A stretch of DNA of 64,000 bases from Glycomyces sambucus. Its GTDB lineage: Bacteria; Actinomycetota; Actinomycetes; Mycobacteriales; Micromonosporaceae. Positions within the stretch are counted from its first letter, which is position 1. Every line of letters starts with the position of its first letter. Below the pieces are notes generated by a model. It saw only the letters and a program-made list of their open reading frames with translations. It ran no database searches and was not told the origin of the DNA. The stretch is from NCBI RefSeq assembly GCF_900102815.1, contig NZ_FNGF01000006.1:186001-250000 (forward strand). The letters run 5' to 3'. Positions 1-64,000 of the stretch are shown here, piece after piece. The translations under genes were made by a program, and so were the position numbers.

Positions 1-1
1 C

Positions 2-1015
2 ATCGCCGCCCTCGCCGCCGCGGGGGCCACGGCGTTCTTCTTCGTCCAGCCCGCGGCCGGCCACGGCACGGCCACCAGTCCCCCGTCCCGGCAGTACAGC
101 TGCTGGGAGCGCTGGGGCGACGACCACCTCAACCCCGACATGGCCGACACCGACCCCATGTGCGCGCAGGCGTGGCAGGCCAACCCCAACACCATGTGGA
201 ACTGGAACGGCCTGCTGCGCGAGGGCATGGCCGGCCAGCACGAGTCGCGCATCCCCGACAACCAGCTCTGCTCCGGCGGCCGGGCCGAGGGCGGCCGGTA
301 CAACTCGCTCGACGCGGCGGGCGCCTGGCACACCACGCCGCTGAACAACAACTTCACGCTGCACTACGAGGACACCGCCGTCCACGGCGGGGACTACTAC
401 TGGGTCTACGTCTCCAAGCAGGGCTACGACGCCACGACCGACGCCCTCGACTGGGCCGACCTCGAGCGCGTCGTCAGCACCGGGGTCTACGAGCCCGGCG
501 AGGCCGTCGACATCCCCGTCAGCGCGCCCGGGCGCACCGGCCGCCACGTGGTCTACGTCGTGTGGCAGGCCAGCCACATCGACCAGGCGTTCTACTCCTG
601 CTCCGACGTGTGGTTCGGCGGCGGCGGCCCGACCGACCCGCCGACCGACCCCACCGAGGAGCCCACCGACCCGACCGACCCCCCGACGGACCCGACCGAC
701 CCGCCCGCGGACCTGAGCTGCGCGGCGACCACCTCGGTCAACAGCTGGGGCTCGGGCGCCACGGTCACCGTGACCGTGCGCAACACCGGCACCCGCACCG
801 TCAACTCGTGGATGCTCCACTGGGCCTGGGCGTCCGGCTCGACCGCGGCGGTGAGCAGCATCTGGAACGCCTCGCACTCCACGATGGGCGGCATGCAGAT
901 GGCCGCGCCCGTGGGGTGGAACCAGACCATAGCGGCCGGCGGCTCGGTCTCCTTCGGGTTCAACGTGAACGGCGCGTTGAGCACGATGCCCGAGATCGAC
1001 TGCCTGCCTTCATAA
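2..1015 (+). CDS. Secreted AA10 lytic polysaccharide monooxygenase with CBM2 (5' end outside window)
   Basis: Copper-dependent oxidative cleavage of crystalline cellulose outside the cell. The frame is open from base 2, and the first methionine at 140 lies inside the catalytic domain, so the start is upstream of the window. The visible part begins in a signal peptide (hydrophobic, ending FFFVQPAAG) followed by HGTATSPPSR, whose first His should be the mature N-terminus and half of the copper histidine brace. The second His is probably in AVHGGDYYWVY. The AA10 domain ends near FYSCSDVWF, then a Pro/Thr/Asp linker leads to a CBM2 beginning LSCAATTSVNSWGSG. A paralogue follows on the same strand. 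C1-type cellulose oxidation is inferred from similarity to Streptomyces LPMO10C-type enzymes. Confidence 0.93.
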   Translation: MAALAAAGATAFFFVQPAAGHGTATSPPSRQYSCWERWGDDHLNPDMADTDPMCAQAWQANPNTMWNWNGLLREGMAGQHESRIPDNQLCSGGRAEGGRYNSLDAAGAWHTTPLNNNFTLHYEDTAVHGGDYYWVYVSKQGYDATTDALDWADLERVVSTGVYEPGEAVDIPVSAPGRTGRHVVYVVWQASHIDQAFYSCSDVWFGGGGPTDPPTDPTEEPTDPTDPPTDPTDPPADLSCAATTSVNSWGSGATVTVTVRNTGTRTVNSWMLHWAWASGSTAAVSSIWNASHSTMGGMQMAAPVGWNQTIAAGGSVSFGFNVNGALSTMPEIDCLPS

Positions 1016-1033
1016 CCGGCGCGACCCCGACGG

Positions 1034-1066
1034 CGGCGGTCCCGGTCCTCGCGACCGGGACCGCCG
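1034..1066 (+). terminator. Hairpin terminator after the first LPMO
   Basis: A 14-bp GC-rich stem (1034-1047 with 1053-1066) with a 5-nt loop lies 19 bp after the stop codon. There is no T-run, as is usual in high-GC actinobacteria. Confidence 0.7.
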
Positions 1067-1168
1067 TCGCGTCCACCCGCCCGACGCCCGCGCATCGACG
1101 GAGTTCGATTGGACGGACGACAGAAATATCCGCCCCGGGGTTTACATGCGCAGCTCAAGCCAGTTACA

Positions 1169-1209
1169 TTGAAAGTTCTCAATGTTCCTATATTTTGGGA
1201 GCGCTTACA
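1169..1209 (+). promoter_or_regulatory. Candidate promoter and CebR-like operator of the second LPMO gene
   Basis: TTGAAA (1169-1174), a 16-bp spacer and TATTTT (1191-1196) form a possible promoter. TGGGAGCGCTTACA at 1196-1209 matches 12 of 14 positions of the cellobiose-responsive CebR operator TGGGAGCGCTCCCA known from Streptomyces cellulase genes. The operator would cover the start site and touch the ATG at 1209, giving an almost leaderless mRNA. A short inverted repeat, CATTGA (1167-1172) with TCAATG (1179-1184), lies within the promoter. Confidence 0.5.
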
Positions 1210-2345
1210 TGCTCAGACTCCGCAACCGCCTCGCGCACCGCACCGACCCGCCCGGACCGGGCCGGCGGCGCCTGCGCACCCTCCTGTTCACCATCGCCGC
1301 GGTCGTCGCGGCCGGCACCGCCGCGATCCTGTTCGTGCAGCCGGCCTCCAGCCACGGCACCTCCATCGCCCAGCCCTCCCGCCACTACAGCTGCTGGGAG
1401 CGGTGGGGCTCGGACTTCCAGAACCCGGCCATGGAGACCCAGGACCCGATGTGCTGGGCCGCATGGCAGAACGACACCAACGCCATGTGGAACTGGAACG
1501 GCCTCTACCGGGAGCAGGTCGCCGGCAACCACCAGGCCGCCGTCCCCGACAACCAGCTCTGCTCCGGCGGCAGGACGGGCGGCACCCGGTACGCCGCGCT
1601 CGACACGCCCGGCCCCTGGAAGACCACCCAGGTGGGCAGCAGCTTCACGTTCACCAACTGGGACCAGGCGAACCACGGCGCCGACTACTACCGCGTCTAC
1701 GTCACCAAGCAGGGCTACAACGCCCAGACGGACGCACTCGACTGGGCCGACCTGGAACTGCTGAAGGACACCGGGGACATCGACCCCGGCGTCGGCCGGA
1801 CCCCGCCCTCGGGCGGCGGCACCCTCGTCGACATCCCGATCACCGCGCCGAACCGGACCGGGCACCATGTGGTGTACATGATCTGGCAGGCCAGCCACCA
1901 GGACCAGACGTTCTACTCCTGCTCCGACGTGTGGTTCGGCTCCGGCCAGCCGCAGGAGCCCACCGGCGGGCCCACCGAGGAGCCCACGGACGACCCGACC
2001 AGCGGCGAGCCGACCGAGGAGCCCACCACGGGCGCCCCCGCCGGCTACAGCTGCTCGGCGACGGCCACGGTCAACTCGTGGGGCTCGGGCGCCTCGGTCA
2101 GCGTGAAGGTGAAGAACACCGGCTCGCAGGCCATCCACACCTGGATGCTCCACTGGACGTGGCCCGCTTCGGGCGTGGCGATCAGCCAGATATGGAACGC
2201 CTCGCACTCCACGATGGGCGGCATGCAGATGGCCGCACCCGTCTCCTGGAACGCGGCGGTCGCGCTGAACGGCACGGTCGAATTCGGGTTCAACGTCAAC
2301 GGACCGCTCACCACCGCACCGACGTTCGACTGCTTCCCGACCTAG
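1209..2345 (+). CDS. Secreted AA10 lytic polysaccharide monooxygenase with CBM2
   Basis: Second LPMO, paralogous to the one just upstream. I start at ATG 1209 rather than ATG 1182, because 1182 lies between the putative -35 and -10. An Arg-rich N-terminus and hydrophobic segment (LLFTIAAVVAAGTAAILFV) form the signal peptide, ending before HGTSIAQPSR, whose His should bind copper. The second brace His is likely in ANHGADYYRVY. Conserved blocks include PDNQLCSGG and FYSCSDVWF. A Pro/Thr/Glu-rich linker joins a C-terminal CBM2 (YSCSATATVNSWGSG onward). Compared with the first copy it has an extra Gly/Pro-rich loop near residue 200. There is no clear ribosome binding site. Confidence 0.93.
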   Translation: MLRLRNRLAHRTDPPGPGRRRLRTLLFTIAAVVAAGTAAILFVQPASSHGTSIAQPSRHYSCWERWGSDFQNPAMETQDPMCWAAWQNDTNAMWNWNGLYREQVAGNHQAAVPDNQLCSGGRTGGTRYAALDTPGPWKTTQVGSSFTFTNWDQANHGADYYRVYVTKQGYNAQTDALDWADLELLKDTGDIDPGVGRTPPSGGGTLVDIPITAPNRTGHHVVYMIWQASHQDQTFYSCSDVWFGSGQPQEPTGGPTEEPTDDPTSGEPTEEPTTGAPAGYSCSATATVNSWGSGASVSVKVKNTGSQAIHTWMLHWTWPASGVAISQIWNASHSTMGGMQMAAPVSWNAAVALNGTVEFGFNVNGPLTTAPTFDCFPT

Positions 2346-2361
2346 GGGCGCAGAGAGCAGC

Positions 2362-2385
2362 GGCCCGGGGCTCGCGCCCCGGGCC
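2362..2385. terminator. Bidirectional hairpin terminator
   Basis: A perfect 10-bp stem (2362-2371 with 2376-2385) and 4-nt loop sits between the convergent LPMO and DUF3159 genes. Confidence 0.75.
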
Positions 2386-2391
2386 ATTCCG

Positions 2392-3114
2392 TCATTCGCC
2401 TTTGAGCACGTCCGGCGGCTCCTGGCCCACCGCGCGCATGTGGCGGCGCACCGCCCAGATCGTGAAGGCCGTCAGCGCGATCGTGACCGGCCAGCCGCCG
2501 AAGAGGGTCATCATCCCCAGCGCGTTGTCCGCGTCGATCCAGTACAGCCAGATGCGGACCGCGTTCTTGGCGAGGAACACCACGCCCCACAGGATCGTGA
2601 TTCTGGAGAGGATGTCGACCAGCGGCTTGTTCTGCCGCCACTCCTTCTTGCCGCCCTGCGCCACGACGGCGTAGATCCACCCGATCACCGGGTGGCGCAC
2701 CAGCGCCGAGACGATGAGCAGGACCCCGTAGATCGAACCCTGGATGATCCCCGGCAGGTAGAAGTCGCGCGCGTCGGTGGACCGCCACGCCAGGAACGCG
2801 CCGAGCGCGATCCCGAAGAGCCCGTTGAGGGCGTGCCGGATCGACTCCTTGCGCGCCGCGCGCCACGCCGCGATCCCCAGCGCGCTCGCCGCGGAGATCA
2901 CGATCGCCCACTGGAGGCCGCTGAGCGGCCCCATCCGGTCGGGAAGGAGCGGGTTGAGGATGACGAACAGGGTGATCGGGACGGCCGCCTCGACGACGCC
3001 CTTGACGCCGCCGAGCTGCTGGGAGAGCTGCTCGGTGAACGGCGGGAGCTCGTCCGGGTCGGCGCCGTCGCGGGTCTCGGCGCCCGGCTTGCGGCTCGGC
3101 GTCTCGGTGCTCAA
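2392..3114 (-). CDS. DUF3159 family multi-pass membrane protein
   Basis: 240-residue protein of unknown function, conserved in actinobacteria. The start is TTG at 3114, six bases after GGAAGG; the much longer upstream frame has no better start. The N-terminus is acidic and soluble (STETPSRKPGAETRDGADPDE), followed by about five or six membrane segments, including VVEAAVPITLFVILNPLL and WPVTIALTAFTIWAV. Charged loops carry motifs seen in DUF3159 (KESIRHALNGLFG, GWIYAVVAQGGKKEWRQ). It follows the OB-fold gene after a short gap, the usual DUF3710/OB-fold/DUF3159 order, so it is probably in one operon with them. Confidence 0.85.
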   Translation of the reverse strand: MSTETPSRKPGAETRDGADPDELPPFTEQLSQQLGGVKGVVEAAVPITLFVILNPLLPDRMGPLSGLQWAIVISAASALGIAAWRAARKESIRHALNGLFGIALGAFLAWRSTDARDFYLPGIIQGSIYGVLLIVSALVRHPVIGWIYAVVAQGGKKEWRQNKPLVDILSRITILWGVVFLAKNAVRIWLYWIDADNALGMMTLFGGWPVTIALTAFTIWAVRRHMRAVGQEPPDVLKGE

Positions 3115-3149
3115 TGCGGGCCTTCCAGTTCGATGTGGCCGGTCCGCGC

Positions 3150-3524
3150 TCAGGGGCGCAGCTCGTAGGTCGGGTTGTAGATCGCGAGGCGTCCGTCGCT
3201 GGTCTGGGCGACGCGCCCGCGTGCGACGAGCCTGGTCCCGGCCTCCAAGCCCACGATACGCCGTCGGCCCATCCAGACCAATGCGACCTGACCGGTGCCG
3301 TCGTAGAGTTCGGCCTCCACCGAAGGGGACCGGCCGTCGGTGCGGTGCACGACGGCGCGGAGCCTCCCGGCGACGACCGCGAGCTGCCGGGCCTCGAGGT
3401 CGGCGAGGGGCACCGCGTCGGCGTCGCTCTCGCGGCGCACCTCGGCGGCGAACAGCTCCTGCTGGGGGACGGCCAGGCGCCGGAGCCACTCGCGGAGCCC
3501 GGCGCGCCCCTCGGCGGGGGCCAC
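3150..3524 (-). CDS. OB-fold nucleic acid binding domain protein
   Basis: 124-residue soluble protein with a single OB-fold, seen in VVAGRLRAVVHRTDGRS, EAELYDGTGQVALVWMGRR and LVARGRVAQTSDGRLAIYNP. This is the tRNA-anticodon/RecG-wedge type OB-fold of small actinobacterial proteins; nucleic-acid binding is inferred from the fold. It starts with GTG at 3524, whose G is shared with the TAG stop of the DUF3710 gene (TAGTG), so translation is probably coupled. The N-terminal 30 residues (GLREWLRRLAVPQQELFAAE) look helical. Confidence 0.85.
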   Translation of the reverse strand: MAPAEGRAGLREWLRRLAVPQQELFAAEVRRESDADAVPLADLEARQLAVVAGRLRAVVHRTDGRSPSVEAELYDGTGQVALVWMGRRRIVGLEAGTRLVARGRVAQTSDGRLAIYNPTYELRP

Positions 3525-4267
3525 TACCGCTTCGGGCGCGGTGAGGGCTTGCGGCGCACCTGGGGCCGCGGGGTGTCCCCGGCGGCGATGATGGCGCGGC
3601 TGCCGTCGCCGCCCTCGGCCTTGCGCTGCGCGATGCGGGCGGCGGCCTCCTCGGCCATCTTCGGCGGGAGCTTCAGCGGCAGCGGCTCGCGCACCGGCAT
3701 GGCGATGGAGCCGCGGTCGATGACGAGGTCGCGCAGGGCCTCGTCGAGTTCGGGGGCGGCGTCCTCGTCGAGGGCCCGCTGGCCCTGGAAGGTCGCCTGC
3801 ACGAACCAGCGGGGGCCGTCGACGCCGCAGAAGCGCACCGTGTTGGCGCCCTTCTTGGTGGCGACCTTGGCGATGAGCTCGGTGCCCCAGCGGCCCTCGA
3901 CCTCCTCGACCTGGCCGCCCTGCCCGGCGACCGTGGTCGTCAGCTCCTCGCGGATCTCGGGCCAGATGCCCTCCGAGCGCGGCGCGGCGCGCACCAGCAG
4001 CTGGAGCGCGGAGGACCCGGTGGTGAGCAGGACCTGGCTGATGTTGCCCTTGGCGTCGGTCTGGGCCTGAAAGCCCACGCCCTTGGGGACGGGGAGTCGG
4101 ATCGCTCCCAGGTCGATGCGCCGGATGCCGTCCTCGGGGGCGTCGGCGGCGTCGTAGGGGCCCTCGGTGGCCTCGCGCTCGTACGTCTCGCCGCTCTCGG
4201 CCAGCGAGTCGAGGACCGCGCCCTCGGCGGGACGCTGCTTCTTGGACCCCCGTCGCCGTTTAAACAC
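3524..4267 (-). CDS. DUF3710 family protein
   Basis: 247 residues, soluble, function unknown. GTG at 4267 is preceded by GAGGAG. It has a basic N-terminus ([12 protein letters not shown]), an acidic segment, a conserved core ([51 protein letters not shown]) and a basic Pro/Arg C-terminal tail ([14 protein letters not shown]). The start overlaps the end of dut by 8 bp and the stop overlaps the OB-fold start, so dut, DUF3710, OB-fold and DUF3159 look like one transcript. Any role in nucleotide or DNA metabolism is inferred only from dut and the OB-fold neighbour. Confidence 0.85.
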
Positions 4268-4739
4268 GTTCGCTCTTCTCCTCTGCAAGTCGGCGGTGCC
4301 CGCCGGTGGAACCGTGGCCGTCCGCGCCGCGCTGCGTCGGCGCGAAGTCGTCGACCTCGGTGAAACGGGCTCGCACAACCGGTTGGACTACCAATTGTGC
4401 GACACGGTCGCCGCGTTCGATGACGGCGGTCCGCTCGGGGTCGAGGTTGACGAGGTTGATCTTGATCTCACCGCGGTAGCCGGAGTCGATGGTGCCGGGC
4501 GCGTTCACGATGGTCACGCCGAGGCGGTGGGCGAGCCCCGAGCGCGGGTTCGTGTAGCCCACGTGCCCGTCGGGGATCGCCACGGCGACGCCGGTGCCGA
4601 CGAGGGCCCGCTGGCCGGGGGCCAGCTCGACGCCTTCGGCCGCGTACAGGTCGGCGCCCGCGTCGCCCTCGTGGGCGTAGGCGGGGACCGGCAGGTCGGG
4701 GTCGAGCCGCCGCAGGGCGACCGGGACTTCCGCGCTCAT
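4260..4739 (-). CDS. dut: dUTP diphosphatase
   Basis: Hydrolyses dUTP to dUMP and pyrophosphate, keeping uracil out of DNA and feeding dTMP synthesis. The 159-residue length is normal for the trimeric enzyme. All five motifs are present: [14 protein letters not shown] (1), NPRSGLA (2), [17 protein letters not shown] with the catalytic Asp (3), [13 protein letters not shown] (4), and a C-terminal Gly-rich arm [12 protein letters not shown] (5) in which the usual aromatic residue is His. First gene of a tightly packed minus-strand run. Confidence 0.96.
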
Positions 4740-4794
4740 CGGGTTCCTCTCACTCGCGGACGCACGCCGCGCTCACTGGTCTGGGTGCGGGGAT

Positions 4795-5286
4795 ATGGTC
4801 TCAGATATGAGGAGTGGGGAACGGTACGCCGAGCGCATGAGGCTCCCGCTGGCGGGCTGGCTCGCCGTGGCCGCGCTGGCGGTCGTCGCCGCGGCCCTGT
4901 CGAACATGGGCGACATGCGCTGGTGGCGCGTCGCCGCGAGCCTGGTGGTGCTGGTGGTGCCGCTGGTCGGGGCCTGGTGGCTGGGCCGGCTGCCGGTCCG
5001 GGTGGTCGAGGAGGCCGACGGCGGGAGGTGGCTCCACGTCGACGACGCGCGGCTGCCGATGTCGGCGGTCGCCGCGGTGGAGGTCCTGGACCCGGTTGCG
5101 TACTCCGACGCGCTCGGGGTCGCGCAGCACCCGCTGGCGTTCGTGGTCCAGCGGCCGTGGCTCGGCCGGGGCGTGCGGATCGTGCTCGACGACCCCGAGG
5201 ACCCGACCCCGTACTGGATCGTGTCCTCGCGGGCGCCTGAGCGCCTCCGTGACGCGCTCCTGGCGTCCACTCCCACCCGCGCCTAG
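4795..5286 (+). CDS. DUF3093 family membrane protein
   Basis: 163 residues, divergent from dut. Two N-terminal membrane helices (LAGWLAVAALAVVAAALS and VAASLVVLVVPLVGAWWLG) are followed by a soluble C-terminal part with the DUF3093 signature: LPMSAVAAVEVLDPVAY, VVQRPWLGRGVRIVLDDP, PYWIVSSRAPERL. Function unknown. It commonly neighbours dut in actinobacteria. ATG 4807, four codons downstream, is an alternative start. Confidence 0.85.
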   Translation: MVSDMRSGERYAERMRLPLAGWLAVAALAVVAAALSNMGDMRWWRVAASLVVLVVPLVGAWWLGRLPVRVVEEADGGRWLHVDDARLPMSAVAAVEVLDPVAYSDALGVAQHPLAFVVQRPWLGRGVRIVLDDPEDPTPYWIVSSRAPERLRDALLASTPTRA

Positions 5287-5368
5287 GGTTCGGCCCCGGG
5301 CAAGCGAGACGGCCCGCGAGAGCGGTACTCCCACGAGCCGTGCGCTTTCCGAGGGGTCGGTGCCGCGC

Positions 5369-5665
5369 CTACGCGCAGTCCTTGCAGATCGGCTGCCCGT
5401 TCTTCTCCTTGGCGTACTGGCTCCGGTGGTGGACCAGGAAGCAGGAGGAGCATCGGAACTCGTCGGCCTGCATCGGCAGGACCTTGACGGAGAGCTCCTC
5501 GTCGCCGAGGTCGGCGCCGGGCAGCTCGAAGTTCTCGGCGACCTCGGCCTCGTCCACGTCCACCGACCCCGATTGGTCGGTACGACCCTTGGCCAGCGCC
5601 TCGATGCCGTCGGGGCCAGGGGTCTCTTCCTTGTCCCGGCGGGGGGCGTCGTAGTCGGTTGCCAT
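5369..5665 (-). CDS. DUF4193 family zinc-ribbon protein
   Basis: 98-residue acidic protein of unknown function, near-universal in actinobacteria. The N-terminus is disordered (ATDYDAPRRDKEETPGPD), followed by an acidic stretch (SVDVDEAEVAENFELPG) and a C-terminal zinc ribbon with FRCSSCFLVHHRSQ and PICKDCA. Four Cys in two CxxC pairs probably bind zinc. ATG at 5665 follows GGGAGTGG. It is convergent with DUF3093 and divergent from the LytR_C gene. Confidence 0.88.
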   Translation of the reverse strand: MATDYDAPRRDKEETPGPDGIEALAKGRTDQSGSVDVDEAEVAENFELPGADLGDEELSVKVLPMQADEFRCSSCFLVHHRSQYAKEKNGQPICKDCA

Positions 5666-6014
5666 TGTTTTCCACTCCCATTGGTTCGCATCTGTGGCAC
5701 CGGAAACCGAGCTCGGGGTGCCGTCGGCGTGCTCGGGTGACACGGCGGCTCGGCTCGGGCCCGGCGGGTTCGGTTCCTCCGTGCAGGCGGCGTACCTTAC
5801 CGCGTGCAGTCCATTCCTATACACGATGCCCCTCGCTTTTTCATCCCCATTGTGGCGAGAAACACTTTCGTGGCGAGGGCTGCGAGTGTACCGCCTCTCG
5901 CCCACGGAGACGACCCGCGCACGATAGCCTTCCCATGGCAACGTTTGCGGGACGTCGGATCGTCTTAGGGCCGGAAGATGAACTGCTGGGGATGAACACT
6001 CGGGGAGGCAAGCC
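5666..6014. other. 349-bp divergent intergenic region
   Basis: Contains no convincing gene. The middle (about 5810-5875) is less GC-rich and should hold promoters for the DUF4193 and LytR_C genes, but I could not fix clear -35/-10 pairs. A direct repeat of GTGGCGAG occurs at 5852 and 5870. Confidence 0.5.
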
Positions 6015-6527
6015 GTGCGTATCGCTCGTATCCGCGCTTTGGTAGTGCTGTGCGCATTGGCGCTGGTCGCCGGTCTGGTGACGCTGTGGGCGATCAGGAA
6101 CGACTCGCAGCTGTCGGCGAGCAGCGACTGCGAGCCGGGCGCCGTGGAGATCAAGACCGCGCCCATCCCCGACCCCTCCGAGATCGAGGTGATCGTCCTC
6201 AACGGGACCGACCAGTCCGGTCTCGCCGACCAGGCGGCCGCGCAGCTGGCCGACCGCGGGTTCGTGGTCGTGTCGACCGGCGACGCCCCCGAGACCTACG
6301 ACGGGACCGCGCTCGTGCAGTACGGGCCGGAGCAGTACGCCGCGGGCCTGCACACGTACGCGTACTTCTACCAGGGCCGCGACGGGTTCGCCCTCGACTG
6401 GGACCAGCCGATCACGATCACCCTGGGGAGCGACTTCCGCGAGGTCAGGTCCGCGTCGGACGCGCGGCAGTCGTTCGCGCAGAGCGGCGGCATCGAGGCG
6501 CCCGAGGGCACCTGCACGGTAGAATAG
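6015..6527 (+). CDS. Membrane-anchored LytR C-terminal domain protein
   Basis: 170 residues, GTG start. One N-terminal helix ([20 protein letters not shown]) anchors an extracytoplasmic LytR_C domain, seen in [30 protein letters not shown] and the following beta strands. It lacks the LCP phosphotransferase domain, so it is a stand-alone accessory domain as commonly found near DUF4193 in actinobacteria. A cell-envelope role is inferred. The C-terminal Cys (EGTCTVE) could pair with Cys38 (SDCEPG). Confidence 0.85.
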
Positions 6528-6730
6528 GCCGCCGTCACCCCCGACGCCTCACTGAAAATGCGGAAACACAGCTCGAAACGGCATCACGGACGGGCCGCAG
6601 GCGATTTTCGGCGCTACAATTCACGCCTGCCCGGTCGTTGTGCCGACCTGGGCTGCCGACCCAATATCCAATGCTCACCCGCTATGGAGCCCGGCTGCGC
6701 CGTGCCCGCCATTGCCTCGGAAGGTTGCTC

Positions 6731-8347
6731 GTGACTGACGCACGTCCCACCGGCACAGACGTCAATACCCTGACCGACTCGCTGCTCGCTCTGGCCCGAG
6801 AGAGCAACGGGCAGCTGACGTCCGCGACGGTCGCCCAGGTTCTGGAGTCGGCGTCGGCCTCCCCCGCCGAAGGCAAGAAGGTCCTCCGCGCGCTCGCCGA
6901 GGCCGATGTGACCGTGGTCGTGGACGGCTCCTCCTCCACGCGCAAGCGAGTACCGGCCGCCCGCACCGCCACCTCCTCCCGGACCACCACCGCCAAGGCC
7001 GCCAAGAAGGCCGCGGTGAAGAAGACCGCCGTCAAGAAGGCCGTCCCCGCCGGCGACGAGGACGAGGGCGACGGCGCGGTCGCAGACGGCGCGGTCAAGA
7101 AGGCCGCCAAGAAGACCGCGGTGAAGAAGGCCGCCGTCAAGAAGACGGCGAAGAAGGCCGTCGCGAAGAAGGCCGCCCCCTCCGGCGAGGAGGAGCCCGA
7201 CGAGGCCGACCTCGCCGCGGCCGCCGTCGAGGACGAGGACGCGCTGGCCGAGGCCGCCGCCGTCGCCCCGGCGAAGAAGGCGTCGCGCAAGAAGGCCGCC
7301 AAGAAGACCACCGCCCGCGGGAAGTCCAAGAAGGACGACGAGGACGACGACGAGGAGTCCGGCTTCGAGTGGGACGAGGAGGACTCCGAAGCCCTGAAGC
7401 AGGCCCGCAAGGACGCCGAGATGACGGCCTCGGCCGACTCGGTGCGCGCGTACCTCAAGCAGATCGGCAAGGTCCCGCTCCTCAACGCGGCCCAGGAGGT
7501 CGAGCTCGCCAAGCGCATCGAGGCCGGCCTGTACGCCGTCGAGCGCGTCAAGCTCCTCAAGGAGGGCGGCGAGGAGATCCCGACGCAGATGCGCCGCGAC
7601 CTCGAGTGGATCGTCCGCGACGGCGACCGCGCCAAGGACCACCTCCTGGAGGCGAACCTCCGCCTCGTCGTCTCGCTCGCCAAGCGCTACACCGGCCGCG
7701 GCATGGCGTTCCTGGACCTGATCCAGGAGGGCAACCTCGGCCTCATCCGCGCCGTCGAGAAGTTCGACTACACCAAGGGCTACAAGTTCTCCACGTACGC
7801 CACGTGGTGGATCCGCCAGGCGATCACCCGCGCCATGGCCGACCAGGCGCGGACCATCCGCATACCGGTCCACATGGTCGAGGTCATCAACAAGCTCGGC
7901 CGCATCCAGCGCGAACTGCTCCAGGACCTGGGCCGCGAGCCCAGCCCAGACGAGCTCGCCAAGGAGATGGACATCTCGCCGGAGAAGGTCCTGGAGATCC
8001 AGCAGTACGCGCGCGAGCCGATCAGCCTGGACCAGACCATCGGCGACGAGGGCGACAGCCAGCTCGGCGACTTCATCGAGGACTCCGAGGCCATCGTGGC
8101 CGTCGACGCGGTCTCCTTCTCGCTCCTCCAGGGCCAGCTCCAGCAGGTGCTCCAGACCCTCTCGGAGCGCGAGGCCGGCGTCGTGCGCCTGCGCTTCGGC
8201 CTCACCGACGGCCAGCCGCGGACCCTGGACGAGATCGGTCAGGTCTACGGGGTCACCCGCGAGCGGATCCGCCAGATCGAGTCCAAGACGATGTCCAAAT
8301 TGCGACACCCGTCCCGCTCGCAGGTGCTGCGCGACTACCTCGATTAG
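6731..8347 (+). CDS. sigA: Principal RNA polymerase sigma factor (SigA/HrdB type)
   Basis: Primary sigma70 directing housekeeping transcription; 538 residues from GTG 6731, which follows GGAAGG. An N-terminal helical region (residues 1-70) precedes about 150 residues of low-complexity Lys/Ala repeats ([14 protein letters not shown]) mixed with acidic runs, as in Streptomyces HrdB. Then come region 1.2 ([16 protein letters not shown]), region 2 ([52 protein letters not shown]), region 3 ([19 protein letters not shown]) and region 4 ([20 protein letters not shown]). It is followed by DUF7455 and the helicase, a conserved neighbourhood. Confidence 0.97.
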
Positions 8348-8657
8348 GGCCCGGACTGTTCGCTGTCGGCTTACACGGCACCCGGACTCGCCGTCGCCCC
8401 GCAGCTGGGACCTGGTGTGTATCACCCGAACGGGTGGGTACCTGAAAGACGCGCCGGGTTGTCGATCGCCGTTCCGTGGGCTACGGTGTGGAACAACTAT
8501 CCCGACCGTCAAGGGCGAGTGAGCCGAGTCTCAGTCGGTCGATGTCGGGAAGGGGTAGTACAGTGCAGGCGTTGAACGGAACGAGCCGGTCAACAGGCCG
8601 ACAGAACACCTACGTTGTGTTGAAAGCACAGCGACCGAACGCAGCGGAGGACCTGGT
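8348..8657. other. 310-bp intergenic region between sigA and DUF7455
   Basis: No credible protein gene; the 61-codon frame at 8476 lacks a ribosome site and family features. It holds a 14-bp palindrome (8423-8436) identical to one upstream of lexA, and probably the DUF7455 promoter. Confidence 0.5.
8423..8436. promoter_or_regulatory. Palindrome shared with the lexA upstream region
   Basis: CACCCGAACGGGTG is a near-perfect inverted repeat with arms CACCCG/CGGGTG. Its reverse complement occurs at 31476-31489. It may be the operator of an unidentified dimeric regulator, or a small hairpin. Confidence 0.35.
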
Positions 8658-8897
8658 ATGACATCCACCCTGACGCCCCCGCCCCAGACGGAGGAACGTC
8701 CGATCGCGGGCGAGCGCTGCGATCGGTGTAGCGCCGCGGCAAAGCTTCGCGTGACCCTGGCCGAAGGCGGCGACCTCGTCTTCTGCGGCCACCACGCGAA
8801 CCAGTTCGCCGAGAAGCTCGTGCCGATCGCCATCGACTTCACCGCCGACCCCGAATTCGAGTGGCGCGGCACCGACCTCATGGCCTCGGAGAACTAA
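8658..8897 (+). CDS. DUF7455 family small protein
   Basis: 79-residue soluble protein conserved beside the principal sigma gene in many actinobacteria; function unknown. Pro/Thr-rich N-terminus, then a small Cys/His core: ERCDRCSAAAKLRVTLAEGG and LVFCGHHANQFAEKL. The two CxxC/CxHH pairs suggest one bound zinc. ATG 8658 follows GGAGG at a good distance. Confidence 0.85.
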   Translation: MTSTLTPPPQTEERPIAGERCDRCSAAAKLRVTLAEGGDLVFCGHHANQFAEKLVPIAIDFTADPEFEWRGTDLMASEN

Positions 8898-8920
8898 GCC
8901 CGGATACGTCACAGACTTCA

Positions 8921-8950
8921 AGGGCCCGAACGGATATCCGTTCGGGCCCT
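8921..8950. terminator. Perfect 30-bp palindromic bidirectional terminator
   Basis: 8921-8935 and 8936-8950 are exact reverse complements with centre GGATATCC. It lies 24 bp after the DUF7455 stop and faces the 3' end of the convergent helicase gene. Confidence 0.8.
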
Positions 8951-9090
8951 GTGTCGTTGTCCGGGCCCTGTGGTTGCAAGGCGCTGTGTCGTTGCCAGGC
9001 CCTGTGTAGTTGCAAGGCCCTGTGTAGTTGCAGGGCGCTGTGTCGTTGCACGGGCCCATGCCGCTGCAAGGACCCGTGCCGCTACCAGGA
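8947..9090. repeat. 18-bp tandem repeat array (about 8 units)
   Basis: Consensus CCTGTGTMGTTGCAAGGC. Units start at 8947, 8966, 8984, 9001, 9019, 9038, 9055 and 9073, lengths 17-19 with mean exactly 18. Units 4 and 5 are the closest pair, and the last two diverge (CCATGCCGCTGCAAGGA, CCCGTGCCGCTACCAGGA). The final unit overlaps the last codons and stop of the helicase gene, so the array may have grown from that gene end. Confidence 0.85.
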
Positions 9091-10794
9091 GCGGATCGCG
9101 GCGATCCGCTCCTCCAGCTGCTCGATGGTCGCCTGCGCGCTCGGGGGGCCGCCGCACTTGGAGCGGAGCATCGCGTGGATCTTCCCGTGCGGCTCGTTCG
9201 TGGAGAACGAGCGGGCGCCCACGAGCGCGTTCAACTGCTTGCGGAGCTTCAGGCGCCGTTGCGCGTTCGTCATCGGCGGCTCGGCCGCCTGGCGCTCGGC
9301 GACCTCGGTGCGGGCGCCGCCCTGCTTCGACATCTGCTCGCGCTGCCGCTTCTGGAGCAGCAGGTGGATCTGCTCGGGCGTCAGGAGCCCCGGCAGGCCC
9401 AGGTACTCCTGCTCCTCGTGGCTCCCCGCCTGCACCGGCAGGCCGAACGAACCGCCGTCGAAGATCACCTGGTCGAGCTCGGCGCTCGACTCCAGGGTCT
9501 CGCGCTGCCCGCCGAGCTCGGTGCCCTCGTTCAGGACCCGCTGCGCCTGCTCCAGCAGCAGCTCCGGGTCCTGGTCCTCGGCGGACTTGGGCTTGATGAC
9601 GTGGTCGCGGTCCTGCTCCAGGTTCTCGGCCAGGCTCAGCAGCGGGATCACGCTCGGCAGGAACACCGAGGCGGTCTCGCCGGTGCGCCGCGACCGCACG
9701 AAGCGGCCGATGGCCTGCGCGAAGTACAGCGGGGTGTGCGCGTTCGTGGCGTACACGCCGACCGCGAGGCGCGGGATGTCGACGCCCTCGGAGACCATCC
9801 GGACCGCCACCAGCCACTCCTCATCGGACACCGCGAACTTCGCGATCTTCTCCGAGGAGCCCGCGTCGTCGGAGAGCACGATCGTGGCGCTCTTGCCGGT
9901 GACCCGCTTGAGGATGCCCGCGTACGCGCGGGCCGAGTTCTGGTCCGAGGCGATGATGAGCCCGCCCGCGTCCGGGATGCCCGCCGCGCGCAGCGACACC
10001 AGGCGCCGGTCGGCGGCGCGGATGACCTGGCTGATCCACTCCCCCGCGGGGTCGAGGGCCGTGCGCCACGCCTGGCTCGTGAGGTCCTTCGTCAGCGGCT
10101 CGCCCAGGCGCACCGCGAGCTCGTCGCCGGCGCTGGAGCGCCACTTGGCCTGGCCCGAGTACGCCATGAACATGACCGGCCGCACGACGCCGTCCGCCAG
10201 CGCGTCCCGGTAGCCGTAGATCGCGTCGGCCTTCGAGCGCTTCGCGCCGTCGTCGTACACCTCGTACTCCACGAACGGGATCGGGTTGTCGTCGCTGCGG
10301 AACGGGGTGCCGGTGAGCGCCAGGCGCCGCTCGGCCTCCTCGAAGGCGGTCTTGACGCCGTCGCCCCAGGAGCGGGCGTCGCCGGCGTGGTGGATCTCGT
10401 CGAGGATCACGAGGGTCCGGCGGGCGAGCGTGCGGCGCTTGTGCACCGCGGGGTCGGCGCCGATCTGCGCATAGGTGAGGACCACGCCGTGGTAGTCGGC
10501 GGCACTGTGGACGTCGGAGTTGCGGAACGCCGGGTCGAGCTGGATGCCGAAGCGGGCGGCGGCGCCGGACCACTGGACCTTCAGGTGCTCGGTCGGGCAC
10601 ACGACGGTGACGGTGTCGACGGTGCCGTCGGCGAGCAGGTCGTAGGCGATGCGCAGGGCGAACGTGGTCTTTCCCGCGCCCGGGGTGGCGACGGCCATGA
10701 AGTCGCGCTGCTGACCCCGGTGGTACGCGACCATGGCCTTGCGCTGCCATACCCGAAGGGACGGAAGCGATTCGGGCGGGGCGGCCGGGATCAT
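9082..10794 (-). CDS. DEAD/DEAH-box superfamily 2 helicase
   Basis: 570-residue ATP-dependent helicase of the ResIII/DEAD type. Motif I is VATPGAGKTTFAL (about residues 35-47), motif II LVILDEIHHAGD (DEIH), motif III ALTGTPFRS, and motif VI QAIGRFVRSRR in the C-terminal RecA domain. The last 130 residues are charged and helical, with Lys/Arg-rich NAQRRLKLRKQLNALVGARSFS. Its substrate is unknown. This gene type near sigA and dtd is common in actinobacteria. ATG 10794 is taken as the start. Confidence 0.9.
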   Translation of the reverse strand: MIPAAPPESLPSLRVWQRKAMVAYHRGQQRDFMAVATPGAGKTTFALRIAYDLLADGTVDTVTVVCPTEHLKVQWSGAAARFGIQLDPAFRNSDVHSAADYHGVVLTYAQIGADPAVHKRRTLARRTLVILDEIHHAGDARSWGDGVKTAFEEAERRLALTGTPFRSDDNPIPFVEYEVYDDGAKRSKADAIYGYRDALADGVVRPVMFMAYSGQAKWRSSAGDELAVRLGEPLTKDLTSQAWRTALDPAGEWISQVIRAADRRLVSLRAAGIPDAGGLIIASDQNSARAYAGILKRVTGKSATIVLSDDAGSSEKIAKFAVSDEEWLVAVRMVSEGVDIPRLAVGVYATNAHTPLYFAQAIGRFVRSRRTGETASVFLPSVIPLLSLAENLEQDRDHVIKPKSAEDQDPELLLEQAQRVLNEGTELGGQRETLESSAELDQVIFDGGSFGLPVQAGSHEEQEYLGLPGLLTPEQIHLLLQKRQREQMSKQGGARTEVAERQAAEPPMTNAQRRLKLRKQLNALVGARSFSTNEPHGKIHAMLRSKCGGPPSAQATIEQLEERIAAIRSW

Positions 10795-10854
10795 GCGGGC
10801 TCCTTCCGGTGGACGACGGACCCGGATGATTCTAGGCCGCGAGACAGGTCACGT

Positions 10855-11295
10855 TCAGCGCTCCAGGAGGATGGTGTTGGGGCCGACGTTGACACTGCGG
10901 ACGCGCATCATGGCGCCGAACCGCCCGGTCTCCACGTGCGCCCCCAGGTCGCGCAGGTGGCCCGCGACGGCCTCGACCAGTGGTTCGGCCACCGGACCGG
11001 GCGCCGCGCCGTTCCAGGAGGGCCTGCGGCCCTTGCGCGTGTCGGCGTAGAGCGTGAACTGGCTGACCAGCAGGACCGGGGAGCCGTCGTCGGCGGCGGA
11101 GCGCTCGCCTGCGCGGATGCGGAGGGTCCAGATCTTCTCGGCGATCCAGCGCGCCTCCGCGTCTCCATCCGTGTGGGTGACGCCGACGAGGACGAGGAGC
11201 CCGTCGCCGATCGCGCCGACGCTTTCATCATCGACCGCGCCTTCTTTGACGACGGTGACTTCGGCCTCGCTGACGGTCTGGACGACTGCTCTCAT
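10855..11295 (-). CDS. dtd: D-aminoacyl-tRNA deacylase
   Basis: Hydrolyses D-aminoacyl (and Gly-Ala mischarged) tRNAs, preventing D-residues entering protein. 146 residues, normal length. Motifs: [15 protein letters not shown] at the N-terminus, [20 protein letters not shown] containing the SQFTL signature, and a C-terminal [19 protein letters not shown] where the cis-GP motif region is recognisable but the usual NGPVT reads VGPNT. Downstream of, and transcribed with, nothing closer than the helicase 60 bp away. Confidence 0.95.
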
Positions 11296-11336
11296 GCCCC
11301 CGATCCTGCCCCACCGCGCAGGCGTACGCTCGAAGG

Positions 11337-11684
11337 GTGGGTCGGCGTGAGAAGACAGCGGTCATCACGGATGCGGCGATGTCCTTGGAGGAGGAGCGCC
11401 GGTACCGGACCGTTCGCTACGTCCTGATGATGTCCGTGCGCGGGTTCCTGGTGATCCTGCTCGGGATCCTCGTCATGGCCGACGTCCCGTACCTGTGGCT
11501 GTGGCTTCTGTTCGGCGTCGCGGGCATGGCGGTCCTGCCGTGGCTGGCCGTGCTCCTGGCGAACGACCGGGTCGTCAAGCGCCCGGGGTCGTTCTTCCGC
11601 CGCGAGCGCCGGGCCGAGACGCTGCCCGCGCCCGACCGGCCGATGATCGATTCGGAGTTAGCGCCGCCTGCGTGGCAAGATTGA
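11337..11684 (+). CDS. DUF3099 family membrane protein
   Basis: 115 residues, GTG start, divergent from dtd. A short cytoplasmic N-terminus ([22 protein letters not shown]) leads into two membrane helices ([19 protein letters not shown] and [21 protein letters not shown]), followed by a basic tail ([14 protein letters not shown]). This is the typical DUF3099 layout; function unknown. Confidence 0.85.
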
Positions 11685-11722
11685 CGGATCTTGCTTGCCC
11701 GCGCGACGAGGAGTGGATCAAC

Positions 11723-11998
11723 GTGAGCGGACTTCCCGAGACCGGGACCGGCGGTCTGGACGGCGGCGGCTCCACCCTGCTCGAAGAGCAGACCGAGACC
11801 CAGCCGAACTACACCTACGAGGACGGCGACGAGGAGCGCTTCTCGCACTACGTGCCGAAGGACAAGCTCATGGCCGCCATGGTCGACGGCATCCCGGTGA
11901 AGGCCCTGTGCGGGAAGATGTGGGTCCCCACGCGCGACCCCGACCGCTTCCCGATCTGCCCGCAGTGCAAGGACATCTACGAGAAGATGCGCAAGTAG
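11723..11998 (+). CDS. DUF3039 family zinc-binding protein
   Basis: 91 residues from GTG 11723, preceded by GAGGAG; an earlier in-frame ATG at 11495 would run through the DUF3099 gene and is rejected. The core is HYVPKDKLMAAMVDGIPVKALCGKMWVP followed by PICPQCKDIYEKM; three Cys and the His probably form a small zinc site. Conserved across Actinomycetota, function unknown. It sits 38 bp after DUF3099 and may share its transcript. Confidence 0.88.
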   Translation: MSGLPETGTGGLDGGGSTLLEEQTETQPNYTYEDGDEERFSHYVPKDKLMAAMVDGIPVKALCGKMWVPTRDPDRFPICPQCKDIYEKMRK

Positions 11999-12067
11999 CG
12001 CGCCGCGCCGCTCTCACCTTCTCCCGGAGCTCCGGTGTGACCTGGATCTGCCTGCTATAACGCACAG

Positions 12068-12697
12068 GTGGAGACTGACATCGACGGCGGCGCGGTGACC
12101 CTGGTCGCCGAGCTGGCCGGGATCGCCGTGTTCGCCGCCTCCGGCGCGAGCGCCGCGGTCGGCAAGCGACTGGACCTGTTCGGCGTCGTCGTCATCGGCG
12201 CCCTGTGCGCCCTCGGCGGCGGCGCCCTGCGCGACGTCCTCATCGACGCCAAGCCCCTGGCGCTCACCGACTGGCGGTACCCGCTGGTGGCCGTGGTCGC
12301 CTCGCTGGTGGTGTTCCGGTTCCACCCGGCGCTGTCGCGGATCCGCCCGACGATGCTCGTGCTCGACGCGGCCGGGCTGGCGCTGTTCACCGTGATCGGG
12401 ACGCTGAAGGGCCTGGACTACGGCTTCGCGGTCTACGCGGCTTGCATCGTCGGTGTACTCTCCGGAATCGGCGGGGGCATCCTGCGCGACATGCTCGTCC
12501 AGGAGATCCCGGCGGTCCTGAAGGAGGACTTCTACGCGATGGCGGCCGTGGTCGGGTCGATCATCGTCGCGGTGGGCGCGCGGTGGGAGTCCCAGATCGG
12601 GCACTGGACCCTCATGCTGACCGCCATCGCGACGATCTTCGTTGTACGGCTGGTGGCGATCAGGTATCGCTGGGAGGCCCCGAAGCCGAATTTCTGA
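12068..12697 (+). CDS. TRIC family (UPF0126) membrane cation channel-like protein
   Basis: 209 residues, GTG start, seven predicted membrane helices in two related three-helix halves. Each half carries the family motif: ALGGGALRDVL and GIGGGILRDML. Prokaryotic TRIC proteins are trimeric potassium or other cation channels, but older annotations call this family YadS-like and the physiological substrate here is not known. Located just upstream of the group 2 sigma gene on the same strand, separated by a structured leader. Confidence 0.88.
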   Translation: METDIDGGAVTLVAELAGIAVFAASGASAAVGKRLDLFGVVVIGALCALGGGALRDVLIDAKPLALTDWRYPLVAVVASLVVFRFHPALSRIRPTMLVLDAAGLALFTVIGTLKGLDYGFAVYAACIVGVLSGIGGGILRDMLVQEIPAVLKEDFYAMAAVVGSIIVAVGARWESQIGHWTLMLTAIATIFVVRLVAIRYRWEAPKPNF

Positions 12698-12775
12698 TCG
12701 TGTCTCCCGGGTTCGTGCCACCCTTCGCGCCGGGGGATCTGAAAACGTGAAAACCGCTGCAAGCTGGTAAACCCA

Positions 12776-12818
12776 AGCCCGGTGCCCGCCGGGCCTGGTG
12801 CGGGTTCCCTACCCGCAC
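12776..12818 (+). promoter_or_regulatory. Two adjacent hairpins in the leader of the group 2 sigma gene
   Basis: Hairpin 1 pairs GCCCGG with CCGGGC (about 12777-12794). Hairpin 2 pairs GTGCGGGT (12798-12805) with ACCCGCAC (12811-12818) around a TCCCT loop. GGGAAGGGA follows directly and the chosen ATG is at 12849. Could be an attenuator, a leader element, or the terminator of the TRIC gene. Confidence 0.5.
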
Positions 12819-12848
12819 GGGAAGGGAATGCAGCGAAAGGCGAATCCG

Positions 12849-13817
12849 ATGGCACCTGTCGACAGCATCCGTCAGCGTCCGGCTCAGCGACCGGCGCAGC
12901 GCGCGACCGAGTACTCCGGCGACCCCGTGCGCGCCTATCTCAACGGCATCGGCAAGCACCGGCTGCTCACCGCCTGCGAAGAGGTCGAGTGCGCCAAGGC
13001 CATCGAGGCCGGCCTCATGGCCGAGTGCCGGATCTCCGAGACCACCGACCCCGACCGCCGCTCCGACCTGGCCCGCGTCGCCGCCGACGGCCGCGCCGCC
13101 AAGCAGCGGATGCTGGAGTCGAACCTGCGCCTGGTCGTGTCCGTCGCGAAGCGCTACTCCGGCGCCGGGATGAGCCTGCTCGACCTGATCCAGGAGGGCA
13201 ACCTGGGCCTGATCCGCGCGGTCGAGAAGTTCGACTACCAGAAGGGCTACAAGTTCTCCACGTACGCCACCTGGTGGATCCGCCAGGCCATCAACCGGGC
13301 CGTCACCGACCAGTCCCGCACGATCCGCGTCCCCGCCCACACGGTGGACCAGATCAAGCGGATGAACCGGGTGCGCCAGGACCTCATGGCCGAGCTGGGC
13401 CGCGAGCCCCGCTACGAGGAGATCGCCCGCGAGCTCGACACGACGCCGGGCAAGGTCCTGGAGCTCATGTCCTACGACCGCGAGCCGGTGAGCCTGGACC
13501 AGACCGTCGGCGAGGACGACTCGACGGCCCTGGGCGACCTGGTCGCGCACCTGCCGCGCGAGCGGGCGAACGACGACGCGGTCTCGTACGCGCTGCTGCG
13601 CCGCCACATCGCGAACGTGCTCGCCTCCCTCCCCGAGCGGGAACAAACGGTCCTGCGCCTGCGTTTCGGTATCGATGACGGGCGCCAGCGCACGCTCGAG
13701 GAGGTCTCGGCCGATTTCGGGCTCTCGCGCGAGCGGGTCCGCCAGATCGAGAAGAACGCGCTGCACCGCCTCCGCCAGCCCGACTACGCGGGACGGCTCG
13801 CCGATTATGTGGCCTGA
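12849..13817 (+). CDS. sigB: Group 2 RNA polymerase sigma factor (SigB/HrdD type)
   Basis: 322-residue sigma70 close to the principal factor but without its long Lys/Ala region. It has region 1.2 ([16 protein letters not shown]), region 2 ([54 protein letters not shown]), region 3 and region 4 ([20 protein letters not shown]). ATG 12849 is preceded by GAAAGG. ATG 12828 is in frame but abuts its purine run. ideR lies 95 bp downstream, the same sigB-ideR pairing as in mycobacteria, where sigB serves stress and stationary phase; that role is inferred here. Confidence 0.93.
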
Positions 13818-13912
13818 TCGCCGTATACCATTGGAGCGGACAGGGGGTCTGGCGGCTACTTGACCCACCCCGCCCGGTGCCCTGCGGGCGGACAGAGTGA
13901 AGGAACAGAGCT

Positions 13913-14599
13913 GTGACCACGGACCTCGTCGACACCACCGAGATGTACCTGCGCACGATCCTCGAACTCGAGGAGGAGGGCGTCCCGGCGCTGCGCGCCC
14001 GGATCGCCGAGCGGCTCGAGCAGAGCGGTCCGACGGTCTCGCAGACCGTGGGCCGGATGCAGCGCCACGGCCTGCTGAACGTCAAGAGCGACCGCCACCT
14101 CGAACTCACCGAGGAGGGCCGCCGCCAGGCGGTGGCCGTGATGCGCAAGCACCGGCTCGCCGAGCGCCTGCTGGTCGACGTCATCGGGATGTCCTACACC
14201 GAGGCGCACGACGAGGCGTGCAAGTGGGAGCACGTCATGAGCGACACCGTCGAGAAGCGCGTGTACGAGCTGCTCAAGCACCCCACCCGGTCGCCGTACG
14301 GCAACACCATCCCCGGCCTGTCGGAGCTCGACGCGAACGCGGCCCCCGCGTCGCGCGAGGCCGACGAGCGCCCCATGAGCGTGGTCTCCCCCGGCGCGAA
14401 GGTGCGCGTGACGCGCCTGTGCGAGTCGGCCCAGACCCACCCGGACCTGCTGGCCTCGCTGCACGAGGCGGGCGTGGACCCGGGCGCCGAGGTGGTCATC
14501 GACCGCCAGGAGGGCGAGGTCGCGGTGACCTCGGGCGGGCGGTCGCTGCGGCTGTCGGTCGACGACGCCGCGAAGATCTTCGCCGTTCCTGTCGTTTAG
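13913..14599 (+). CDS. ideR: Iron-dependent repressor, DtxR/IdeR family
   Basis: 228-residue Fe(II)-activated repressor of siderophore and iron-uptake genes. GTG start. The N-terminal winged helix is LEEEGVPALRARIAERLEQSGPTVSQTVGRMQRHGLL, and the dimer/metal domain is HRLAERLLVDVIGMSYTEAHDEACKWEHVMSD, which holds the His, Glu and Cys ligands of both metal sites. KHPTRSPYGNTIPG and a C-terminal SH3-like domain follow. I could not find a clear IdeR box nearby. Placed after sigB as in mycobacteria. Confidence 0.95.
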   Translation: MTTDLVDTTEMYLRTILELEEEGVPALRARIAERLEQSGPTVSQTVGRMQRHGLLNVKSDRHLELTEEGRRQAVAVMRKHRLAERLLVDVIGMSYTEAHDEACKWEHVMSDTVEKRVYELLKHPTRSPYGNTIPGLSELDANAAPASREADERPMSVVSPGAKVRVTRLCESAQTHPDLLASLHEAGVDPGAEVVIDRQEGEVAVTSGGRSLRLSVDDAAKIFAVPVV

Positions 14600-14666
14600 T
14601 CCGAATCACTTGCACTGCAAGCCTTTTCAACAGGACCATTGTGCTTTCAAGGCAGGCGCCTGACTC

Positions 14667-14722
14667 TTGACCACCGGACTACCGGGGAGTAGGCTGGCCA
14701 AAGCGTTGGAAACGGTTTCAAT
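14667..14722 (+). promoter_or_regulatory. Promoter with LacI-type operator at the predicted start site
   Basis: TTGACC (14667-14672), a 17-bp spacer and TAGGCT (14690-14695) predict a start near 14702. TTGGAAACGGTTTCAA at 14707-14722 has arms GAAAC/GTTTC, a typical LacI/GalR-family operator, placed where a repressor would block initiation. No protein gene follows on this strand. Confidence 0.5.
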
Positions 14723-14840
14723 CGCGCGGCAGGTCGACTCTCGGAGCCGACCGGGCCGAAACGCCGCGAACCGCACCGCGCAGCGAACTGCACTCCGCAC
14801 CTGAGCACCCTCCCCGCACCCCCGGCGGGGAGGGTGCTCG
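14702..14840 (+). ncRNA. Candidate small RNA
   Basis: The predicted transcript runs from the promoter at 14667-14695 to a strong terminator (14803-14839), about 138 nt. It has no ATG start and no usable reading frame. An internal hairpin pairs GGTCG with CGACC, and CTC with GAG, around 14731-14751. The alternative is that this is only a long ideR 3' trailer with chance promoter matches. Confidence 0.35.
14803..14839 (+). terminator. Strong hairpin terminator
   Basis: A perfect 15-bp stem (14803-14817 with 14825-14839) and 7-nt loop. It would end the candidate small RNA and any ideR read-through. Confidence 0.75.
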
Positions 14841-14850
14841 CGTGCGGGCG

Positions 14851-14885
14851 CGAACGGCCGCCGGAACTGGTCCGGCGGCCGTTCG
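14851..14885 (-). terminator. Hairpin terminator of the lipoprotein operon
   Basis: A perfect 15-bp stem (14851-14865 with 14871-14885) and 5-nt loop, 22 bp beyond the stop of the minus-strand lipoprotein gene. Confidence 0.75.
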
Positions 14886-14907
14886 CATTCGTCGTCCGGT
14901 GCCGCGG

Positions 14908-15522
14908 CTACCCGGCCGCTTCGGCGTGGGCCGCCGCGATGCCGGCGGCGATCTCGGTGAAGCCCGCGACCAGGGCCTCGACGGCGGCAGGGTCGGAGTC
15001 CACGGGCGTGGTGTAGCGCATCTCGAAGATGGTGCCGCCGTCGTACCAGCCCATCTCCAGGGCCGGGCCGGCGCCGGTGTCCTCGGTGTGGACGATCCAG
15101 TACGCGGCCTCGCCGAGGCCGTCGACGGCCTCGGTGTCGTCGGACAGCTCCTCCTCGTACACCTCGACCGTGGCGTCGGTGCCGATGATGAAGACCGTCA
15201 GGTCCGGGTAGGCGGCCTCGCCGGTCTGCACGGCGCAGGTGAGCTGCGCGGGGGCCTCCTCGCCCTCCTCGGCGCCGGGACCGCCCGAGGCGAAGCGGAA
15301 GTCCTCGCCGGTGGTCGAGTTCAGCAGCGCGGAGTCGATGAACGGGCACGCGCCCGCGGCGTCGGCGAGGTCGAGCTCCACCGGCGCGGAGTCCTGCTCG
15401 GAGGCGGACCCCTCGTTGGCGGCCGTGTCGATCGGTTCACCCCCGGCCGGGTCGGCGTCGTCACCGCACGCGCCGAGCAGGAGCAGGAGCGCCGCCGGGG
15501 CGGCGATCAGGAGTCGCTTCAC
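14908..15522 (-). CDS. Secreted lipoprotein of unknown function
   Basis: 204 residues. A lipoprotein signal (MKRLLIAAPAALLLLLGACG) with the lipobox LGAC gives a lipidated Cys at about position 19. A low-complexity acidic linker (EPIDTAANEGSASEQDSAPV) precedes a domain with two Cys (ACPFIDSALL, LTCAVQTGEA) that could form a disulphide. It resembles DUF3558/DUF2020-type actinobacterial lipoproteins, but I do not assign it firmly. Its start overlaps the sulfurtransferase stop by 4 bp (ATGA), so the two are co-translated. Confidence 0.8.
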   Translation of the reverse strand: MKRLLIAAPAALLLLLGACGDDADPAGGEPIDTAANEGSASEQDSAPVELDLADAAGACPFIDSALLNSTTGEDFRFASGGPGAEEGEEAPAQLTCAVQTGEAAYPDLTVFIIGTDATVEVYEEELSDDTEAVDGLGEAAYWIVHTEDTGAGPALEMGWYDGGTIFEMRYTTPVDSDPAAVEALVAGFTEIAAGIAAAHAEAAG

Positions 15523-16346
15523 GATGCCTCCCCGTGGGCGACATCGCGGCCGCGCGAGCCCCAGTCGCTCCAGGATCCGATGTACACCGGCGGCGTGGGC
15601 CGTCCAGCGGCGGTCAGTGCGAGCGCGCTGCGGGCCGCGCCGACGCCGGAGCCGCAGTAGAACGCGGGCTCGGCGAGGGACGCGTAGCGCTCGCGCACGC
15701 GGTCGAGGTCGCCCAGGTCGTCCTCAGCGAGGAACCGGTTGACGGCGCCGGGGATGTGCCCGGCGACCGGGTCGACCGGCTCGAACTCGCCCCGGTAGCG
15801 CTCGGGGCTGCGGACGTCGACCAGGTCGTGCTCGGCGGCCCAGGCGGCGGCGCCGTCGGCGTCGAGGACCGGCAGGCCCCCGGGCCGGACGGTGACGTTC
15901 CCCTCGGGGCGCTGTGCAAATTTACGGCTCGCAGGCGTCGCCGAGGCTGGGACCTGGGCCTCGACGGGCAGGCCCGCCTCGGTCCACGCCCGCAGACCGC
16001 CGGTGAGGACGCGGACGTCCTCCAGGCCGGCCCAGCGCAGGGTCCACCAGGTGCGGGCGGCGGACATGCCGTCGCCGTCGTCGTAGACGAGCACCGGGGA
16101 GTCGTCGTCGATCCCGGCGGCGCGCAGGACCGCTTGGAGCGCTTCGGGATCGGGCAGCGGATGGCGGCCGCCCACGGGGCCGGCGGGCCCGCAGACGTCG
16201 CGGTCGAAGTCGAGCCAGACCGCCCCGGGCAGGTGCCCCGCGGCGTACTCGGCTTCCTTGGAGTCGCCGCCGAGCGTCCAGCGGACGTCGATTCGGACCG
16301 CGTCGGTCCAGGCGGCGGCCGCTTCAGCGTCGATGAGTGGCCTCAT
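15519..16346 (-). CDS. Thiosulfate/3-mercaptopyruvate sulfurtransferase
   Basis: 275 residues with two rhodanese domains. The N-terminal one is non-catalytic (RIDVRWTLGG, YAAGHLPGAVWLDFDRDV, VLVYDDGDGMSAARTWWTL). The C-terminal one has the active Cys in FYCGSGVGAARSALAL, after VRSPERYRGEFEPVDPVAGHIPGA. The CGSGV loop favours 3-mercaptopyruvate over thiosulfate, but the substrate is not certain. It transfers sulfane sulfur to thiol acceptors. It is translationally coupled to the downstream lipoprotein gene; the functional link is unclear. Confidence 0.9.
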   Translation of the reverse strand: MRPLIDAEAAAAWTDAVRIDVRWTLGGDSKEAEYAAGHLPGAVWLDFDRDVCGPAGPVGGRHPLPDPEALQAVLRAAGIDDDSPVLVYDDGDGMSAARTWWTLRWAGLEDVRVLTGGLRAWTEAGLPVEAQVPASATPASRKFAQRPEGNVTVRPGGLPVLDADGAAAWAAEHDLVDVRSPERYRGEFEPVDPVAGHIPGAVNRFLAEDDLGDLDRVRERYASLAEPAFYCGSGVGAARSALALTAAGRPTPPVYIGSWSDWGSRGRDVAHGEAS

Positions 16347-16356
16347 GGGTCCCAGG

Positions 16357-16833
16357 TTATAGGAGGTGCGCGTTCGGGGCTTCGGCCGCCGCCGCGAATT
16401 CGGGCATCACGGTCACTAGGATGCCTTTCCGTCGCAGATACGCGTCGCCGCCGGGGGCCGCGACGAAGTTCCCGGGCTCGGGCAGGGCGTACGCGACGCG
16501 GGCGACGCCGGCCGCGGCGAGCAGGTGCGCGCAGGGCTCGGGCCGCGAGGCGCGGCGCGCGCACGGCTCCATCGACGAGTAGGCGACCGCGCCGCGCGCG
16601 GCCGGTCCGGCCTGTCGCAGGGCGACCTCCTCGGCGTGGTCGCTCGGGTCCTCGGCGCGCGACCACCCCTCGCCGACGACCTCGCCGCCGGCGGCGATCA
16701 CGGCGCCGACACTGAACGCGGTCGCGGAGGGCGGGCAGCGGCGGGCCAGCTCGCAGGCGCGCGCCATCCACCTCGCATCGTCCTCTTCGGAGGGTCCGCG
16801 GGCACCGGGGGGCGTGGTCTCGGCAGGCTGCAC
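16357..16833 (-). CDS. Cytidine/deoxycytidylate deaminase-like zinc protein (RibD N-domain type)
   Basis: 158 residues from GTG 16833; ATG 16767 (MARACELA) is an equally possible start and gives 136. Zinc-dependent deaminase motifs are clear: DHAEEVALRQ (HAE, His ligand and catalytic Glu) and SSMEPCARRASRPEPC (PCx8C ligands, spacing longer than the usual PCxxC). That longer spacing is seen in RibD-like deaminases. There is no reductase domain, so a role in riboflavin synthesis is only possible. It lies 10 bp upstream of the sulfurtransferase start. Confidence 0.82.
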   Translation of the reverse strand: MQPAETTPPGARGPSEEDDARWMARACELARRCPPSATAFSVGAVIAAGGEVVGEGWSRAEDPSDHAEEVALRQAGPAARGAVAYSSMEPCARRASRPEPCAHLLAAAGVARVAYALPEPGNFVAAPGGDAYLRRKGILVTVMPEFAAAAEAPNAHLL

Positions 16834-16987
16834 GGTGCCCACCGTACCGGCACCGGCTAGGGCAGGGCGGCAGCCCGCGTCCGTTGCCGCGGGCCGATAC
16901 CATGTGGGAGTCCCCCGACACTCCAGCCACGGTGACGTGCGCGCGGCGGAGACCGCACAGTCGAATTCGAGTTGAGGTGCAGCAGTT

Positions 16988-18358
16988 TTGGCCGTCCAGT
17001 CCCCTCCAGCCCCGACCCAGGCCCCGCCTGCGGGCGGCCGCACCGCGCAGCCGGCCCCGGGCGCGCCTCCCGGGCGGCGGCTCGACCGGGTCGCGGCCGC
17101 GCTGCGGCAGACGCCCGGCCAGCTGCGGGGCGTCCTCGCGGTCCTGGCCGCGCTCATCCTCGGCGCCGGGATCACCGGCATGACCTCGATCCTCGCGAAG
17201 TCCGCGGTCATCGAGGAGACCACCAGCCAGTCCGGTCGCCTCTCGGTCGCCGCGCTCCAGCTGTACCAGGCGCTGTCGCAGGCCGACGCGACCGCGGCCT
17301 CCTCGTACCTGACGGCCGGCACGCCGTCCGAGGACATGAACGAGCAGTACCGGACCGCGCTGCGCGACGCCACCGTGGCGCTCGCGACCGCCGCGGGCGA
17401 GGTCAAGACCGCCGCCGACATCGAGCTCGTCGCCGAGCTGAACGCGCGCCTGCCGGTGTACACCGGCCTGGTCGAGTCCGCCCGCACGTTCAACCGGCTC
17501 GGCGAGCCGGTCGGCGCGACCTACCAGGAGCAGGCGTCCACGCTCATGCGCGAGCAGATGCTCCCTTCGGCGCATACGCTCCAGGAGAACGCGCTCGCGC
17601 AGCTCACCGAGTCCCGCGACGATGCCGGGGCGTTCCCGTACGCCGCCGCCGTGCTCGTCCTGGCCGCGCTCGGCACGCTCCTGTGGGCCCAGATGTGGCT
17701 CTCGCGCAAGACGAAGCGCACCTTCAACCTCGGGCTCGTCGGCGCCACCGCGCTCCTCGTGGTCTTCGCCGGCTGGCTCGCGATGGCCTCGGTCGTCTCC
17801 GCGAGCCACACCGGCCGCTCCCACGAGGACGGCTCGCGCCCGCTCGAACTGCTCGCGCAGGCCGAGATCGCCGCCCAGCAGGCCCGCGCCGAGGAGTCGC
17901 TGCTGCTCATCGCCCGCGGCGAGGACCAGGACGCGGCCGACCGGTACACCGAGCACATGAACGAGCTCGCCTCCGACGGCGGCCTGCTCGACCAGCTCGA
18001 CGAGGCGTTCAGCGGCGACGCCGCGCTCTCGGACCAGATCGACGCGGCCCGCGACGCGGCCACCGCGTGGAGCAACGGGCACGGCGAGGTCGTCAAGCTC
18101 GCCCAGGAGGGCAACTACACCGGTGCCGTGGCGCTCGCCGTGGGCGAGGACGAGGCGAGCCTCCAGACCTCGTTCAACGCCCTCAACGAGGCCCTGACGT
18201 CCGCGACCCAGACGAGCGCCGACCGGTTCGCCGAGGCCACCGCCGACGCCCAGCGGGCGCTCTCGGGCGCCGCGGCCGGCCTCGCGGCCCTGTCCCTGGC
18301 GGCGCTCATCAGCGCCGCCGTCGGCATCCAGATGCGAGTGGCGGAGTACTACGCATGA
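16988..18358 (+). CDS. glnX: GlnX-like four-helix membrane protein of the PknG operon
   Basis: 456 residues from TTG 16988, preceded by GAGGTG. A Pro/Ala-rich cytoplasmic N-terminus leads to a helix near 46-66 (LRGVLAVLAALILGAGITGM), a helical extracytoplasmic loop, helices near 213-234 and 245-270, a second Ala/Glu-rich extracytoplasmic loop, and a last helix near 428-450. The loops resemble four-helix-bundle sensor domains. In Corynebacterium and Mycobacterium, GlnX links lipoprotein GlnH to kinase PknG. It overlaps glnH by 4 bp. Confidence 0.87.
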   Translation: MAVQSPPAPTQAPPAGGRTAQPAPGAPPGRRLDRVAAALRQTPGQLRGVLAVLAALILGAGITGMTSILAKSAVIEETTSQSGRLSVAALQLYQALSQADATAASSYLTAGTPSEDMNEQYRTALRDATVALATAAGEVKTAADIELVAELNARLPVYTGLVESARTFNRLGEPVGATYQEQASTLMREQMLPSAHTLQENALAQLTESRDDAGAFPYAAAVLVLAALGTLLWAQMWLSRKTKRTFNLGLVGATALLVVFAGWLAMASVVSASHTGRSHEDGSRPLELLAQAEIAAQQARAEESLLLIARGEDQDAADRYTEHMNELASDGGLLDQLDEAFSGDAALSDQIDAARDAATAWSNGHGEVVKLAQEGNYTGAVALAVGEDEASLQTSFNALNEALTSATQTSADRFAEATADAQRALSGAAAGLAALSLAALISAAVGIQMRVAEYYA

Positions 18359-19314
18359 TTCGATACGCGAAGAGCGCGCTCGCCGCGGCGGCCGCGTGCC
18401 TGGTCCTGGCCGCGTGCACGAGCCCGGCCGACATGGAGCCGCCGGAGGTCGACGTCCCGACCCCGCTCCCCGAGGGCGTCGACTTCGACCCCGAGGCCAG
18501 CCCCGCCGCCCCCGACACCTCGTGCGACCCGCTCGCGTCCTACTCCCCCGGGTCGGTCACCGCCGAGCAGGCGCGCGCCACGCTCGACGACCCGGACCAG
18601 ATCAGCATCGGGATCAGCCAGTCCACGAACCTCATGGGCTACCGCGACCCCGAGACGAACGAGCTCGCCGGGTTCGACATCGACATCGCCACCGCGATGG
18701 TCCAGGCCGTCATGGGCGACGCGACGAAGGTCCGCTGGGTGCCCATGACCTCCGCCGAGCGCGAGCAGGCCCTGGCCGACGACCGCGTCGACATGGTCGT
18801 GCGCACCATGTCCATCACCTGCGAGCGCTGGGAGAACGTCGAGTTCTCCACCGAGTACTACCACGCGGGCCAGCGCCTGCTGGTGACGAAGGACTCCGGG
18901 ATCGCCGACCTGGCCGAGATGACCGCCGACCAGCAGGTGTGCACGGGCGCGAGCTCGACCTCGGTGGGCAACATCGCGGCGGTCAACGCCGAGGTGCAGC
19001 CGGTGACCGTCCCCGACTTCAACGACTGCCTCGTGCTCCTCCAGCAGGGGACCGTGGACGCGGTCGCCATCGACGACACGATCCTCGCCGGCATGGCCGT
19101 GCAGGACCCCACGCTCCAGGTCGTGGGCGAGACGTTCTCGGTGGAGTCGTACGGGATCGCGTTCGAGAAGGACAACACCGACCTCGCGCGGTTCGTCAAC
19201 GGCGCCCTGGCGGCGATGATCGCCGACGGCCGCTGGCAGTCCTCCTACGACAAGTGGCTGGCCGGCCCGCTCGCCTCGGACGCCGCCGCCCTGACCACGA
19301 AGTACCGGGATTGA
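18355..19314 (+). CDS. glnH: Glutamine/amino-acid binding lipoprotein GlnH
   Basis: 319 residues. Lipoprotein signal with lipobox LAAC (ALAAAAACLVLAACTSP), then a type 2 periplasmic-binding fold: ISIGISQSTNLMGYRDPETN, LAGFDIDIATAMVQAVMG, DMVVRTMSITCERWENVEFS and AVAIDDTILAGMAVQDP. There is no ABC permease nearby. In this operon GlnH acts as an extracytoplasmic amino-acid sensor (Asp/Glu/Gln in mycobacteria) signalling through GlnX to PknG. The start overlaps the glnX stop (ATGA). Confidence 0.93.
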   Translation: MIRYAKSALAAAAACLVLAACTSPADMEPPEVDVPTPLPEGVDFDPEASPAAPDTSCDPLASYSPGSVTAEQARATLDDPDQISIGISQSTNLMGYRDPETNELAGFDIDIATAMVQAVMGDATKVRWVPMTSAEREQALADDRVDMVVRTMSITCERWENVEFSTEYYHAGQRLLVTKDSGIADLAEMTADQQVCTGASSTSVGNIAAVNAEVQPVTVPDFNDCLVLLQQGTVDAVAIDDTILAGMAVQDPTLQVVGETFSVESYGIAFEKDNTDLARFVNGALAAMIADGRWQSSYDKWLAGPLASDAAALTTKYRD

Positions 19315-19324
19315 GGGAAGCCGC

Positions 19325-21778
19325 ATGAGCGACCAGCAGCCGCCGCCCGAGCACACCCAGCGGTACCAGCCCGGCCAGTACCAGCAGCCGCAGATCGAGG
19401 AGAGCGACACGCTCGCGGTCCGCAGGCGCATGTCGACGCCCCCGGCCGTGCCGCCGCAGCCGGGCTTCGCCCCCGCGCCGCCGGCTCCGGCCGCGGGGCA
19501 GCCGGTGGCGGCGCTCCCGCCGGGGACGGCGGCACTGTCCCCGCCGAGCATGACCACGCCGGTCGGTCCGCCGCAGGCGTACGCGGGGTCGCCGGCCCCG
19601 ATCGTGCCCCCGAACGGGCAGTCGCAGCAGGTCCTGCCCGCGAACGCGGTCGTGTCGGCGCCGCCCGCGCCCTACCGGGCCCCGGCTGCGCCGATGCCGC
19701 AGCCGATCACCGGCCCGGTGACCCGCTCGACCACGTCGAGCACCCGCCAGCGCGGGGGCCTGTCGGACATGCCGCCGGTGCCGCCGCGCGACCCCGCCGA
19801 GGCGGTCATGGCGGACCCGAAGGTGCCCGAGCACAAGCGGTTCTGCTCCTCGTGCGGCAAGCCCGTGGGGCGGCCCCAGGCGGGCCGCGGCGGGCGCGTG
19901 GAGGGCTTCTGCCCGCACTGCCGCGCGCGGTACTGGTTCACGCCCTCGCTGAGCCCCGGGGACCTCCTGTCGGACCGGTACGAGGTGCTGGGCGCGATCG
20001 CGCACGGCGGGCTCGGCTGGATCTACCTCGCGAACGACCGGAACTTCGCCGACGACCTGACGCAGCGCTGGGTGGTCATCAAGGGCCTCATCAACACCTC
20101 CGACGAGGACGCGATCGAGGCCGCGATCAACGAGCGGCGGTTCCTGGTCGGGGTCGACCACCCGAACGTGGTCGACATCCACGACTTCGTGACCTCGGTG
20201 GACCCGCGCTCGGGCCAGCTCCAGTCGTTCATCGTCATGGAGTACATCGCCGGGAAGTCCCTGCGCGACATCCGCGACGCGGTCGACGAGGACGGCGAGC
20301 GCCGGCCGCTGCCGCTGGAGCAGGTGCTCACCTACACCGCCGAGCTGCTGCCCGCGTTCAGCTACCTGCACGACCGCAACCTGCTGTTCTGCGACTTCAA
20401 GCCGGACAACATCATCCACGTCGAGACCTGGCTCAAGCTCATCGACCTCGGGGCCGTGCGCCACGCCGAGGACATGGAGTCGGCGATCTACGGGACGCCC
20501 GGGTACTCGGTGCCGAACGACGAGATCCTCTCCGTGGGGCCCTCGGTGACCTCGGACCTGTACACGATCGGCCGGTCGATGGCCGTGCTGGCGCTGGACT
20601 TCAAGGGCTTCACGAGCACGTACCGCGACCGGCTGCCGCCGGCGTCGGAGGCGCCGCAGTTCGCCGAGTACGGGTCGTTCCACCGGCTCCTGCTGCGCGC
20701 GTGCCACATCGAGCCGCGCTCGCGGTTCCAGGACGCCGACGACATGCGCACCCAGGTGCGCGGGGTCCTCCACGAGGTCCAGTCGGTGCAGCGCGGCGAG
20801 CCGCGGTTCGAGCCGTCGACGCTGTTCTCCGGCGAGCAGTCGGTGTTCGGCGAACCGGACGTGGAGTACGACCTCCACGCGGTCGGGGACCCGTTCGACG
20901 TGGCGCACGCGCTGCCGTCGCCGATGGTGGACCTGGCCGACCCGATGGCGGCGTTCCTGGCGACCCAGCAGGCCACCGACGTGAACGGGATCCTCGCGGA
21001 GCTGAACTCGGCGCCGCAGCAGAGCCCGGAGGTGCAGCTGCGGCGGGTGCGGACCCTCGTGAACGCGGGCGAGCTGCACCAGGCCGCGGCGGTGCTCGAC
21101 CAGTTCGCGCAGCGCGAGGGCAACACGTGGCAGGTGACGTGGCTGCGCGGGATCATCTCGCTGCTGGCCGCCGACTTCGCCACGGCCGCGGCGCACTTCG
21201 ACGCGGTCTACTCGCACCTGCCCGGAGAATTGTCGCCGCGCCTGGCCCTGGCCGCGTGCGCGGAGCTGGCCGGGCGCCCGGACCTGGCCCTGCCGCACTA
21301 CACGCGGATCTGGGCCTGCGACCACCGGTTCGTGTCGGCCGCGTACGGGCGGGCGCGCCTGCTCGACCTCGAGGGCAACTCGACCGACGCGATCACGACG
21401 CTGCACCAGGTCCCGAAGACCTCGGCGCAGTACGGGATCGCGCAGACCGCGGCGATCCAGACGGCGCTGCACTCGCGCACCGCGCCGCCGTCGCTGCTGG
21501 ACCTGCATCACATGGCGGGGCGCCTGGACGAGCTCAAGCTCGAACCGCGCCGCCGCCACCTCGTCTCCACCCGCATCCTGCACCTGGCGCTGGAGACGGT
21601 GGAGCGCACGGGTCCGGCCGGCGAGCCGCCGGTCTTCGGGGCCCGCCCCGAGGAGCGGGAGCTGCGCCTGGCGCTGGAGCGGGCCTACCGGGACCTCGCC
21701 CACGCCTGCACCCGCAGGGAGGACCAGGTGTACTACTTCGACCTGGCCAACCGCCACCGCCCCCGCACCATGCTGTAG
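19325..21778 (+). CDS. pknG: Serine/threonine protein kinase PknG
   Basis: 817-residue soluble kinase regulating 2-oxoglutarate/glutamate metabolism through FHA-domain substrates. A disordered Pro/Ala N-terminus (about 1-165) is followed by a rubredoxin-like zinc module (RFCSSCGKPVG, GFCPHCRARYW). The kinase domain starts DRYEVLGAIAHGGLGWIYLA, with lysine in VVIKGL, catalytic loop FCDFKPDNIIH, and DLG replacing DFG (LIDLGAVR), as in known PknG. A TPR-containing C-terminus follows (from about residue 545). ATG 19325 follows GGGAAG, 10 bp after glnH. Confidence 0.96.
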   Translation: MSDQQPPPEHTQRYQPGQYQQPQIEESDTLAVRRRMSTPPAVPPQPGFAPAPPAPAAGQPVAALPPGTAALSPPSMTTPVGPPQAYAGSPAPIVPPNGQSQQVLPANAVVSAPPAPYRAPAAPMPQPITGPVTRSTTSSTRQRGGLSDMPPVPPRDPAEAVMADPKVPEHKRFCSSCGKPVGRPQAGRGGRVEGFCPHCRARYWFTPSLSPGDLLSDRYEVLGAIAHGGLGWIYLANDRNFADDLTQRWVVIKGLINTSDEDAIEAAINERRFLVGVDHPNVVDIHDFVTSVDPRSGQLQSFIVMEYIAGKSLRDIRDAVDEDGERRPLPLEQVLTYTAELLPAFSYLHDRNLLFCDFKPDNIIHVETWLKLIDLGAVRHAEDMESAIYGTPGYSVPNDEILSVGPSVTSDLYTIGRSMAVLALDFKGFTSTYRDRLPPASEAPQFAEYGSFHRLLLRACHIEPRSRFQDADDMRTQVRGVLHEVQSVQRGEPRFEPSTLFSGEQSVFGEPDVEYDLHAVGDPFDVAHALPSPMVDLADPMAAFLATQQATDVNGILAELNSAPQQSPEVQLRRVRTLVNAGELHQAAAVLDQFAQREGNTWQVTWLRGIISLLAADFATAAAHFDAVYSHLPGELSPRLALAACAELAGRPDLALPHYTRIWACDHRFVSAAYGRARLLDLEGNSTDAITTLHQVPKTSAQYGIAQTAAIQTALHSRTAPPSLLDLHHMAGRLDELKLEPRRRHLVSTRILHLALETVERTGPAGEPPVFGARPEERELRLALERAYRDLAHACTRREDQVYYFDLANRHRPRTML

Positions 21779-21790
21779 CGAAGGAGCCCT

Positions 21791-22858
21791 ATGCAGCCCT
21801 CACCGACCATGGGCGCCGCGAAGCGTTGCACCGCTTGCGGACTGCCCGCCGACCTCGGCCGATTCTGCGAGGACTGCGGCGGGGAGTTGGAGGAGTTCGA
21901 GGTCCCCGCCGAAGCCGTCCCGTGGCGGTCCTCGGCGGCGGTCGAGGAGAACCCCGAGCACCCGGGCGGCTCCGACGACCACCTGTCGTTCGCGATGCCC
22001 GGCATCGGCGCGGCGACGGACGTCGGGAAGCGCCACCACTACAACCAGGACTCGATCGCGATCGCCCTCGCCGAGGACGGGCGCAAGATCACCGTCGTGT
22101 GCGACGGGGTCTCGGGCGCCTCGGACTCCGAGCGCGCGTCACTCGCAGGAGTGGAAGCGGCCGTGACGGAGATCCGCTCGGCGCTGGCCGAGGGCCTGTC
22201 GGCGGAGGACGCGTCGCGGCGCGGGGTGGGCGCGGCCCACTCGGCGGTGGCGGCGGTCGGCAAGCAGTACCCGAACTCGCCGCCGTCCTCGACGTACGTC
22301 TCGGCGGTCGTGGAGGGGAACCAGGCCGTGCTGTGCTGGGTGGGTGACTCGCGGGCGTACTGGGCCGGCGAGAAGGAGGCCCGGTGCCTGACGGTGGACG
22401 ACACGATCCAGGCCCGCCTGGAGTACCAGGGGGTCGACCCCTCGGACGAGCGGTACAAGAACCCGTACGCGAAAGCCCTGCTCGCGTGGCTCGGGGCGGA
22501 CGCCCCGACGCTGAACCCGAACCTCCTCCGCGTGGATCTGGGGGGCGGGCATGTCGTAGTGTGCAGCGATGGTCTGTCGCGTTATTTCAATGACGATCAC
22601 GACCTTCTGCCACTGCCGGACGGCAGTGTTGGCGAGAAGGCGGTAGCGTTGACACGACAAGCGCTCGCCAACGGCGGGCATGACAACATCAGTGTCGCGG
22701 TGGTGGAACTCGAATCCCCCGGTTCGGTCCAGGTCGACGAACGTGCGCGCGAGCGCGCGGACCAGGAGTCCCCGAACGGGCAGAACGGGCCCGCCCCGCT
22801 GCTTGATGTCGTCAGCGAGGCCGAGTACACCCAAATGCTTGGAGGGGGACGACCTTGA
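21791..22858 (+). CDS. PP2C-family serine/threonine phosphatase with N-terminal zinc ribbon
   Basis: 355 residues; ATG 21791 follows AAGGAG. Residues about 11-36 form a zinc ribbon ([18 protein letters not shown]). The Mn/Mg-dependent phosphatase domain shows [27 protein letters not shown] (metal Asp), [21 protein letters not shown] and [13 protein letters not shown] (metal Asp). It presumably removes phosphates placed by PknG. Its last bases overlap the FHA gene start (TTGA). The tail after the domain is acidic and disordered. Confidence 0.93.
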
Positions 22859-24015
22859 CCTACCAGCCGACCTACGGCGGTGCCCCACAGCCGGGCGGGT
22901 ACCAGTGCGCGTGCGGGGCGTTCCCGCAGGCGCAGTTCTGCGAGCAGTGCGGGACCCCCAACCCGGCGTGGCAGCAAGGCCAGCCTCCGCAGTCCCCTGC
23001 CGCCTTCGGGCAGGGCTACGCGTCGAACGACCCGTACGGGCAGCCCGACCCCTACGGCCAGCAGCAGCCGCCGCAGGGCTACGGGCAGGACCCGTACGGC
23101 CAGCCGCAGCAGCAGGACCCCTACGGCCAGCAGCAGCAGGGGTACGGCCAGGACCCGTACGGGCAGTCGCAGCCCCAGGGCGGCGGCTACGGCCAGGACC
23201 CTTACGGCCAGCAGCCGCAGCAGGGGTACGGGCAGGACCCGTACGGGCAGTCGCAGCCCCAGCAGGGCTACGGCCAGGACCCCTACGGGCAGCCGCAGCA
23301 GCAGGACCCGTACGGCCAGCAGCCGGGCGGGTACGGGCAGGACCCCTACGGGCAGCCCTCGCAGCCGCAGGACCCGTACGGCCAGCCGCAGCAGGACCCC
23401 TACGGGCAGCAGCCCGGCGGGTACGGGCAGGACCCGTACGCGCAGCAGTCGTACGCGCCGACCTCGGCGCCCCCCGGGCCGCCCCCGGGCGTGCCGGCCG
23501 CGCCGTTCGGCGCCCCGACCTCCGCCCCGCCCTCGACGGGCACCGGCGGGTTCTCGATGCCGGACGCGCAGCCCGCGGACCTCGCGTCGAACTACGCGCC
23601 CTCGCAGGCGGCCACCCGCTGGGGCGTCGCCGTCACCGCGGACCAGGGCTACTTCAACAAGGTCGCGGCCTCGGACGGGGCCTCGCAGCTCCAGTACCCG
23701 TCGTTCGCGAAGCCGCGCCGGTTCCCGCTCGACAAGGGCGACCTGACGATCGGCCGCTACTCGGCGAAGCGGGGCATCACCCCGGACATCGACCTCTCGG
23801 GCGACGTCGCGGACCCGGGCGTGAGCGCGCAGCACGCGCGGCTGTTCGCCAAGCCGGACGGCTCCTGGACGATCATGGACGTCGGCTCCTCGAACGGCAC
23901 GTTCCTCAACGGCTCCGACGAGCCGCTGTCGCCGAACGTGGAGTTCCCGGTCGGGGACGGCACCTACATCAACATCGGTGCGTGGACGCGCCTGACGATC
24001 CACTACGAGGGTTAA
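22855..24015 (+). CDS. FHA-domain protein with zinc ribbon and DPYGQ-repeat linker
   Basis: 386 residues from TTG 22855, preceded by GGAGG and overlapping the PP2C stop. An N-terminal zinc ribbon ([17 protein letters not shown], about 17-34) is followed by a 140-residue Gln/Gly/Tyr-rich linker with twelve DPYGQ and one DPYAQ motif, then a Pro-rich segment. The C-terminal FHA domain shows [20 protein letters not shown] and [12 protein letters not shown], the phosphothreonine-binding residues. It may be the PknG effector, comparable to OdhI/GarA, although those lack the repeat linker. Confidence 0.92.
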
Positions 24016-24024
24016 GACGAGCGG

Positions 24025-24051
24025 AAGGGCCGGGTCTGGGACCCGGCCCTT
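24025..24051. terminator. Terminator of the glnX-pknG-FHA operon
   Basis: A 12-bp stem (24025-24036 with 24040-24051), a 3-nt loop and a short T run, 10 bp after the FHA gene stop and before a convergent gene. Confidence 0.85.
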
Positions 24052-24080
24052 TCGCGTTGCCGTCGTAGGTGCTCAGCCCC

Positions 24081-24977
24081 TCAAGCCGCGCCTCTGACGA
24101 ACTGCGCCACGGCGCTGCCCACGGCCGGGCTCACCAGGATCTTGCGGTGGCCCAGGCCCTCGGTCGCCAGGAGCTCGGCGTTCGGCCAGGCGGCGGCGAC
24201 GGCCTCGCCGTGGCGGAACGGGTTGGGCCGGTCGCGGCGGTCGTGGACGATGAGCGCCGGGGACTGCACGTCGAGTCCGCGCAGGGAGAAGTCGTCGAGC
24301 TTGACGCCGGCCTTGGCCTCCCCGAGGGGCGCGAGGCGGTCCATGATGCGCGGGCCCACGGGCACGATCGCGCCGATGGTGTCGCGGAAGCCCTCCTTGC
24401 CGCCGATGAACGGGGCGAGCATCGCCAGGCGCACCCGCGCGAGGTCGACGCCGTTCATGAGCAGGCCGTGGACGGCGCTCAGGCAGCCCATGGAGTGGCC
24501 GACGACCGCGTACGGGTCGCCGAACTTGCTGTGGACGGCGCTCATGGTCTCCACGAGGTGGAGGCCGTTGGCGTGCCGGTCGCCCCAGGGGCCGGGGCCG
24601 GAGTTGCCGTGGCTCGGGGCGTCGAAGGCGACCACGCGGTAGCCGGAGGCGACGAGGGTCGCGGCGATGAACTTGAAGTCGCCGGTCGAACCGCCCCAGC
24701 CGTGCACGAGGTAGACGAGGGGGCCCTCGCCCCAGTCGTAGCCCCACACGGTCGCGCCGAGGGAGTCGAGCTCGAACACGTTCGCGCCGGCCGGGGCCTC
24801 GCCGCGGAGGCGCTTGTCGGGGCCGGCGGGGAGCCGGAACCACATCTCGCACAGGAACTTCGCGGCCGGTCCGGGCGCGATGCGCTCGGCGGCGGTGAAG
24901 GCGGATCGGAGGTACCAAGGAGCACGAACGGTCGTGCTTTTCTTTGCCGAGGCGGTGCTCGGTGCGGTGGACGCCAT
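24081..24977 (-). CDS. Alpha/beta hydrolase
   Basis: 298-residue serine hydrolase of unknown substrate. The nucleophile elbow is VVGHSMGCLS; the oxyanion region is YLVHGWGGSTGDF. The acid is probably in LIVHDRRDRPNPF and the His in ATEGLGHRKILV. There is no signal peptide, so it is likely cytosolic. A TetR regulator lies immediately upstream on the same strand, and an imperfect copy of that regulator's presumed operator lies inside codons 14-19 of this gene. Confidence 0.88.
   Translation of the reverse strand: MASTAPSTASAKKSTTVRAPWYLRSAFTAAERIAPGPAAKFLCEMWFRLPAGPDKRLRGEAPAGANVFELDSLGATVWGYDWGEGPLVYLVHGWGGSTGDFKFIAATLVASGYRVVAFDAPSHGNSGPGPWGDRHANGLHLVETMSAVHSKFGDPYAVVGHSMGCLSAVHGLLMNGVDLARVRLAMLAPFIGGKEGFRDTIGAIVPVGPRIMDRLAPLGEAKAGVKLDDFSLRGLDVQSPALIVHDRRDRPNPFRHGEAVAAAWPNAELLATEGLGHRKILVSPAVGSAVAQFVRGAA
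24921..24938. promoter_or_regulatory. Second, imperfect TetR-type operator inside the hydrolase gene
   Basis: AGCACG (24921-24926) and CGTGCT (24933-24938) flank six bases. On the minus strand AGCACGACCGT matches 11 of 14 positions of the site upstream of the TetR gene. It may be a real second operator or codon-driven chance. Confidence 0.35.
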
Positions 24978-25001
24978 GGGTGCGTGGCCTTCCTGGTCGG
25001 A

Positions 25002-25583
25002 CTAGGAGTGAAAGCTGTCGGTCAGCCGGTTGAACGCCGCCCAAGCGCGGTCGGCGGCGTCCGGATAGGACAGGATGCGGCTCATCCAGTTGTAGGACAC
25101 CAGGATGCCGAAGACCTCCTGGGCGACCTGGAAGACGTCGGTGTCTTCGGTGAACTCGCCCTCGGCGACCGCCGTGGCGGCGACCCGGGCGAGGGATTCG
25201 ATGAGGAGGCGCTGGCTGCCGACCATGTGGTCGTGCAGCGGGCCCGTCATGTCGTCGAACTCGGCGCTGGCGGCCAGGAACAGGCAGCCGCCGGGGTGGG
25301 AGTACCACTCCATCCAGTTCTCGACGATCGCCTGGAGCCGCGCGATGCCGCGGGGCTTGGCCAGCGCGGGCCGGAAGACCTCCTCGGCGAACTGCTCGGC
25401 GTTGCGCTCCATGCACGCGAGCTGGAGCGCCTCCTTGGACTTGAAGTGGGCGTACAGGCCCGACTTCGACATGTTCGCGGCGGTGGCGAGGGAGCCGATC
25501 GTCAGGCCCGAGAGCCCGCTGAAGCGCGCCATTCTGACGGCCTCGTCGAGGATGGCCTGCCTGGTGAGTTCGCCCTTGCGCAC
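25002..25583 (-). CDS. TetR/AcrR family transcriptional regulator
   Basis: 193 residues from GTG 25583. The N-terminal helix-turn-helix is TRQAILDEAVRMARFSGLSGLTIGSLATAANMSKSGLYAHFKSKE, standard for the family. The C-terminal ligand domain (LQAIVENWMEWYSHPGGCLFLAAS) resembles TetR_C proteins found beside hydrolases. A near-perfect palindrome 11 bp upstream suggests autoregulation. The hydrolase 24 bp downstream is the likely target; the ligand is unknown. Confidence 0.9.
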   Translation of the reverse strand: MRKGELTRQAILDEAVRMARFSGLSGLTIGSLATAANMSKSGLYAHFKSKEALQLACMERNAEQFAEEVFRPALAKPRGIARLQAIVENWMEWYSHPGGCLFLAASAEFDDMTGPLHDHMVGSQRLLIESLARVAATAVAEGEFTEDTDVFQVAQEVFGILVSYNWMSRILSYPDAADRAWAAFNRLTDSFHS

Positions 25584-25594
25584 CCCGTAAAAAT

Positions 25595-25608
25595 AGCACG
25601 ACCGTGCT
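25595..25608. promoter_or_regulatory. Probable TetR autoregulatory operator
   Basis: AGCACGACCGTGCT: 6-bp arms around AC, flanked by A/T-rich bases, 11 bp upstream of the TetR GTG start. Confidence 0.6.
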
Positions 25609-25625
25609 TGAAAAATCCAGACCCG

Positions 25626-27662
25626 TCACGCGGCCGCGTACAGCGCGGTCGTGAACTCCACGGTCATCCAGTTCGAGGAGGTCTCGGCGGTGACGGTGGT
25701 GACCTCCGCGAGCACCAGCTGCGCGCTCTCGGTGTACAGGCACAGCATCATGCCCGTGGTCAGCGGCGCCGCGCCCGGGTCCCACGGGTCCACGGTCCAG
25801 TTCAGCGCCGGATACGAGCCCTCCAGCTCCGCCCAGCACTCGTCCGGCGTCACCGCCGCGTCGAAGAACGTGCCCGAGGACGAGGACGGCGTGTACAGGA
25901 CGTTCGTCAGTCCCGTGTTGGTCGAGTAGTCGATGTCGCACGGGTTCAGCACGAGGTCGGTGTACGAGTACGGCTCGTCGGTCGTGTTGTAGCCGTAGTA
26001 GATCGACCCCGTCGTGGTGATGTCGTCGAAGTCCACCTCCTGGTACTGGCAGGTGCTCGCCGAGTCGAACGTGGTCGTGAGGCTGACCGTGTGGTCGGCG
26101 TAGACCTCGCTCCAGGAGCCCTCGGCCGCGGCCGTGGTCTCCTCCTCCGCCCCGGTGGTCTCGGGCTCCTGGTCGGGCGTGGTCGCGTCCTCGCTCGGGT
26201 CGTTCGAGGAGACCGCGCGGGTCGGGTCGTCGTCCGGGTCGTCGCCGTCTTTGTTGAGGAACCACACCAGGCCGCCTACGAGCGCGATGACGAGGACCGC
26301 GGCGATCACGGTGATGCCGACGGCCGCCGCGTTCGAGGAGGGCTGCCGGGGCCCGTACGGCGGCGGGGCGGCGTAGACGGGCTGGCCCGGGTACTGCGGC
26401 GGCGCGGGCGGGGCCGTGTACTGCATGCCCGGCTGGGCCGGGAACTGCGCGGTCGGCGGCAGTGCGGCCGGCGAGGGCGCGGCCGGGTACTGGCCCGGGG
26501 AGACCTGGCCGGGCGCGAAGCCCGGGGCCGGGGACAGCGGCGGGGCCGCCGGCGGCTGGTACGGCGCCTGCTGGGTGTACAAAGGCGGCGAGGTCACCGG
26601 GCTCGTCGGCGGAGCCGATGCGGGCACGGCCGACATCGGGTACGCCGAGGCCGGTGCCGCGGGCTCGGCGCTGGGCACCGAGTACTGGTCGAAGGCCGAC
26701 GCCGGGGCGCTCGGGGGCACCGGAGGCGCCGCGGCGGCCGCCTCGTCCACCAGGGTGGTGGAGACGCCGGCGTCGCCCAGGAGGCTCGAGAGCTGCCGGC
26801 GCTGGCGCTCGGCCAGGGCGTTGACCGAGTCCGGCCAGGGGCGCGTGGAGGGCGCGACGGGGCCGATGAGGGACGTCAGTTCGGCCGGGGTGGGCCGGGC
26901 GCCCGGGAGGCGCACCAGGCAGCGCTCGACGATGGCGCGCAGGCGCGGCGAGAGCGCCCCGAGGTCGGGCTGGGACCGGACGACGTTGTTCAGCGTCTCC
27001 AGGGTGGAGGCGCCCGCGAAGGGGCTGTGGCCGGTCGCGGCGAGCACGAGGACCGAGCCGAGCGAGAACACGTCGCTGGCGGCCGACACGGTGCCCGACT
27101 CGGCCTGCTCGGGCGACATGAAGCCGGGGGTGCCGATGACGCCGCCGGTCTTGGTGAGGTTCGTGTCGGTGATGCCGTCGGCGGCGCGGGCGATGCCGAA
27201 GTCGATCACGCGCGGGCCGTCGGCGGCGAGGATCACATTGGCGGGCTTGAGGTCGCGGTGGACCATCCCGGCGGAGTGGATCGCGGCGAGCGCGGAGGCG
27301 AGCCCGGCCGCGAGGCGCAGGACCGTGGCCTCGGGCAGCGGCCCGGCGGACTCCACGACGTCCTTGAGGTTGGGGCCGACCAGGAACTCCGAGGCGAGCC
27401 ACGGGACCTGGTCGTCGGGGCCCGCGTCGATGACGGCCGCCGTGTACGCGCCCGCGACCTGCTTGGAGGCGGCGACCTCGCGGCGGAACCGCGCCCGGAA
27501 CTCCTCGTCCTCGATGAGGGCGGCCGCGATGAGCTTGACGGCCACGGGACGGCCGTCCGGGGCGCTGGCGAGGAAGACTCGGCCCATGGCGCCGCGGCCG
27601 AGTTCGGCGATGGTCCGGTAGGGACCGATCCGTTCGGGATCGCCGGGAGCCAGGGACTGCAT
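25626..27662 (-). CDS. Membrane serine/threonine protein kinase (PASTA-less)
   Basis: 678 residues from ATG 27662. The cytosolic kinase domain (about 10-270) shows IAELGRGAMGRVFLA (P-loop), VAVKLI (Lys43), VHRDLKPANVILA, VIDFGIARA and GTPGFMSPEQA. A Pro/Ala/Tyr-rich linker (about 280-440) leads to one membrane helix (about 444-469, VGITVIAAVLVIALVGGLVW), then an Asp/Thr-rich stalk and an extracytoplasmic domain of about 170 residues with two or more Cys that I do not recognise as PASTA. It resembles PknD-like sensor kinases with an unknown external domain. Confidence 0.92.
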   Translation of the reverse strand: MQSLAPGDPERIGPYRTIAELGRGAMGRVFLASAPDGRPVAVKLIAAALIEDEEFRARFRREVAASKQVAGAYTAAVIDAGPDDQVPWLASEFLVGPNLKDVVESAGPLPEATVLRLAAGLASALAAIHSAGMVHRDLKPANVILAADGPRVIDFGIARAADGITDTNLTKTGGVIGTPGFMSPEQAESGTVSAASDVFSLGSVLVLAATGHSPFAGASTLETLNNVVRSQPDLGALSPRLRAIVERCLVRLPGARPTPAELTSLIGPVAPSTRPWPDSVNALAERQRRQLSSLLGDAGVSTTLVDEAAAAAPPVPPSAPASAFDQYSVPSAEPAAPASAYPMSAVPASAPPTSPVTSPPLYTQQAPYQPPAAPPLSPAPGFAPGQVSPGQYPAAPSPAALPPTAQFPAQPGMQYTAPPAPPQYPGQPVYAAPPPYGPRQPSSNAAAVGITVIAAVLVIALVGGLVWFLNKDGDDPDDDPTRAVSSNDPSEDATTPDQEPETTGAEEETTAAAEGSWSEVYADHTVSLTTTFDSASTCQYQEVDFDDITTTGSIYYGYNTTDEPYSYTDLVLNPCDIDYSTNTGLTNVLYTPSSSSGTFFDAAVTPDECWAELEGSYPALNWTVDPWDPGAAPLTTGMMLCLYTESAQLVLAEVTTVTAETSSNWMTVEFTTALYAAA

Positions 27663-27779
27663 TGGTGCCTCCGTGAAGCGAGGGGCGGGCGGTGACCCCA
27701 TTCTATTGCCGTTCTGCCAGCGTGCGGTGCCCGCGAACGCGGGCCCCGATGGGACACAAGCGGATCAGCTCACGCGAAA

Positions 27780-27809
27780 GGGGCCGTTCCGCCGGTGCGG
27801 AACGGCCCC
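27780..27809 (-). terminator. Terminator of the nrdR-nrdJ operon
   Basis: A perfect 13-bp stem (27780-27792 with 27797-27809) and a 4-nt loop, 18 bp past the nrdJ stop. Confidence 0.85.
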
Positions 27810-27827
27810 TCGAACGGGTGACGGGAC

Positions 27828-30698
27828 CTAGCTGCAGCCGCTGGTGGCGCCGCAGCCCTCGCAGGCGTAGCAGGAGCCGGCCGGGCGCATCTTGGTGCCG
27901 CAGTTCATGCACAGCGGCGCGTCGGCGCTGCGGGCCTGGGCCGAGGTGAGGATGTCCAGACGGGACTTCTTCGACTCGACCTGGACCCGCTCGGCCACGG
28001 CCTCCACGACACCGGCCTCCTCGGCGGCCTCGATCGGCGCGGAGGCGCGGAGCGCGTCCAGGTCGACCTCGGGCTGCCCGACCTTGGCGGGGTCCTCGCC
28101 GTTGAGCTCGGCGGTGCGCTCGGCGGTGGTGAGGATGCCGATCGCGGCCCGCTCCTCGTACGGCAGGTAGTCCAGGGCCAGGCGGCGGAAGATGTAGTCG
28201 ACCACCGAGGAGGCCATGCGGATGTCCGGGTCGTCGGTCATGCCGGCGGGCTCGAAGCGCATGTTCGTGAACTTCTCGACGTACTTCTCCAGCGGCACCC
28301 CGTACTGGAGCGCGATGGAGATGGAGACCGACAGCGCGTCCATGACGCCCGCGAGGGTCGAGCCCTGCTTGGACATCTTGAGGAAGACCTCGCCGAGCCC
28401 GTCGTCGGGGTAGGACGAGGAGGTCATGTAGCCCTCCGCGCCGCCGACCGAGAACGAGATGGTCTGGCTCGGGCGCTTCTTGGGGAGCTTGCGGCGGACC
28501 GGGCCGTGCGCGGCGACGGTGGCGACCGCCTGCTCGACGGCCTCCTCGACCGCCTGGGCCACTTCCTTCTTCTTCGCGGAGAGCGGCTGGCCGACCTTGC
28601 AGTTGTCGCGGTAGATCGCCAGGGCCTTGAGGCCGAGCTTCCAGCCCTGGAAGTAGACCTCCTCGATGTCCTCGACGGTGGCCGACTCCGGCAGGTTCAC
28701 GGTCTTGGAGATCGCGCCGGACAGGAACGGCTGCACCGCGGCCATCATGAGCACGTGGCCCATGGGCGCGATCGCCCGCTCGCCCATGGCGCAGTCGAAC
28801 ACCGTGTAGTGCTCCTCGCGCAGGGCGGGGGCGCCGACGACGTGGCCGTTGTCGGCGATGTAGTCGACGATGGCCTCACGGTCGGCGTCGTCGTAGCCGA
28901 GGCGGACGAGGGCCTGCGGCACCGACTGGTTGACGATCTCCATGGAGCCGCCGCCGACGAGCTTCTTGTGCTTGACGAGCGCCAGGTCGGGCTCGATGCC
29001 GGTGGTGTCGGCGTCCATCATGAAGGAGATGGTGCCGGTCGGCGCGAGGACGCTGGCCTGGGCGTTGCGCCAGCCGTTGGCGGCGCCGATCTCGTTGCCC
29101 TTGGCCCACTCGGACTTCGCGGCCTCCAGGACGGTGGCGTCGACGTCGCCGAAGGTGGTGACGGCGTCGGCGGCCGCGGCGTGCTTGGCCATGACGCGCT
29201 GGTGCGGCTCGGCGTTGCGCTCGTAGCCGGCGTAGGGCCCGACGGCCCCGGCGATCTCGGCGGAGCGGCGGTAGGAGACGCCGGTCATGAGCGCGGTGAT
29301 CGCGGCGGCGAGCGCCCGGCCCTCCTCGGAGTCGTAGGCGTAGCCCGAGGTCATGAGCAGCGCGCCCAGGTTCGAGTACCCGATGCCGAGCTGGCGGTAG
29401 TCGCGGGTGGTCTCCCCGATCTTCTCGGTCGGGAAGTCCGCGAAGGAGATCGAGATCTCCATAGCGGTGATGACGAACTCCACGGTCTTCGTGAACCGGT
29501 CGACGTCGAAGGAGCCGTCCTCGCCGAGGAACTTCATGAGGTTGAGGCTGGCGAGGTTGCACGAGGAGTCGTCGAGGCTCATGTACTCCGAGCACGGGTT
29601 CGACGCGTAGATGCGGTCGGTGTTCGGGTTGGTGTGCCAGTCGTTGATGACGTCGTCGTACTGGATGCCGGGGTCGGCGCACTCCCACGCGGCCTGGGCC
29701 ATGCGGCGGAAGACGTCGCGGGCGTCGCGGCGCTCGATCTCAGCGCCGGTCTGGCGCGCGGTGAGGGCGTAGTCGGTGCCCTCCTCGACGGCCTTCATGA
29801 ACACGTCGGAGACGCGCACGGAGTTGTTGGCGTTCTGGTACTGGACCGAGAACATGTCCTCGCCGCCGAGGTCGACGTCGAAGCCGGCGTCGCGCAGGGC
29901 CCGGATCTTGTCCTCCTCGCGGGCCTTGGTGTCGATGAACGCCTCGATGTCGGGGTGGTCGACGTCGAGGACGACCATCTTCGCGGCCCGGCGGGTGGCA
30001 CCGCCGGACTTGATGGTGCCGGCGGAGGCGTCGGCGCCGCGCATGAAGCTGATCGGGCCGGAGGCGTTGCCGCCGGAGGAGAGCAGTTCGGCGGAGGCGC
30101 GGATCTTGGAGAGGTTGACCCCGGCGCCGGAGCCGCCCTTGAAGATCATGCCCTCTTCCTTGTACCAGTCGAGGATCGACTCCATGGTGTCGTCCACGCT
30201 GAGGATGAAGCACGCCGAGACCTGCTGGGGCGCGGCGGTGCCGACGTTGAACCAGACCGGGGAGTTGAAGCTGAAGTACTGGTGCAGGAGCAGCCAGGTG
30301 AGCTCGTCGGCGAAGACCTGCGCGTCCTCGGCGGTGGCGAAGTAGCCGTACTTCTCGCCGGCGTTGTGGTAGGCGTGCACGACGCGGTCGATGACCTGCT
30401 TGAGGCCGGTCTCGCGCTGCGGGGTGCCGAGGGCGCCGCGGAAGTACTTCGAGGTGACGATCTGGGTCGCGTTCTGGCTCCAGAAGGCCGGGAACTCGAC
30501 GCCGCGCTGCTCGAAGTTGATCGAGCCGTCGCGCCAGTTCGTCATGACGACGTCGCGCGACTCCCACTCGACCTCGTCGTACGGGTGGACGCCGGGGGTC
30601 GTGAAGACCCGCTCGACCGTGAGGCCCTTGTCCTGGAAGGTGGTCCCGGTCTTCCCGGCGGTCCTGGCGGCCGTTGCGGCCTTGGTGGTCTTCGGCAT
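27828..30698 (-). CDS. nrdJ: Adenosylcobalamin-dependent (class II) ribonucleotide reductase
   Basis: 956-residue enzyme reducing ribonucleoside diphosphates to deoxy forms using coenzyme B12. ATG 30698 follows GAGG. Visible features: SACFILSVDDTMESI, the catalytic finger-loop segment NPCSEYMSLDDSSCNLASLN, APTGTISFMMDADTTG, and a C-terminal zinc-ribbon tail (CMNCGTKM, YACEGCGATSGC) carrying redox Cys. Ala/Glu/Val-rich linkers (about 735-760) are typical of actinobacterial NrdJ. nrdR lies 63 bp upstream in the same transcript. NrdR boxes are present further upstream. Confidence 0.97.
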   Translation of the reverse strand: MPKTTKAATAARTAGKTGTTFQDKGLTVERVFTTPGVHPYDEVEWESRDVVMTNWRDGSINFEQRGVEFPAFWSQNATQIVTSKYFRGALGTPQRETGLKQVIDRVVHAYHNAGEKYGYFATAEDAQVFADELTWLLLHQYFSFNSPVWFNVGTAAPQQVSACFILSVDDTMESILDWYKEEGMIFKGGSGAGVNLSKIRASAELLSSGGNASGPISFMRGADASAGTIKSGGATRRAAKMVVLDVDHPDIEAFIDTKAREEDKIRALRDAGFDVDLGGEDMFSVQYQNANNSVRVSDVFMKAVEEGTDYALTARQTGAEIERRDARDVFRRMAQAAWECADPGIQYDDVINDWHTNPNTDRIYASNPCSEYMSLDDSSCNLASLNLMKFLGEDGSFDVDRFTKTVEFVITAMEISISFADFPTEKIGETTRDYRQLGIGYSNLGALLMTSGYAYDSEEGRALAAAITALMTGVSYRRSAEIAGAVGPYAGYERNAEPHQRVMAKHAAAADAVTTFGDVDATVLEAAKSEWAKGNEIGAANGWRNAQASVLAPTGTISFMMDADTTGIEPDLALVKHKKLVGGGSMEIVNQSVPQALVRLGYDDADREAIVDYIADNGHVVGAPALREEHYTVFDCAMGERAIAPMGHVLMMAAVQPFLSGAISKTVNLPESATVEDIEEVYFQGWKLGLKALAIYRDNCKVGQPLSAKKKEVAQAVEEAVEQAVATVAAHGPVRRKLPKKRPSQTISFSVGGAEGYMTSSSYPDDGLGEVFLKMSKQGSTLAGVMDALSVSISIALQYGVPLEKYVEKFTNMRFEPAGMTDDPDIRMASSVVDYIFRRLALDYLPYEERAAIGILTTAERTAELNGEDPAKVGQPEVDLDALRASAPIEAAEEAGVVEAVAERVQVESKKSRLDILTSAQARSADAPLCMNCGTKMRPAGSCYACEGCGATSGCS

Positions 30699-30761
30699 GT
30701 TCCTCGCCCCTGTCTGCTCATGCCTGGTTGTGTGGGAATCGGTTGTTGCGGGGGTGGTGCG

Positions 30762-31226
30762 CTAGCCGCCGCTGCGGGCGGCGTGCTCCTTCCGGAGCTG
30801 CGCGATCGCGGTCTCGAAGTCCTCGAGGGATTCGAAGTCCTGGTAGACGCTGGCGAAGCGCAGGTAGGCGACCTCGTCGAGCTGCCGGAGCGGCGTGAGG
30901 ATCGCCAGGCCGACCTCGTGGGCGGGCACCTCGGCGGCGCCGGTCGAGCGGATCTCGTCCTCGACGGCCTGGGCCAGCTTGGCGACGTCGTCGGCGTCGA
31001 CCGGGCGGCCCTGGCAGGCCTTGAGGACGCCGCTGGCGACCTTGCCGCGGCTGAACGGCTCGGTGGCGCCCGAGCGCTTCACGACGGCGAGGATGGACTC
31101 CTCGACGGTGGTGAACCGCTTCTCGCACTCCTGGCAGACCCGGCGGCGGCGGATGATCTTGCCGTCCTCGGCCTCCCGGGAGTCCACGACCCGGCTGTCG
31201 GGATGGCGACAGTAAGGGCATCGCAT
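30762..31226 (-). CDS. nrdR: Transcriptional repressor NrdR
   Basis: 154-residue nucleotide-sensing repressor of ribonucleotide reductase genes. The N-terminal zinc ribbon is [13 protein letters not shown] with [12 protein letters not shown]. The following ATP-cone domain ([29 protein letters not shown]) senses dATP/ATP. It leads the nrdR-nrdJ operon and probably represses it through the box pair at 31342-31389. Confidence 0.97.
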
Positions 31227-31341
31227 TTCGCTAGTCTCCTTCTACGACCATCGTCTCGCGGACCACCGACACTCGGATCGCCGCCCGGTTCACGCGCCGG
31301 GGTGCCAGTCTGCCTCGTGCCGATCGGGCATTCGCAGGGAA

Positions 31342-31389
31342 CCCCAACACCTAGTGAGAGACGATACATCAAACCACAAGATCTAGTGC
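31342..31389 (-). promoter_or_regulatory. Pair of NrdR boxes
   Basis: Box 2 at 31374-31389 (CCACAAGATCTAGTGC) matches 13 of 16 positions of ACACWAKATATWGTGT. Box 1 at 31342-31357 (CCCCAACACCTAGTGA) matches about 10. Their 32-bp offset (three helical turns) is the usual spacing of NrdR box pairs. They lie about 120-160 bp upstream of the nrdR start. Confidence 0.65.
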
Positions 31390-31473
31390 CAAGAATACCG
31401 CAGAACGCGGATGAACGGCCGCGGGCGGGCGCGGGGGCGGGACGCCAGTCAATCAGACCGCCGCGTATTATCG

Positions 31474-31491
31474 TTCACCCGTTCGGGTGAA
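31474..31491. promoter_or_regulatory. Palindrome upstream of lexA (also near 8.4 kb)
   Basis: Arms TTCACCCG (31474-31481) and CGGGTGAA (31484-31491) flank TT. The inner 14 bp are identical to the reverse complement of 8423-8436. Confidence 0.4.
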
Positions 31492-31536
31492 TACACCTCG
31501 AAACACATTCCTACCAGCGCGGCGACACGCCGACGT

Positions 31537-31576
31537 CGCACGAATGTTTGACTAGAACCCGCACGTGAGTTACATT
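31537..31576 (+). promoter_or_regulatory. lexA promoter with SOS box over the -35
   Basis: TTGACT (31548-31553), a 17-bp spacer and TACATT (31571-31576) predict a start near 31583. CGCACGAATGTTTG (31537-31550) matches 8 of the 10 defined positions of the actinobacterial SOS box CGAAC-N4-GTTCG and overlaps the -35, as expected for autorepression. Confidence 0.65.
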
Positions 31577-31621
31577 GTCGGAATCAGACATACCGTCCCA
31601 TTTGTCTTACAGGAGCCTCCT

Positions 31622-32278
31622 GTGGCTAGCGAGACCACGACATCCCGGCCGAAAACGCGCAAACTGACGCGTCGGCAACAGCAAGTCCTCGAGTACATCG
31701 AAGAGTTCATCAACAACAAGGGCTACCCCCCGAGCGTCCGCGAGATCGGCGCCGAGGTCGGGCTGGCCTCCGCCTCCTCCGTCGCCTACCAGATGAAGCA
31801 GCTCGAACGGAAGGGCTACCTCAACCGCCTGGCCGGCCGGCCGCGCGCGGTCGGGGTGCGCCAGTCCACGCCGGGCGGCGTCCAGACCTGCTCCCAGCAC
31901 CCCCGGCCGCGGTACGTGCCGATGGTCGGCGAGATCGCCGCGGGGCAGCCGATCCTGGCCGAGGAGCGCGACTACGACGTCATGCCCCTGCCGGCCGAGT
32001 TCGTGGGCGAGGGCGTCCACTTCCTGCTGCGCGTCAAGGGCGACTCGATGACCGAGGCCGCCATCACCGACGGCGACTGGGTCGTGGTGCGCCAGCAGCC
32101 CGACGCGCTCAACGGCGAGATCGTGGCCGCCATGATCGACGGCGAGGCCACGGTGAAGACCTGGAAGCGCAAGAACGGCAAGCCGTGGCTGCTCCCGGCG
32201 AACGCCCTGTACGACCCGATCGACGCGAGCGAGGCCGAGATCCTCGGCCGCGTGGTCGCGGTGCTCCGGAAGATCTAA
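31622..32278 (+). CDS. lexA: LexA repressor
   Basis: SOS repressor, 218 residues from GTG 31622 after AGGAG. An in-frame ATG at 31565 lies upstream of the predicted start site and is rejected. The N-terminal winged helix is LTRRQQQVLEYIEEFINNKGYPPSVREIG with recognition helix ASASSVAYQMKQLE. The autocleavage region is PMVGEIAAGQPILA (Ala-Gly bond), the catalytic Ser is in VKGDSMTEAAI and the Lys in EATVKTWKR. Activated RecA triggers self-cleavage. Confidence 0.97.
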   Translation: MASETTTSRPKTRKLTRRQQQVLEYIEEFINNKGYPPSVREIGAEVGLASASSVAYQMKQLERKGYLNRLAGRPRAVGVRQSTPGGVQTCSQHPRPRYVPMVGEIAAGQPILAEERDYDVMPLPAEFVGEGVHFLLRVKGDSMTEAAITDGDWVVVRQQPDALNGEIVAAMIDGEATVKTWKRKNGKPWLLPANALYDPIDASEAEILGRVVAVLRKI

Positions 32279-32331
32279 GCGGGGCACGACCTGCCCGCAA
32301 GGAGCAGTCGAACGCCAATTACATTGCGCGC

Positions 32332-34056
32332 CTAGCGGTTCCGACCGTAAGTCGTGCCGCTGTCAGGCGGGCCCCAGTAGCCTTCGTCGGCCTCCGGGGT
32401 CCGTTCGGCGTTCCCGCCCCCGTAGACACCGCCCTGCTGGTGCTGCGGACGGGGCGCCCCGCCTCCGGCGCCGTAGACGCTCCCCCCGGCGGGAGCCGGG
32501 CGGGCCTGGCCGCCGTAGACGTTGCCCGAGGGCTCCTGGCGGGACGCGAAGGACTGGCCGGGGCCGGGGCCCGCGTTGTCGTAGACGCTGCCGTGGCCGC
32601 CGCCCTCGAACGCCCCGTACTGGGGCTCCTCGCGGCCGCCGTGACCGCCCCGGCCCGCGGGGGGCTGCTCGCGGCGAGGACCGCCCCCGTAGACGTTCCC
32701 AGAGGGCTCCTGGCGGGCGGGACCGCCGCCGTACACGTTCCCCGAAGGCTCCTGGCGCGCCGGGGCGCCGCCGTACACGTTCCCGGAGGGCTCCTGGCGC
32801 GCCGGGGCGCCGCCGTACACGTTGCCGCGCGCCACCTGGCCCAGGTCGGGGTCGGGCTGGCCGGACTCGATGCCGAGGTCGACCGGGTCGTCGTCGCCCA
32901 GGAAGTCCTTGCGGCCGTAGTCGGAGTCGTCGCGCGGACCGGGGTCGCGGTCGTCATCGCCGTCCTCGTCGGCGCCGCCCTTGCGGTGCTTGCGGATGAC
33001 CACGATGCCCAGGACCATGACCAGCATGCCGAGGATCGCGATGGCCGCGAGGATCTTCACGATCGTGCCGAAGCCCAGGCCCAGCACCCAGTCGACGAAC
33101 GAGCCGCCCTCGTCCTCGGCCGCCGCGTCGTCCCCGCCGCCCTCGTCGGCGGGCTCCTCCTCGGCCACCGGAGCGGCCGGGGTGTAGCCCATGATGACGG
33201 CGGGAGCCGCGTCGTCGCCGGTCTGGGCGACGGTGATGAAGTTGCCCTCGGCGTCGTAGGCGATGTCGCCGCCGCCGTCGTCGAGCGGCGTCACGCGGGG
33301 ATCGGCGCCGGTCATCGACGCGACGGCGTCGCCGTCGGCGACGTCCCACTCGAACGCGGAGTCGCTGGTGCGCAAGGCGACCTTGGCGCCGTCGGCGCTG
33401 ATCGCGGCGCCCGTGACCGAGCCGGCGCCGTCGGGCAGCGCCACGGTCCCGGCCAGTTCGAGCGGGGTGCCCTCTTCTTGCCCGAGTCCGTCGGACTTGT
33501 AGAGCGGGGCCTCGCCCTCCTTGGAGGCGATGAAGAGCGGGCTCCGGTCGGGGAGCAGGAGGAACGCCTCGGCGTCCTGCGGACCGTCGGGGTAGATGTA
33601 GCGGGTCATCACGAAGTCGGCGGCGTTCGAGGTCGAGACCTGCGTCATCGAGACCTGCTCGCGGTCGCCGTTCGGGTCGCCGATGTCGGCGATCCACAGG
33701 AAGTCCTCGCTGAGCGTCATGTCCTCGGGGTCGATCGGGAGCCAGTTGATCGCGAGGCTCCCGGCCTCGGTGTCGCGCACGTTGCAGTCGCCGCCGACCT
33801 GGCGGATCGTCATCATGCCGTCGGTCTGCCCGTTCCCGTCCGGCAGGACCCACCAGCCGTCGCCGTCGGCGGCCGCCACGACCGAGGTCGCGTCGGCGAC
33901 CCGCGAATCGTGAATCTGGCACAGCTCCGTCCCGCTACCGGACTCCTCGTCCTGGGCGTACACGGGGGACGCGGCCGTTGCCAGGACGAGCACTCCGGCC
34001 GTCCCGGCGACGAGCCGCGCAGGCAGGGGCCGACGGCCCACACGGCGCTCTCGCAT
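32332..34056 (-). CDS. Secreted/membrane beta-propeller-like protein with VYGG-repeat cytoplasmic tail
   Basis: 574 residues from ATG 34056 (GTG 34059 and GTG 34077 are in frame). A signal peptide (RLVAGTAGVLVLATAASPVYA) precedes an extracytoplasmic domain of about 270 residues resembling a beta-propeller (WVLPDGNGQTDGMMTIRQVG, FLWIADIGDPNGDREQ, VTGAAISADGAKVALRTS). An acidic linker follows, then one membrane helix (IVKILAAIAILGMLVMVLGIVV), then a cytoplasmic tail with five NVYGG repeats, most in PARQEPSGNVYGG. Its function is unknown. It lies downstream of hflX on the same strand and is common near hflX in actinobacteria. Confidence 0.8.
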   Translation of the reverse strand: MRERRVGRRPLPARLVAGTAGVLVLATAASPVYAQDEESGSGTELCQIHDSRVADATSVVAAADGDGWWVLPDGNGQTDGMMTIRQVGGDCNVRDTEAGSLAINWLPIDPEDMTLSEDFLWIADIGDPNGDREQVSMTQVSTSNAADFVMTRYIYPDGPQDAEAFLLLPDRSPLFIASKEGEAPLYKSDGLGQEEGTPLELAGTVALPDGAGSVTGAAISADGAKVALRTSDSAFEWDVADGDAVASMTGADPRVTPLDDGGGDIAYDAEGNFITVAQTGDDAAPAVIMGYTPAAPVAEEEPADEGGGDDAAAEDEGGSFVDWVLGLGFGTIVKILAAIAILGMLVMVLGIVVIRKHRKGGADEDGDDDRDPGPRDDSDYGRKDFLGDDDPVDLGIESGQPDPDLGQVARGNVYGGAPARQEPSGNVYGGAPARQEPSGNVYGGGPARQEPSGNVYGGGPRREQPPAGRGGHGGREEPQYGAFEGGGHGSVYDNAGPGPGQSFASRQEPSGNVYGGQARPAPAGGSVYGAGGGAPRPQHQQGGVYGGGNAERTPEADEGYWGPPDSGTTYGRNR

Positions 34057-34127
34057 CACGCAAGTGTTCCAGAACACGCCATGTCAGCGGAGGGACCCCC
34101 ATGAGACATGTTCAGGACCACTGCGAT

Positions 34128-35540
34128 TCAGTCCGTTTCCAGGACGAACGCTCGCAATTCTCCGGCCAGCGCATCGTCCACACGGGCCGTGATGACCGTG
34201 CCGTCACCTCGGTGTTCGGTCGTCAGCACCTCACCGCGCGAACGCAGGCGCGAAACCAGGTCGCCGCGCACGTACGGGATGCACACCGTCAGCGTCGTGT
34301 TCGGCTGCGGCAGCGCGTCCTCGATCGCGTCGCGGAGCTTGTCGATCCCCTCGCCCGAATGCGCCGAGACGAACACGGCGTCGGGCCAGTCGGAGCGCAG
34401 CTGGAGCATCGTGTCCGGGTCGACCAGGTCGAGCTTGTTCACCACGACCAGCTCGGGGATCTCGTCGGCCCCGACCTCGGCGAGCACGGTGCGGACCGCC
34501 TCGGCCTGGCCGAGCGGGTCTGGGTGCGAGCCGTCGATGACGTGGACGACCAGGTCCGACTCGGCGACCTCCTCGAGCGTCGACCGGAACGCCTCGACCA
34601 GCTGGTGGGGCAGGTGCCGCACGAAACCGACCGTGTCGGTCACGGTGTACTCGCGCCCCTCGGAGGTGCGCGAGCGGCGCGTCGAGGTGTCGAGGGTCGC
34701 GAACAGGGCGTCCTGGACCAGGATGCCCGCGCCGGTGAGGGCGTTGAGCAGGCTCGACTTGCCGGCGTTCGTGTACCCGGCGATGGCCACGCCAGGGACC
34801 CGGTTGCGGGTGCGCGAGTCGCGCTTGGTCTCGCGGGTGACCGTGAGCTTCGCCAGCTCGCGGCGGAGCTTCGCGACCTTCGCCCGGATGCGGCGCCGGT
34901 CGGTCTCCAGTTTCGTCTCACCGGGGCCGCGCAGGCCCACGCCGCCGTTCGAGCCGCCCTGGCGGCTCATGGCGTCGCCCCAGCCGCGCAGGCGCGGCAG
35001 CAGGTACTGGAGCTGCGCGAGCTCTACCTGCGCCTTGCCCTCGGCGCTCTTCGCGTGCTGCGCGAAGATGTCGAGGATCAGGGCCGTGCGGTCGATGACC
35101 TTGACGTTGACGGCCTTCTCCAGGGCGATGAGCTGGCCCGGGGAGAGCTCGCCGTCGGCGATCACGGTGTCGGCGCCCAGCGCCTCCACGGTGTCCTTGA
35201 GCTCCTTGACCTTGCCGGAGCCGATGAAGGTGCCGGCGTCGGGCTTGGAGCGGCGCTGGATGAGGCCGTCGACGACCTCGGAGCCGGCCGTCTCGGCCAG
35301 CTGGGCCAGCTCGTCGAGGGAGTTCTCGGCCTCCTCGATGCTGCCTTCGGTCCAGACGCCGACCAGCACGACGCGCTCCAGGCGGAGGCGCCGGTACTCG
35401 GCGTCGGTGACGTCTTCGAGTTCGGTGGAGGCGATGCCGGAGACCCGGCGCAGCGCCTGGCGCGCCTCCAGGTCCAGCTCGCCCGTCGAGGGGGCGTCGG
35501 AGGAGAGGTCTTCGCGGGTGTTCTCGTACTGTTCTCGCAT
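34128..35540 (-). CDS. hflX: Ribosome-associated GTPase HflX
   Basis: 470-residue GTPase that splits stalled or hibernating 70S ribosomes. The N-terminal domain (RVVLVGVWTEGSIEEAENSLDEL, TFIGSGKVKELKD) is followed by the Gly-rich HflX signature (GVGLRGPGETKLETDRRRI). The G domain has GYTNAGKSSLLNAL (G1), DTVGFVRHLP (G3) and VVNKLDLV (G4), with a C-terminal domain after that. I start at ATG 35540; upstream GTG codons in frame are less likely. Confidence 0.95.
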   Translation of the reverse strand: MREQYENTREDLSSDAPSTGELDLEARQALRRVSGIASTELEDVTDAEYRRLRLERVVLVGVWTEGSIEEAENSLDELAQLAETAGSEVVDGLIQRRSKPDAGTFIGSGKVKELKDTVEALGADTVIADGELSPGQLIALEKAVNVKVIDRTALILDIFAQHAKSAEGKAQVELAQLQYLLPRLRGWGDAMSRQGGSNGGVGLRGPGETKLETDRRRIRAKVAKLRRELAKLTVTRETKRDSRTRNRVPGVAIAGYTNAGKSSLLNALTGAGILVQDALFATLDTSTRRSRTSEGREYTVTDTVGFVRHLPHQLVEAFRSTLEEVAESDLVVHVIDGSHPDPLGQAEAVRTVLAEVGADEIPELVVVNKLDLVDPDTMLQLRSDWPDAVFVSAHSGEGIDKLRDAIEDALPQPNTTLTVCIPYVRGDLVSRLRSRGEVLTTEHRGDGTVITARVDDALAGELRAFVLETD

Positions 35541-35763
35541 CACCACAAGCTTGACACGCACGGGCCCCGGCGGCGAGCCGATATCGCGCACAGCGAACCG
35601 CGTCGATCCCTCCCGCACCGCGGCGCAGTGGCGGACCCCCTGGCCAGCGCGGGTCAGGGGCGGGCGCGTCCCACACGGTGGCATCATTCAAGGCATCCGT
35701 CGGCGCACGCACACGACGTGCCGAGCCGGGCGTCCACAACGAAGTGCACATCAAAGGAGCGGC

Positions 35764-37152
35764 ATGAGCACTGCCCGCCTTCCCAGCGCAGGGTTCTCCA
35801 TCACCGTCCGTCTGGCCCTCTCGGCCGACCCGGGCGCGGCCGGGCGCCTCGCCACGGTCGTCGGGCAGGCCGGGGCCATCGTCACCGCCCTCGACGTCGT
35901 CGGCTCCGACAACAAGCGCATGACCGTCGACCTCACGTGCGACACCTCCGACGCGGCGCACGCCGAGCAGGTCACCCACATCCTCGAGGCCATGCCGGAC
36001 TTCGATGTGAAGAAGGTCTCCGACCGGACCTTCCTCATGCACCTCGGCGGCAAGATCGAGGTCGCCCCCAAGGTGCCGCTGCGCAACCGCGACGACCTCT
36101 CCATGGCGTACACGCCCGGCGTGGCCCGCGTGTGCATGGCGATCGCCGAGAACCCCGACGACGCGCGCCGCCTCACCATCAAGCGCAACACCGTCGCCGT
36201 CGTCACCGACGGCTCGGCCGTCCTCGGCCTGGGCAACATCGGGCCCGCGGCCGCGATGCCGGTGATGGAGGGCAAGGCGGCCCTGTTCAAGAAGTTCGGC
36301 GACGTCGACGCCTGGCCGGTGTGCCTCGACACCCAGGACACCGACGAGATCGTCAACATCGTCGCGGCCCTGGCGCCGACGTACGGCGGCATCAACCTGG
36401 AGGACATCGCGGCGCCGCGCTGCTTCGAGATCGAGGCGCGGCTGCGCGAGCGGCTCGACATCCCCGTCTTCCACGACGACCAGCACGGCACGGCGATCGT
36501 GGTGCTCGCGGCGCTCACCAACGCGCTGCGCGTGGTGGGCAAGGACTTCAAGGACGTGCGCGCCACGGTGGTCGGCTGCGGCGCGGCCGGGACCGCGATC
36601 ATGCGGCTGCTGGAGAAGGCCGGGATCGGCGACATCATCCCCGTCGACCGCGACGGCGCCCTGCACGCCGGGTTCGAGACCGGGAACGAGACGTGGAAGT
36701 GGCTCGGCGAGCACTTCAACAAGACCGACTACTCCGGTGACCTCTCCGGCGCGGTCGAAGGCTCGGACGTGTTCATCGGCGTGAGCGCGCCGAACATCCT
36801 CAAGGGCTCCGACGTGGCGAAGATGGCGAAGGACCCGATCGTGTTCGCGCTGGCGAACCCGGACCCGGAGATCTCCCCCACCGAGGCGGCGCGGTACGCG
36901 GCGATCGTGGCGACCGGGCGCTCGGACCAGCCGAACCAGATCAACAACGTGCTCGCGTTCCCGGGCGTGTTCCGGGGGCTCCTCGACGCGCAGGCGCGCG
37001 ACTGGAACGACGACGCGGCCCTCGCGGCGGCGACCGCGATCGCCGACTGCGTCGGCGAGGACAAGGTCAACGCGACCTACATCGTCCCGAGCGTCTTCGA
37101 CCCCAACGTGGCCCCGGCGGTCGCGGCGGCGGTCAAGCGCGTGATGCGCTAG
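35764..37152 (+). CDS. NAD(P)-dependent malic enzyme with N-terminal ACT-like domain
   Basis: Oxidative decarboxylation of malate to pyruvate; 462 residues. ATG 35764 follows AAAGGAG. Residues about 10-85 form an ACT-like regulatory domain ([23 protein letters not shown]). The catalytic part has [16 protein letters not shown], the metal-binding segment [16 protein letters not shown], the Rossmann motif [15 protein letters not shown] and a final FANPDPEIxP-type motif ([12 protein letters not shown]). The ACT domain suggests amino-acid regulation, inferred. The gene is divergent from hflX. Confidence 0.94.
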
Positions 37153-37161
37153 CGAGGCGAG

Positions 37162-37198
37162 GAGCGCCCCCGGAAACCTGCGGCTTCCGGGGGCGCTC
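37162..37198 (+). terminator. Malic enzyme terminator
   Basis: A 14-bp stem (37162-37175 with 37185-37198) and a 9-nt loop, 9 bp after the stop codon. Confidence 0.85.
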
Positions 37199-37247
37199 GC
37201 GTTGTCTCACACTTTCGGGCGACAAGACCGCTGGCCACGGCGATTCC

Positions 37248-37334
37248 TGTCGGACCCCCGGGAGAGGATCGCACCTATATTTCCCCTGGGAGGGTGGGGG
37301 TTTGGGATGGTAATACTCCTAGCCCACCCACCCA
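37248..37334. repeat. Intergenic G-rich repeat, copy 1
   Basis: Begins TGTCGGACCC, then a quadruplex-like run GGGAGGGTGGGGGTTTGGG (37288-37306), a GGTAA/TAC motif, and a C-rich run ending near 37334. It aligns closely with 58838-58920. It sits between the convergent malic enzyme and dapF genes. Confidence 0.7.
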
Positions 37335-37363
37335 CGCCCTTCGGGCGGAGCGCGTCATGCGCC

Positions 37364-38155
37364 TCAGGCGCGGAAGACGCCCTCGGCCACGATCACGGCC
37401 GGGCCGGTCATGTACAGGGTCTCGTCGGTGACGGTGATGGTGAGGGTCCCGCCGGGGACGTCCACTCTGCACGTCCCGGTGTCGAGCCCGGCGTGGCTCA
37501 GCGCCACCGCGCCGACCGCGCACGCGCCGGTGCCGCACGAGGCGGTCTCGCCGACGCCGCGCTCGTGGACGCGCATGCGCACGTGCGGCGCGGTGCCGGT
37601 CACGAACTCGACGTTGACGCCCTCGGGGAACAGCGCGGCGTCGTAGCGCGGCTGGTGGAACAGCTCCAGCGCCTCCAGCTCGGCCTCGTCCCCCAGGTGG
37701 CACACCAGGTGCGGGTTGCCCATCGAGACGACCTGCCCGGGCCACGTGAAGCCCTCCACGGACGCCTCGGAGGTCGCCCCGAAGACCGCCGAGCCCATGT
37801 CGACGCGCAGCTCGTCGCCCTCCACCGTCACGGTCTTGATCCCGGCGCGGGTCGACACGGCGACCTCCGGGCCCTGCGCGAGGCCCTTGTCCAGCAGGTA
37901 GCGGACGAAGACGCGCACGCCGTTGCCGCACATCTCGGCGATCGAGCCGTCGGCGTTCCGGTAGTCCATGAACCACTCGGCGCCCGGGTCCTCGGAGGGG
38001 ACCACGCGCAGCAGGCCGTCGCCGCCGATGCCGAAGCGCCGGTCGCACATGGCCGCGACCTGGGCGTCCTTCAGCGGGAGGGCGTCTTCCAGGTCGGGGA
38101 CGATGACGAAGTCGTTCCCGGTGCCGTGGCCTTTGGCGAACTCGATGGTGGTCAC
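37364..38155 (-). CDS. dapF: Diaminopimelate epimerase
   Basis: Interconverts LL- and meso-diaminopimelate for lysine and peptidoglycan synthesis. 263 residues from GTG 38155. Both catalytic cysteines are visible: AEMCGNGVRVFVRYL and ETASCGTGACAVGAVAL. KGHGTGNDFVIV and MGNPHLVCHL complete the signature. Diverges from the CobT-like gene 41 bp away. Confidence 0.97.
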   Translation of the reverse strand: MTTIEFAKGHGTGNDFVIVPDLEDALPLKDAQVAAMCDRRFGIGGDGLLRVVPSEDPGAEWFMDYRNADGSIAEMCGNGVRVFVRYLLDKGLAQGPEVAVSTRAGIKTVTVEGDELRVDMGSAVFGATSEASVEGFTWPGQVVSMGNPHLVCHLGDEAELEALELFHQPRYDAALFPEGVNVEFVTGTAPHVRMRVHERGVGETASCGTGACAVGAVALSHAGLDTGTCRVDVPGGTLTITVTDETLYMTGPAVIVAEGVFRA

Positions 38156-38196
38156 TTGGCAATTGTGCCCCACGGCCCCCGCGCTAGCCTTGTGCC

Positions 38197-39372
38197 GTGA
38201 CACAGACGACCGACGCCGGGCCCCTCGCCGAACTGAAAGCGAAGTTCCCCAACGGAGTGTGGACGACCCGCGCGAACGCGCGACTCCAGGACGCCCTCAT
38301 CGAGGGCGCGGGTCTCGGCCGCCTCCAGGCGGCGGTCGGGTGGGCCGCCCGCATGCAGGCCACCGACGCGCCCGAGCCGTTCACGACGCCGCGGATGCTC
38401 CTGTTCGCCGGGGAGTACCCCGAGGGCTGGGACTCCGGCGACTACGCGCCCGTCGCCGAGCAGGCCGCGGCCCTGGAACGCGGCGAGGGCCCCCTCGCCG
38501 AGCAGGCCGCCCGCTCGGGCCTGCCGGTCGGCGTGGTCCGCACCGGCGCCAGCGAGGGCGCCGAGGGCCCGCTCCTCGACGAGACCGAGCTCGACGAGGC
38601 GCTGCGCCTCGGCCGCGACACCGCGAACCGGGCGATCGACGAGGGCGCCGACCTGCTCCTCATCTCGGGCCTCGGCGCCGGCGCGGTGACCGCCGCGGTC
38701 GCGGTCTGCTCGTTCATCGCCAAGGACGAGATCACGACCTTCCAGCCGCAGCTCCACGCCCCCGGCGGGTCGGTCTTCGACGCCGCGTGGATGGGCCGCG
38801 TCTCGGCGCTGCGCGACCACCTCGCGTTCAACCGCGGTTTCAAGCGCAGCCCCCAGGAGCTCATCTCGCGCCTCGGCGGCGCCGGACTCGGCGCCATGGC
38901 CGCCGCGATCTTCACCGCCGCCACGCGCTCGACGGCCGTCCTCGTGGACGGCCCGGCCGCCGTCGCCGCGGTCATGCTCGCCCGCGACTTCGGCCTCGCC
39001 GCCCCCAAGTGGTGCTACGCGCCGAACCGCTCGACCCACCCGGTCGTCGTCAAGCTCGCCAAGCAGGCCGGCCTCGCCGACGACCTCGCCCTCGAACTCG
39101 ACCTCCCCGACGGCGCCGCCCTCCCCCTCGGCTGGGACCTCATCCAGGCGGGCCTGCGCTTCTCGCAGTCCCTCCCGATGCCCGCCAAGCAGGAGCCCGA
39201 ACCCGAGCCGAACGAACCCGTCGTGGGCGGCATCGGCCCGGTCCCCACCCCCGAGGCCAGCGAGGACTCCCTCGCCGAAACCGAACCGGTAGCGGCCGAA
39301 ACCGAAGCGCCCGAGACGGAAACGGCCCCGACCGAGACCGTCGAACCGGAAGCCACCGGCGAGAAGGCTTAA
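38197..39372 (+). CDS. CobT-like protein, divergent nicotinate-nucleotide phosphoribosyltransferase homologue
   Basis: 391 residues. It aligns with CobT (lower-ligand activation of B12) in MLLFAGEYPEGWDSGDYAPV, LISGLGAGAVTAAVAVCSFI, AVLVDGPAAVAAVMLARDF and the C-terminal helices. The catalytic Glu motif of CobT (LGEGTGAALALPL type) is replaced by LDLPDGAALPLG, so the Glu is absent or Asp. The first 70 residues and an acidic tail (about 330-391) are not typical. Possibly an active variant, a regulatory homologue or another phosphoribosyl enzyme. nrdJ in this window needs B12. Confidence 0.7.
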   Translation: MTQTTDAGPLAELKAKFPNGVWTTRANARLQDALIEGAGLGRLQAAVGWAARMQATDAPEPFTTPRMLLFAGEYPEGWDSGDYAPVAEQAAALERGEGPLAEQAARSGLPVGVVRTGASEGAEGPLLDETELDEALRLGRDTANRAIDEGADLLLISGLGAGAVTAAVAVCSFIAKDEITTFQPQLHAPGGSVFDAAWMGRVSALRDHLAFNRGFKRSPQELISRLGGAGLGAMAAAIFTAATRSTAVLVDGPAAVAAVMLARDFGLAAPKWCYAPNRSTHPVVVKLAKQAGLADDLALELDLPDGAALPLGWDLIQAGLRFSQSLPMPAKQEPEPEPNEPVVGGIGPVPTPEASEDSLAETEPVAAETEAPETETAPTETVEPEATGEKA

Positions 39373-39384
39373 GCAGAAACGAGA

Positions 39385-39410
39385 TCCGGCCCGGCATTCG
39401 CCGGGCCGGA
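39385..39410. terminator. Bidirectional terminator
   Basis: An 11-bp perfect stem (39385-39395 with 39400-39410) and ATTC loop, between the convergent CobT-like gene and the membrane protein gene. Confidence 0.85.
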
Positions 39411-39424
39411 GTCGTGTCCACAGG

Positions 39425-39988
39425 TCACAGCACCGGGATCGCCGACCAGAACAGGAAGACCAGGGTCAGCGCGGCGATGCCCGCCAGGCCCAGCGCGAAG
39501 CCCCGCTCCCCGCGCCGCCAGACGAGGAACGCCAGCGCGGCCGGAGGCGCGGTCGCGGTGACGGCGAAGACCGCGAACTTCCAGTCCGACGCGCGCGATG
39601 CCTCCTCGGCGTACCGCTCCGGGCCGTCGAAAGCGCCGAAGCCGGTCACCGCGGCGTCGATCATGAACGCGGGGGCGACGCAGAACCAGACCACGCAGCA
39701 GAGGACCCAGACCGCCCGGTACCGCTTGCCCTCGGGCGACAATGCGGCCCGCACCGCGAGCAACACCACCGGCCCGGCCGCCAGTACCGGCAGGATCCAC
39801 AGGTCGAACCTCGCCCCCGCCTCGACCTCGTCCGCAGGGCAGCCGCCGGGCGGTGGATCCGGGTACGCACAGGCCATCATGGCGTCGCTGAACAGCAGGT
39901 AGAGCGCGACCAGCCACGCGACGAAGAGCAGCGGTATCGCGAGCTTCCGCGCGGCGGGCAGCGCCGCGGAACGAGGGGAGTCCGGCAC
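39425..39988 (-). CDS. Hypothetical four-helix membrane protein
   Basis: 187 residues from GTG 39988; no family recognised. Four hydrophobic segments: LAIPLLFVAWLVALYLLFSD, WILPVLAAGPVVLLAVRAA, VWVLCCVVWFCVAPAFMI and FALGLAGIAALTLVFLFW, with a fifth weaker one (FAVFAVTATAPPAALAFLVW). The loop after helix 1 has two Cys (CAYPDPPPGGCPAD) likely to form an external disulphide. Codon use matches its neighbours. Confidence 0.75.
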   Translation of the reverse strand: MPDSPRSAALPAARKLAIPLLFVAWLVALYLLFSDAMMACAYPDPPPGGCPADEVEAGARFDLWILPVLAAGPVVLLAVRAALSPEGKRYRAVWVLCCVVWFCVAPAFMIDAAVTGFGAFDGPERYAEEASRASDWKFAVFAVTATAPPAALAFLVWRRGERGFALGLAGIAALTLVFLFWSAIPVL

Positions 39989-40050
39989 CCCGGGACCATA
40001 TCGGACCGGTGCCCGCCTGCCGCCGGACCCGTGCCGGGAGCACGAGTCGG

Positions 40051-40081
40051 CTGTGGCGCCTCCCGATGGGCGGCGCCACAG
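40051..40081 (-). terminator. Terminator of the beta-mannosidase gene
   Basis: A 10-bp stem (40051-40060 with 40072-40081), 23 bp past the GH2 stop codon. Confidence 0.75.
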
Positions 40082-40104
40082 TCGCACGCGGTTCGATCCC
40101 TGTG

Positions 40105-42534
40105 TCAGTCGTTGATCGCGCGCAGGACCGGTTTCGTGGTCAAAGCCGCCGTCAGTTCGGGGGAGGCAGCGATGGCCTCGCTCGTCACCGTGAACACGGC
40201 CTGCTCGCCGGGGATGAGCGTGACCAGGGCCTTGTCGACCGTGGCGTCGGGGTCGAGGCGGTCGGGGAAGAGGCACAGGTCGCGCAGGACCGTGTCGGCC
40301 GTGACCGTGACGGCCACCCCGCCGTCGACGGCGGCGGTCTCCGCGGTGAAGCGGGCCGTGGCCCAGTCCATGTCCTTGTCCTCCTTGGTGAACCAGGTCG
40401 CGCGCGGGAAGTCCTCGCGGCCGGTCACCAGGAACTCGCCGGGAGCGGGGGCGACCTGGCCTTCGAGGACGACCTCCGCGGTGTCGCGCGGGTCGATCCG
40501 GATCTCCAGGAGCGCGCGGCCGGTGATGCGGCCCTCGGAGGTGCACTTCCAGAAGCCGATCACGCCGTTCCAGACCTCGGCGGAGTCGTTGACCACCACC
40601 AGCTTTACGCCGTCCTCGCCGTGCGGTTGGAAGGTCGCGATCCGGTCCGCGTACACGTCCCGCAAGGCGTACCAGAGCGGCTTCAGGCGCTCCTCGCCGT
40701 CGATCGCGGCCCACGAGGTCACCGGCCAGCAGTCGTTGAGCTGCCACACGACCGCGCCCGAGCAGTACGGCTGGAGCGAGCGGAAGTGCTCGATGCCGAG
40801 GCGGATCGCGCGGGCCTGGTTCACCTGCGTGAAGTACAGCCAGTCGTCGAAGTCGCGCACCGGCGGCAGGTGCGCGTCGAGGCCGCGCTGGAGCTTCGCC
40901 TGGCCGTCGGCGGCCTTCTGGTGCCACAGCATGCTCGGCGACTCGGCCTGGAGCGGCTCGTCGGTCGTCATGCGCCGCACCGTGGCCCACGTCGGCGGCG
41001 CCTGGTAGCCGAACTCGGCGACGAAGCGCGGCCGCCAGTCGCGGTAGTGCGCGTAGTCCTCCTGGTTCCACACGTCCCAGATGTGGACGGACGCGTGCGT
41101 CGGCTCGTTCGGGTGCAGCTCGCGCACCCCCGAGTACGGGCTGCCGGGCCAGTACGGGCGGGTGCCGTCGACCTCGGCCACGAGCTTCGGCAGCAGGTCG
41201 TGGTAGTACCCCGCGCCCCAGCTCAGCTCGCCCAGCGGCTCCTGCCAGTCCCAGTCGTGCCAGCCCCAGATGTTCTCGTTGTTGCCCGTCCAGGTCACCA
41301 GGCTCGGGTGCGGCGCGAGCCGCGCGAGGTTGTCGCGGGCCTCGGCCTCCACCTCCGACCAGAACGGCTCCTCCTCCGGGTATGCGGCGCAGGCGAACAG
41401 GAAGTCCTGGCCGACCATGAGGCCGAGCTCGTCACAGAGCCGGTAGAAGTCCTCGGACTCGTAGACCCCGCCGCCCCAGATCCGGACGTAGTCGATCCCG
41501 GCCGCGACGGCCTGGCGCAGCCGCCGCTCCAGGCGGGCCGCGTCGACCCGGCTGAACAGGGCCTCGTCGGGGATCCAGTTGACGCCCTTGACCCACACGG
41601 CCTCGCCGTTGATCTTCAGGACGTACGGGCGCCCGTCCGCGTCGGGCTCGGTGTCGAGTTCCACGGTGCGGAAGCCGACCCGGTGCGTCCACGAGTCGAG
41701 CTCCTCGTCGCCTGAGCGGAGGGTCACCGACACGTCGTACAGCGGCTGGCCGCCGCGGTTGTGCGGCCACCACAGCTGGGGGTCGTCGACGGCGACGCGC
41801 ACCTGCGCGGTGCCCGCGCCGGCCGGGACCGGCAGGACCGCGGTGTGCCCGCCCGCGGTGCAGACGAGGACCAGGTCGGCCTCGCCGGCGCGCTGGAGGT
41901 CGATCGCGAAGTCCACGATCCCTTGGCCGCCTTCGAGGGACGTGCGCGGGACGACCTCGGCGATCCGGGCGGTCCGCCACGTCTCCAGGCGCACGTCGCG
42001 CCAGATCCCCGCGCTCGCGAGGTTCGGCCCCCAGTCCCAGCCGAAGTTGCAGGCGGCCTTGCGGATGAAGTTCCCGGGCTCGTCGTAGGCGTTGGGCCGG
42101 TCGCCGAGCCGGTCGCGCTGGGCCTCGGCGTACGTGTACGGCGAGGTGAACGCGACTTCGAGGTCGTTGGCGCCCTGGCGGATCGCCGATCGCGCGTCGA
42201 AGCGGTAGCGGCGGTGCATGTTCGCGGACTCGCCGACGACCTCGCCGTTGAGCGAGACGCGGGCGACGGTGTCGAGGCCGTCGAAGACGAGGTCGACGCC
42301 GTCGTGGTCGCCGCCCTCGTAGGTGAACGTCGTCCGGTAGGTCCAGTCGCGGCGGCCGACCCAGGCGACGCCGCGCTCGCCCTCGTCGGTGTACGGGTCC
42401 GCGACGAGCCCGGCCGCCAGCAGGGCGGACACGACCTCGCCGGGCACGGTCGCGGGGATGGGTTCGGCGGCGGCCGGCGTCCCGGGGTCACCGGTGACGG
42501 TCCAGCCCTCGTGAAGGGTGCTCTTGGCGCTCAA
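40105..42534 (-). CDS. GH2 beta-mannosidase
   Basis: 809-residue retaining exo-glycosidase releasing mannose from manno-oligosaccharides. There is no signal peptide, so it is likely intracellular. TTG 42534 follows GGAG. The N-terminal jelly-roll shows TYRTTFTYEGGDHDGVDLVF and NFGWDWGPNLASAGIW, typical of mannosidases. The acid/base Glu is in WTGNNENIWGW and the nucleophile Glu in FVAEFGYQAPPTW. Its ribosome site overlaps the end of a permease remnant, which shows it was once the last gene of a sugar-ABC operon. Pairs with the GH5 mannanase at 44.5 kb. Confidence 0.94.
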   Translation of the reverse strand: MSAKSTLHEGWTVTGDPGTPAAAEPIPATVPGEVVSALLAAGLVADPYTDEGERGVAWVGRRDWTYRTTFTYEGGDHDGVDLVFDGLDTVARVSLNGEVVGESANMHRRYRFDARSAIRQGANDLEVAFTSPYTYAEAQRDRLGDRPNAYDEPGNFIRKAACNFGWDWGPNLASAGIWRDVRLETWRTARIAEVVPRTSLEGGQGIVDFAIDLQRAGEADLVLVCTAGGHTAVLPVPAGAGTAQVRVAVDDPQLWWPHNRGGQPLYDVSVTLRSGDEELDSWTHRVGFRTVELDTEPDADGRPYVLKINGEAVWVKGVNWIPDEALFSRVDAARLERRLRQAVAAGIDYVRIWGGGVYESEDFYRLCDELGLMVGQDFLFACAAYPEEEPFWSEVEAEARDNLARLAPHPSLVTWTGNNENIWGWHDWDWQEPLGELSWGAGYYHDLLPKLVAEVDGTRPYWPGSPYSGVRELHPNEPTHASVHIWDVWNQEDYAHYRDWRPRFVAEFGYQAPPTWATVRRMTTDEPLQAESPSMLWHQKAADGQAKLQRGLDAHLPPVRDFDDWLYFTQVNQARAIRLGIEHFRSLQPYCSGAVVWQLNDCWPVTSWAAIDGEERLKPLWYALRDVYADRIATFQPHGEDGVKLVVVNDSAEVWNGVIGFWKCTSEGRITGRALLEIRIDPRDTAEVVLEGQVAPAPGEFLVTGREDFPRATWFTKEDKDMDWATARFTAETAAVDGGVAVTVTADTVLRDLCLFPDRLDPDATVDKALVTLIPGEQAVFTVTSEAIAASPELTAALTTKPVLRAIND

Positions 42535-42539
42535 AAAGA

Positions 42540-42608
42540 CTCCTATGCCTTGATACCGGAGAGGGCTATGCCTTTGATGCTGTGCCTTCTGTTCATCACG
42601 GCACCGCT
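42540..42608 (-). pseudogene. Remnant of a MalG-type permease C-terminus
   Basis: On the minus strand this reads MNRRHSIKGIALSGIKA then stop. It repeats the last residues of the fragment just upstream (QKHFIKGIALSGIKA) with clear nucleotide similarity to 42609-42665. Probably the tail of a second permease paralogue left by deletion. Confidence 0.6.
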
Positions 42609-42609
42609 C

Positions 42610-43056
42610 CTATGCCTTGATACCTGAAAGAGCGATACCTTTGATGAAGTGCTTCTGGAAGAGGAAGAAGAACACGACCGTGGGCAGCGTAGCCATCATC
42701 GAAGCGGCCATCGCGACCCCCATCGAACCGGGGCTCGACACGATCGCGTTGCTCAGGTTCGACAGCGCGATCGGCAGGTTGAACAACTCCTCGGTGCGGA
42801 TGATGATGAGCGGCTCGTAGAGCTCGTCGGGGATGGCGTTGATGCCGGCGACGAAGAGGACCATGGTGTATCCGGCGCCGCCCCAGACGGCCATGGTCAC
42901 GAGGATCGGGATGCTCACGGCGGAGTCGGCGAGCCACGCCCGGTTCTCGCCGCCGAAGCGGCGGACGACGGTGTTGGCGAGGCCCCAGGAGTCGACCACG
43001 GTGACGTTCACTCCGTTCGCGTGAGGGGTGGTCCGGGCGCGCGGCGCCGCCCCCAC
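42610..43056 (-). pseudogene. Chimeric, truncated sugar ABC transporter permease (MalF-MalG fusion)
   Basis: 148 residues from GTG 43056. The first 85 (NVTVVDSWGLANTVVRRFGG to FVAGINAIPDELYE) match the middle of a MalF-type permease, stopping inside the EAA loop. Then, in frame, come about 65 residues of a MalG-type C-terminus (PLIIIRTEELFNLPIALSN, MAASMMATLPTVVFFFLFQK, FIKGIALSGIKA). The N-terminal helices of the first gene, its C-terminus, and most of the second gene are gone. The frame is intact but a working permease is unlikely. Confidence 0.75.
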
Positions 43057-43098
43057 TGGCTCGCGAGGGAGGTCACGCTTAACCGGGTAAGTGACCCG

Positions 43099-43148
43099 AA
43101 CCTATCGAGAGGATCACGGTCAGTCAATGTGTTGACGGCACCGTGATC
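43099..43148 (-). promoter_or_regulatory. Promoter of the permease remnant/beta-mannosidase transcript
   Basis: On the minus strand TTGACT (43127-43122), a 17-bp spacer and TAGGTT (43104-43099). An inverted repeat GATCACGGT (43112-43120) with ACCGTGATC (43140-43148) spans the -35 and may bind a regulator. Confidence 0.6.
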
Positions 43149-43151
43149 GAA

Positions 43152-43200
43152 TTGAAATGATGCATTTCGATATGTAGATGAAATCGACTGAACCGGTTCG
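43152..43200 (+). promoter_or_regulatory. LacI-regulator promoter region with operator-like palindromes
   Basis: TTGAAA (43152-43157), a 17-bp spacer and TAGATG give a weak promoter with a start near 43187. GAACCGGTTC (43190-43199) is a perfect palindrome of LacI-operator type at the start site. GAAATG/CATTTC (43154-43168) is a second inverted repeat. Confidence 0.5.
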
Positions 43201-43303
43201 CGGTGCGCGTGGGATACAGTTCGGAAGCCGGTGCCGGACCCCAGGCCCCCCCGGCGCGCGCCCTCGCCCCGGGCGCCGCACGACTGCGCTGAGAGGACCA
43301 CCG

Positions 43304-44335
43304 ATGACCAGGCGCGTGACCATCGCCGACATCGCCGCGGCGGCGGGCGTGTCGAAGGGCGCGGTCTCCTACGCGCTCAACGGCCGCCCCGGCGTCTCCG
43401 AGACCACCCGCACCAAGATCCTCGCCATCGCCGCCGAGATGGGCTTCGTGCCCAACCGCGCGGCCCGGTCGCTGTCGGTGTCCTCGGCCCAGGCGGTGGG
43501 CATCGCGCTGCGGCGGTCGGCCCGCACCCTCGGCATCGAGCCGTACTTCATGGAGCTCATCTCCGGGATCGAGGCCACCCTCTCGGCCGGGTCCTTCGGC
43601 CTCACCCTCCAGATCGTCGACACCGTCGAGGCCGAGCTGGAGGTGTACCGGCGCTGGTGGGCCGAGCGCCGCGTCGACGGCGTCCTCATGTGCGACGTCG
43701 GCTCCGACGACCGGCGCCTCGACTTCGTGGCCGACCTGGGCCTGCCCGCGGTCGCCGTCGGCGGTCCCGTCGAAGGCGCCCGGCTGCCCGCGGTCTGGCA
43801 CGACGACGCCGCGCCCTGCCGCGAGATCCTGGAGTACCTGCACGCCCTGGGCCACCGCCGCATCGCGCGGGTCGCCGGCTTCGACCACCTGCTGCACACT
43901 GCGATCCGCGACTCGGCCTACGCCGACACCGCCGCGGCGCTCGACCTCGAGGCCATGGAGACGTTCCACTCCGACTACACCGGCGAGCAGGGCGCGCGCA
44001 TCACGCGGCGGCTCCTGTCCTCGGCCAAGCGGCCCACCGCGATCATCTTCGACAACGACGTCATGGCCGTCGCCGGCCTCGGCGTCGCCCACGAGCTGGG
44101 CATCCACGTGCCGCACGAACTGTCCATCGTGGCCTGGGACGACTCGCCGCTGTGCCGGCTCACCCACCCGGCGCTGACCTCGCTGACGCGCGACATCTCC
44201 GCGTACGGCGCCCAGTGCGCCCAGGCGCTCCTGTCGATCATCGGCGCCGAACCGCACGAGGACCGGGCTTTCTCGGTTCAGTGCCGCCCCGCGCAGCTCT
44301 CCCCCCGCGGCTCCACCGCTCCCGCGAGGGCCTGA
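43304..44335 (+). CDS. LacI/GalR family transcriptional regulator
   Basis: 343 residues; ATG 43304 after GAGAGG. The N-terminal HTH and hinge are VTIADIAAAAGVSKGAVSYALNGRPGVSETTRTKI and FVPNRAARSLSV. The periplasmic-binding-like sugar domain follows (GIALRRSARTLGIEPYFMEL, FDNDVMAVAGLGVAHELGI, IVAWDDSPLCRLTHPALTSL). It sits between the divergent beta-mannosidase remnant operon and the mannanase, so it most likely represses both and itself, with a manno-oligosaccharide inducer (inferred). Confidence 0.93.
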   Translation: MTRRVTIADIAAAAGVSKGAVSYALNGRPGVSETTRTKILAIAAEMGFVPNRAARSLSVSSAQAVGIALRRSARTLGIEPYFMELISGIEATLSAGSFGLTLQIVDTVEAELEVYRRWWAERRVDGVLMCDVGSDDRRLDFVADLGLPAVAVGGPVEGARLPAVWHDDAAPCREILEYLHALGHRRIARVAGFDHLLHTAIRDSAYADTAAALDLEAMETFHSDYTGEQGARITRRLLSSAKRPTAIIFDNDVMAVAGLGVAHELGIHVPHELSIVAWDDSPLCRLTHPALTSLTRDISAYGAQCAQALLSIIGAEPHEDRAFSVQCRPAQLSPRGSTAPARA

Positions 44336-44425
44336 GCCGCGCCGGGGCATCGGTGCTGGAAGGACAAATCCAGGGCACGTCTTGAACCCCATCGATATTT
44401 ATGGTTCTCTATGTTGAGGTCGGGA

Positions 44426-44437
44426 TTAACCGATTCA
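44426..44437. promoter_or_regulatory. Operator-like site upstream of the mannanase gene
   Basis: TTAACCGATTCA matches 9 of 12 positions of TGAACCGGTTCG at 43189-43200, 32 bp before the mannanase ATG. Plausible second site for the LacI-type regulator. Confidence 0.4.
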
Positions 44438-44468
44438 CCTCAGACCTGGACCTACAGATGGGATCACC

Positions 44469-45860
44469 ATGGAACACGGCACCACCGACGCCGCCCCGGC
44501 ACGGCGTCGAAGGATGCGAACCTGGCTGATGGCGGCCGCAACGGCCCTGGCCATCGCCCTCACCGGCATGTGGCAGCTGGTACCGGCCAGCGCCCAGCAG
44601 GGCGGCTTCACGATCGACGGCACCGAGCTGATCGACGCCAACGGCAACCCGTTCATCATGCGCGGCACCTCCCACCCCGACGTCTGGTACGAGGGCGAGT
44701 TCGCCAGCTACGGCGAGATCTCGGACCTCGGCGCCAACACCGTCCGCGTCGTCCTCGGCTCGGGCCAGCGCAACTGGGGCGTCTCGTCCGCCGCGCGCGT
44801 CCAGCAGATCGTCGACGAGTGCAAGGCCCAGCGCCTCATCTGCATGCTCGAAGTCCACGACACCACCGGGTACGGCGAAGAGGGAGGTGCGGCCACCCTG
44901 GATCAGGCCGTGACCTTCTGGCAGGGCCTGTACAGCGTGCTCGACGGCGAGGAGGCGTACGTCCTCATCAACATCGGCAACGAGCCGGTCGGCAACACCA
45001 ACCCGCAGCAGTGGACCCAGCAGACCGTGGACGCGATCGAGCGGATGCGGTCGATCGGCTTCGAGCACACGCTCGTGGTCGACGCCCCGAACTGGGGCCA
45101 GGACTGGCAGAACGTCATGCGCGACAACGCGGAGACCGTGGCGGCGGCGGACGAGGACGGCAACACGCTGTTCTCGATCCACATGTACGCCGTGTACTCG
45201 AACCCGCAGACCGTCATCGACTACTTCGACGCGTTCGAGGAGATGAACCTGCCGCTCATCGTGGGCGAGTACGGCGACACGTTCCAGGGCCAGACGGTCG
45301 CGTGGGCGACCATCCAGTCCGAGGCCGAGGCGCGGGGCATCGGCTGGCTGGCGTGGTCCTACTCCGGGAACACCGGCGGCGACCTCGACCAGGTGACGAG
45401 TTTCAACCCGTCGCAGCTCACCACCTGGGGCCAGCGGGTCTTCACCTCCGCCAACGGCATCCAGGCCACCGCCGAGCGCGCGACGGTCTTCGGCGACGAC
45501 CCGGACCCGACCGACCCGACCACCACCCCCACCGACGACCCGACCACGGGCGGCCCCGGCGGGGGCGACTGCACGGCGGTCATCGGAGTCGTCAACGACT
45601 GGGGCTCGGGCTGGCAGGGCAAGGTGACGGTGACCGCCACCGGCGGCGCCCTCGACGGCTGGCGGCTCACCTGGACGTGGGCGGGGAGCACCCGGATCAC
45701 GTCCTCGTGGAACGCCACGATCACCTCGTCGGGGGCGGGGGTGACCGCGAGCGACGTGGGCTGGAACGGCACCGTCGCCTCGGGCCAGGCCCGCGAGGTC
45801 TTCGGCTTCATCGGGTCCAGCCCGGCGGCGACGCCGACGGTGACCTGCGAGGCGATCTAA
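44469..45860 (+). CDS. Secreted GH5 endo-beta-1,4-mannanase with CBM2
   Basis: 463 residues. Arg-rich signal peptide (ARRRRMRTWLMAAATALAIALTG, cleaved after about ASAQ). The GH5 domain (subfamily 8-like) shows NTVRVVLGSGQRNWG, LEVHDTTGYGEEGGAATLDQ, acid/base Glu in INIGNEPVGN and nucleophile Glu in LIVGEYGDTF. A Asp/Pro/Thr linker joins a C-terminal CBM2 (CTAVIGVVNDWGSGWQGKV). It cleaves mannan or glucomannan outside the cell, while the CBM anchors it to cellulose. ATG 44514 is an alternative start. Likely under the adjacent LacI regulator. Confidence 0.94.
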   Translation: MEHGTTDAAPARRRRMRTWLMAAATALAIALTGMWQLVPASAQQGGFTIDGTELIDANGNPFIMRGTSHPDVWYEGEFASYGEISDLGANTVRVVLGSGQRNWGVSSAARVQQIVDECKAQRLICMLEVHDTTGYGEEGGAATLDQAVTFWQGLYSVLDGEEAYVLINIGNEPVGNTNPQQWTQQTVDAIERMRSIGFEHTLVVDAPNWGQDWQNVMRDNAETVAAADEDGNTLFSIHMYAVYSNPQTVIDYFDAFEEMNLPLIVGEYGDTFQGQTVAWATIQSEAEARGIGWLAWSYSGNTGGDLDQVTSFNPSQLTTWGQRVFTSANGIQATAERATVFGDDPDPTDPTTTPTDDPTTGGPGGGDCTAVIGVVNDWGSGWQGKVTVTATGGALDGWRLTWTWAGSTRITSSWNATITSSGAGVTASDVGWNGTVASGQAREVFGFIGSSPAATPTVTCEAI

Positions 45861-45874
45861 CGGGAGGAGACGGC

Positions 45875-45908
45875 GGAGGCCGCCGGACCGATCGGTCCGG
45901 CGGCCTCC
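45875..45908. terminator. Bidirectional terminator, perfect 34-bp palindrome
   Basis: 45875-45891 is the exact reverse complement of 45892-45908. It separates the convergent mannanase gene and the small basic protein gene. Confidence 0.85.
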
Positions 45909-45992
45909 TGTCCGCTGCGGGTCGACCGGGCCGCGGCCGGCCGTCTCCGGCTGCCGCGTCCCGGTCGGACGTGCTTGGCGACCCGCTTCGGG

Positions 45993-46193
45993 TCAGCCGT
46001 TCTTGGTGGGGAGCTGGAACTTGCCGACCCCGCCCTTCGGCATCTGCGAGCGGACCTTCGACTTCTTGTCGCCGATCGACTGGTGGCCGGCCTTGCCGGT
46101 CTTCTTGCCGCGGGCGAGCGCGCGGCGCTCCTCGCGGTTGAGCGGCGCGTCGTCGGCGGCGTCCTGCTGCGGTTCCGGAGTCTCGGCGGTCAT
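45993..46193 (-). CDS. Small basic protein of unknown function
   Basis: 66 residues; no family recognised with certainty, but similar short proteins occur in actinobacteria. Acidic N-terminus (EPQQDAADDAPLNREERRAL), then a Lys/Gly-rich segment (RGKKTGKAGHQSIGDKKSKV) and a basic C-terminus (PKGGVGKFQLPTKNG). No membrane segment. Nucleic-acid or ribosome binding is possible from composition only. Confidence 0.65.
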   Translation of the reverse strand: MTAETPEPQQDAADDAPLNREERRALARGKKTGKAGHQSIGDKKSKVRSQMPKGGVGKFQLPTKNG

Positions 46194-46223
46194 GCGGATC
46201 CCCTATCTCGGGTCGAGGTTGAA

Positions 46224-46262
46224 GAGACGTTGAGCGCGAAACGGAGCGTTGCTCTACGTCTC
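46224..46262. promoter_or_regulatory. Inverted repeat in divergent promoter region
   Basis: GAGACGT (46224-46230) pairs with ACGTCTC (46256-46262), with an inner GAGC/GCTC pair, between the small basic gene and the transglutaminase-like gene. May be an operator or a leader hairpin. Confidence 0.3.
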
Positions 46263-46411
46263 AATGACGGCACTCATCGTGTCGGCCGGTCGGCGCTCGC
46301 GCCCACAGCGGCCGTATCTCTTCTAAAGGATCATGCCGCCCACTCTAGCGTCATCGAATCGTCAGCACAACGGTGTTTGCGAGCGCGCCCCCGGTGACTA
46401 CCCTCATACGC

Positions 46412-47656
46412 ATGACACAGGCCCCTTCCGGTGTGAGACTCGCGCGCGTGCGGACCGTCGCCCAGGACGCGATGCGCGGCGCGCGGTGGTGGACGCTGCT
46501 GGACCTGGAGCGGACCCTGCGCACTGACACGGAGTTCTGGCGCGACCTGTGGGCGCCTTCGCTGGCGATCGCGGGACACAAGGTGGGGCTCAAGAACGCG
46601 CGGGCGAAGCTCGACGAGGCGATCGACGCGGGCTTCCACCAGACCGACCTGTTCGAGCCCGAGCTCTCGGCCGCGTTCGGCGCGGACCCGGACTGGGCCG
46701 CGGTCCTAGAGCGGGCGAAGGCGAACGTCCCGGCCCCGCCCCTGCGGATCACCTCCTGGCCGCAGCCCGGTGCGGCGGCGCCGCTGCGGCTGGACCGGAT
46801 CGAGGCGCACCGCGAACTCCAGCTGCTGACGCGGCTCCCCCGGCCCGGCAAGGGGGCGTGGCGGACCGCGCGGGACCTGCTGGCGTGGACCTCGGGGCTG
46901 TGGCGGCACGCGAACGCGCGCATCAACGTGGGCGACGCGGTCGACGTCCTGGAGCAGGTCGCCAACGGGGCGCGGTACTCGTGCGTCGAGTACTCGATCG
47001 TGCTGGCGCAGGGCCTGAACGCGCTGAAGATCCCCGCGCGGCGGGTGTGGCTGCGGCGCGGCGACTACCACGACGGGGTCGGGCAGGGCCACGCCGTGGC
47101 GGAGGCGTGGATCGACGACCTCGACCGGTGGGTGCTCCTCGACGGGCAGCACGGCGCGTACTGGGCCGACGAGGACGGACGGCCCCTGTGCCTGCCCGAA
47201 CTCCAGGCGCGGGAGCGTCCGGCGAAGCCGGTGCACGTGGGTGCGCGGCAGGCGATCCAGGACCCGGGGCTGTGGTCGGCGTACTTCGCGCACGCGTCGG
47301 TGACGGGCGCGGCGTGGGCGCCCGAGGGGTTCGTGCCGCTGTTCCAGGACGGTCAGGTGCTCCCCACCGAGCGGCTGCTGCGGGATCCGGCCGATGCGTA
47401 CCCGCGCCTGTCGGACCTCGCCATAGGTGTGACCGCCCAGGACGGCGAGCCGGCGGTGAGGATCCGGCCCGAGCACCCGTACGCCGTCGGCGGCGTGTGG
47501 AACGGCGACCCGATCACGGCACCGGTGAAGGCCCCGGTCGAGCGCCGCTTCACCAGACTGCTCGACCGCACCCCCGGCGACCACAAGGCGGACTTGGCGG
47601 CCCTGACCCCCTACGGCCCCTTGGCGACCAGAGAACTCCGCTGGACCGCGGCCTAG
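46412..47656 (+). CDS. Transglutaminase-like superfamily protein
   Basis: 414 residues from ATG 46412. The transglutaminase-like core lies near 165-250, with the catalytic Cys in YSCVEYSIVLAQGLNALKIP, the His in QGHAVAEAWIDD and the Asp in VLLDGQHGAYW. The N-terminal 150 residues are helical, and the C-terminal 150 (AAWAPEGFVPLFQDGQ, YPRLSDLAIGVTA) are unfamiliar. No signal peptide. Such proteins are usually cysteine proteases or amidases rather than cross-linkers; the substrate is unknown. Confidence 0.8.
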   Translation: MTQAPSGVRLARVRTVAQDAMRGARWWTLLDLERTLRTDTEFWRDLWAPSLAIAGHKVGLKNARAKLDEAIDAGFHQTDLFEPELSAAFGADPDWAAVLERAKANVPAPPLRITSWPQPGAAAPLRLDRIEAHRELQLLTRLPRPGKGAWRTARDLLAWTSGLWRHANARINVGDAVDVLEQVANGARYSCVEYSIVLAQGLNALKIPARRVWLRRGDYHDGVGQGHAVAEAWIDDLDRWVLLDGQHGAYWADEDGRPLCLPELQARERPAKPVHVGARQAIQDPGLWSAYFAHASVTGAAWAPEGFVPLFQDGQVLPTERLLRDPADAYPRLSDLAIGVTAQDGEPAVRIRPEHPYAVGGVWNGDPITAPVKAPVERRFTRLLDRTPGDHKADLAALTPYGPLATRELRWTAA

Positions 47657-47687
47657 CGCCGCGATGTGACTCACAGCCTGGTCGGGT

Positions 47688-47802
47688 GCGGCCGCGATGC
47701 GGCTCACGCCTCGATCGGGTGACGCCGGGGCTCTGGATTGTCGGTCGGGGCCGGGAGGGTGGTGGGGTTGACTTGACTCACCCACCCAGATCGGGTGGGT
47801 AG
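47688..47802. repeat. Direct repeat copy A, G-rich intergenic family
   Basis: About 115 bp, highly similar to 47856-47965. It ends with a G-rich run GGGAGGGTGGTGGGG (47753-47767) and a hairpin ACCCACCC/GGGTGGGT. The G-run followed by C-run layout resembles 37248-37334 and 58838-58920. Confidence 0.8.
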
Positions 47803-47855
47803 GACCCTCCCCGCCTCGACTCGCGGTGCGACCGCGCCGGTCGCGTCGCCGCTCC

Positions 47856-47965
47856 GCGGCCGCGATGCGGCTCACGCCTCGATCGGGTGACGCCCGAGCC
47901 CCGGAATGTCGGTCGGAGCCGGGAGGGTGGTGGGGTTGACTTACCCACCCAGATCGGGTGGGTAG
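47856..47965. repeat. Direct repeat copy B, G-rich intergenic family
   Basis: About 110 bp. It starts GCGGCCGCGATGCGGCTCAC and ends with the same ACCCACCC/GGGTGGGT hairpin as copy A. It differs from copy A by scattered substitutions and lacks the five bases TTGAC/GACTC before the hairpin. Confidence 0.8.
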
Positions 47966-48380
47966 AGCAACTCGTCCGCGCTGCTTCCGTCGCGCCCCAG
48001 CTCAGCACCCGCACCATTGCCTCCGCGTTTCGCAAGTGGAACGATCCGAAGTATTCTCTAGTATTCCCATAGGATTACTGATATCTTCGGTTCATGAAGC
48101 CCGCCAACGCACTCGCACAGCGGCGCGAAGTCGACCAGATGCGCGTCGCGAGCGCCCTCTGTCGCTGACCCTCCTCCCGCCGGTCCGCGCAGACCGTTCC
48201 TCCCCTGCGACGTCGCCCGGACCGGCGGGGCCCACCACTCCCTCACGGCCGCACCGGTTCGCGCCGCGGCGCATGCCGCCCCGCGCAGAGCGACCAGGGC
48301 CGCACCGGCCCCGCCGCCAGAGCGCGGCCCCCGATACCTCCGTTCCCCGCCACCTGCATTCCACCAGCGCAAGGAGCACC

Positions 48381-49670
48381 ATGACCGCCACCGACCGCAC
48401 CCGCACCTCGATATCCCGCCGCGCCGTCCTCGCCGCCGCGCCAGTGGCCGCCGCCGCCGGAGCCGTCGGCGTCAGTTCGCCGGCCGCCGCCTCCGGCGGC
48501 GGTGGCGGCGCCCGCGCCGCCGTTCTGGGCTGGTTCGACGCCACCGATGCGGCCGTCACCGCGGCGCCCGCCTCCGTGCAGGTCGCCAACAGCCGCACCT
48601 GGGCGATCGCCTGGCTCGCCGCCGCCCGCGCCGTGCGCCGGGTCCCCCACGGCCTCAACGCGAAGCACTACCGCGAAGCCGCGCTCGCCGCCGCCGTCCA
48701 CCGCGCCCTGTACGCCCTCGCGCCGACCCAGCAGGCCGCACTCGACGCGGCCCTCGAAGCGGCGCTCGACGAGGTCCCGGACGGCCGCGCCAAGCGCAAG
48801 GGCGTCGCCGCCGGCGTCGACCGCGCCGACGACCTGCTCGCCGACCGCACCGGCGACGGCCTCGACCCCGCCTCGGTGAGCCCGCCCTGGACGCCCCCGG
48901 CCGCCGCGCCCGGCGTGTGGCAGCCGACCCCGCCCGCGTTCGCCGCCGCCGCGCAGGCCGGGACCCGGTTCGCCGTCCCGTTCGCGCTCGACAGCGGCGA
49001 CCAGTTCCGCCTCGATCCGCCCCCGGCCATCGGCACCCCGCAGTACCGCGCCGACCTCGACGAGGTCCACGCCTACGGGGGCGTCGGCAGCACCGCCCGC
49101 ACCCAGGCGCAGACCGACGTCGCGCAGTTCTGGTACGGCAGCTCGTTCGTCCTCTACAACCCCGTGCTCCGCGCCGCGCTGGAGCACCACACCGGGTCCC
49201 TGCGCGACCTCGTCGAGCTGGTCGCGCTGTTCCACGTCGCCTCGGTCGACACCCAGATCGCCACGTCGGACTCGAAGTACGCATACCTGTGGTGGCGCCC
49301 GGTGACCGCCATCGCCGGGGCCGTCGAGGACGGGGACCCCGCCACCGTGCGGGACCCGTCCTGGACGCCCTTCCACACGACGCCCGCGCACCCGGACTAC
49401 CCGAGCGGCCACAACACCTACTCCGGCGCGGCCGAGGAGGTCCTGACCCAGCTCGTCGGCGACGGGCCCGGCGCGGCCTTCACGATCCCGAGCCCGAGCG
49501 CGCCCGGCGTCACCCGCACCTACACGACCTGGCACCCGCTCACCACCGAGAACATCGACGCCCGCGTCTGGTCCGGCATCCACTCCCGGTCGGCGGACCT
49601 CGCCGGGGTGGAGCTGAGCCGGAACGTGGCGGCGTACGTGCTCTCCCGCGCGGACGAGCTCCTGGCCTGA
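48381..49670 (+). CDS. Tat-exported vanadium-dependent haloperoxidase/PAP2-like protein
   Basis: 429 residues; ATG 48381 after AAGGAG. A twin-arginine signal (TSISRRAVLAAAPVAAAAG) exports the folded protein. The all-helical domain carries vanadate/phosphate-site motifs: KYAYLWWRPVTAI (Lys/Arg), HPDYPSGHNTYSGAA (Ser-Gly-His) and IHSRSADLAGVELSRNVA (Arg). The halide or phosphatase activity cannot be decided from sequence. A gene of this type in actinobacteria is often a stand-alone secreted enzyme. Confidence 0.88.
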   Translation: MTATDRTRTSISRRAVLAAAPVAAAAGAVGVSSPAAASGGGGGARAAVLGWFDATDAAVTAAPASVQVANSRTWAIAWLAAARAVRRVPHGLNAKHYREAALAAAVHRALYALAPTQQAALDAALEAALDEVPDGRAKRKGVAAGVDRADDLLADRTGDGLDPASVSPPWTPPAAAPGVWQPTPPAFAAAAQAGTRFAVPFALDSGDQFRLDPPPAIGTPQYRADLDEVHAYGGVGSTARTQAQTDVAQFWYGSSFVLYNPVLRAALEHHTGSLRDLVELVALFHVASVDTQIATSDSKYAYLWWRPVTAIAGAVEDGDPATVRDPSWTPFHTTPAHPDYPSGHNTYSGAAEEVLTQLVGDGPGAAFTIPSPSAPGVTRTYTTWHPLTTENIDARVWSGIHSRSADLAGVELSRNVAAYVLSRADELLA

Positions 49671-49692
49671 GAACTTCGCTCCTGAGGAGTCG

Positions 49693-49729
49693 GGCGCCCC
49701 GGTCGCAGTGCAGGCGGTCGGGGCGCCCG
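49693..49729 (+). terminator. Haloperoxidase terminator
   Basis: A 10-bp GC stem (49693-49702 with 49720-49729) and 17-nt loop, 22 bp after the stop codon. Confidence 0.7.
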
Positions 49730-49816
49730 TCTTGCTGCGCCGCAAGGGAGGTCGGGATCCACTGGAGTGCCGCGGATACCCTCCCGGGGCACTTAATATT
49801 GACAGTTGCCGATGTA

Positions 49817-49845
49817 TTGACAGGCAAACGCTAGCACGGTAGGTT
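49817..49845 (+). promoter_or_regulatory. Strong promoter without a downstream protein gene
   Basis: TTGACA (49817-49822), a 17-bp spacer and TAGGTT (49840-49845), a near-consensus housekeeping promoter. A second TTGACA lies 18 bp upstream (49799-49804). The only same-strand frame downstream is a shadow of the phosphotransferase gene. Confidence 0.6.
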
Positions 49846-49941
49846 CGTTCCAATTCCCTCAAATCCATCGCGCGCCACATCACGACCCCTCCCGGCAGCG
49901 CGGCCCGCCTGAAAGCTCGGAACGGGTCCGCGAGTCGTGAT

Positions 49942-49955
49942 TGGGAGCGCTCCAC
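49942..49955. promoter_or_regulatory. CebR-like box
   Basis: TGGGAGCGCTCCAC matches the first 12 bases of the CebR operator TGGGAGCGCTCCCA. It lies 90 bp downstream of the predicted start site, so it would act as a roadblock if real. GC-rich palindromes of this kind can arise by chance. Confidence 0.35.
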
Positions 49956-49956
49956 T

Positions 49957-50000
49957 GGGCGAAGACCCCCGGCTCCCGGCTCGTCGGAGGGTCTTCGCCC
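49957..50000. terminator. Hairpin terminator (likely bidirectional)
   Basis: A 12-bp stem (49957-49968 with 49989-50000). It lies 19 bp past the minus-strand phosphotransferase stop and would also end transcripts from the promoter at 49817. Confidence 0.75.
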
Positions 50001-50018
50001 GCCGCCCCGGGACGGGGT

Positions 50019-50807
50019 CTAGCGCAGGGCCTCGTCGAGGATGTACCGCTCGGCGTCCAGCAGCCGCAGGTCCCGCGCCGGGCGGCGCAGGTGCCCCTTC
50101 TGCACGATCCGCTCGAACGCGGGGTCGCCCGCCTGGGCCATGCGGCGGATGCCCTCGATGTGGTCCACGATCCGCTTGCGGATCACCTTGATGAAGCGCT
50201 GCCGGTCGCGGTCGGAGAGCCCGTACGCGTCGGCGAACATCCGCAGCCGCCGCGCCCGGTCGGGCTTCTTCCAGCCCAGCGTGATCGAGTCGCGGTCGGT
50301 GAAGATCGGCACCCACGTCCACGCCGCGTACGCCACGTCGTAGATCCGCGCGCCCGGGCTCGCCAGGTCGAAGTCGATGAGCGACAGCGTCCCGTCCGGG
50401 CGCCAGACCACGTTGTGCGGCGCGGCGTCGTGGTGGCAGATGACCTCGGTGTCCGGCGGCGGCGGCCCGAAGGACCGCCAGGTCGCGCCCGGCGGCGGAC
50501 GGAAGCCGTACTGCGCGTCGTGGTACATGCGCAGCATCTTCGCGACCGCGCTCATCGTCTCGTCGGTGGTCCAGTGCGGGGCCAGCGGGTACTTGCCCGG
50601 CTCGCCCTCCACGAAGGACAGCACCTCGCGCGCGTGCTCGTCGACGCCCAGCACGCGCGGCGCGCCGGTGAACCCGGCGCCGTCGAGGTGCCTGAGCAGT
50701 GCGTGGACCGCGGGGGTCCAGGGTCCCGTGTTCCGGCGGACCGTGTCCCCCAGCCGGATGACCGTGCTCGTGTTGCCGCCAATAAGCGGAATCTCGTCTT
50801 GGCTCAC
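50019..50807 (-). CDS. Aminoglycoside phosphotransferase (APH) family protein
   Basis: 262 residues from GTG 50807. Kinase-like fold with catalytic loop VICHHDAAPHNVVW and metal-binding LIDFDLASPG. PLIGGNTSTVIRLGDTVRR is the N-terminal nucleotide lobe. The family includes antibiotic kinases, choline kinases and housekeeping small-molecule kinases; the substrate here is unknown and resistance should not be assumed. It lies downstream of ftsY with a 34-bp gap. Confidence 0.88.
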   Translation of the reverse strand: MSQDEIPLIGGNTSTVIRLGDTVRRNTGPWTPAVHALLRHLDGAGFTGAPRVLGVDEHAREVLSFVEGEPGKYPLAPHWTTDETMSAVAKMLRMYHDAQYGFRPPPGATWRSFGPPPPDTEVICHHDAAPHNVVWRPDGTLSLIDFDLASPGARIYDVAYAAWTWVPIFTDRDSITLGWKKPDRARRLRMFADAYGLSDRDRQRFIKVIRKRIVDHIEGIRRMAQAGDPAFERIVQKGHLRRPARDLRLLDAERYILDEALR

Positions 50808-50841
50808 CGGTCCCCGCCGTGCCTTGCGCCTAGGTGCTGTG

Positions 50842-51975
50842 TCAGCTCTCGGCGCCGTCGACCAGTGCGTCGACGAACGCTCCGACCTCGAACGGGGCCA
50901 GGTCGTCCGGGCCTTCTCCGAGTCCGACCAGCTTAACCGGTACCCCCAACTGCCGCTGAACCGCGATCACGATCCCGCCCTTCGCGGAGCCGTCGAGCTT
51001 GGTGAGCACGATGCCCGTCACCTGGACGACCTCGCCGAAGACCTTCGCCTGCTGGAGCCCGTTCTGGCCGGTGGTCGCGTCGAGCACCAGCAGCGTCTCG
51101 GCCACCGGGCCCTGCTTCTCGATGACCCGCTTGACCTTCCCCAGCTCGTCCATGAGCCCGGACTTGTTCTGGAGGCGGCCCGCGGTGTCGACCAGGACCA
51201 CGTCGGCGCCCTCGTCAGCACCGGCCTTGACCGCGTCGAACGCGACCGAGGCGGGGTCGGCGCCCTCGCCGCGGCGCACGACCTTCGCGCCCACGCGGGC
51301 GCCCCAGGTCTCCAGCTGCTCGGCCGCGGCGGCCCGGAACGTGTCGGCCGCGCCCATCACCACGGTCTTGCCCTCGGCGACGAGCACCCGGGCCACGCGG
51401 CCGCAGGTGGTGGTCTTGCCCGAGCCGTTGACGCCGACCATGAGGATCACGGCCGGGCCCGAACCGGACGGCGAGGCGGTCGCGATCGAGCGGTCGAGAT
51501 CCGGTTCGAGGACCGCGGTCAGCTCGGACTTGAGCAGGCGGCGCAGCTCCTCGGGGTCGCGGGTGCCGAGGACCTTGACCTGCTCGCGCAGGCGCTCGAC
51601 CACCGCGGTCGTGTCGGCCATGCCGACGTCGGCGGTCAGCAGGGTCTCCTCGACCTCGTCCCACACGTCGTCGTCGAGCCTGTCGCTCGCCAGCAGGGCC
51701 AGGAGGCCCTTGCCGAGCGCGTTGTTCGAGCGGGCCAGGCGCGAGCGCAGCCGCACCAGCCGGCCCGCGACGGGCTCGGGCGCCTCGATCACGGGAGCCG
51801 CGGGGGCGGCCTTCGGCGCTGCGGCCTCGACCGCCTCAGGAGTCTCGACCTGCGGCTCCGGCTCGGCCGTCTCGACCGGGGCCGGTTTCGAGCGGCCGCG
51901 CACGGCGAGGACGACGCCGATCACGACGGCGATCGCGACCACGGCCGCGACCAGCCAGATCCACAGGTTGTCCAC
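50842..51975 (-). CDS. ftsY: Signal recognition particle receptor FtsY
   Basis: 377-residue SRP receptor GTPase, delivering ribosome-nascent chains to the Sec translocon. I choose GTG 51975, seven bases after GGAGGG, over the upstream GTG at 52011. An N-terminal membrane helix (LWIWLVAAVVAIAVVIGVVLAV) and a Pro/Glu/Ala linker precede the NG domain: N-domain LGKGLLALLASDRLDDDVWD, G1 GVNGSGKTTT, DTAGRLQNK and TKLDGSAKGG. It lies 51 bp downstream of smc, the usual smc-ftsY order. Confidence 0.96.
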   Translation of the reverse strand: MDNLWIWLVAAVVAIAVVIGVVLAVRGRSKPAPVETAEPEPQVETPEAVEAAAPKAAPAAPVIEAPEPVAGRLVRLRSRLARSNNALGKGLLALLASDRLDDDVWDEVEETLLTADVGMADTTAVVERLREQVKVLGTRDPEELRRLLKSELTAVLEPDLDRSIATASPSGSGPAVILMVGVNGSGKTTTCGRVARVLVAEGKTVVMGAADTFRAAAAEQLETWGARVGAKVVRRGEGADPASVAFDAVKAGADEGADVVLVDTAGRLQNKSGLMDELGKVKRVIEKQGPVAETLLVLDATTGQNGLQQAKVFGEVVQVTGIVLTKLDGSAKGGIVIAVQRQLGVPVKLVGLGEGPDDLAPFEVGAFVDALVDGAES

Positions 51976-52026
51976 AGGTAAGCCCTCCACGAGTTGACGA
52001 TCGTCAACCACTGTACTGGGCTGCCC

Positions 52027-55000
52027 TTACTCCTCTTCGCGGGAGAACTTCTGGCTGATGACCTGCGTGACACCGGCGCGCATGGTGACGCCGTACAGGG
52101 CGTCGCCGATCTCCATCGTGCGCTTCTGGTGCGTGATGATGAGCAGCTGCGAGTTCTCCTGGAGCTGGCGCAGCAGGTCGAGCAGGCGCCCCAGGTTCAC
52201 GTCGTCGAGCGCCGCCTCGACCTCGTCCATCAGGTAGAACGGGCTGGGGCGGGCGCGGAAGATCGCGACCAGCAGCGCCAGCGCGGTCAGCGACCGCTCG
52301 CCGCCCGACAGCAGCGAGAGCCGCTTGACCTTCTTCCCGGGCGGGCGGGCCTCGACCTCCACACCGGTCTTGAGCAGGTCCTCGGGGTCGGTGAGGAGGA
52401 TGCGGCCCTCGCCGCCGGGGAAGACGGTCTGGAAGACGTGCTCGAACTCGCGGGCGGTGTCGGCGAACGCCTCGGCGAAGACCTGCTGGATGCGGTCGTC
52501 GACCTCCTTGACGACGGTGGTGAGGTCGGCGCGGGTCTTCTTGACGTCTTCGAGCTGCTCGCTGAGGAACTTGTAGCGCTCTTCGAGGGCGGCGAACTCC
52601 TCCAGCGCGAGCGGGTTGACCTTGCCGAGGAGCTTGAGTTCGCGCTCGCCGCGGGCGGCGCGCTTCTCCATGAGGGGCCGGTCGAAGTCGTACGGCTCCG
52701 GCTCCGGCTTTCCCTTCTCCGCGGCGGCGGCGACCTCGTCGGCGCTGGGCGGGACGGGCTGGTCGGGGCCGTACTCGGCGAGCAGGGTCTCGATGTCGAC
52801 GCCGAACTCGGCGCCGGCCTTCTCTTCGAGCGCTTCGATGCGCAGGCGCTGCTCGGCGCGGGCGACCTCGTCGCGGTGGGCGGCGGAGGTGATGCGCTCG
52901 AGCTCGGCGGCGGTGGCGCCGGCGCGCGTGCGGAGTTCGGCGAGGGCGGCTTCGCGGCGGGTCTGCTCGGCGGCGACGGCGTCGCGTTCGATGGCCGCGG
53001 TCTCCAGGGAGTCGGTGAGCTGGACGCCGGCCTCCTCGGCGGCTTCGGCGACGAGGGCGGCGACGGCGGCGCCGCGGGCGCGGGCGGCGCGGCGGGCCTC
53101 GGCGCGGGCGCGGGAGGCGCGCTCGGACAGGGCCTGGCGGGCGAGGGCGTCGGCGCGGCCGGCGAGCGCTGAGGCGCGCTCCTCGGCGGTGCGCACAGAG
53201 AGGCGGGTCTCCATCTCGTTCTGGCGGGCGGCGTCGAGTTCCCGGGAGAGGACGTCGCGCTCGTCGGTGGAGGGCTCCTCGATCTCGGGGAGGGATTCGA
53301 GCTCGTCGAGCTGCTCCTCCAGGCCGGAGAGGCCGGCGGTGTCGGTCTCGCGGGCGGTCTGGGCGCGGTCCCGGGCCTGGGCGAGGCGGGCCACTTCGGC
53401 TTCGGCGCTGCGGGCGGCGGCGCCGAGTTCGGCGAGGCGGCGGGCGACGACGCCGTGCGCGGCGGCGGCCTGGCGCTGGGCGGTGCGCACCTGCTCGGCG
53501 GCGGCCTCGGCGTCGGCGTGGGCGTCGCGGGCGGTCTCGAACTGCTCGCGCAGCTGCGCGGCGAGGGATTCGGCGGCGATCTTCTTGTCGCGGGCCTCGT
53601 CGACGGCGGCCTGGATCTCGATGTAGGACTGGGCCTTCGCGGAGCCGCCGTGGGCGGTCGCGGCGCCGAGGACGTCACCGGCGCGGGTGACGGCGGTGAG
53701 TCCGGGGTGGGCGTCCACGATGGCGCGGGCGGCGGGGAGGTCGTCGGCGACGACCATCCCGGCGAGGACGGCGCGGACGGTGGTGGCGAGTTCGGCGGGG
53801 GCGGAGACGGTGTCGGCGACGGAGGTGAGTCCGGCCGGGACGTCCACCTGGGACCGTCCCCCAGCGATCAGACTGTGCTTGATCAGAAACCCTGCTTGGC
53901 CGCCGTCCTCGTCACGGAGGAGCTGGATGGCCTGGGCGGCGGTGGCGGGGCTGGTGACGGCGATGGCGTCGGCGAGGCGGCCGAGCGCGGCGGCGAGGAC
54001 CGGTTCGTAGCCGGGCCGCACGGTGAGGAGCGCGGCGACGGAGCCGAGGACGCCGGGGACGGCGTCGGACCGGGCGAGGAGGGCGGCGGCGCCGTCCTTG
54101 CGGCGCAGGCCGACGGCGAGGGCCTCTTCGCGGGCGGCCCACTGTGAGGCTTCGCGGTCGGCGTCGCGCTCGGCGTCGCGGAGGCGGTCGAGTTCGGCCT
54201 TGGCGGCGGCGGTGCGGGCCTTGGCCTGGGCGAGTTCGTCGTCGAACTCGGCGTCGGCCTCGACGGCCTCGTTCTCGGCCTCGGCTTCGGCGTGGGCCTC
54301 GGCGGCGGCCTCGGCGCGGTCCTTGGCCTCGGCGAGGGCGATGGAGGCGCGTTCGAGTTCTTCGGCCGCGGCGGCGGTGCGGGACTTGAGGGAGTCGACG
54401 CGCCCGCGGAGGGTGGCGAGGGCTTCGCGGCGCTCGGCGGCGGCCTTGACGGCGCCGACGATGCGCTGCTCGGCCTCGCCGAGCGCGGCCTCGGTCTCCT
54501 CGCGGGCCTCGACGGCGGAGGCGAGCCGCTCGGAGTCCTCGGCGATGCCTTCGCGGAGTTCGATCTCCTGCTCGCGGATGCGCTGGGCCTCGGTCTCCAG
54601 GACCTCGGGGTCGCGGCCGGCGCGGTCGTCCTGCTCCTCGGAGAGGTAGCGGCGGCGCTCGGCGGCGAGCTGCGCGGTGGAGCGCAGGCGCTCGGCGACG
54701 GCCTGGAGCCGGTACCAGGTCTCCTGGAGGCGCGCGAGGCGCGGCTTGTCGGCGGTGTGCGCGGCCTCGACCTCGGCGACCTGGGCGGCGAGGCGCTCGT
54801 GCTCGTCGGCGAGGACTTTGCGGCGCTCGTTCAGGGCCTCTTCGTCGGCGAGGTCCTTGGCGATGTTGGTGCGCAGGCCGGTGAGGTCGTCGGCGAGGAG
54901 GCGCAGGCGGGCCTCGCGCAGGTCCATCTGGATGGTCTGGGCGCGGCGGGCGAGCTCGGCCTGGCGGCCGAGGGGCTTGAGCTGGCGGCGCAGCTCGGCG

Positions 55001-55584
55001 GTGAGGTCGGAGAGCCGGTCGAGGTTGCCCTGCATGCCTTCGAGTTTGCGGAGGGCCTTCTCCTTGCGCTTGCGGTGCTTGAGGACGCCGGCGGCCTCCT
55101 CGATGAACGCGCGGCGGTCCTCGGGGCGGGCGTGGAGGTAGGAGTCGAGCTTGCCTTGGCCGACGAGGACGTGCATCTCGCGGCCGATGCCGGCGTCGGA
55201 GAGGAGGTCCTGGACGTCGAGGAGGCGGCAGCGGTCCCCGTTGATCTCGTACTCGCCCTCGCCGGAACGGAACATGCGGCGGGTGATCGACACTTCGGAG
55301 TAGTCGATGGGGATGGCGCCGTCGGAGTTGTCGATCGTGAGGGTGACCTCGGCGCGGCCGAGCGCGGGGCGGCCGGTGGTGCCCGCGAAGATGACGTCCT
55401 CCATCTTGCCGCCGCGCAGGGACTTCGCGCCCTGCTCGCCGAGGACCCAGGCGATGGCGTCGACGACATTGGACTTGCCGGAGCCGTTCGGACCGACCAC
55501 GCAGGTGATCCCCGGTTCGAAGCGCAGGGTCGTGGCCGAGGCGAAGGACTTGAATCCCTTCAGCGTGAGGCTCTTCAGGTGCAA
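52027..55584 (-). CDS. smc: Chromosome segregation ATPase SMC
   Basis: 1185 residues. TTG 55584 lies seven bases after GGAG and gives the usual N-terminus (LHLKSLTLKGFKSF). Walker A is GPNGSGKSNV (31-40). Long Ala/Glu/Arg coiled coils flank a hinge (about 500-640, PGVLGSVAALLTVRPGYE, VTRAGDVLGAATAHGGSAKA). The C-terminal head has the LLSGGERSLTALALL signature and Walker B FYLMDEVEAALDDVN. It forms the condensin-like complex with ScpAB. Confidence 0.97.
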   Translation of the reverse strand: MHLKSLTLKGFKSFASATTLRFEPGITCVVGPNGSGKSNVVDAIAWVLGEQGAKSLRGGKMEDVIFAGTTGRPALGRAEVTLTIDNSDGAIPIDYSEVSITRRMFRSGEGEYEINGDRCRLLDVQDLLSDAGIGREMHVLVGQGKLDSYLHARPEDRRAFIEEAAGVLKHRKRKEKALRKLEGMQGNLDRLSDLTAELRRQLKPLGRQAELARRAQTIQMDLREARLRLLADDLTGLRTNIAKDLADEEALNERRKVLADEHERLAAQVAEVEAAHTADKPRLARLQETWYRLQAVAERLRSTAQLAAERRRYLSEEQDDRAGRDPEVLETEAQRIREQEIELREGIAEDSERLASAVEAREETEAALGEAEQRIVGAVKAAAERREALATLRGRVDSLKSRTAAAAEELERASIALAEAKDRAEAAAEAHAEAEAENEAVEADAEFDDELAQAKARTAAAKAELDRLRDAERDADREASQWAAREEALAVGLRRKDGAAALLARSDAVPGVLGSVAALLTVRPGYEPVLAAALGRLADAIAVTSPATAAQAIQLLRDEDGGQAGFLIKHSLIAGGRSQVDVPAGLTSVADTVSAPAELATTVRAVLAGMVVADDLPAARAIVDAHPGLTAVTRAGDVLGAATAHGGSAKAQSYIEIQAAVDEARDKKIAAESLAAQLREQFETARDAHADAEAAAEQVRTAQRQAAAAHGVVARRLAELGAAARSAEAEVARLAQARDRAQTARETDTAGLSGLEEQLDELESLPEIEEPSTDERDVLSRELDAARQNEMETRLSVRTAEERASALAGRADALARQALSERASRARAEARRAARARGAAVAALVAEAAEEAGVQLTDSLETAAIERDAVAAEQTRREAALAELRTRAGATAAELERITSAAHRDEVARAEQRLRIEALEEKAGAEFGVDIETLLAEYGPDQPVPPSADEVAAAAEKGKPEPEPYDFDRPLMEKRAARGERELKLLGKVNPLALEEFAALEERYKFLSEQLEDVKKTRADLTTVVKEVDDRIQQVFAEAFADTAREFEHVFQTVFPGGEGRILLTDPEDLLKTGVEVEARPPGKKVKRLSLLSGGERSLTALALLVAIFRARPSPFYLMDEVEAALDDVNLGRLLDLLRQLQENSQLLIITHQKRTMEIGDALYGVTMRAGVTQVISQKFSREEE

Positions 55585-55793
55585 CGGTCGCTCCGGCTGT
55601 CGGCGTCGGCGGGGTACGGGACCGTCCCAGCGTACAAGGCGGGTGTGACCGGATCGGGGAGATCGGCGGCGGTGGAGGGGACGAAGCGGCACCGGGCGTG
55701 CGGGGCGCCGGCTGCGGTTCCGCCCCCGGACATGACAATGCGCGCCCGCTGCTGGCAGCTGGCGCGCCTATCTTCTCTTGTGCGAGTGACGGT

Positions 55794-55982
55794 CTAGGTC
55801 AACGCGGGCTCGTGCAGCCGCATCAGCTCCTCGACATGATCGTGTTCGATCTCGTCTTCACGGGACCGGAGCTCGGCAAGCTCGGTCTCGAGGTTGCGTA
55901 CTCGCGCGCGTAGCTGGACCACTTCTTCGAGCAGGCGCTTGTTGGGAGCCTGGCCGATGTGGCCGTAGAGGGCTTTCGCCAT
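55794..55982 (-). CDS. Small coiled-coil protein
   Basis: 62 residues. MAKALYGHIGQ is a conserved start in short actinobacterial proteins; then a coiled coil (LLEEVVQLRARVRNLETELAEL) and an acidic tail (DEIEHDHVEELMRL). Function unknown. It lies 209 bp upstream of the smc start on the same strand and is divergent from the CAP gene. Confidence 0.8.
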   Translation of the reverse strand: MAKALYGHIGQAPNKRLLEEVVQLRARVRNLETELAELRSREDEIEHDHVEELMRLHEPALT

Positions 55983-56335
55983 AGTTTCTCCTTGCGATCA
56001 CGTCGTCTGGTGGCGTTGGCGTACGCACCATGAAAAACGTCGCATTTGCTGAGTGAATTTTTTTAGCCGCCGGGGCCGATTGCCCCTTGCCGGACCAGTG
56101 GAGCACGGCTCGTGAACACTGGCCGTCACCCACCATCTTCCGCCTTTCCGGCGGTCTTCGTCAAGCTTTGCACATGCTTTGCCCTCGGGATTCGACGGGG
56201 GTCACACCCTTGGGGGGCGCTTCGTAGGGGCTCGCTCACAGTGTGCTCAGTGCGCGGGGCGCGGGAACCTGATAGTGTCCCCGGAAACGCGAACTACCCC
56301 CGTGTATTTCACCCCCGCGACGGAGCCGTAACCCC
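55983..56335. other. 353-bp divergent intergenic region
   Basis: No credible protein gene. 56030-56070 is A/T-rich with a run of seven T and probably carries the promoter of the small coiled-coil gene. The CAP gene promoter should lie in 56160-56320; I could not fix its -35/-10. Confidence 0.5.
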
Positions 56336-57076
56336 ATGCGAAGACTCCAGGGCGGGCGCCACCGCGACCCCGCCGAGAGCACGCGCCGGATGTTCATCGC
56401 CATCCTGGCCTCGTTCGGCCTGGCGGCGGGAGCCACCTCACTGTGGGCGGTCGGATCGCCACTGGACGGCACCGGCGTCGCCGCCGACGGGCCGACGAAC
56501 GGCACCGCCTCCTCCCAGGTGGCCGAGGAGAGCCCCACCGTGTCGCCGCAGGCGGACCTCCAGGAGGCCGAGATCCTCCCGCAGGACGCCGAGGAGGAGC
56601 CCACCACCGAGGCGGCCGAGGAGACCACGACCGCCGCGGAGGACGAGGACGAGGGCGACTCCGGGGGCGGCGGCGGTGACGACGGCGGTGACGACGCCCC
56701 GTACGCGGACGCCGAGTCCGAGATCCTGGGGATCGTCAACGACCGGCGCGCCGAGAACGGCTGCGGCGGCCTCGACCGCGACTCGCGGCTCGACACCGCC
56801 GCGCGCCTGCACGCCGAGGACATGGCCGTCAACGACTACTTCGACCACACCTCGCAGGACGGACGCAGCCCGACCGACCGCGCGAACGCCCAGGGCTACG
56901 AGGGCGGCGTCGGCGAGAACATCGCCTACGGCTACCCGGACGCCGAGGCGGTCATGGAGGGCTGGATGAACTCCGAGGGCCACCGCGCGAACATCCTCAA
57001 CTGCGACTACGACGTCATCGGCATCGGGGCCTACGACCGCGACGGCACGATCTACTGGGTGCAGATGTTCGGATAG
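56336..57076 (+). CDS. Secreted CAP (SCP/PR1-like) domain protein
   Basis: 246 residues. An N-terminal signal anchor (MFIAILASFGLAAGATSLWAV) is followed by a long Glu/Thr/Asp/Gly disordered stretch (about 50-120) and a C-terminal CAP domain: AESEILGIVNDRRAENGCGG, LDTAARLHAEDMAVNDYFDH, VGENIAYGYPDAEAVMEGWM and SEGHRANILNCDYDVIGIGA. The His and Glu of the CAP cavity are present, plus two Cys. Bacterial CAP proteins have unclear roles, perhaps lipid or cation binding. Confidence 0.9.
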   Translation: MRRLQGGRHRDPAESTRRMFIAILASFGLAAGATSLWAVGSPLDGTGVAADGPTNGTASSQVAEESPTVSPQADLQEAEILPQDAEEEPTTEAAEETTTAAEDEDEGDSGGGGGDDGGDDAPYADAESEILGIVNDRRAENGCGGLDRDSRLDTAARLHAEDMAVNDYFDHTSQDGRSPTDRANAQGYEGGVGENIAYGYPDAEAVMEGWMNSEGHRANILNCDYDVIGIGAYDRDGTIYWVQMFG

Positions 57077-57245
57077 CCCTCTCGGGGCAGCATTATCACA
57101 GGTGAACGGCGCTTTCACCCCGTACTGTCGTCCATCCGACTCAACGCTGGACTGGACGATTACCAACAGTCATGCTGGGGTGGCCGCCTGCGGGCGCGCA
57201 TCTGGGGAGGCGACCGAAGAACACCCGAAGGATGAGGTGCCAACC

Positions 57246-57878
57246 GTGCGTGTCATGCTGTACGACCCGAATCAGGTCTTCTCCGCCAGCATCCGACCCC
57301 TGCTCCGCCGCCGGGGAGACCTCCCGGTGGAGGCCCGCAGCGCGAAGGCGCTCGCCGCCGCGGACGCGCAGGTCGACTGCTGCCTCGTCGCTCTCGAAGC
57401 GGTCTCCCGGAACCGGGTCCTGACCGACTGCAAGCGCCCGGTCTTCCTCATCACCGACCGCGAGGACGGGTCGGTGCTCCGCAAGGCCGTCTCGGTCTCG
57501 GCGGCCGGCATCGCGAACACGCACATCCTGCCGAGCGACCTGCTCGACGCCATCGACGCCGGGCTCGCGAGCCCGCCGTACTACGATCCCCAGCTCCTGC
57601 GCGCCGCGCTCCAGCCGGCGCCGCTGCTCGGCGACCAGGACGCGCTCGAACTCGCGCACCACCTGACGCCGCGGGAGGACGACGTGCTGCGCCGCATCGT
57701 CCGCGGCGAGCCGACCAGCCACATGGCCGACCAGATGGGGGTCTCGGTCTCCACCGTCCGCTCGCACGTGCAGAACGTGCTCGGCAAGCTCGGCGTGAAC
57801 TCGCGGCTCGCCGCGATCGCGTTCGCCATCAACTACGGCATCGACACGGTCAGGGAGAAGCACCCGCAACTGAGCTAG
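57246..57878 (+). CDS. LuxR-family response regulator with degenerate receiver
   Basis: 210 residues from GTG 57246 (GTG 57237 also possible). A CheY-like N-terminal domain (VRVMLYDPNQVFSASIRPLLRRRG) lacks the phosphoacceptor Asp: the strand reads VDCCLVALEA where DVVLLD is expected. The C-terminal LuxR HTH is HLTPREDDVLRRIVRGEPTSHMADQMGVSVSTVRSHVQNVLGKL. There is no sensor kinase nearby. An orphan, probably phosphorylation-independent regulator; its stop lies 27 bp before mutM. Confidence 0.88.
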   Translation: MRVMLYDPNQVFSASIRPLLRRRGDLPVEARSAKALAAADAQVDCCLVALEAVSRNRVLTDCKRPVFLITDREDGSVLRKAVSVSAAGIANTHILPSDLLDAIDAGLASPPYYDPQLLRAALQPAPLLGDQDALELAHHLTPREDDVLRRIVRGEPTSHMADQMGVSVSTVRSHVQNVLGKLGVNSRLAAIAFAINYGIDTVREKHPQLS

Positions 57879-57904
57879 CCGGACCCGCTGGGCATACTTG
57901 GAGC

Positions 57905-58735
57905 GTGCCAGAACTCCCCGAAGTCGAGACGGTCCGCCGCGGGGTCGACGCGGCCTTCCGCGGCGGACGCATCAGCGCCGTCGAGGTCTACAACCCGCGG
58001 ACGGTGCGCCGCCACGCGCCCGGGATCGCGGACTTCCAGTCGAGCCTGAAGGGCCTGGAGATCACCGGGACCGGGCGGCGCGGCAAGTTCATGTGGCTCG
58101 CGCTCGACGACGGCCGCGCGCTCATCTGCCACCTCGGCATGAGCGGCCAGCTCCACGTCGTCACCGACGGCCGCGAGGCCCACAAGCACCTGCGCGGGCG
58201 CATGACGTTCATCGACGCGCGCGAGCTGTGGTTCATCGACCAGCGGACCTTCGGGTACTGGCAGCTCTCCGAGATGGAGGAGGCGGTGCCGACCGCGGTC
58301 GGCCACATCGCCCCCGACGTCTTCGAGGCCGCGTTCGACGCCTCGCTGAGCGCCGACCGGCTGCTCAAGCGCCGCATCGAGGTGAAGAAGGCCCTGCTCG
58401 ACCAGGGCTGGATCAGCGGGGTCGGGAACATCTACGCCGACGAGGCCCTGTGGCGCGCGCGGCTGCGCGGGCGCCGCACCGGCGACTCGCTCACCCGCCG
58501 CAAGGCCCTCGAACTGCTCGGGCACGTCGAGGACGTCCTCACCGAGTCCCTCGCGGTCGGCGGGACCTCCTTCGACGAGCTGTACGTCGACGCCCGCGGC
58601 GAGGCCGGCTACTTCGCCCGCGAACTCGCCGTCTACGGCCGCGCGGGCCAGCCGTGCCGCCGCTGCGGCACCCCGATCGTCCGCGAGGTCATCGGCGACC
58701 GCTCGGCCCACTACTGCCCGAAGTGTCAGCGGTAG
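57905..58735 (+). CDS. mutM: Formamidopyrimidine-DNA glycosylase
   Basis: Excises 8-oxoguanine and formamidopyrimidines with AP-lyase activity. 276 residues from GTG 57905. The N-terminal PELPEVETVRRG contains the catalytic Pro2 and Glu3. The helix-two-turn-helix region is LLDQGWISGVGNIYADEALW, and the C-terminal zinc finger is CRRCGTPIVREVIGDRSAHYCPKC (described as CxxC and CxxC). It is convergent with rnc, whereas the two are usually co-directional in actinobacteria. Confidence 0.96.
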   Translation: MPELPEVETVRRGVDAAFRGGRISAVEVYNPRTVRRHAPGIADFQSSLKGLEITGTGRRGKFMWLALDDGRALICHLGMSGQLHVVTDGREAHKHLRGRMTFIDARELWFIDQRTFGYWQLSEMEEAVPTAVGHIAPDVFEAAFDASLSADRLLKRRIEVKKALLDQGWISGVGNIYADEALWRARLRGRRTGDSLTRRKALELLGHVEDVLTESLAVGGTSFDELYVDARGEAGYFARELAVYGRAGQPCRRCGTPIVREVIGDRSAHYCPKCQR

Positions 58736-58837
58736 CGCGTACGCTTCGCCGCTCGGCCCCGGCTCGGGATCGGCGGTCCGCGAGACACCTTCCGAGTCAC
58801 CCGTCAGGGTGACATCGGCGACGCGGGGCCGCGTTTC

Positions 58838-58920
58838 TGTCGGACCCCGGCGGAAGGATGGCAGCCATGCTTCCCCGGGTGGGTGGGGGTTAGGGACGGT
58901 AACTACCCACCCGCCCGCCC
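58838..58920. repeat. Intergenic G-rich repeat, copy 2
   Basis: Begins TGTCGGACCC, then a canonical quadruplex motif GGGTGGGTGGGGGTTAGGG (58877-58895) and a C-rich run (CCCACCCGCCCGCCC). It aligns over its whole length with 37248-37334. It lies between the convergent mutM and rnc genes. Confidence 0.7.
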
Positions 58921-58938
58921 ATACGTTCACGTGCATAC

Positions 58939-58980
58939 GCGAAGGGGCGGGAACCGGATCTCCGGTTCCCGCCCCTTCGC
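58939..58980. terminator. Perfect 20-bp stem terminator
   Basis: 58939-58958 pairs exactly with 58961-58980, leaving a 2-nt loop; 14 bp past the rnc stop codon. Confidence 0.85.
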
Positions 58981-58994
58981 CGCAGTCGTGCTTC

Positions 58995-59711
58995 CTACCG
59001 CTGCTTGACGCCCAGGCGGTCCGAGAGGACCTGCCAGGCGAGCTTCGCGGCGATCTGCTCGGCGTCCTTCTTGGAACCGCCGGTGCCCTCGCCGAACTCC
59101 TCCCCCGCGACCACGGCCCAGGCCGTGAACTCCTTCGCGTGGTCGGGCCCCGACTCGGTGATCCGGTACTCGGGCACGCCGAGTCCGGAGTCCGCGGTGA
59201 GCTCCTGGAGGCTGGTCTTCCAGTCCAGGGCCGCGCCCTGCCCGGCCGCGGCCTCCATCAGCGGGTCGAAGAAGTGGTGCACCACGCGCTTGGCGGTCTC
59301 CACTCCGTACTGGAGGTAGACCGCACCGAGCAGCGCCTCCACCGCGTCGGCCAGGATCGAGTTCTTGCCGCGACCGCCCGAGGTCTCCTCGCCCTTGCCG
59401 AGCAGGAGGTGCGGACCGATGCCGCCCGCGCCCATGCGGCGGGCCACGCCGGCCAGCGCCTTCATGTTGACCACCGACGCGCGCAGGCGCGCGAGCTGCC
59501 CTTCGGGCAGGTCGGGGTGGTTGCGGTAGAGCGCGGTGGTCACCACGAGGCTGAGCACGGAGTCCCCGAGGAACTCCAGCCGCTCGTTCGTGGGCAGCCC
59601 GCCGTGCTCGTACGCGTACGAGCGGTGGGTCAGGGCGAGACGCAGCAGTTCGGGGTCCACGTCTCTGACCCCGAACACCGCTTCGAAATGTTGTACTGCC
59701 TTGTCGCCCAT
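58995..59711 (-). CDS. rnc: Ribonuclease III
   Basis: 238-residue double-strand RNA endonuclease for rRNA and mRNA processing. The signature is [21 protein letters not shown] with catalytic Asp; the second acidic site is [20 protein letters not shown]-terminal dsRNA-binding domain follows ([46 protein letters not shown]). ATG 59711 lies 12 bp after rpmF. Last gene of the run that starts with recG. Confidence 0.96.
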
Positions 59712-59723
59712 AAGCGGGAGGAC

Positions 59724-59897
59724 TTAGGCTTCGAGGACCTGGCGGCCCTTGTACGTGCCGCAGACCTCACAGACCTGGTGGCCGCGCTTCTTGGCGTGGC
59801 ACTGCGGGCACTCGACCAGCTGGATCGGCGTCGCCTTCCACTGCGACCGACGGTGCCGGGTGTTGCTGCGCGACATACGACGCTTCGGAACAGCCAC
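59724..59897 (-). CDS. rpmF: 50S ribosomal protein L32
   Basis: 57 residues from GTG 59897, preceded by GGAG. The N-terminus [20 protein letters not shown] is the classic L32 sequence. Zinc ribbon: [13 protein letters not shown] and [14 protein letters not shown]. Placed between DUF177 (YceD) and rnc, the standard order. This is the zinc-binding (C+) form. Confidence 0.97.
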
Positions 59898-59924
59898 TTC
59901 AGAACTCCATACTTATTCGCTGTG

Positions 59925-60494
59925 CTATTTCGATTCGCCGTCGGTGTCGGCGAGCCGAAGCTTGTCCAAGCCCGCCCAACGGGGGTCCACGGTCTCGTGA
60001 ACGTGGTCGTCGGGCAGTTCGTCCCAGGGGACGCCGCAATCGGCGCACAGTCCCGGGCAGTCGGGTCGGCACAGCGGGGTGACCGGCATCGCCAGCACCA
60101 GCGCGTCCCGAACCGCGGGCTCCAGATCGAGCAGATCCCCACTGAGCCGCAGAATCTCATCGGCCTCGGTGGTCGCGTCGGTGACGGAGCCTTCATAAGC
60201 GTACAGCTCCTGCACCTGGACCCTGAGCGCGTCCTGCACGGGTGCGAGGCACCTCGCACACTCGCCCTCGGCGACCGCGCCGACCTCGCCGTCGGCGAGG
60301 ACGCCCTCGCTGACCGCGGTCAGGTGGACGTCGACGTCGAGCGGGGACGACTCGGGGACGGCGTACCCGGCGAGACCGAGCCCGGCGGGTGCCGGGACCT
60401 CGAGCGCGACGTGCATCGTCGTGCCCGAGCTGCGCCCGAGCTCCGCGGTGTCGAACACCAGCGGCGCGGCGGGATCAGGAGCGGTCGTCGTCAT
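59925..60494 (-). CDS. YceD/DUF177 family protein
   Basis: 189 residues. Conserved Cys-rich C-terminus: GECARCLAPVQDALRVQVQE and PLCRPDCPGLCADCGVPWDE (two CxxC-type pairs), the DUF177 hallmark. The family is linked to 23S rRNA or ribosome assembly in plants and bacteria, and it is nearly always upstream of rpmF, as here (27-bp gap). Confidence 0.93.
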   Translation of the reverse strand: MTTTAPDPAAPLVFDTAELGRSSGTTMHVALEVPAPAGLGLAGYAVPESSPLDVDVHLTAVSEGVLADGEVGAVAEGECARCLAPVQDALRVQVQELYAYEGSVTDATTEADEILRLSGDLLDLEPAVRDALVLAMPVTPLCRPDCPGLCADCGVPWDELPDDHVHETVDPRWAGLDKLRLADTDGESK

Positions 60495-60835
60495 GGGTGT
60501 GCTGCGGTCCTTCGGTCAGGGAGATGCGCCTCGATCGAGGCCGACCGGTAATGCTACCTGAGCCCCGGCACGCGTCCCAACCCAGGCCGGAGCCGAGTGA
60601 GGACGTGATTTCGGCGATACCCGGCGCGCGAAGGCGCCGGTCTTGTCGGACCCGCGCGGGAGGCTGGCGGGGGAAGATGCCCCTCCCACCCCGGGTAGGA
60701 GGACCGCCCCTCGCGCCGGGCGCTTCCGCGGCGCCGGCGGGCCCGGCCCGCCCGCCGCGGACGGCGCCCGAAGGACACCGCCGCGAGTCCGGCGCCGCCG
60801 GGCAAGGCGGGAACCGCGCCCGCCGCGCGGCTGCG
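60495..60835. other. 341-bp intergenic region with repeat copy 3
   Basis: Very GC-rich with no credible gene. Contains a degenerate member of the G-rich repeat family at 60644-60706. The tail (60720-60830) is a near-uniform G/C stretch without a clear hairpin. Confidence 0.5.
60644..60706. repeat. Intergenic G-rich repeat, copy 3 (partial)
   Basis: TGTCGGACCC followed by GCGGGAGGCTGGCGGGGGAAGA. It matches the first half of copies 1 and 2 but lacks the four-run quadruplex motif and long C-run. Confidence 0.5.
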
Positions 60836-61375
60836 CTAGAGCTGCGGCAGGGGCTTCTCTTCCTCGAACTGCTCCTGCTGCGCGGGCGCGAAGCTGCCGA
60901 TCTCCCGGAGGGTGTGCATCTTGTCGCGGCCGCGCTCGACGCCCGAGAGGGCGCGGTGCAGGAACTGCTCGAAGTTGGCGAGGGTCGTGTCGACGTACTC
61001 GTCCACCTCGTCGCGCAGGCGCTGGGCCTCGCCGCGGGCCTCCGCGATGATGCGGTTGCCCTCGTGCTCGGCCGAGACCGTGATCTCGTGCCGGGAGACC
61101 AGGCGCGCGTGCTCGGACTCCCCCTCGGCGATGATCCGCTCGGCCTCGCGCTCGCCGGCGTTGATGATGCTGTCGCGCTCCTGGAGCATGGCCTCGGCGC
61201 GCCGCAGGTCGCCGGGGAGTTCGTTCTGGAGTTCTTCGAGCATGGCGATCATCTCGGCCCGGTCGACTTTGCAGGCGCGGGACATGGGCACGGCTTTCGC
61301 CTGCTCCACGTAAGCGATGATCTCTTCGATCCGGTCGAGCGCACCCACCGATTTGCTCCCGTCGATGTCTGTCAT
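60836..61375 (-). CDS. DivIVA-domain-like coiled-coil protein (SepIVA-like)
   Basis: 179 residues from ATG 61375. Mostly helical: ALDRIEEIIAYVEQAKAVPM, MIAMLEELQNELPGDLRRAE and a long Glu/Arg coiled coil (AGEREAERIIAEGESEHARL, AEARGEAQRLRDEVDEYVDT), with an acidic/Gln tail. Similar proteins between coaD and DUF177 in mycobacteria (SepIVA) take part in division and cell-envelope organisation; that role is inferred from position and coiled-coil type. Confidence 0.87.
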   Translation of the reverse strand: MTDIDGSKSVGALDRIEEIIAYVEQAKAVPMSRACKVDRAEMIAMLEELQNELPGDLRRAEAMLQERDSIINAGEREAERIIAEGESEHARLVSRHEITVSAEHEGNRIIAEARGEAQRLRDEVDEYVDTTLANFEQFLHRALSGVERGRDKMHTLREIGSFAPAQQEQFEEEKPLPQL

Positions 61376-61410
61376 GGGGACATTGTCCCGTATGAGGGTG
61401 GAAAGTGCTG

Positions 61411-61902
61411 CTATTCCTGCCGCAAGCGCTCGATCAGTCGCGATTGGACGATCTCGGGCACGTGCGACGAGACGTCGCCGCCCCATTTCGTGACGTCCTT
61501 GACCATCGAGGACGACAGAAACGAGTAGAGGGGGTTGGTGGGGATGAACACCGTCTCCACGCCCGCCAACCCGTAGTTCATCTGGGCCATCTGTAGTTCG
61601 TAGTCGAAGTCGGAGGCCGCGCGGACGCCGCGGACGAGGACTCCGGCGCCGTGCTTCTGGCAGAAGTCGACCACCAGTCCTTGGAAGGACGCCACTCGCA
61701 CGTTGGGCATGTCCGCGGTGGTCTCCTTGAGGAGCTCCACCCGTTCCTCGACGCTGAACAGCGCGTTCTTGGAGGCGTTGTGGAAGACCGCGACCCAGAG
61801 TTCATCGTACAGCTGGGCGGCGCGTCCGAAGATGTCGAGATGACCGTACGTCACCGGATCGAATGACCCGGAGCAGGCGGCGATTCGGGCTTCAGGTTTC
61901 AC
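61411..61902 (-). CDS. coaD: Phosphopantetheine adenylyltransferase
   Basis: Penultimate step of coenzyme A synthesis. 163 residues from GTG 61902, the start of which overlaps the rsmD stop (GTGA). Nucleotidyltransferase signature SGSFDPVTYGHLDIF with the TxGH motif, RGVRAASDFDYELQMAQMN for substrate, and a C-terminal SSSMVKDVTKWGGDVSS. Hexameric cytosolic enzyme in known cases. Confidence 0.96.
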   Translation of the reverse strand: MKPEARIAACSGSFDPVTYGHLDIFGRAAQLYDELWVAVFHNASKNALFSVEERVELLKETTADMPNVRVASFQGLVVDFCQKHGAGVLVRGVRAASDFDYELQMAQMNYGLAGVETVFIPTNPLYSFLSSSMVKDVTKWGGDVSSHVPEIVQSRLIERLRQE

Positions 61903-62456
61903 AGGGCGTGACCGTAGCAAAGTGCCGTGGTGCCGTAACGGCGGACGCGGTCTTCTGCGATCTTCGGCGGCCACGGGACGGTGGCGTCCTTGCCGCCGCG
62001 CTCCACGACCACGTCGGCGTCCGGGGCGAGCCAACCCTGCTCGACCAGGGCTTCGAGCACGCCCGCGACCGCGGCGTCGGCGACCGCGTAGGGCGGATCG
62101 GCGAAGACGATGTCGTACGGCTCGGCCGGGGCGCTCTGGAGCGCCTTCTCGACGGGGGCGCAGATCACTTCCGCGCCGGTGACGCCGAGGTCGGCGAGGT
62201 TGCGGCGCAGGAGCTTCGCGGTGAGGGCGTGCGACTCCACGAACAGGGCCGCGGAAGCGCCCCGCGAGAGCGCCTCGATGCCGACCGCGCCGGAGCCGGC
62301 GTAGAGGTCGGCGAACCGAAGTCCGTCGAGGTCGCCGCCGGGCGCGAGCGAGTTGAACAGCGCTTCGCGGACCCGGTCCGAGGTCGGCCGGGTGCGGTCC
62401 CCGGGGGGCGTGGCGAGGCGGCGGCCCTTGAGGCTGCCGGCGATGATCCTAGTCAT
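61899..62456 (-). CDS. rsmD: 16S rRNA (guanine966-N2)-methyltransferase
   Basis: 185 residues from ATG 62456 (TTG 62480 is an alternative, with GGAG upstream). SAM-binding motif FADLYAGSGAVGIEALSRGA and catalytic DPPY (IVFADPPYAVAD). The N-terminus MTRIIAGSLKGRRLATP is typical of the family. It lies between recG and coaD, the conserved order. Confidence 0.95.
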   Translation of the reverse strand: MTRIIAGSLKGRRLATPPGDRTRPTSDRVREALFNSLAPGGDLDGLRFADLYAGSGAVGIEALSRGASAALFVESHALTAKLLRRNLADLGVTGAEVICAPVEKALQSAPAEPYDIVFADPPYAVADAAVAGVLEALVEQGWLAPDADVVVERGGKDATVPWPPKIAEDRVRRYGTTALCYGHAL

Positions 62457-62457
62457 G

Positions 62458-62479
62458 TGGGCCCAATCATTTGGGCCCA
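62458..62479. promoter_or_regulatory. Hairpin at the rsmD start
   Basis: A 9-bp stem (62458-62466 with 62471-62479) and TCAT loop ends one base before the rsmD ATG. It would occlude initiation at 62456 unless TTG 62480 is used. It could also be a weak terminator of recG. Confidence 0.5.
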
Positions 62480-62501
62480 AGTCTAGACCGCTCCGCGCGC
62501 C

Positions 62502-64000
62502 TCAGCCCTTCTCCAGGAACTCGCCCCGGTCGGCCGCGAGATCGTCGACGAGCGCGGCGAACCCGGGGAACCGTTCGAGCTGCGGATCGGCCTCGACGAG
62601 CGCGGTGGCCTCGGCCCGCGAGGCCGCGATGATGTCGGCGTCCTTCAGCAGCGACAGGAGCTTGACGTGGGACTTCATGCCGGACTGGGCCGCGCCGAGG
62701 ACGTCGCCCTCGCGGCGCTGCTCCAGGTCGAGTTCCGCCAGCGCGAAGCCGTCGGTGGTGGAGGCGACCGCGTCCAGGCGCTCCCGTGCGGGCGTCCCCT
62801 CGAACGCCTCGGAGACGAGCAGGCACAGGCCCGCGTGGCTGCCGCGGCCGACGCGGCCGCGGAGCTGGTGGAGCTGGGAGATGCCGAAGCGCTCGGCGTC
62901 GAGGACGACCATCGCGGTGGCGTTGGGGACGTTGACGCCGACCTCGATGACGGTGGTCGCGACGAGCACGTCGATGTCGCCGGCCGCGTAGGCGCGCATG
63001 ACGCGGTCCTTCTCCTCGGGGTCGAGGCGGCCGTGGAGCAGGCCCAGGCGCAGGCCGCTGAGCTGGTTGGCACGCAGTTCTTCGACGATGTCGGTGACGG
63101 CGAGCGGCGGGCGCTTCTCGTTGGTGCCGGGGTCCTCGGTGTCGTCGCCGCCGACGCGCGGGCAGACGACGTACGCCTGGCGCCCGGCCGCGGCCTCCTC
63201 GCGGATGCGGGACCAGGTGCGGTGCATCCAGCGCTGGTCGGTGTAGGGCACGACGTGCGTGGCGATGGGGCTGCGCCCGGCCGGGAGCTCGGTGAGGCGG
63301 CTGGTCTCCAGATCGCCGTAGACGGTCATCGCGACGGTGCGCGGGATCGGGGTGGCGGTCATGACGAGCGTGTGCGGGGGCTTCTTGGCCTTGGCGCGCA
63401 AGGCGTCCCGCTGCTCGACGCCGAAGCGGTGCTGCTCGTCGACGACGACGAGGCCGAGGTTGGCGAAGTCGACGCCGTCGTAGAGGAGCGCGTGGGTGCC
63501 GATGACGATCCCGGCGGTGCCGGTCCTGACGGCGTCGAGGACGGGGCGGCGCTGGGCGGCGGTGGCCGAGCCGGTGAGGAGCACGACCTGGGTGGCCTCG
63601 GTGGGGGCGCCGAGCTGGCCGCCGTCGGCGAGGTCGCCGAGCATCTCGGCGATGGACCGGTGGTGCTGGGCGGCGAGGACCTCGGTGGGGGCCAGGAGCG
63701 CGGCCTGGCCGCCGTGGGCGACGACCTGGAGCATGGCGCGCAGGGCCACGAGGGTCTTGCCGGAGCCGACGTCGCCTTGGAGGAGGCGGTGCATCGGGTG
63801 CTCGCGGGCGAGTTCGGCGGCGATCTCGGCGCCGACCTGCTCCTGGCCCGCGGTGAGCGCGAAGGGCAGGCGCGCGTCGAAGGCGTCGAGGATCGCGCCG
63901 CCCTCGGGGTACGGGTCGGCGGCCTCGCCCGCGGAGGCGGCCTTGCGGCGCACGAGGACGGTCTGCATGACCAGCGCCTCCTGCCATTTGAGGCGCTTCT
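62502..64000 (-). CDS. recG: ATP-dependent DNA helicase RecG (N-terminal part beyond window)
   Basis: Branch-migrating helicase that rescues stalled forks. 499 codons are visible and the frame runs off the edge at 64000 (RLKWQEALVMQTVLVRR), so the wedge domain start is outside. Helicase motifs: TAGQEQVGAEIAAEL, Walker A GDVGSGKTLVAL, DEQH box VVVDEQHRFGVEQR, TATPIPRT, and the C-terminal TVIEVGVNVPNATAMVVLD and QLRGRVGRGSHAGLCLL. It leads the run recG-rsmD-coaD. Confidence 0.95.
   Translation of the reverse strand, partial: KRLKWQEALVMQTVLVRRKAASAGEAADPYPEGGAILDAFDARLPFALTAGQEQVGAEIAAELAREHPMHRLLQGDVGSGKTLVALRAMLQVVAHGGQAALLAPTEVLAAQHHRSIAEMLGDLADGGQLGAPTEATQVVLLTGSATAAQRRPVLDAVRTGTAGIVIGTHALLYDGVDFANLGLVVVDEQHRFGVEQRDALRAKAKKPPHTLVMTATPIPRTVAMTVYGDLETSRLTELPAGRSPIATHVVPYTDQRWMHRTWSRIREEAAAGRQAYVVCPRVGGDDTEDPGTNEKRPPLAVTDIVEELRANQLSGLRLGLLHGRLDPEEKDRVMRAYAAGDIDVLVATTVIEVGVNVPNATAMVVLDAERFGISQLHQLRGRVGRGSHAGLCLLVSEAFEGTPARERLDAVASTTDGFALAELDLEQRREGDVLGAAQSGMKSHVKLLSLLKDADIIAASRAEATALVEADPQLERFPGFAALVDDLAADRGEFLEKG

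Follow-up and report, generated by a model that had tools for sequence, protein, structure and literature searches.

A conserved, predicted LacI-type-controlled short non-coding gene in Glycomyces, tied to a sugar-acid enzyme gene still present in relatives

Does the 308-bp gap between ideR and the convergent lipoprotein gene of Glycomyces sambucus (positions 14600-14907) contain a gene of its own, and if so, where does it come from? The gap lies in a window of 64 kb, by which we mean the whole stretch of DNA analyzed here, and an earlier note, made from this one sequence, had read it as the site of a candidate LacI-controlled small RNA. We found that the gap houses a short locus, and comparison between genomes argues that this is a real, conserved short non-coding gene with a putative LacI-type control site. 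It is tied to a sugar-acid enzyme gene still present at the same spot in relatives, and this tie is new beyond the single-sequence reading. In its fuller form, our explanation is that the locus would be a ∼139-nt non-coding sRNA gene, repressed by a LacI-type protein, acting through a pairing linker and derived from a sugar-acid gene, a combination we hold to be fairly probable. Features of the locus and its neighbors are collected in Table 1.

Table 1. Coordinates of the short locus and its neighbors in the window
Feature	Position	Strand	Remarks
ideR (DtxR-family iron repressor), upstream neighbor	13913..14599	+	NF053665, PF02742, PF01325
Promoter	14667..14695	+	−35 TTGACC at 14667-14672, 17-nt spacer, −10 TAGGCT at 14690-14695
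Predicted transcription start	14701..14702	+	From distance to −10 box
Predicted LacI-family operator TTGGAAACGGTTTCAA	14706..14721	.	Palindrome; LacI-type palindromes at equivalent place in relatives
Variable middle	14724..14782	+	GGAAACG-type segment in several relatives could pair, as RNA, with operator right half
Linker GCGAACTGCACTCCGCACCT	14783..14802	+	High conservation in last 12 nt; candidate seed, its core being CUCC (anti-Shine-Dalgarno)
15-bp hairpin, loop ACCCCCG	14803..14839	+	Putative intrinsic terminator
Second perfect 16-bp hairpin	14850..14886	.	Computed in sequence
Lipoprotein-like gene, convergent neighbor	14908..15522	-	N-terminus suggests lipoprotein

The elements described from the window were located as claimed: the promoter TTGACC-N17-TAGGCT at 14667-14695, a palindrome near the predicted start (14706-14721) that is of LacI type here and in relatives, a + strand free of ATG from 14701 to 14839, and a perfect 15-bp stem at 14803-14839 (GAGCACCCTCCCCGC/GCGGGGAGGGTGCTC, enclosing a 7-nt loop). 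The promoter had also been called good. It is conserved in all 16 genomes with the short locus (hereafter, short forms), but against the E. coli consensus it had 8 of 12 matches by manual count; an E. coli-tuned promoter scan of 14000-15500 returned 0 sites, and the −10 box is poor. The hairpin had been taken for a terminator, and it is indeed a conserved 15-bp structure, but the window has no U run behind the stem. A terminator scan of 14000-15500 yielded 0 sites, as the stem is not followed by a T run. Among the 16 short-form genomes, only G005 had such a run (TTTTT) directly behind the stem, and downstream sequence extended the lower stem by at least 6 pairs in only 6. The second hairpin (14850-14886) probably terminates the convergent lipoprotein gene. 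The promoter spacer also contains, at 14679-14692 and reaching into the −10 box, a CTACCGGGGAGTAG-like inverted repeat that is seen again in many short forms and is possibly a second regulator site. As for the neighbors, the ideR product scored 278.6 bits against NF053665, under the cutoff of 290, and exceeded the cutoffs of PF02742 and PF01325. The lipoprotein-like product had zero Pfam or NCBIfam matches, and a homologue of its gene adjoins ideR in all 21 other Glycomyces genomes.

The gap was searched in 61 genomes including its own, with ideR located in 60; the Glycomyces set comprised 22 genomes, that of the window (G000) included. Of these 22, 16 had a short locus in the interval from ideR to the convergent lipoprotein gene. 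All share a layout of TTGACC-N17-TAnnnT, a LacI-type palindrome at the predicted start, a middle of 30 to 59 nt, a 20-nt linker and, last, a 15-bp hairpin whose loop is C-rich; promoter spacing was 17 in 16/16, and the predicted RNA measured 110 to 139 nt. The promoter was located by a pattern requiring TTGACC and TAnnnT, which matched in all 16, so no genome was dropped. Conservation in close relatives had been proposed as a test of the small-RNA reading, and promoter, operator, and hairpin were in place in these 16 of 22 genomes; a LacI-family-controlled short transcript is therefore well supported by comparison. The reading thus held for the locus, which is non-coding and conserved, while the transcript itself is a prediction. 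The remaining six Glycomyces genomes carried an intact gene (G013 and G015), a gene remnant (G001 and G020), a worn hairpin (G021; 26.7 bits with the covariance model), or nothing (G003). Since G003 is without all of these parts and G021 has only the worn hairpin, the control parts are not kept everywhere.

In a collection of 84,980 species, from which records of the window's own genome were perhaps excluded, the 3' motif was found in exact form once each in 16 records, all of them Glycomyces. A covariance search in related genomes, also suggested earlier, matched 64 of 300 family genomes at E 0.01. It recovered 21 of the 22 Glycomyces, but the matches in 43 of the 278 others were nearly all to the hairpin part only; weak full-length matches (20.8 to 27.2 bits) were seen in G094, G113, G122, and G310. 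In genus g4 of the family, 32 genomes each had a single match to a terminator-like hairpin, mostly at model positions 85-123. Directly behind the hairpin, G005 (L016) carried a putative VapBC-like antitoxin/PIN toxin pair, and G015 (L049), from a lineage separate from G005, the start of a similar antitoxin gene. The intergenic spot behind the hairpin is probably a site of recurrent insertion or loss.

The two genomes with an intact gene suggest an origin for the locus. In G013 and G015, a mandelate racemase/galactonate dehydratase-like (MR/MLE) gene lies between the promoter-operator region and the same linker and hairpin, and its promoter reads TTGACC-N17-TATGGT, again with a LacI-type palindrome. 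The two enolase-superfamily proteins are 93% identical over 383 aa. The G013 protein (384 aa) matched PF02746 and PF13378, and its nearest NCBIfam models were those of gluconate/galactonate and galactonate dehydratase; since it scored below their cutoffs (PRK14017, 278.6 bits with a cutoff of 311; NF040790, 297 with a cutoff of 750), no substrate was assigned. A member of the galactonate dehydratase-like MR/MLE family thus occupies the slot of the locus in G013 and G015, and the window's genome had no match to the enzyme gene at E 1e-60. At this threshold, 5 of the 22 genomes matched (G013, G015, and three at 38 to 39% identity), with no orthologue elsewhere in the genus. Viral contigs held no such gene in a search sensitive to close relatives only. 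The 3' untranslated region (3'UTR) of the G013 gene matched the linker and hairpin of all 16 short forms (E 2e-21 to 3e-13), the alignment beginning behind the stop codon in nearly all of them. G001 and G020 have shortened gene remnants with promoter, operator, and hairpin still there, so the short forms are not alone in keeping the control parts when no working gene is left.

Two trees bear on the order of events. With IQ-TREE and four neighboring proteins, the 16 short forms made up one clade (91/98), with G003 and G021 as sister to it (94/92, joint node 85/97). The gene and remnant lineages were basal, at a fork left open, and the program warned of the length of the outgroup branches. FastTree placed G021 beside the outgroups (0.677) and G003 among the gene lineages (0.856). 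Support at the tree base for a gene-first order is thus moderate, and the two methods disagree on the placement of G003 and G021. The opposite order, in which the sRNA came first and a mandelate racemase-like gene was captured between operator and 3' part in one branch, is the main alternative and would alter the origin of the locus only. The pattern can be accounted for by one insertion roughly as well as by one deletion, homology between short forms and gene was detected only from about the stop codon onward, and the outgroups G033, G034, and G025 have neither gene nor hairpin behind ideR. We nevertheless consider it unlikely, as sugar-acid dehydratase-like genes usually come with a LacI-type operator ahead of them, and as the gene and remnant lineages branch at the Glycomyces base in the IQ-TREE result, its fork being open. 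We prefer a gene-first history with loss in the ancestor of the short forms. As a tentative and more detailed scenario, a LacI-controlled sugar-acid dehydratase gene with a working 3'UTR RNA may have lost its coding part, with promoter, operator, and 3'UTR surviving as a sugar-responsive sRNA in 16 Glycomyces species and relatives frozen at the stages of intact gene, shrunken remnant, bare hairpin, and empty site.

Rates of change distinguish the parts of the locus. Among 15 of the 16 short forms (G010 was left out), mean pairwise identity was 0.36 upstream, 0.81 in the promoter, 0.83 in the operator, 0.41 in the middle, 0.82 in the linker, 0.95 in the hairpin, and 0.335 downstream, compared to 0.74 at four-fold sites of ideR. 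Gaps lower the segment identities but do not enter the four-fold value, which makes an ungapped parsimony comparison over 16 genomes the fairer test. In that comparison, four-fold sites underwent 2.03 (ideR, 97 sites) and 2.04 (sigma gene, 166 sites) changes per site. The −35 hexamer had 0 changes per site (MWU, P = 0.0004 versus four-fold sites), the −10 hexamer 0.5 (P = 0.006), the last 12 nt of the linker, a core chosen after viewing the alignment, 0.67 (P = 0.0009), the two hairpin arms 0.4 and 0.4 (P = 2e-5 each), and the loop 0.14 (P = 0.0004). Not significantly slower than four-fold sites were the spacer (2.65; P = 0.77), the region behind the −10 box (1.67), the operator as a whole (1.5; P = 0.098), and the whole 20-nt linker (1.85; P = 0.084). 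These values weigh on the idea of a functionless relic, in which the lost enzyme gene has left its promoter, operator, and terminator behind, still transcribed into an idle RNA. In 16 species of a single clade, hexamers, linker core, hairpin, and loop changed no more than a third as often as four-fold sites, while middle and flanks are hardly alignable. This makes a relic rather improbable in our judgment, even though the intact gene of G013 and G015 and the remnants of G001 and G020 are bordered by equivalent parts, and a decay series reaches as far as G021 and G003.

At the operator, a LacI-type palindrome with central CG is present at the promoter, which we took as the mark of a LacI/GalR-controlled promoter. 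With up to 3 mismatches allowed, the 16-bp operator had a single match in the 64-kb window (shuffle mean, 0.03), and TTGSAAACGNTTNCAA occurs once in the whole 5.6-Mb genome; being near-unique, the site suggests a local rather than a global regulator. The LacI/cre consensus is TGNAANCGNTNNCA, and it matched two sites in the window, at 14707 and 1196 (shuffle mean, 0.08), which were counted as 3 matches since a palindrome is picked up on either strand. The second of these sites is TGTAAGCGCTCCCA (1196-1209, minus strand). The operator took the form GGAAACGGTTTC in five genomes, the window's own among them, GCAAACGTTTCC in ten (with altered flanks in G002, G005, and G014), GAAAACGCTTGC in G010, and GAAACCGCTTGC or GAAAACGCTTTC in gene-bearing or remnant relatives. 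Its sequence thus shifts between clades, yet a LacI-type palindrome persists, which would fit coevolution of site and repressor. The window's genome had 43 LacI-type helix-turn-helix (HTH) matches, all candidate cognate repressors, and no LacI gene was found near the locus in 26 neighborhoods of 9 to 16 kb (tblastn with one LacI protein as query). A one-mismatch copy of the operator, TAGGAAACGGTTTCAA, lies directly before an aquaporin-like gene (L112, 1501-2239; G000:C7:230686), and G011 has the same copy. A regulon drawn from operator copies was rejected, as this site is complete only in G000 and G011 of 10 orthologues found; the full copy was absent from the other 8, with a partial one in G019.

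Conceivably, the locus acts at the level of DNA, with the operator as a decoy or regulatory site and the hairpin as a terminator or insulator between ideR and its neighbor, the RNA being unimportant. The near-unique operator would suit this, the hairpin would also block read-through from ideR, and the copy before the aquaporin-like gene in the window's genome and G011 means that the site may serve a small regulon. We regard a DNA-level device as quite improbable, since it leaves the conserved −35 and −10 hexamers, the linker core, and the loop unexplained and since the aquaporin copy is partial or absent in most orthologues.

We then compared the predicted RNA folds. All 15 hairpin pairs were unbroken in the 16 sequences, with 3 pairs changed on both sides, and the RNAalifold consensus consisted of the hairpin alone. 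The full RNA of the window was more stable than shuffles (z = −3.70), which the hairpin can explain, and its 5' part was no better than shuffles (z = −0.28). In most relatives, pairing was visible between the right half of the operator and a downstream GAAAC-type segment. The duplex reached a P value of about 0.05 or lower in 6 of 16 genomes (G002, G005, G007, G010, G012, and G014) and in no genome of the window's clade, which numbers five (z = −0.16 and P = 0.395 for the window's own); in G008, it was worse than shuffles (z = 1.65). Tested against every partner from the other clade, a genome's own partner segment won in G010 and in 9 of the 10 genomes of the second clade, and in 0 of 5 in the window's clade. 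A 5' domain fold is therefore only suggestive, being backed in some relatives but not in the window's clade. The last 12 nt of the linker were unpaired in the consensus fold, and the minimum-energy fold of the window placed part of them in a weak 3-bp helix. Rfam gave 0 matches at gathering score in the 64-kb window, and a known RNA family was rejected on this result. A small protein or leader peptide starting from TTG or GTG beside the predicted start seems scarcely credible: the frame spans 8 to 43 codons over the 16 short forms, and it has at least 25 codons in 12, open to the hairpin end in 7 of these, but such open frames are common in G+C-rich DNA, the frame stops after 8, 8, 11, and 9 codons in G019, G006, G007, and G014, so that no peptide is shared and a conserved small ORF was rejected, and the middle varies in length out of frame.

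We return to our preferred reading, a LacI-controlled sRNA gene left by a sugar-acid gene. A LacI-family repressor at 14706-14721, directly on the start site, would hold the gene off, and a sugar or sugar acid, as suggested by the class of operator, would lift the repression. Transcription would then proceed from 14701 and yield an RNA of ∼139 nt made up of a 5' part (operator and variable stem-loop), the conserved linker core CUCCGCACC, and a strong hairpin that may stop transcription. Most likely, the CUCCGCACC linker, perhaps together with the C-rich loop, would pair with ribosome-binding sites of target mRNAs. As to history, a LacI-controlled sugar-acid dehydratase-like gene, still intact in G013 and G015, most likely lost its coding part by deletion, and the promoter, operator, and 3'UTR that stayed would have come under selection as an RNA. 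A search for the complement of the linker (11-mer) in 5 genomes gave 16 matches, 5 of which were the locus itself, compared to 15 for a reversed-pattern control. The 11 non-self matches had one recurring place, the junction of a sensor kinase and a response regulator, which we take to be the pair kdpD-kdpE (exact in 2 of the 5 genomes). At the start of the kdpE-like gene, the complement was exact in G000 and G011, and had one mismatch in G008, G019, and G006; a further 10 short forms had a match, but none at this position. Since the non-self matches do not exceed the control and the site falls in the coding sequence of the first gene, the sensor kinase, a kdpE-like target is a lead only. In the comparisons made here, nothing beyond adjacency to ideR linked the locus to iron or IdeR.

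CcpA is a protein of the LacI/GalR family. As described for Staphylococcus aureus, the short trans-acting sRNA RsaI is repressed by CcpA in response to glucose and represses its targets through base pairing, either to Shine-Dalgarno sequences or to a 3'UTR (PMC9266662). A sugar-responsive sRNA beside an iron regulator had been expected to be new, but the kind, an sRNA under a LacI-family regulator, is known from RsaI. The Glycomyces candidate resembles RsaI as an sRNA under a LacI/GalR-family repressor, here predicted from the operator. It differs in that RsaI is under a global regulator, whereas the near-unique operator in Glycomyces suggests a local one, and in belonging to another phylum, with the window free of any Rfam match.

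The origin of new bacterial sRNA genes has mostly been argued from single cases, and an origin by exaptation has reportedly been proposed already (Jose, Gardner and Barquist 2019). Bacterial 3'UTRs as a source of sRNAs are discussed in a review (PMC7821165). The locus is akin to sRNAs from 3'UTRs or decayed genes in that linker and hairpin form, in G013 and G015, the 3'UTR of a protein gene; in contrast, the Glycomyces short forms kept the control region, too. We know of no case in which a single genus shows an intact gene alongside a shrinking one, a naked RNA, and an empty site, and none with all such stages was among the matches listed in our literature search. Ms1 and 6C are likewise actinobacterial non-coding RNAs, and 6C RNA has C-rich loops. 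Different from these, no Rfam family reached gathering score in the Glycomyces window. Where the Ms1 paper touches on Glycomyces, it names the genus only in passing (PMC9130861). No literature on this locus was found among the matches listed, which were of open-license papers only and so are weak evidence of absence.

Taken together, candidate stages of the birth of an sRNA coexist within one genus at a single locus, whose transcriptional control seems to have come down from a catabolic gene. Should the RNA prove real, we would know how it is regulated before knowing its targets, and the step from the 3'UTR of an mRNA to a free sRNA would be testable by comparing gene-bearing with short-form species. 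It would also add an actinobacterial sRNA under a sugar-type LacI-family site.
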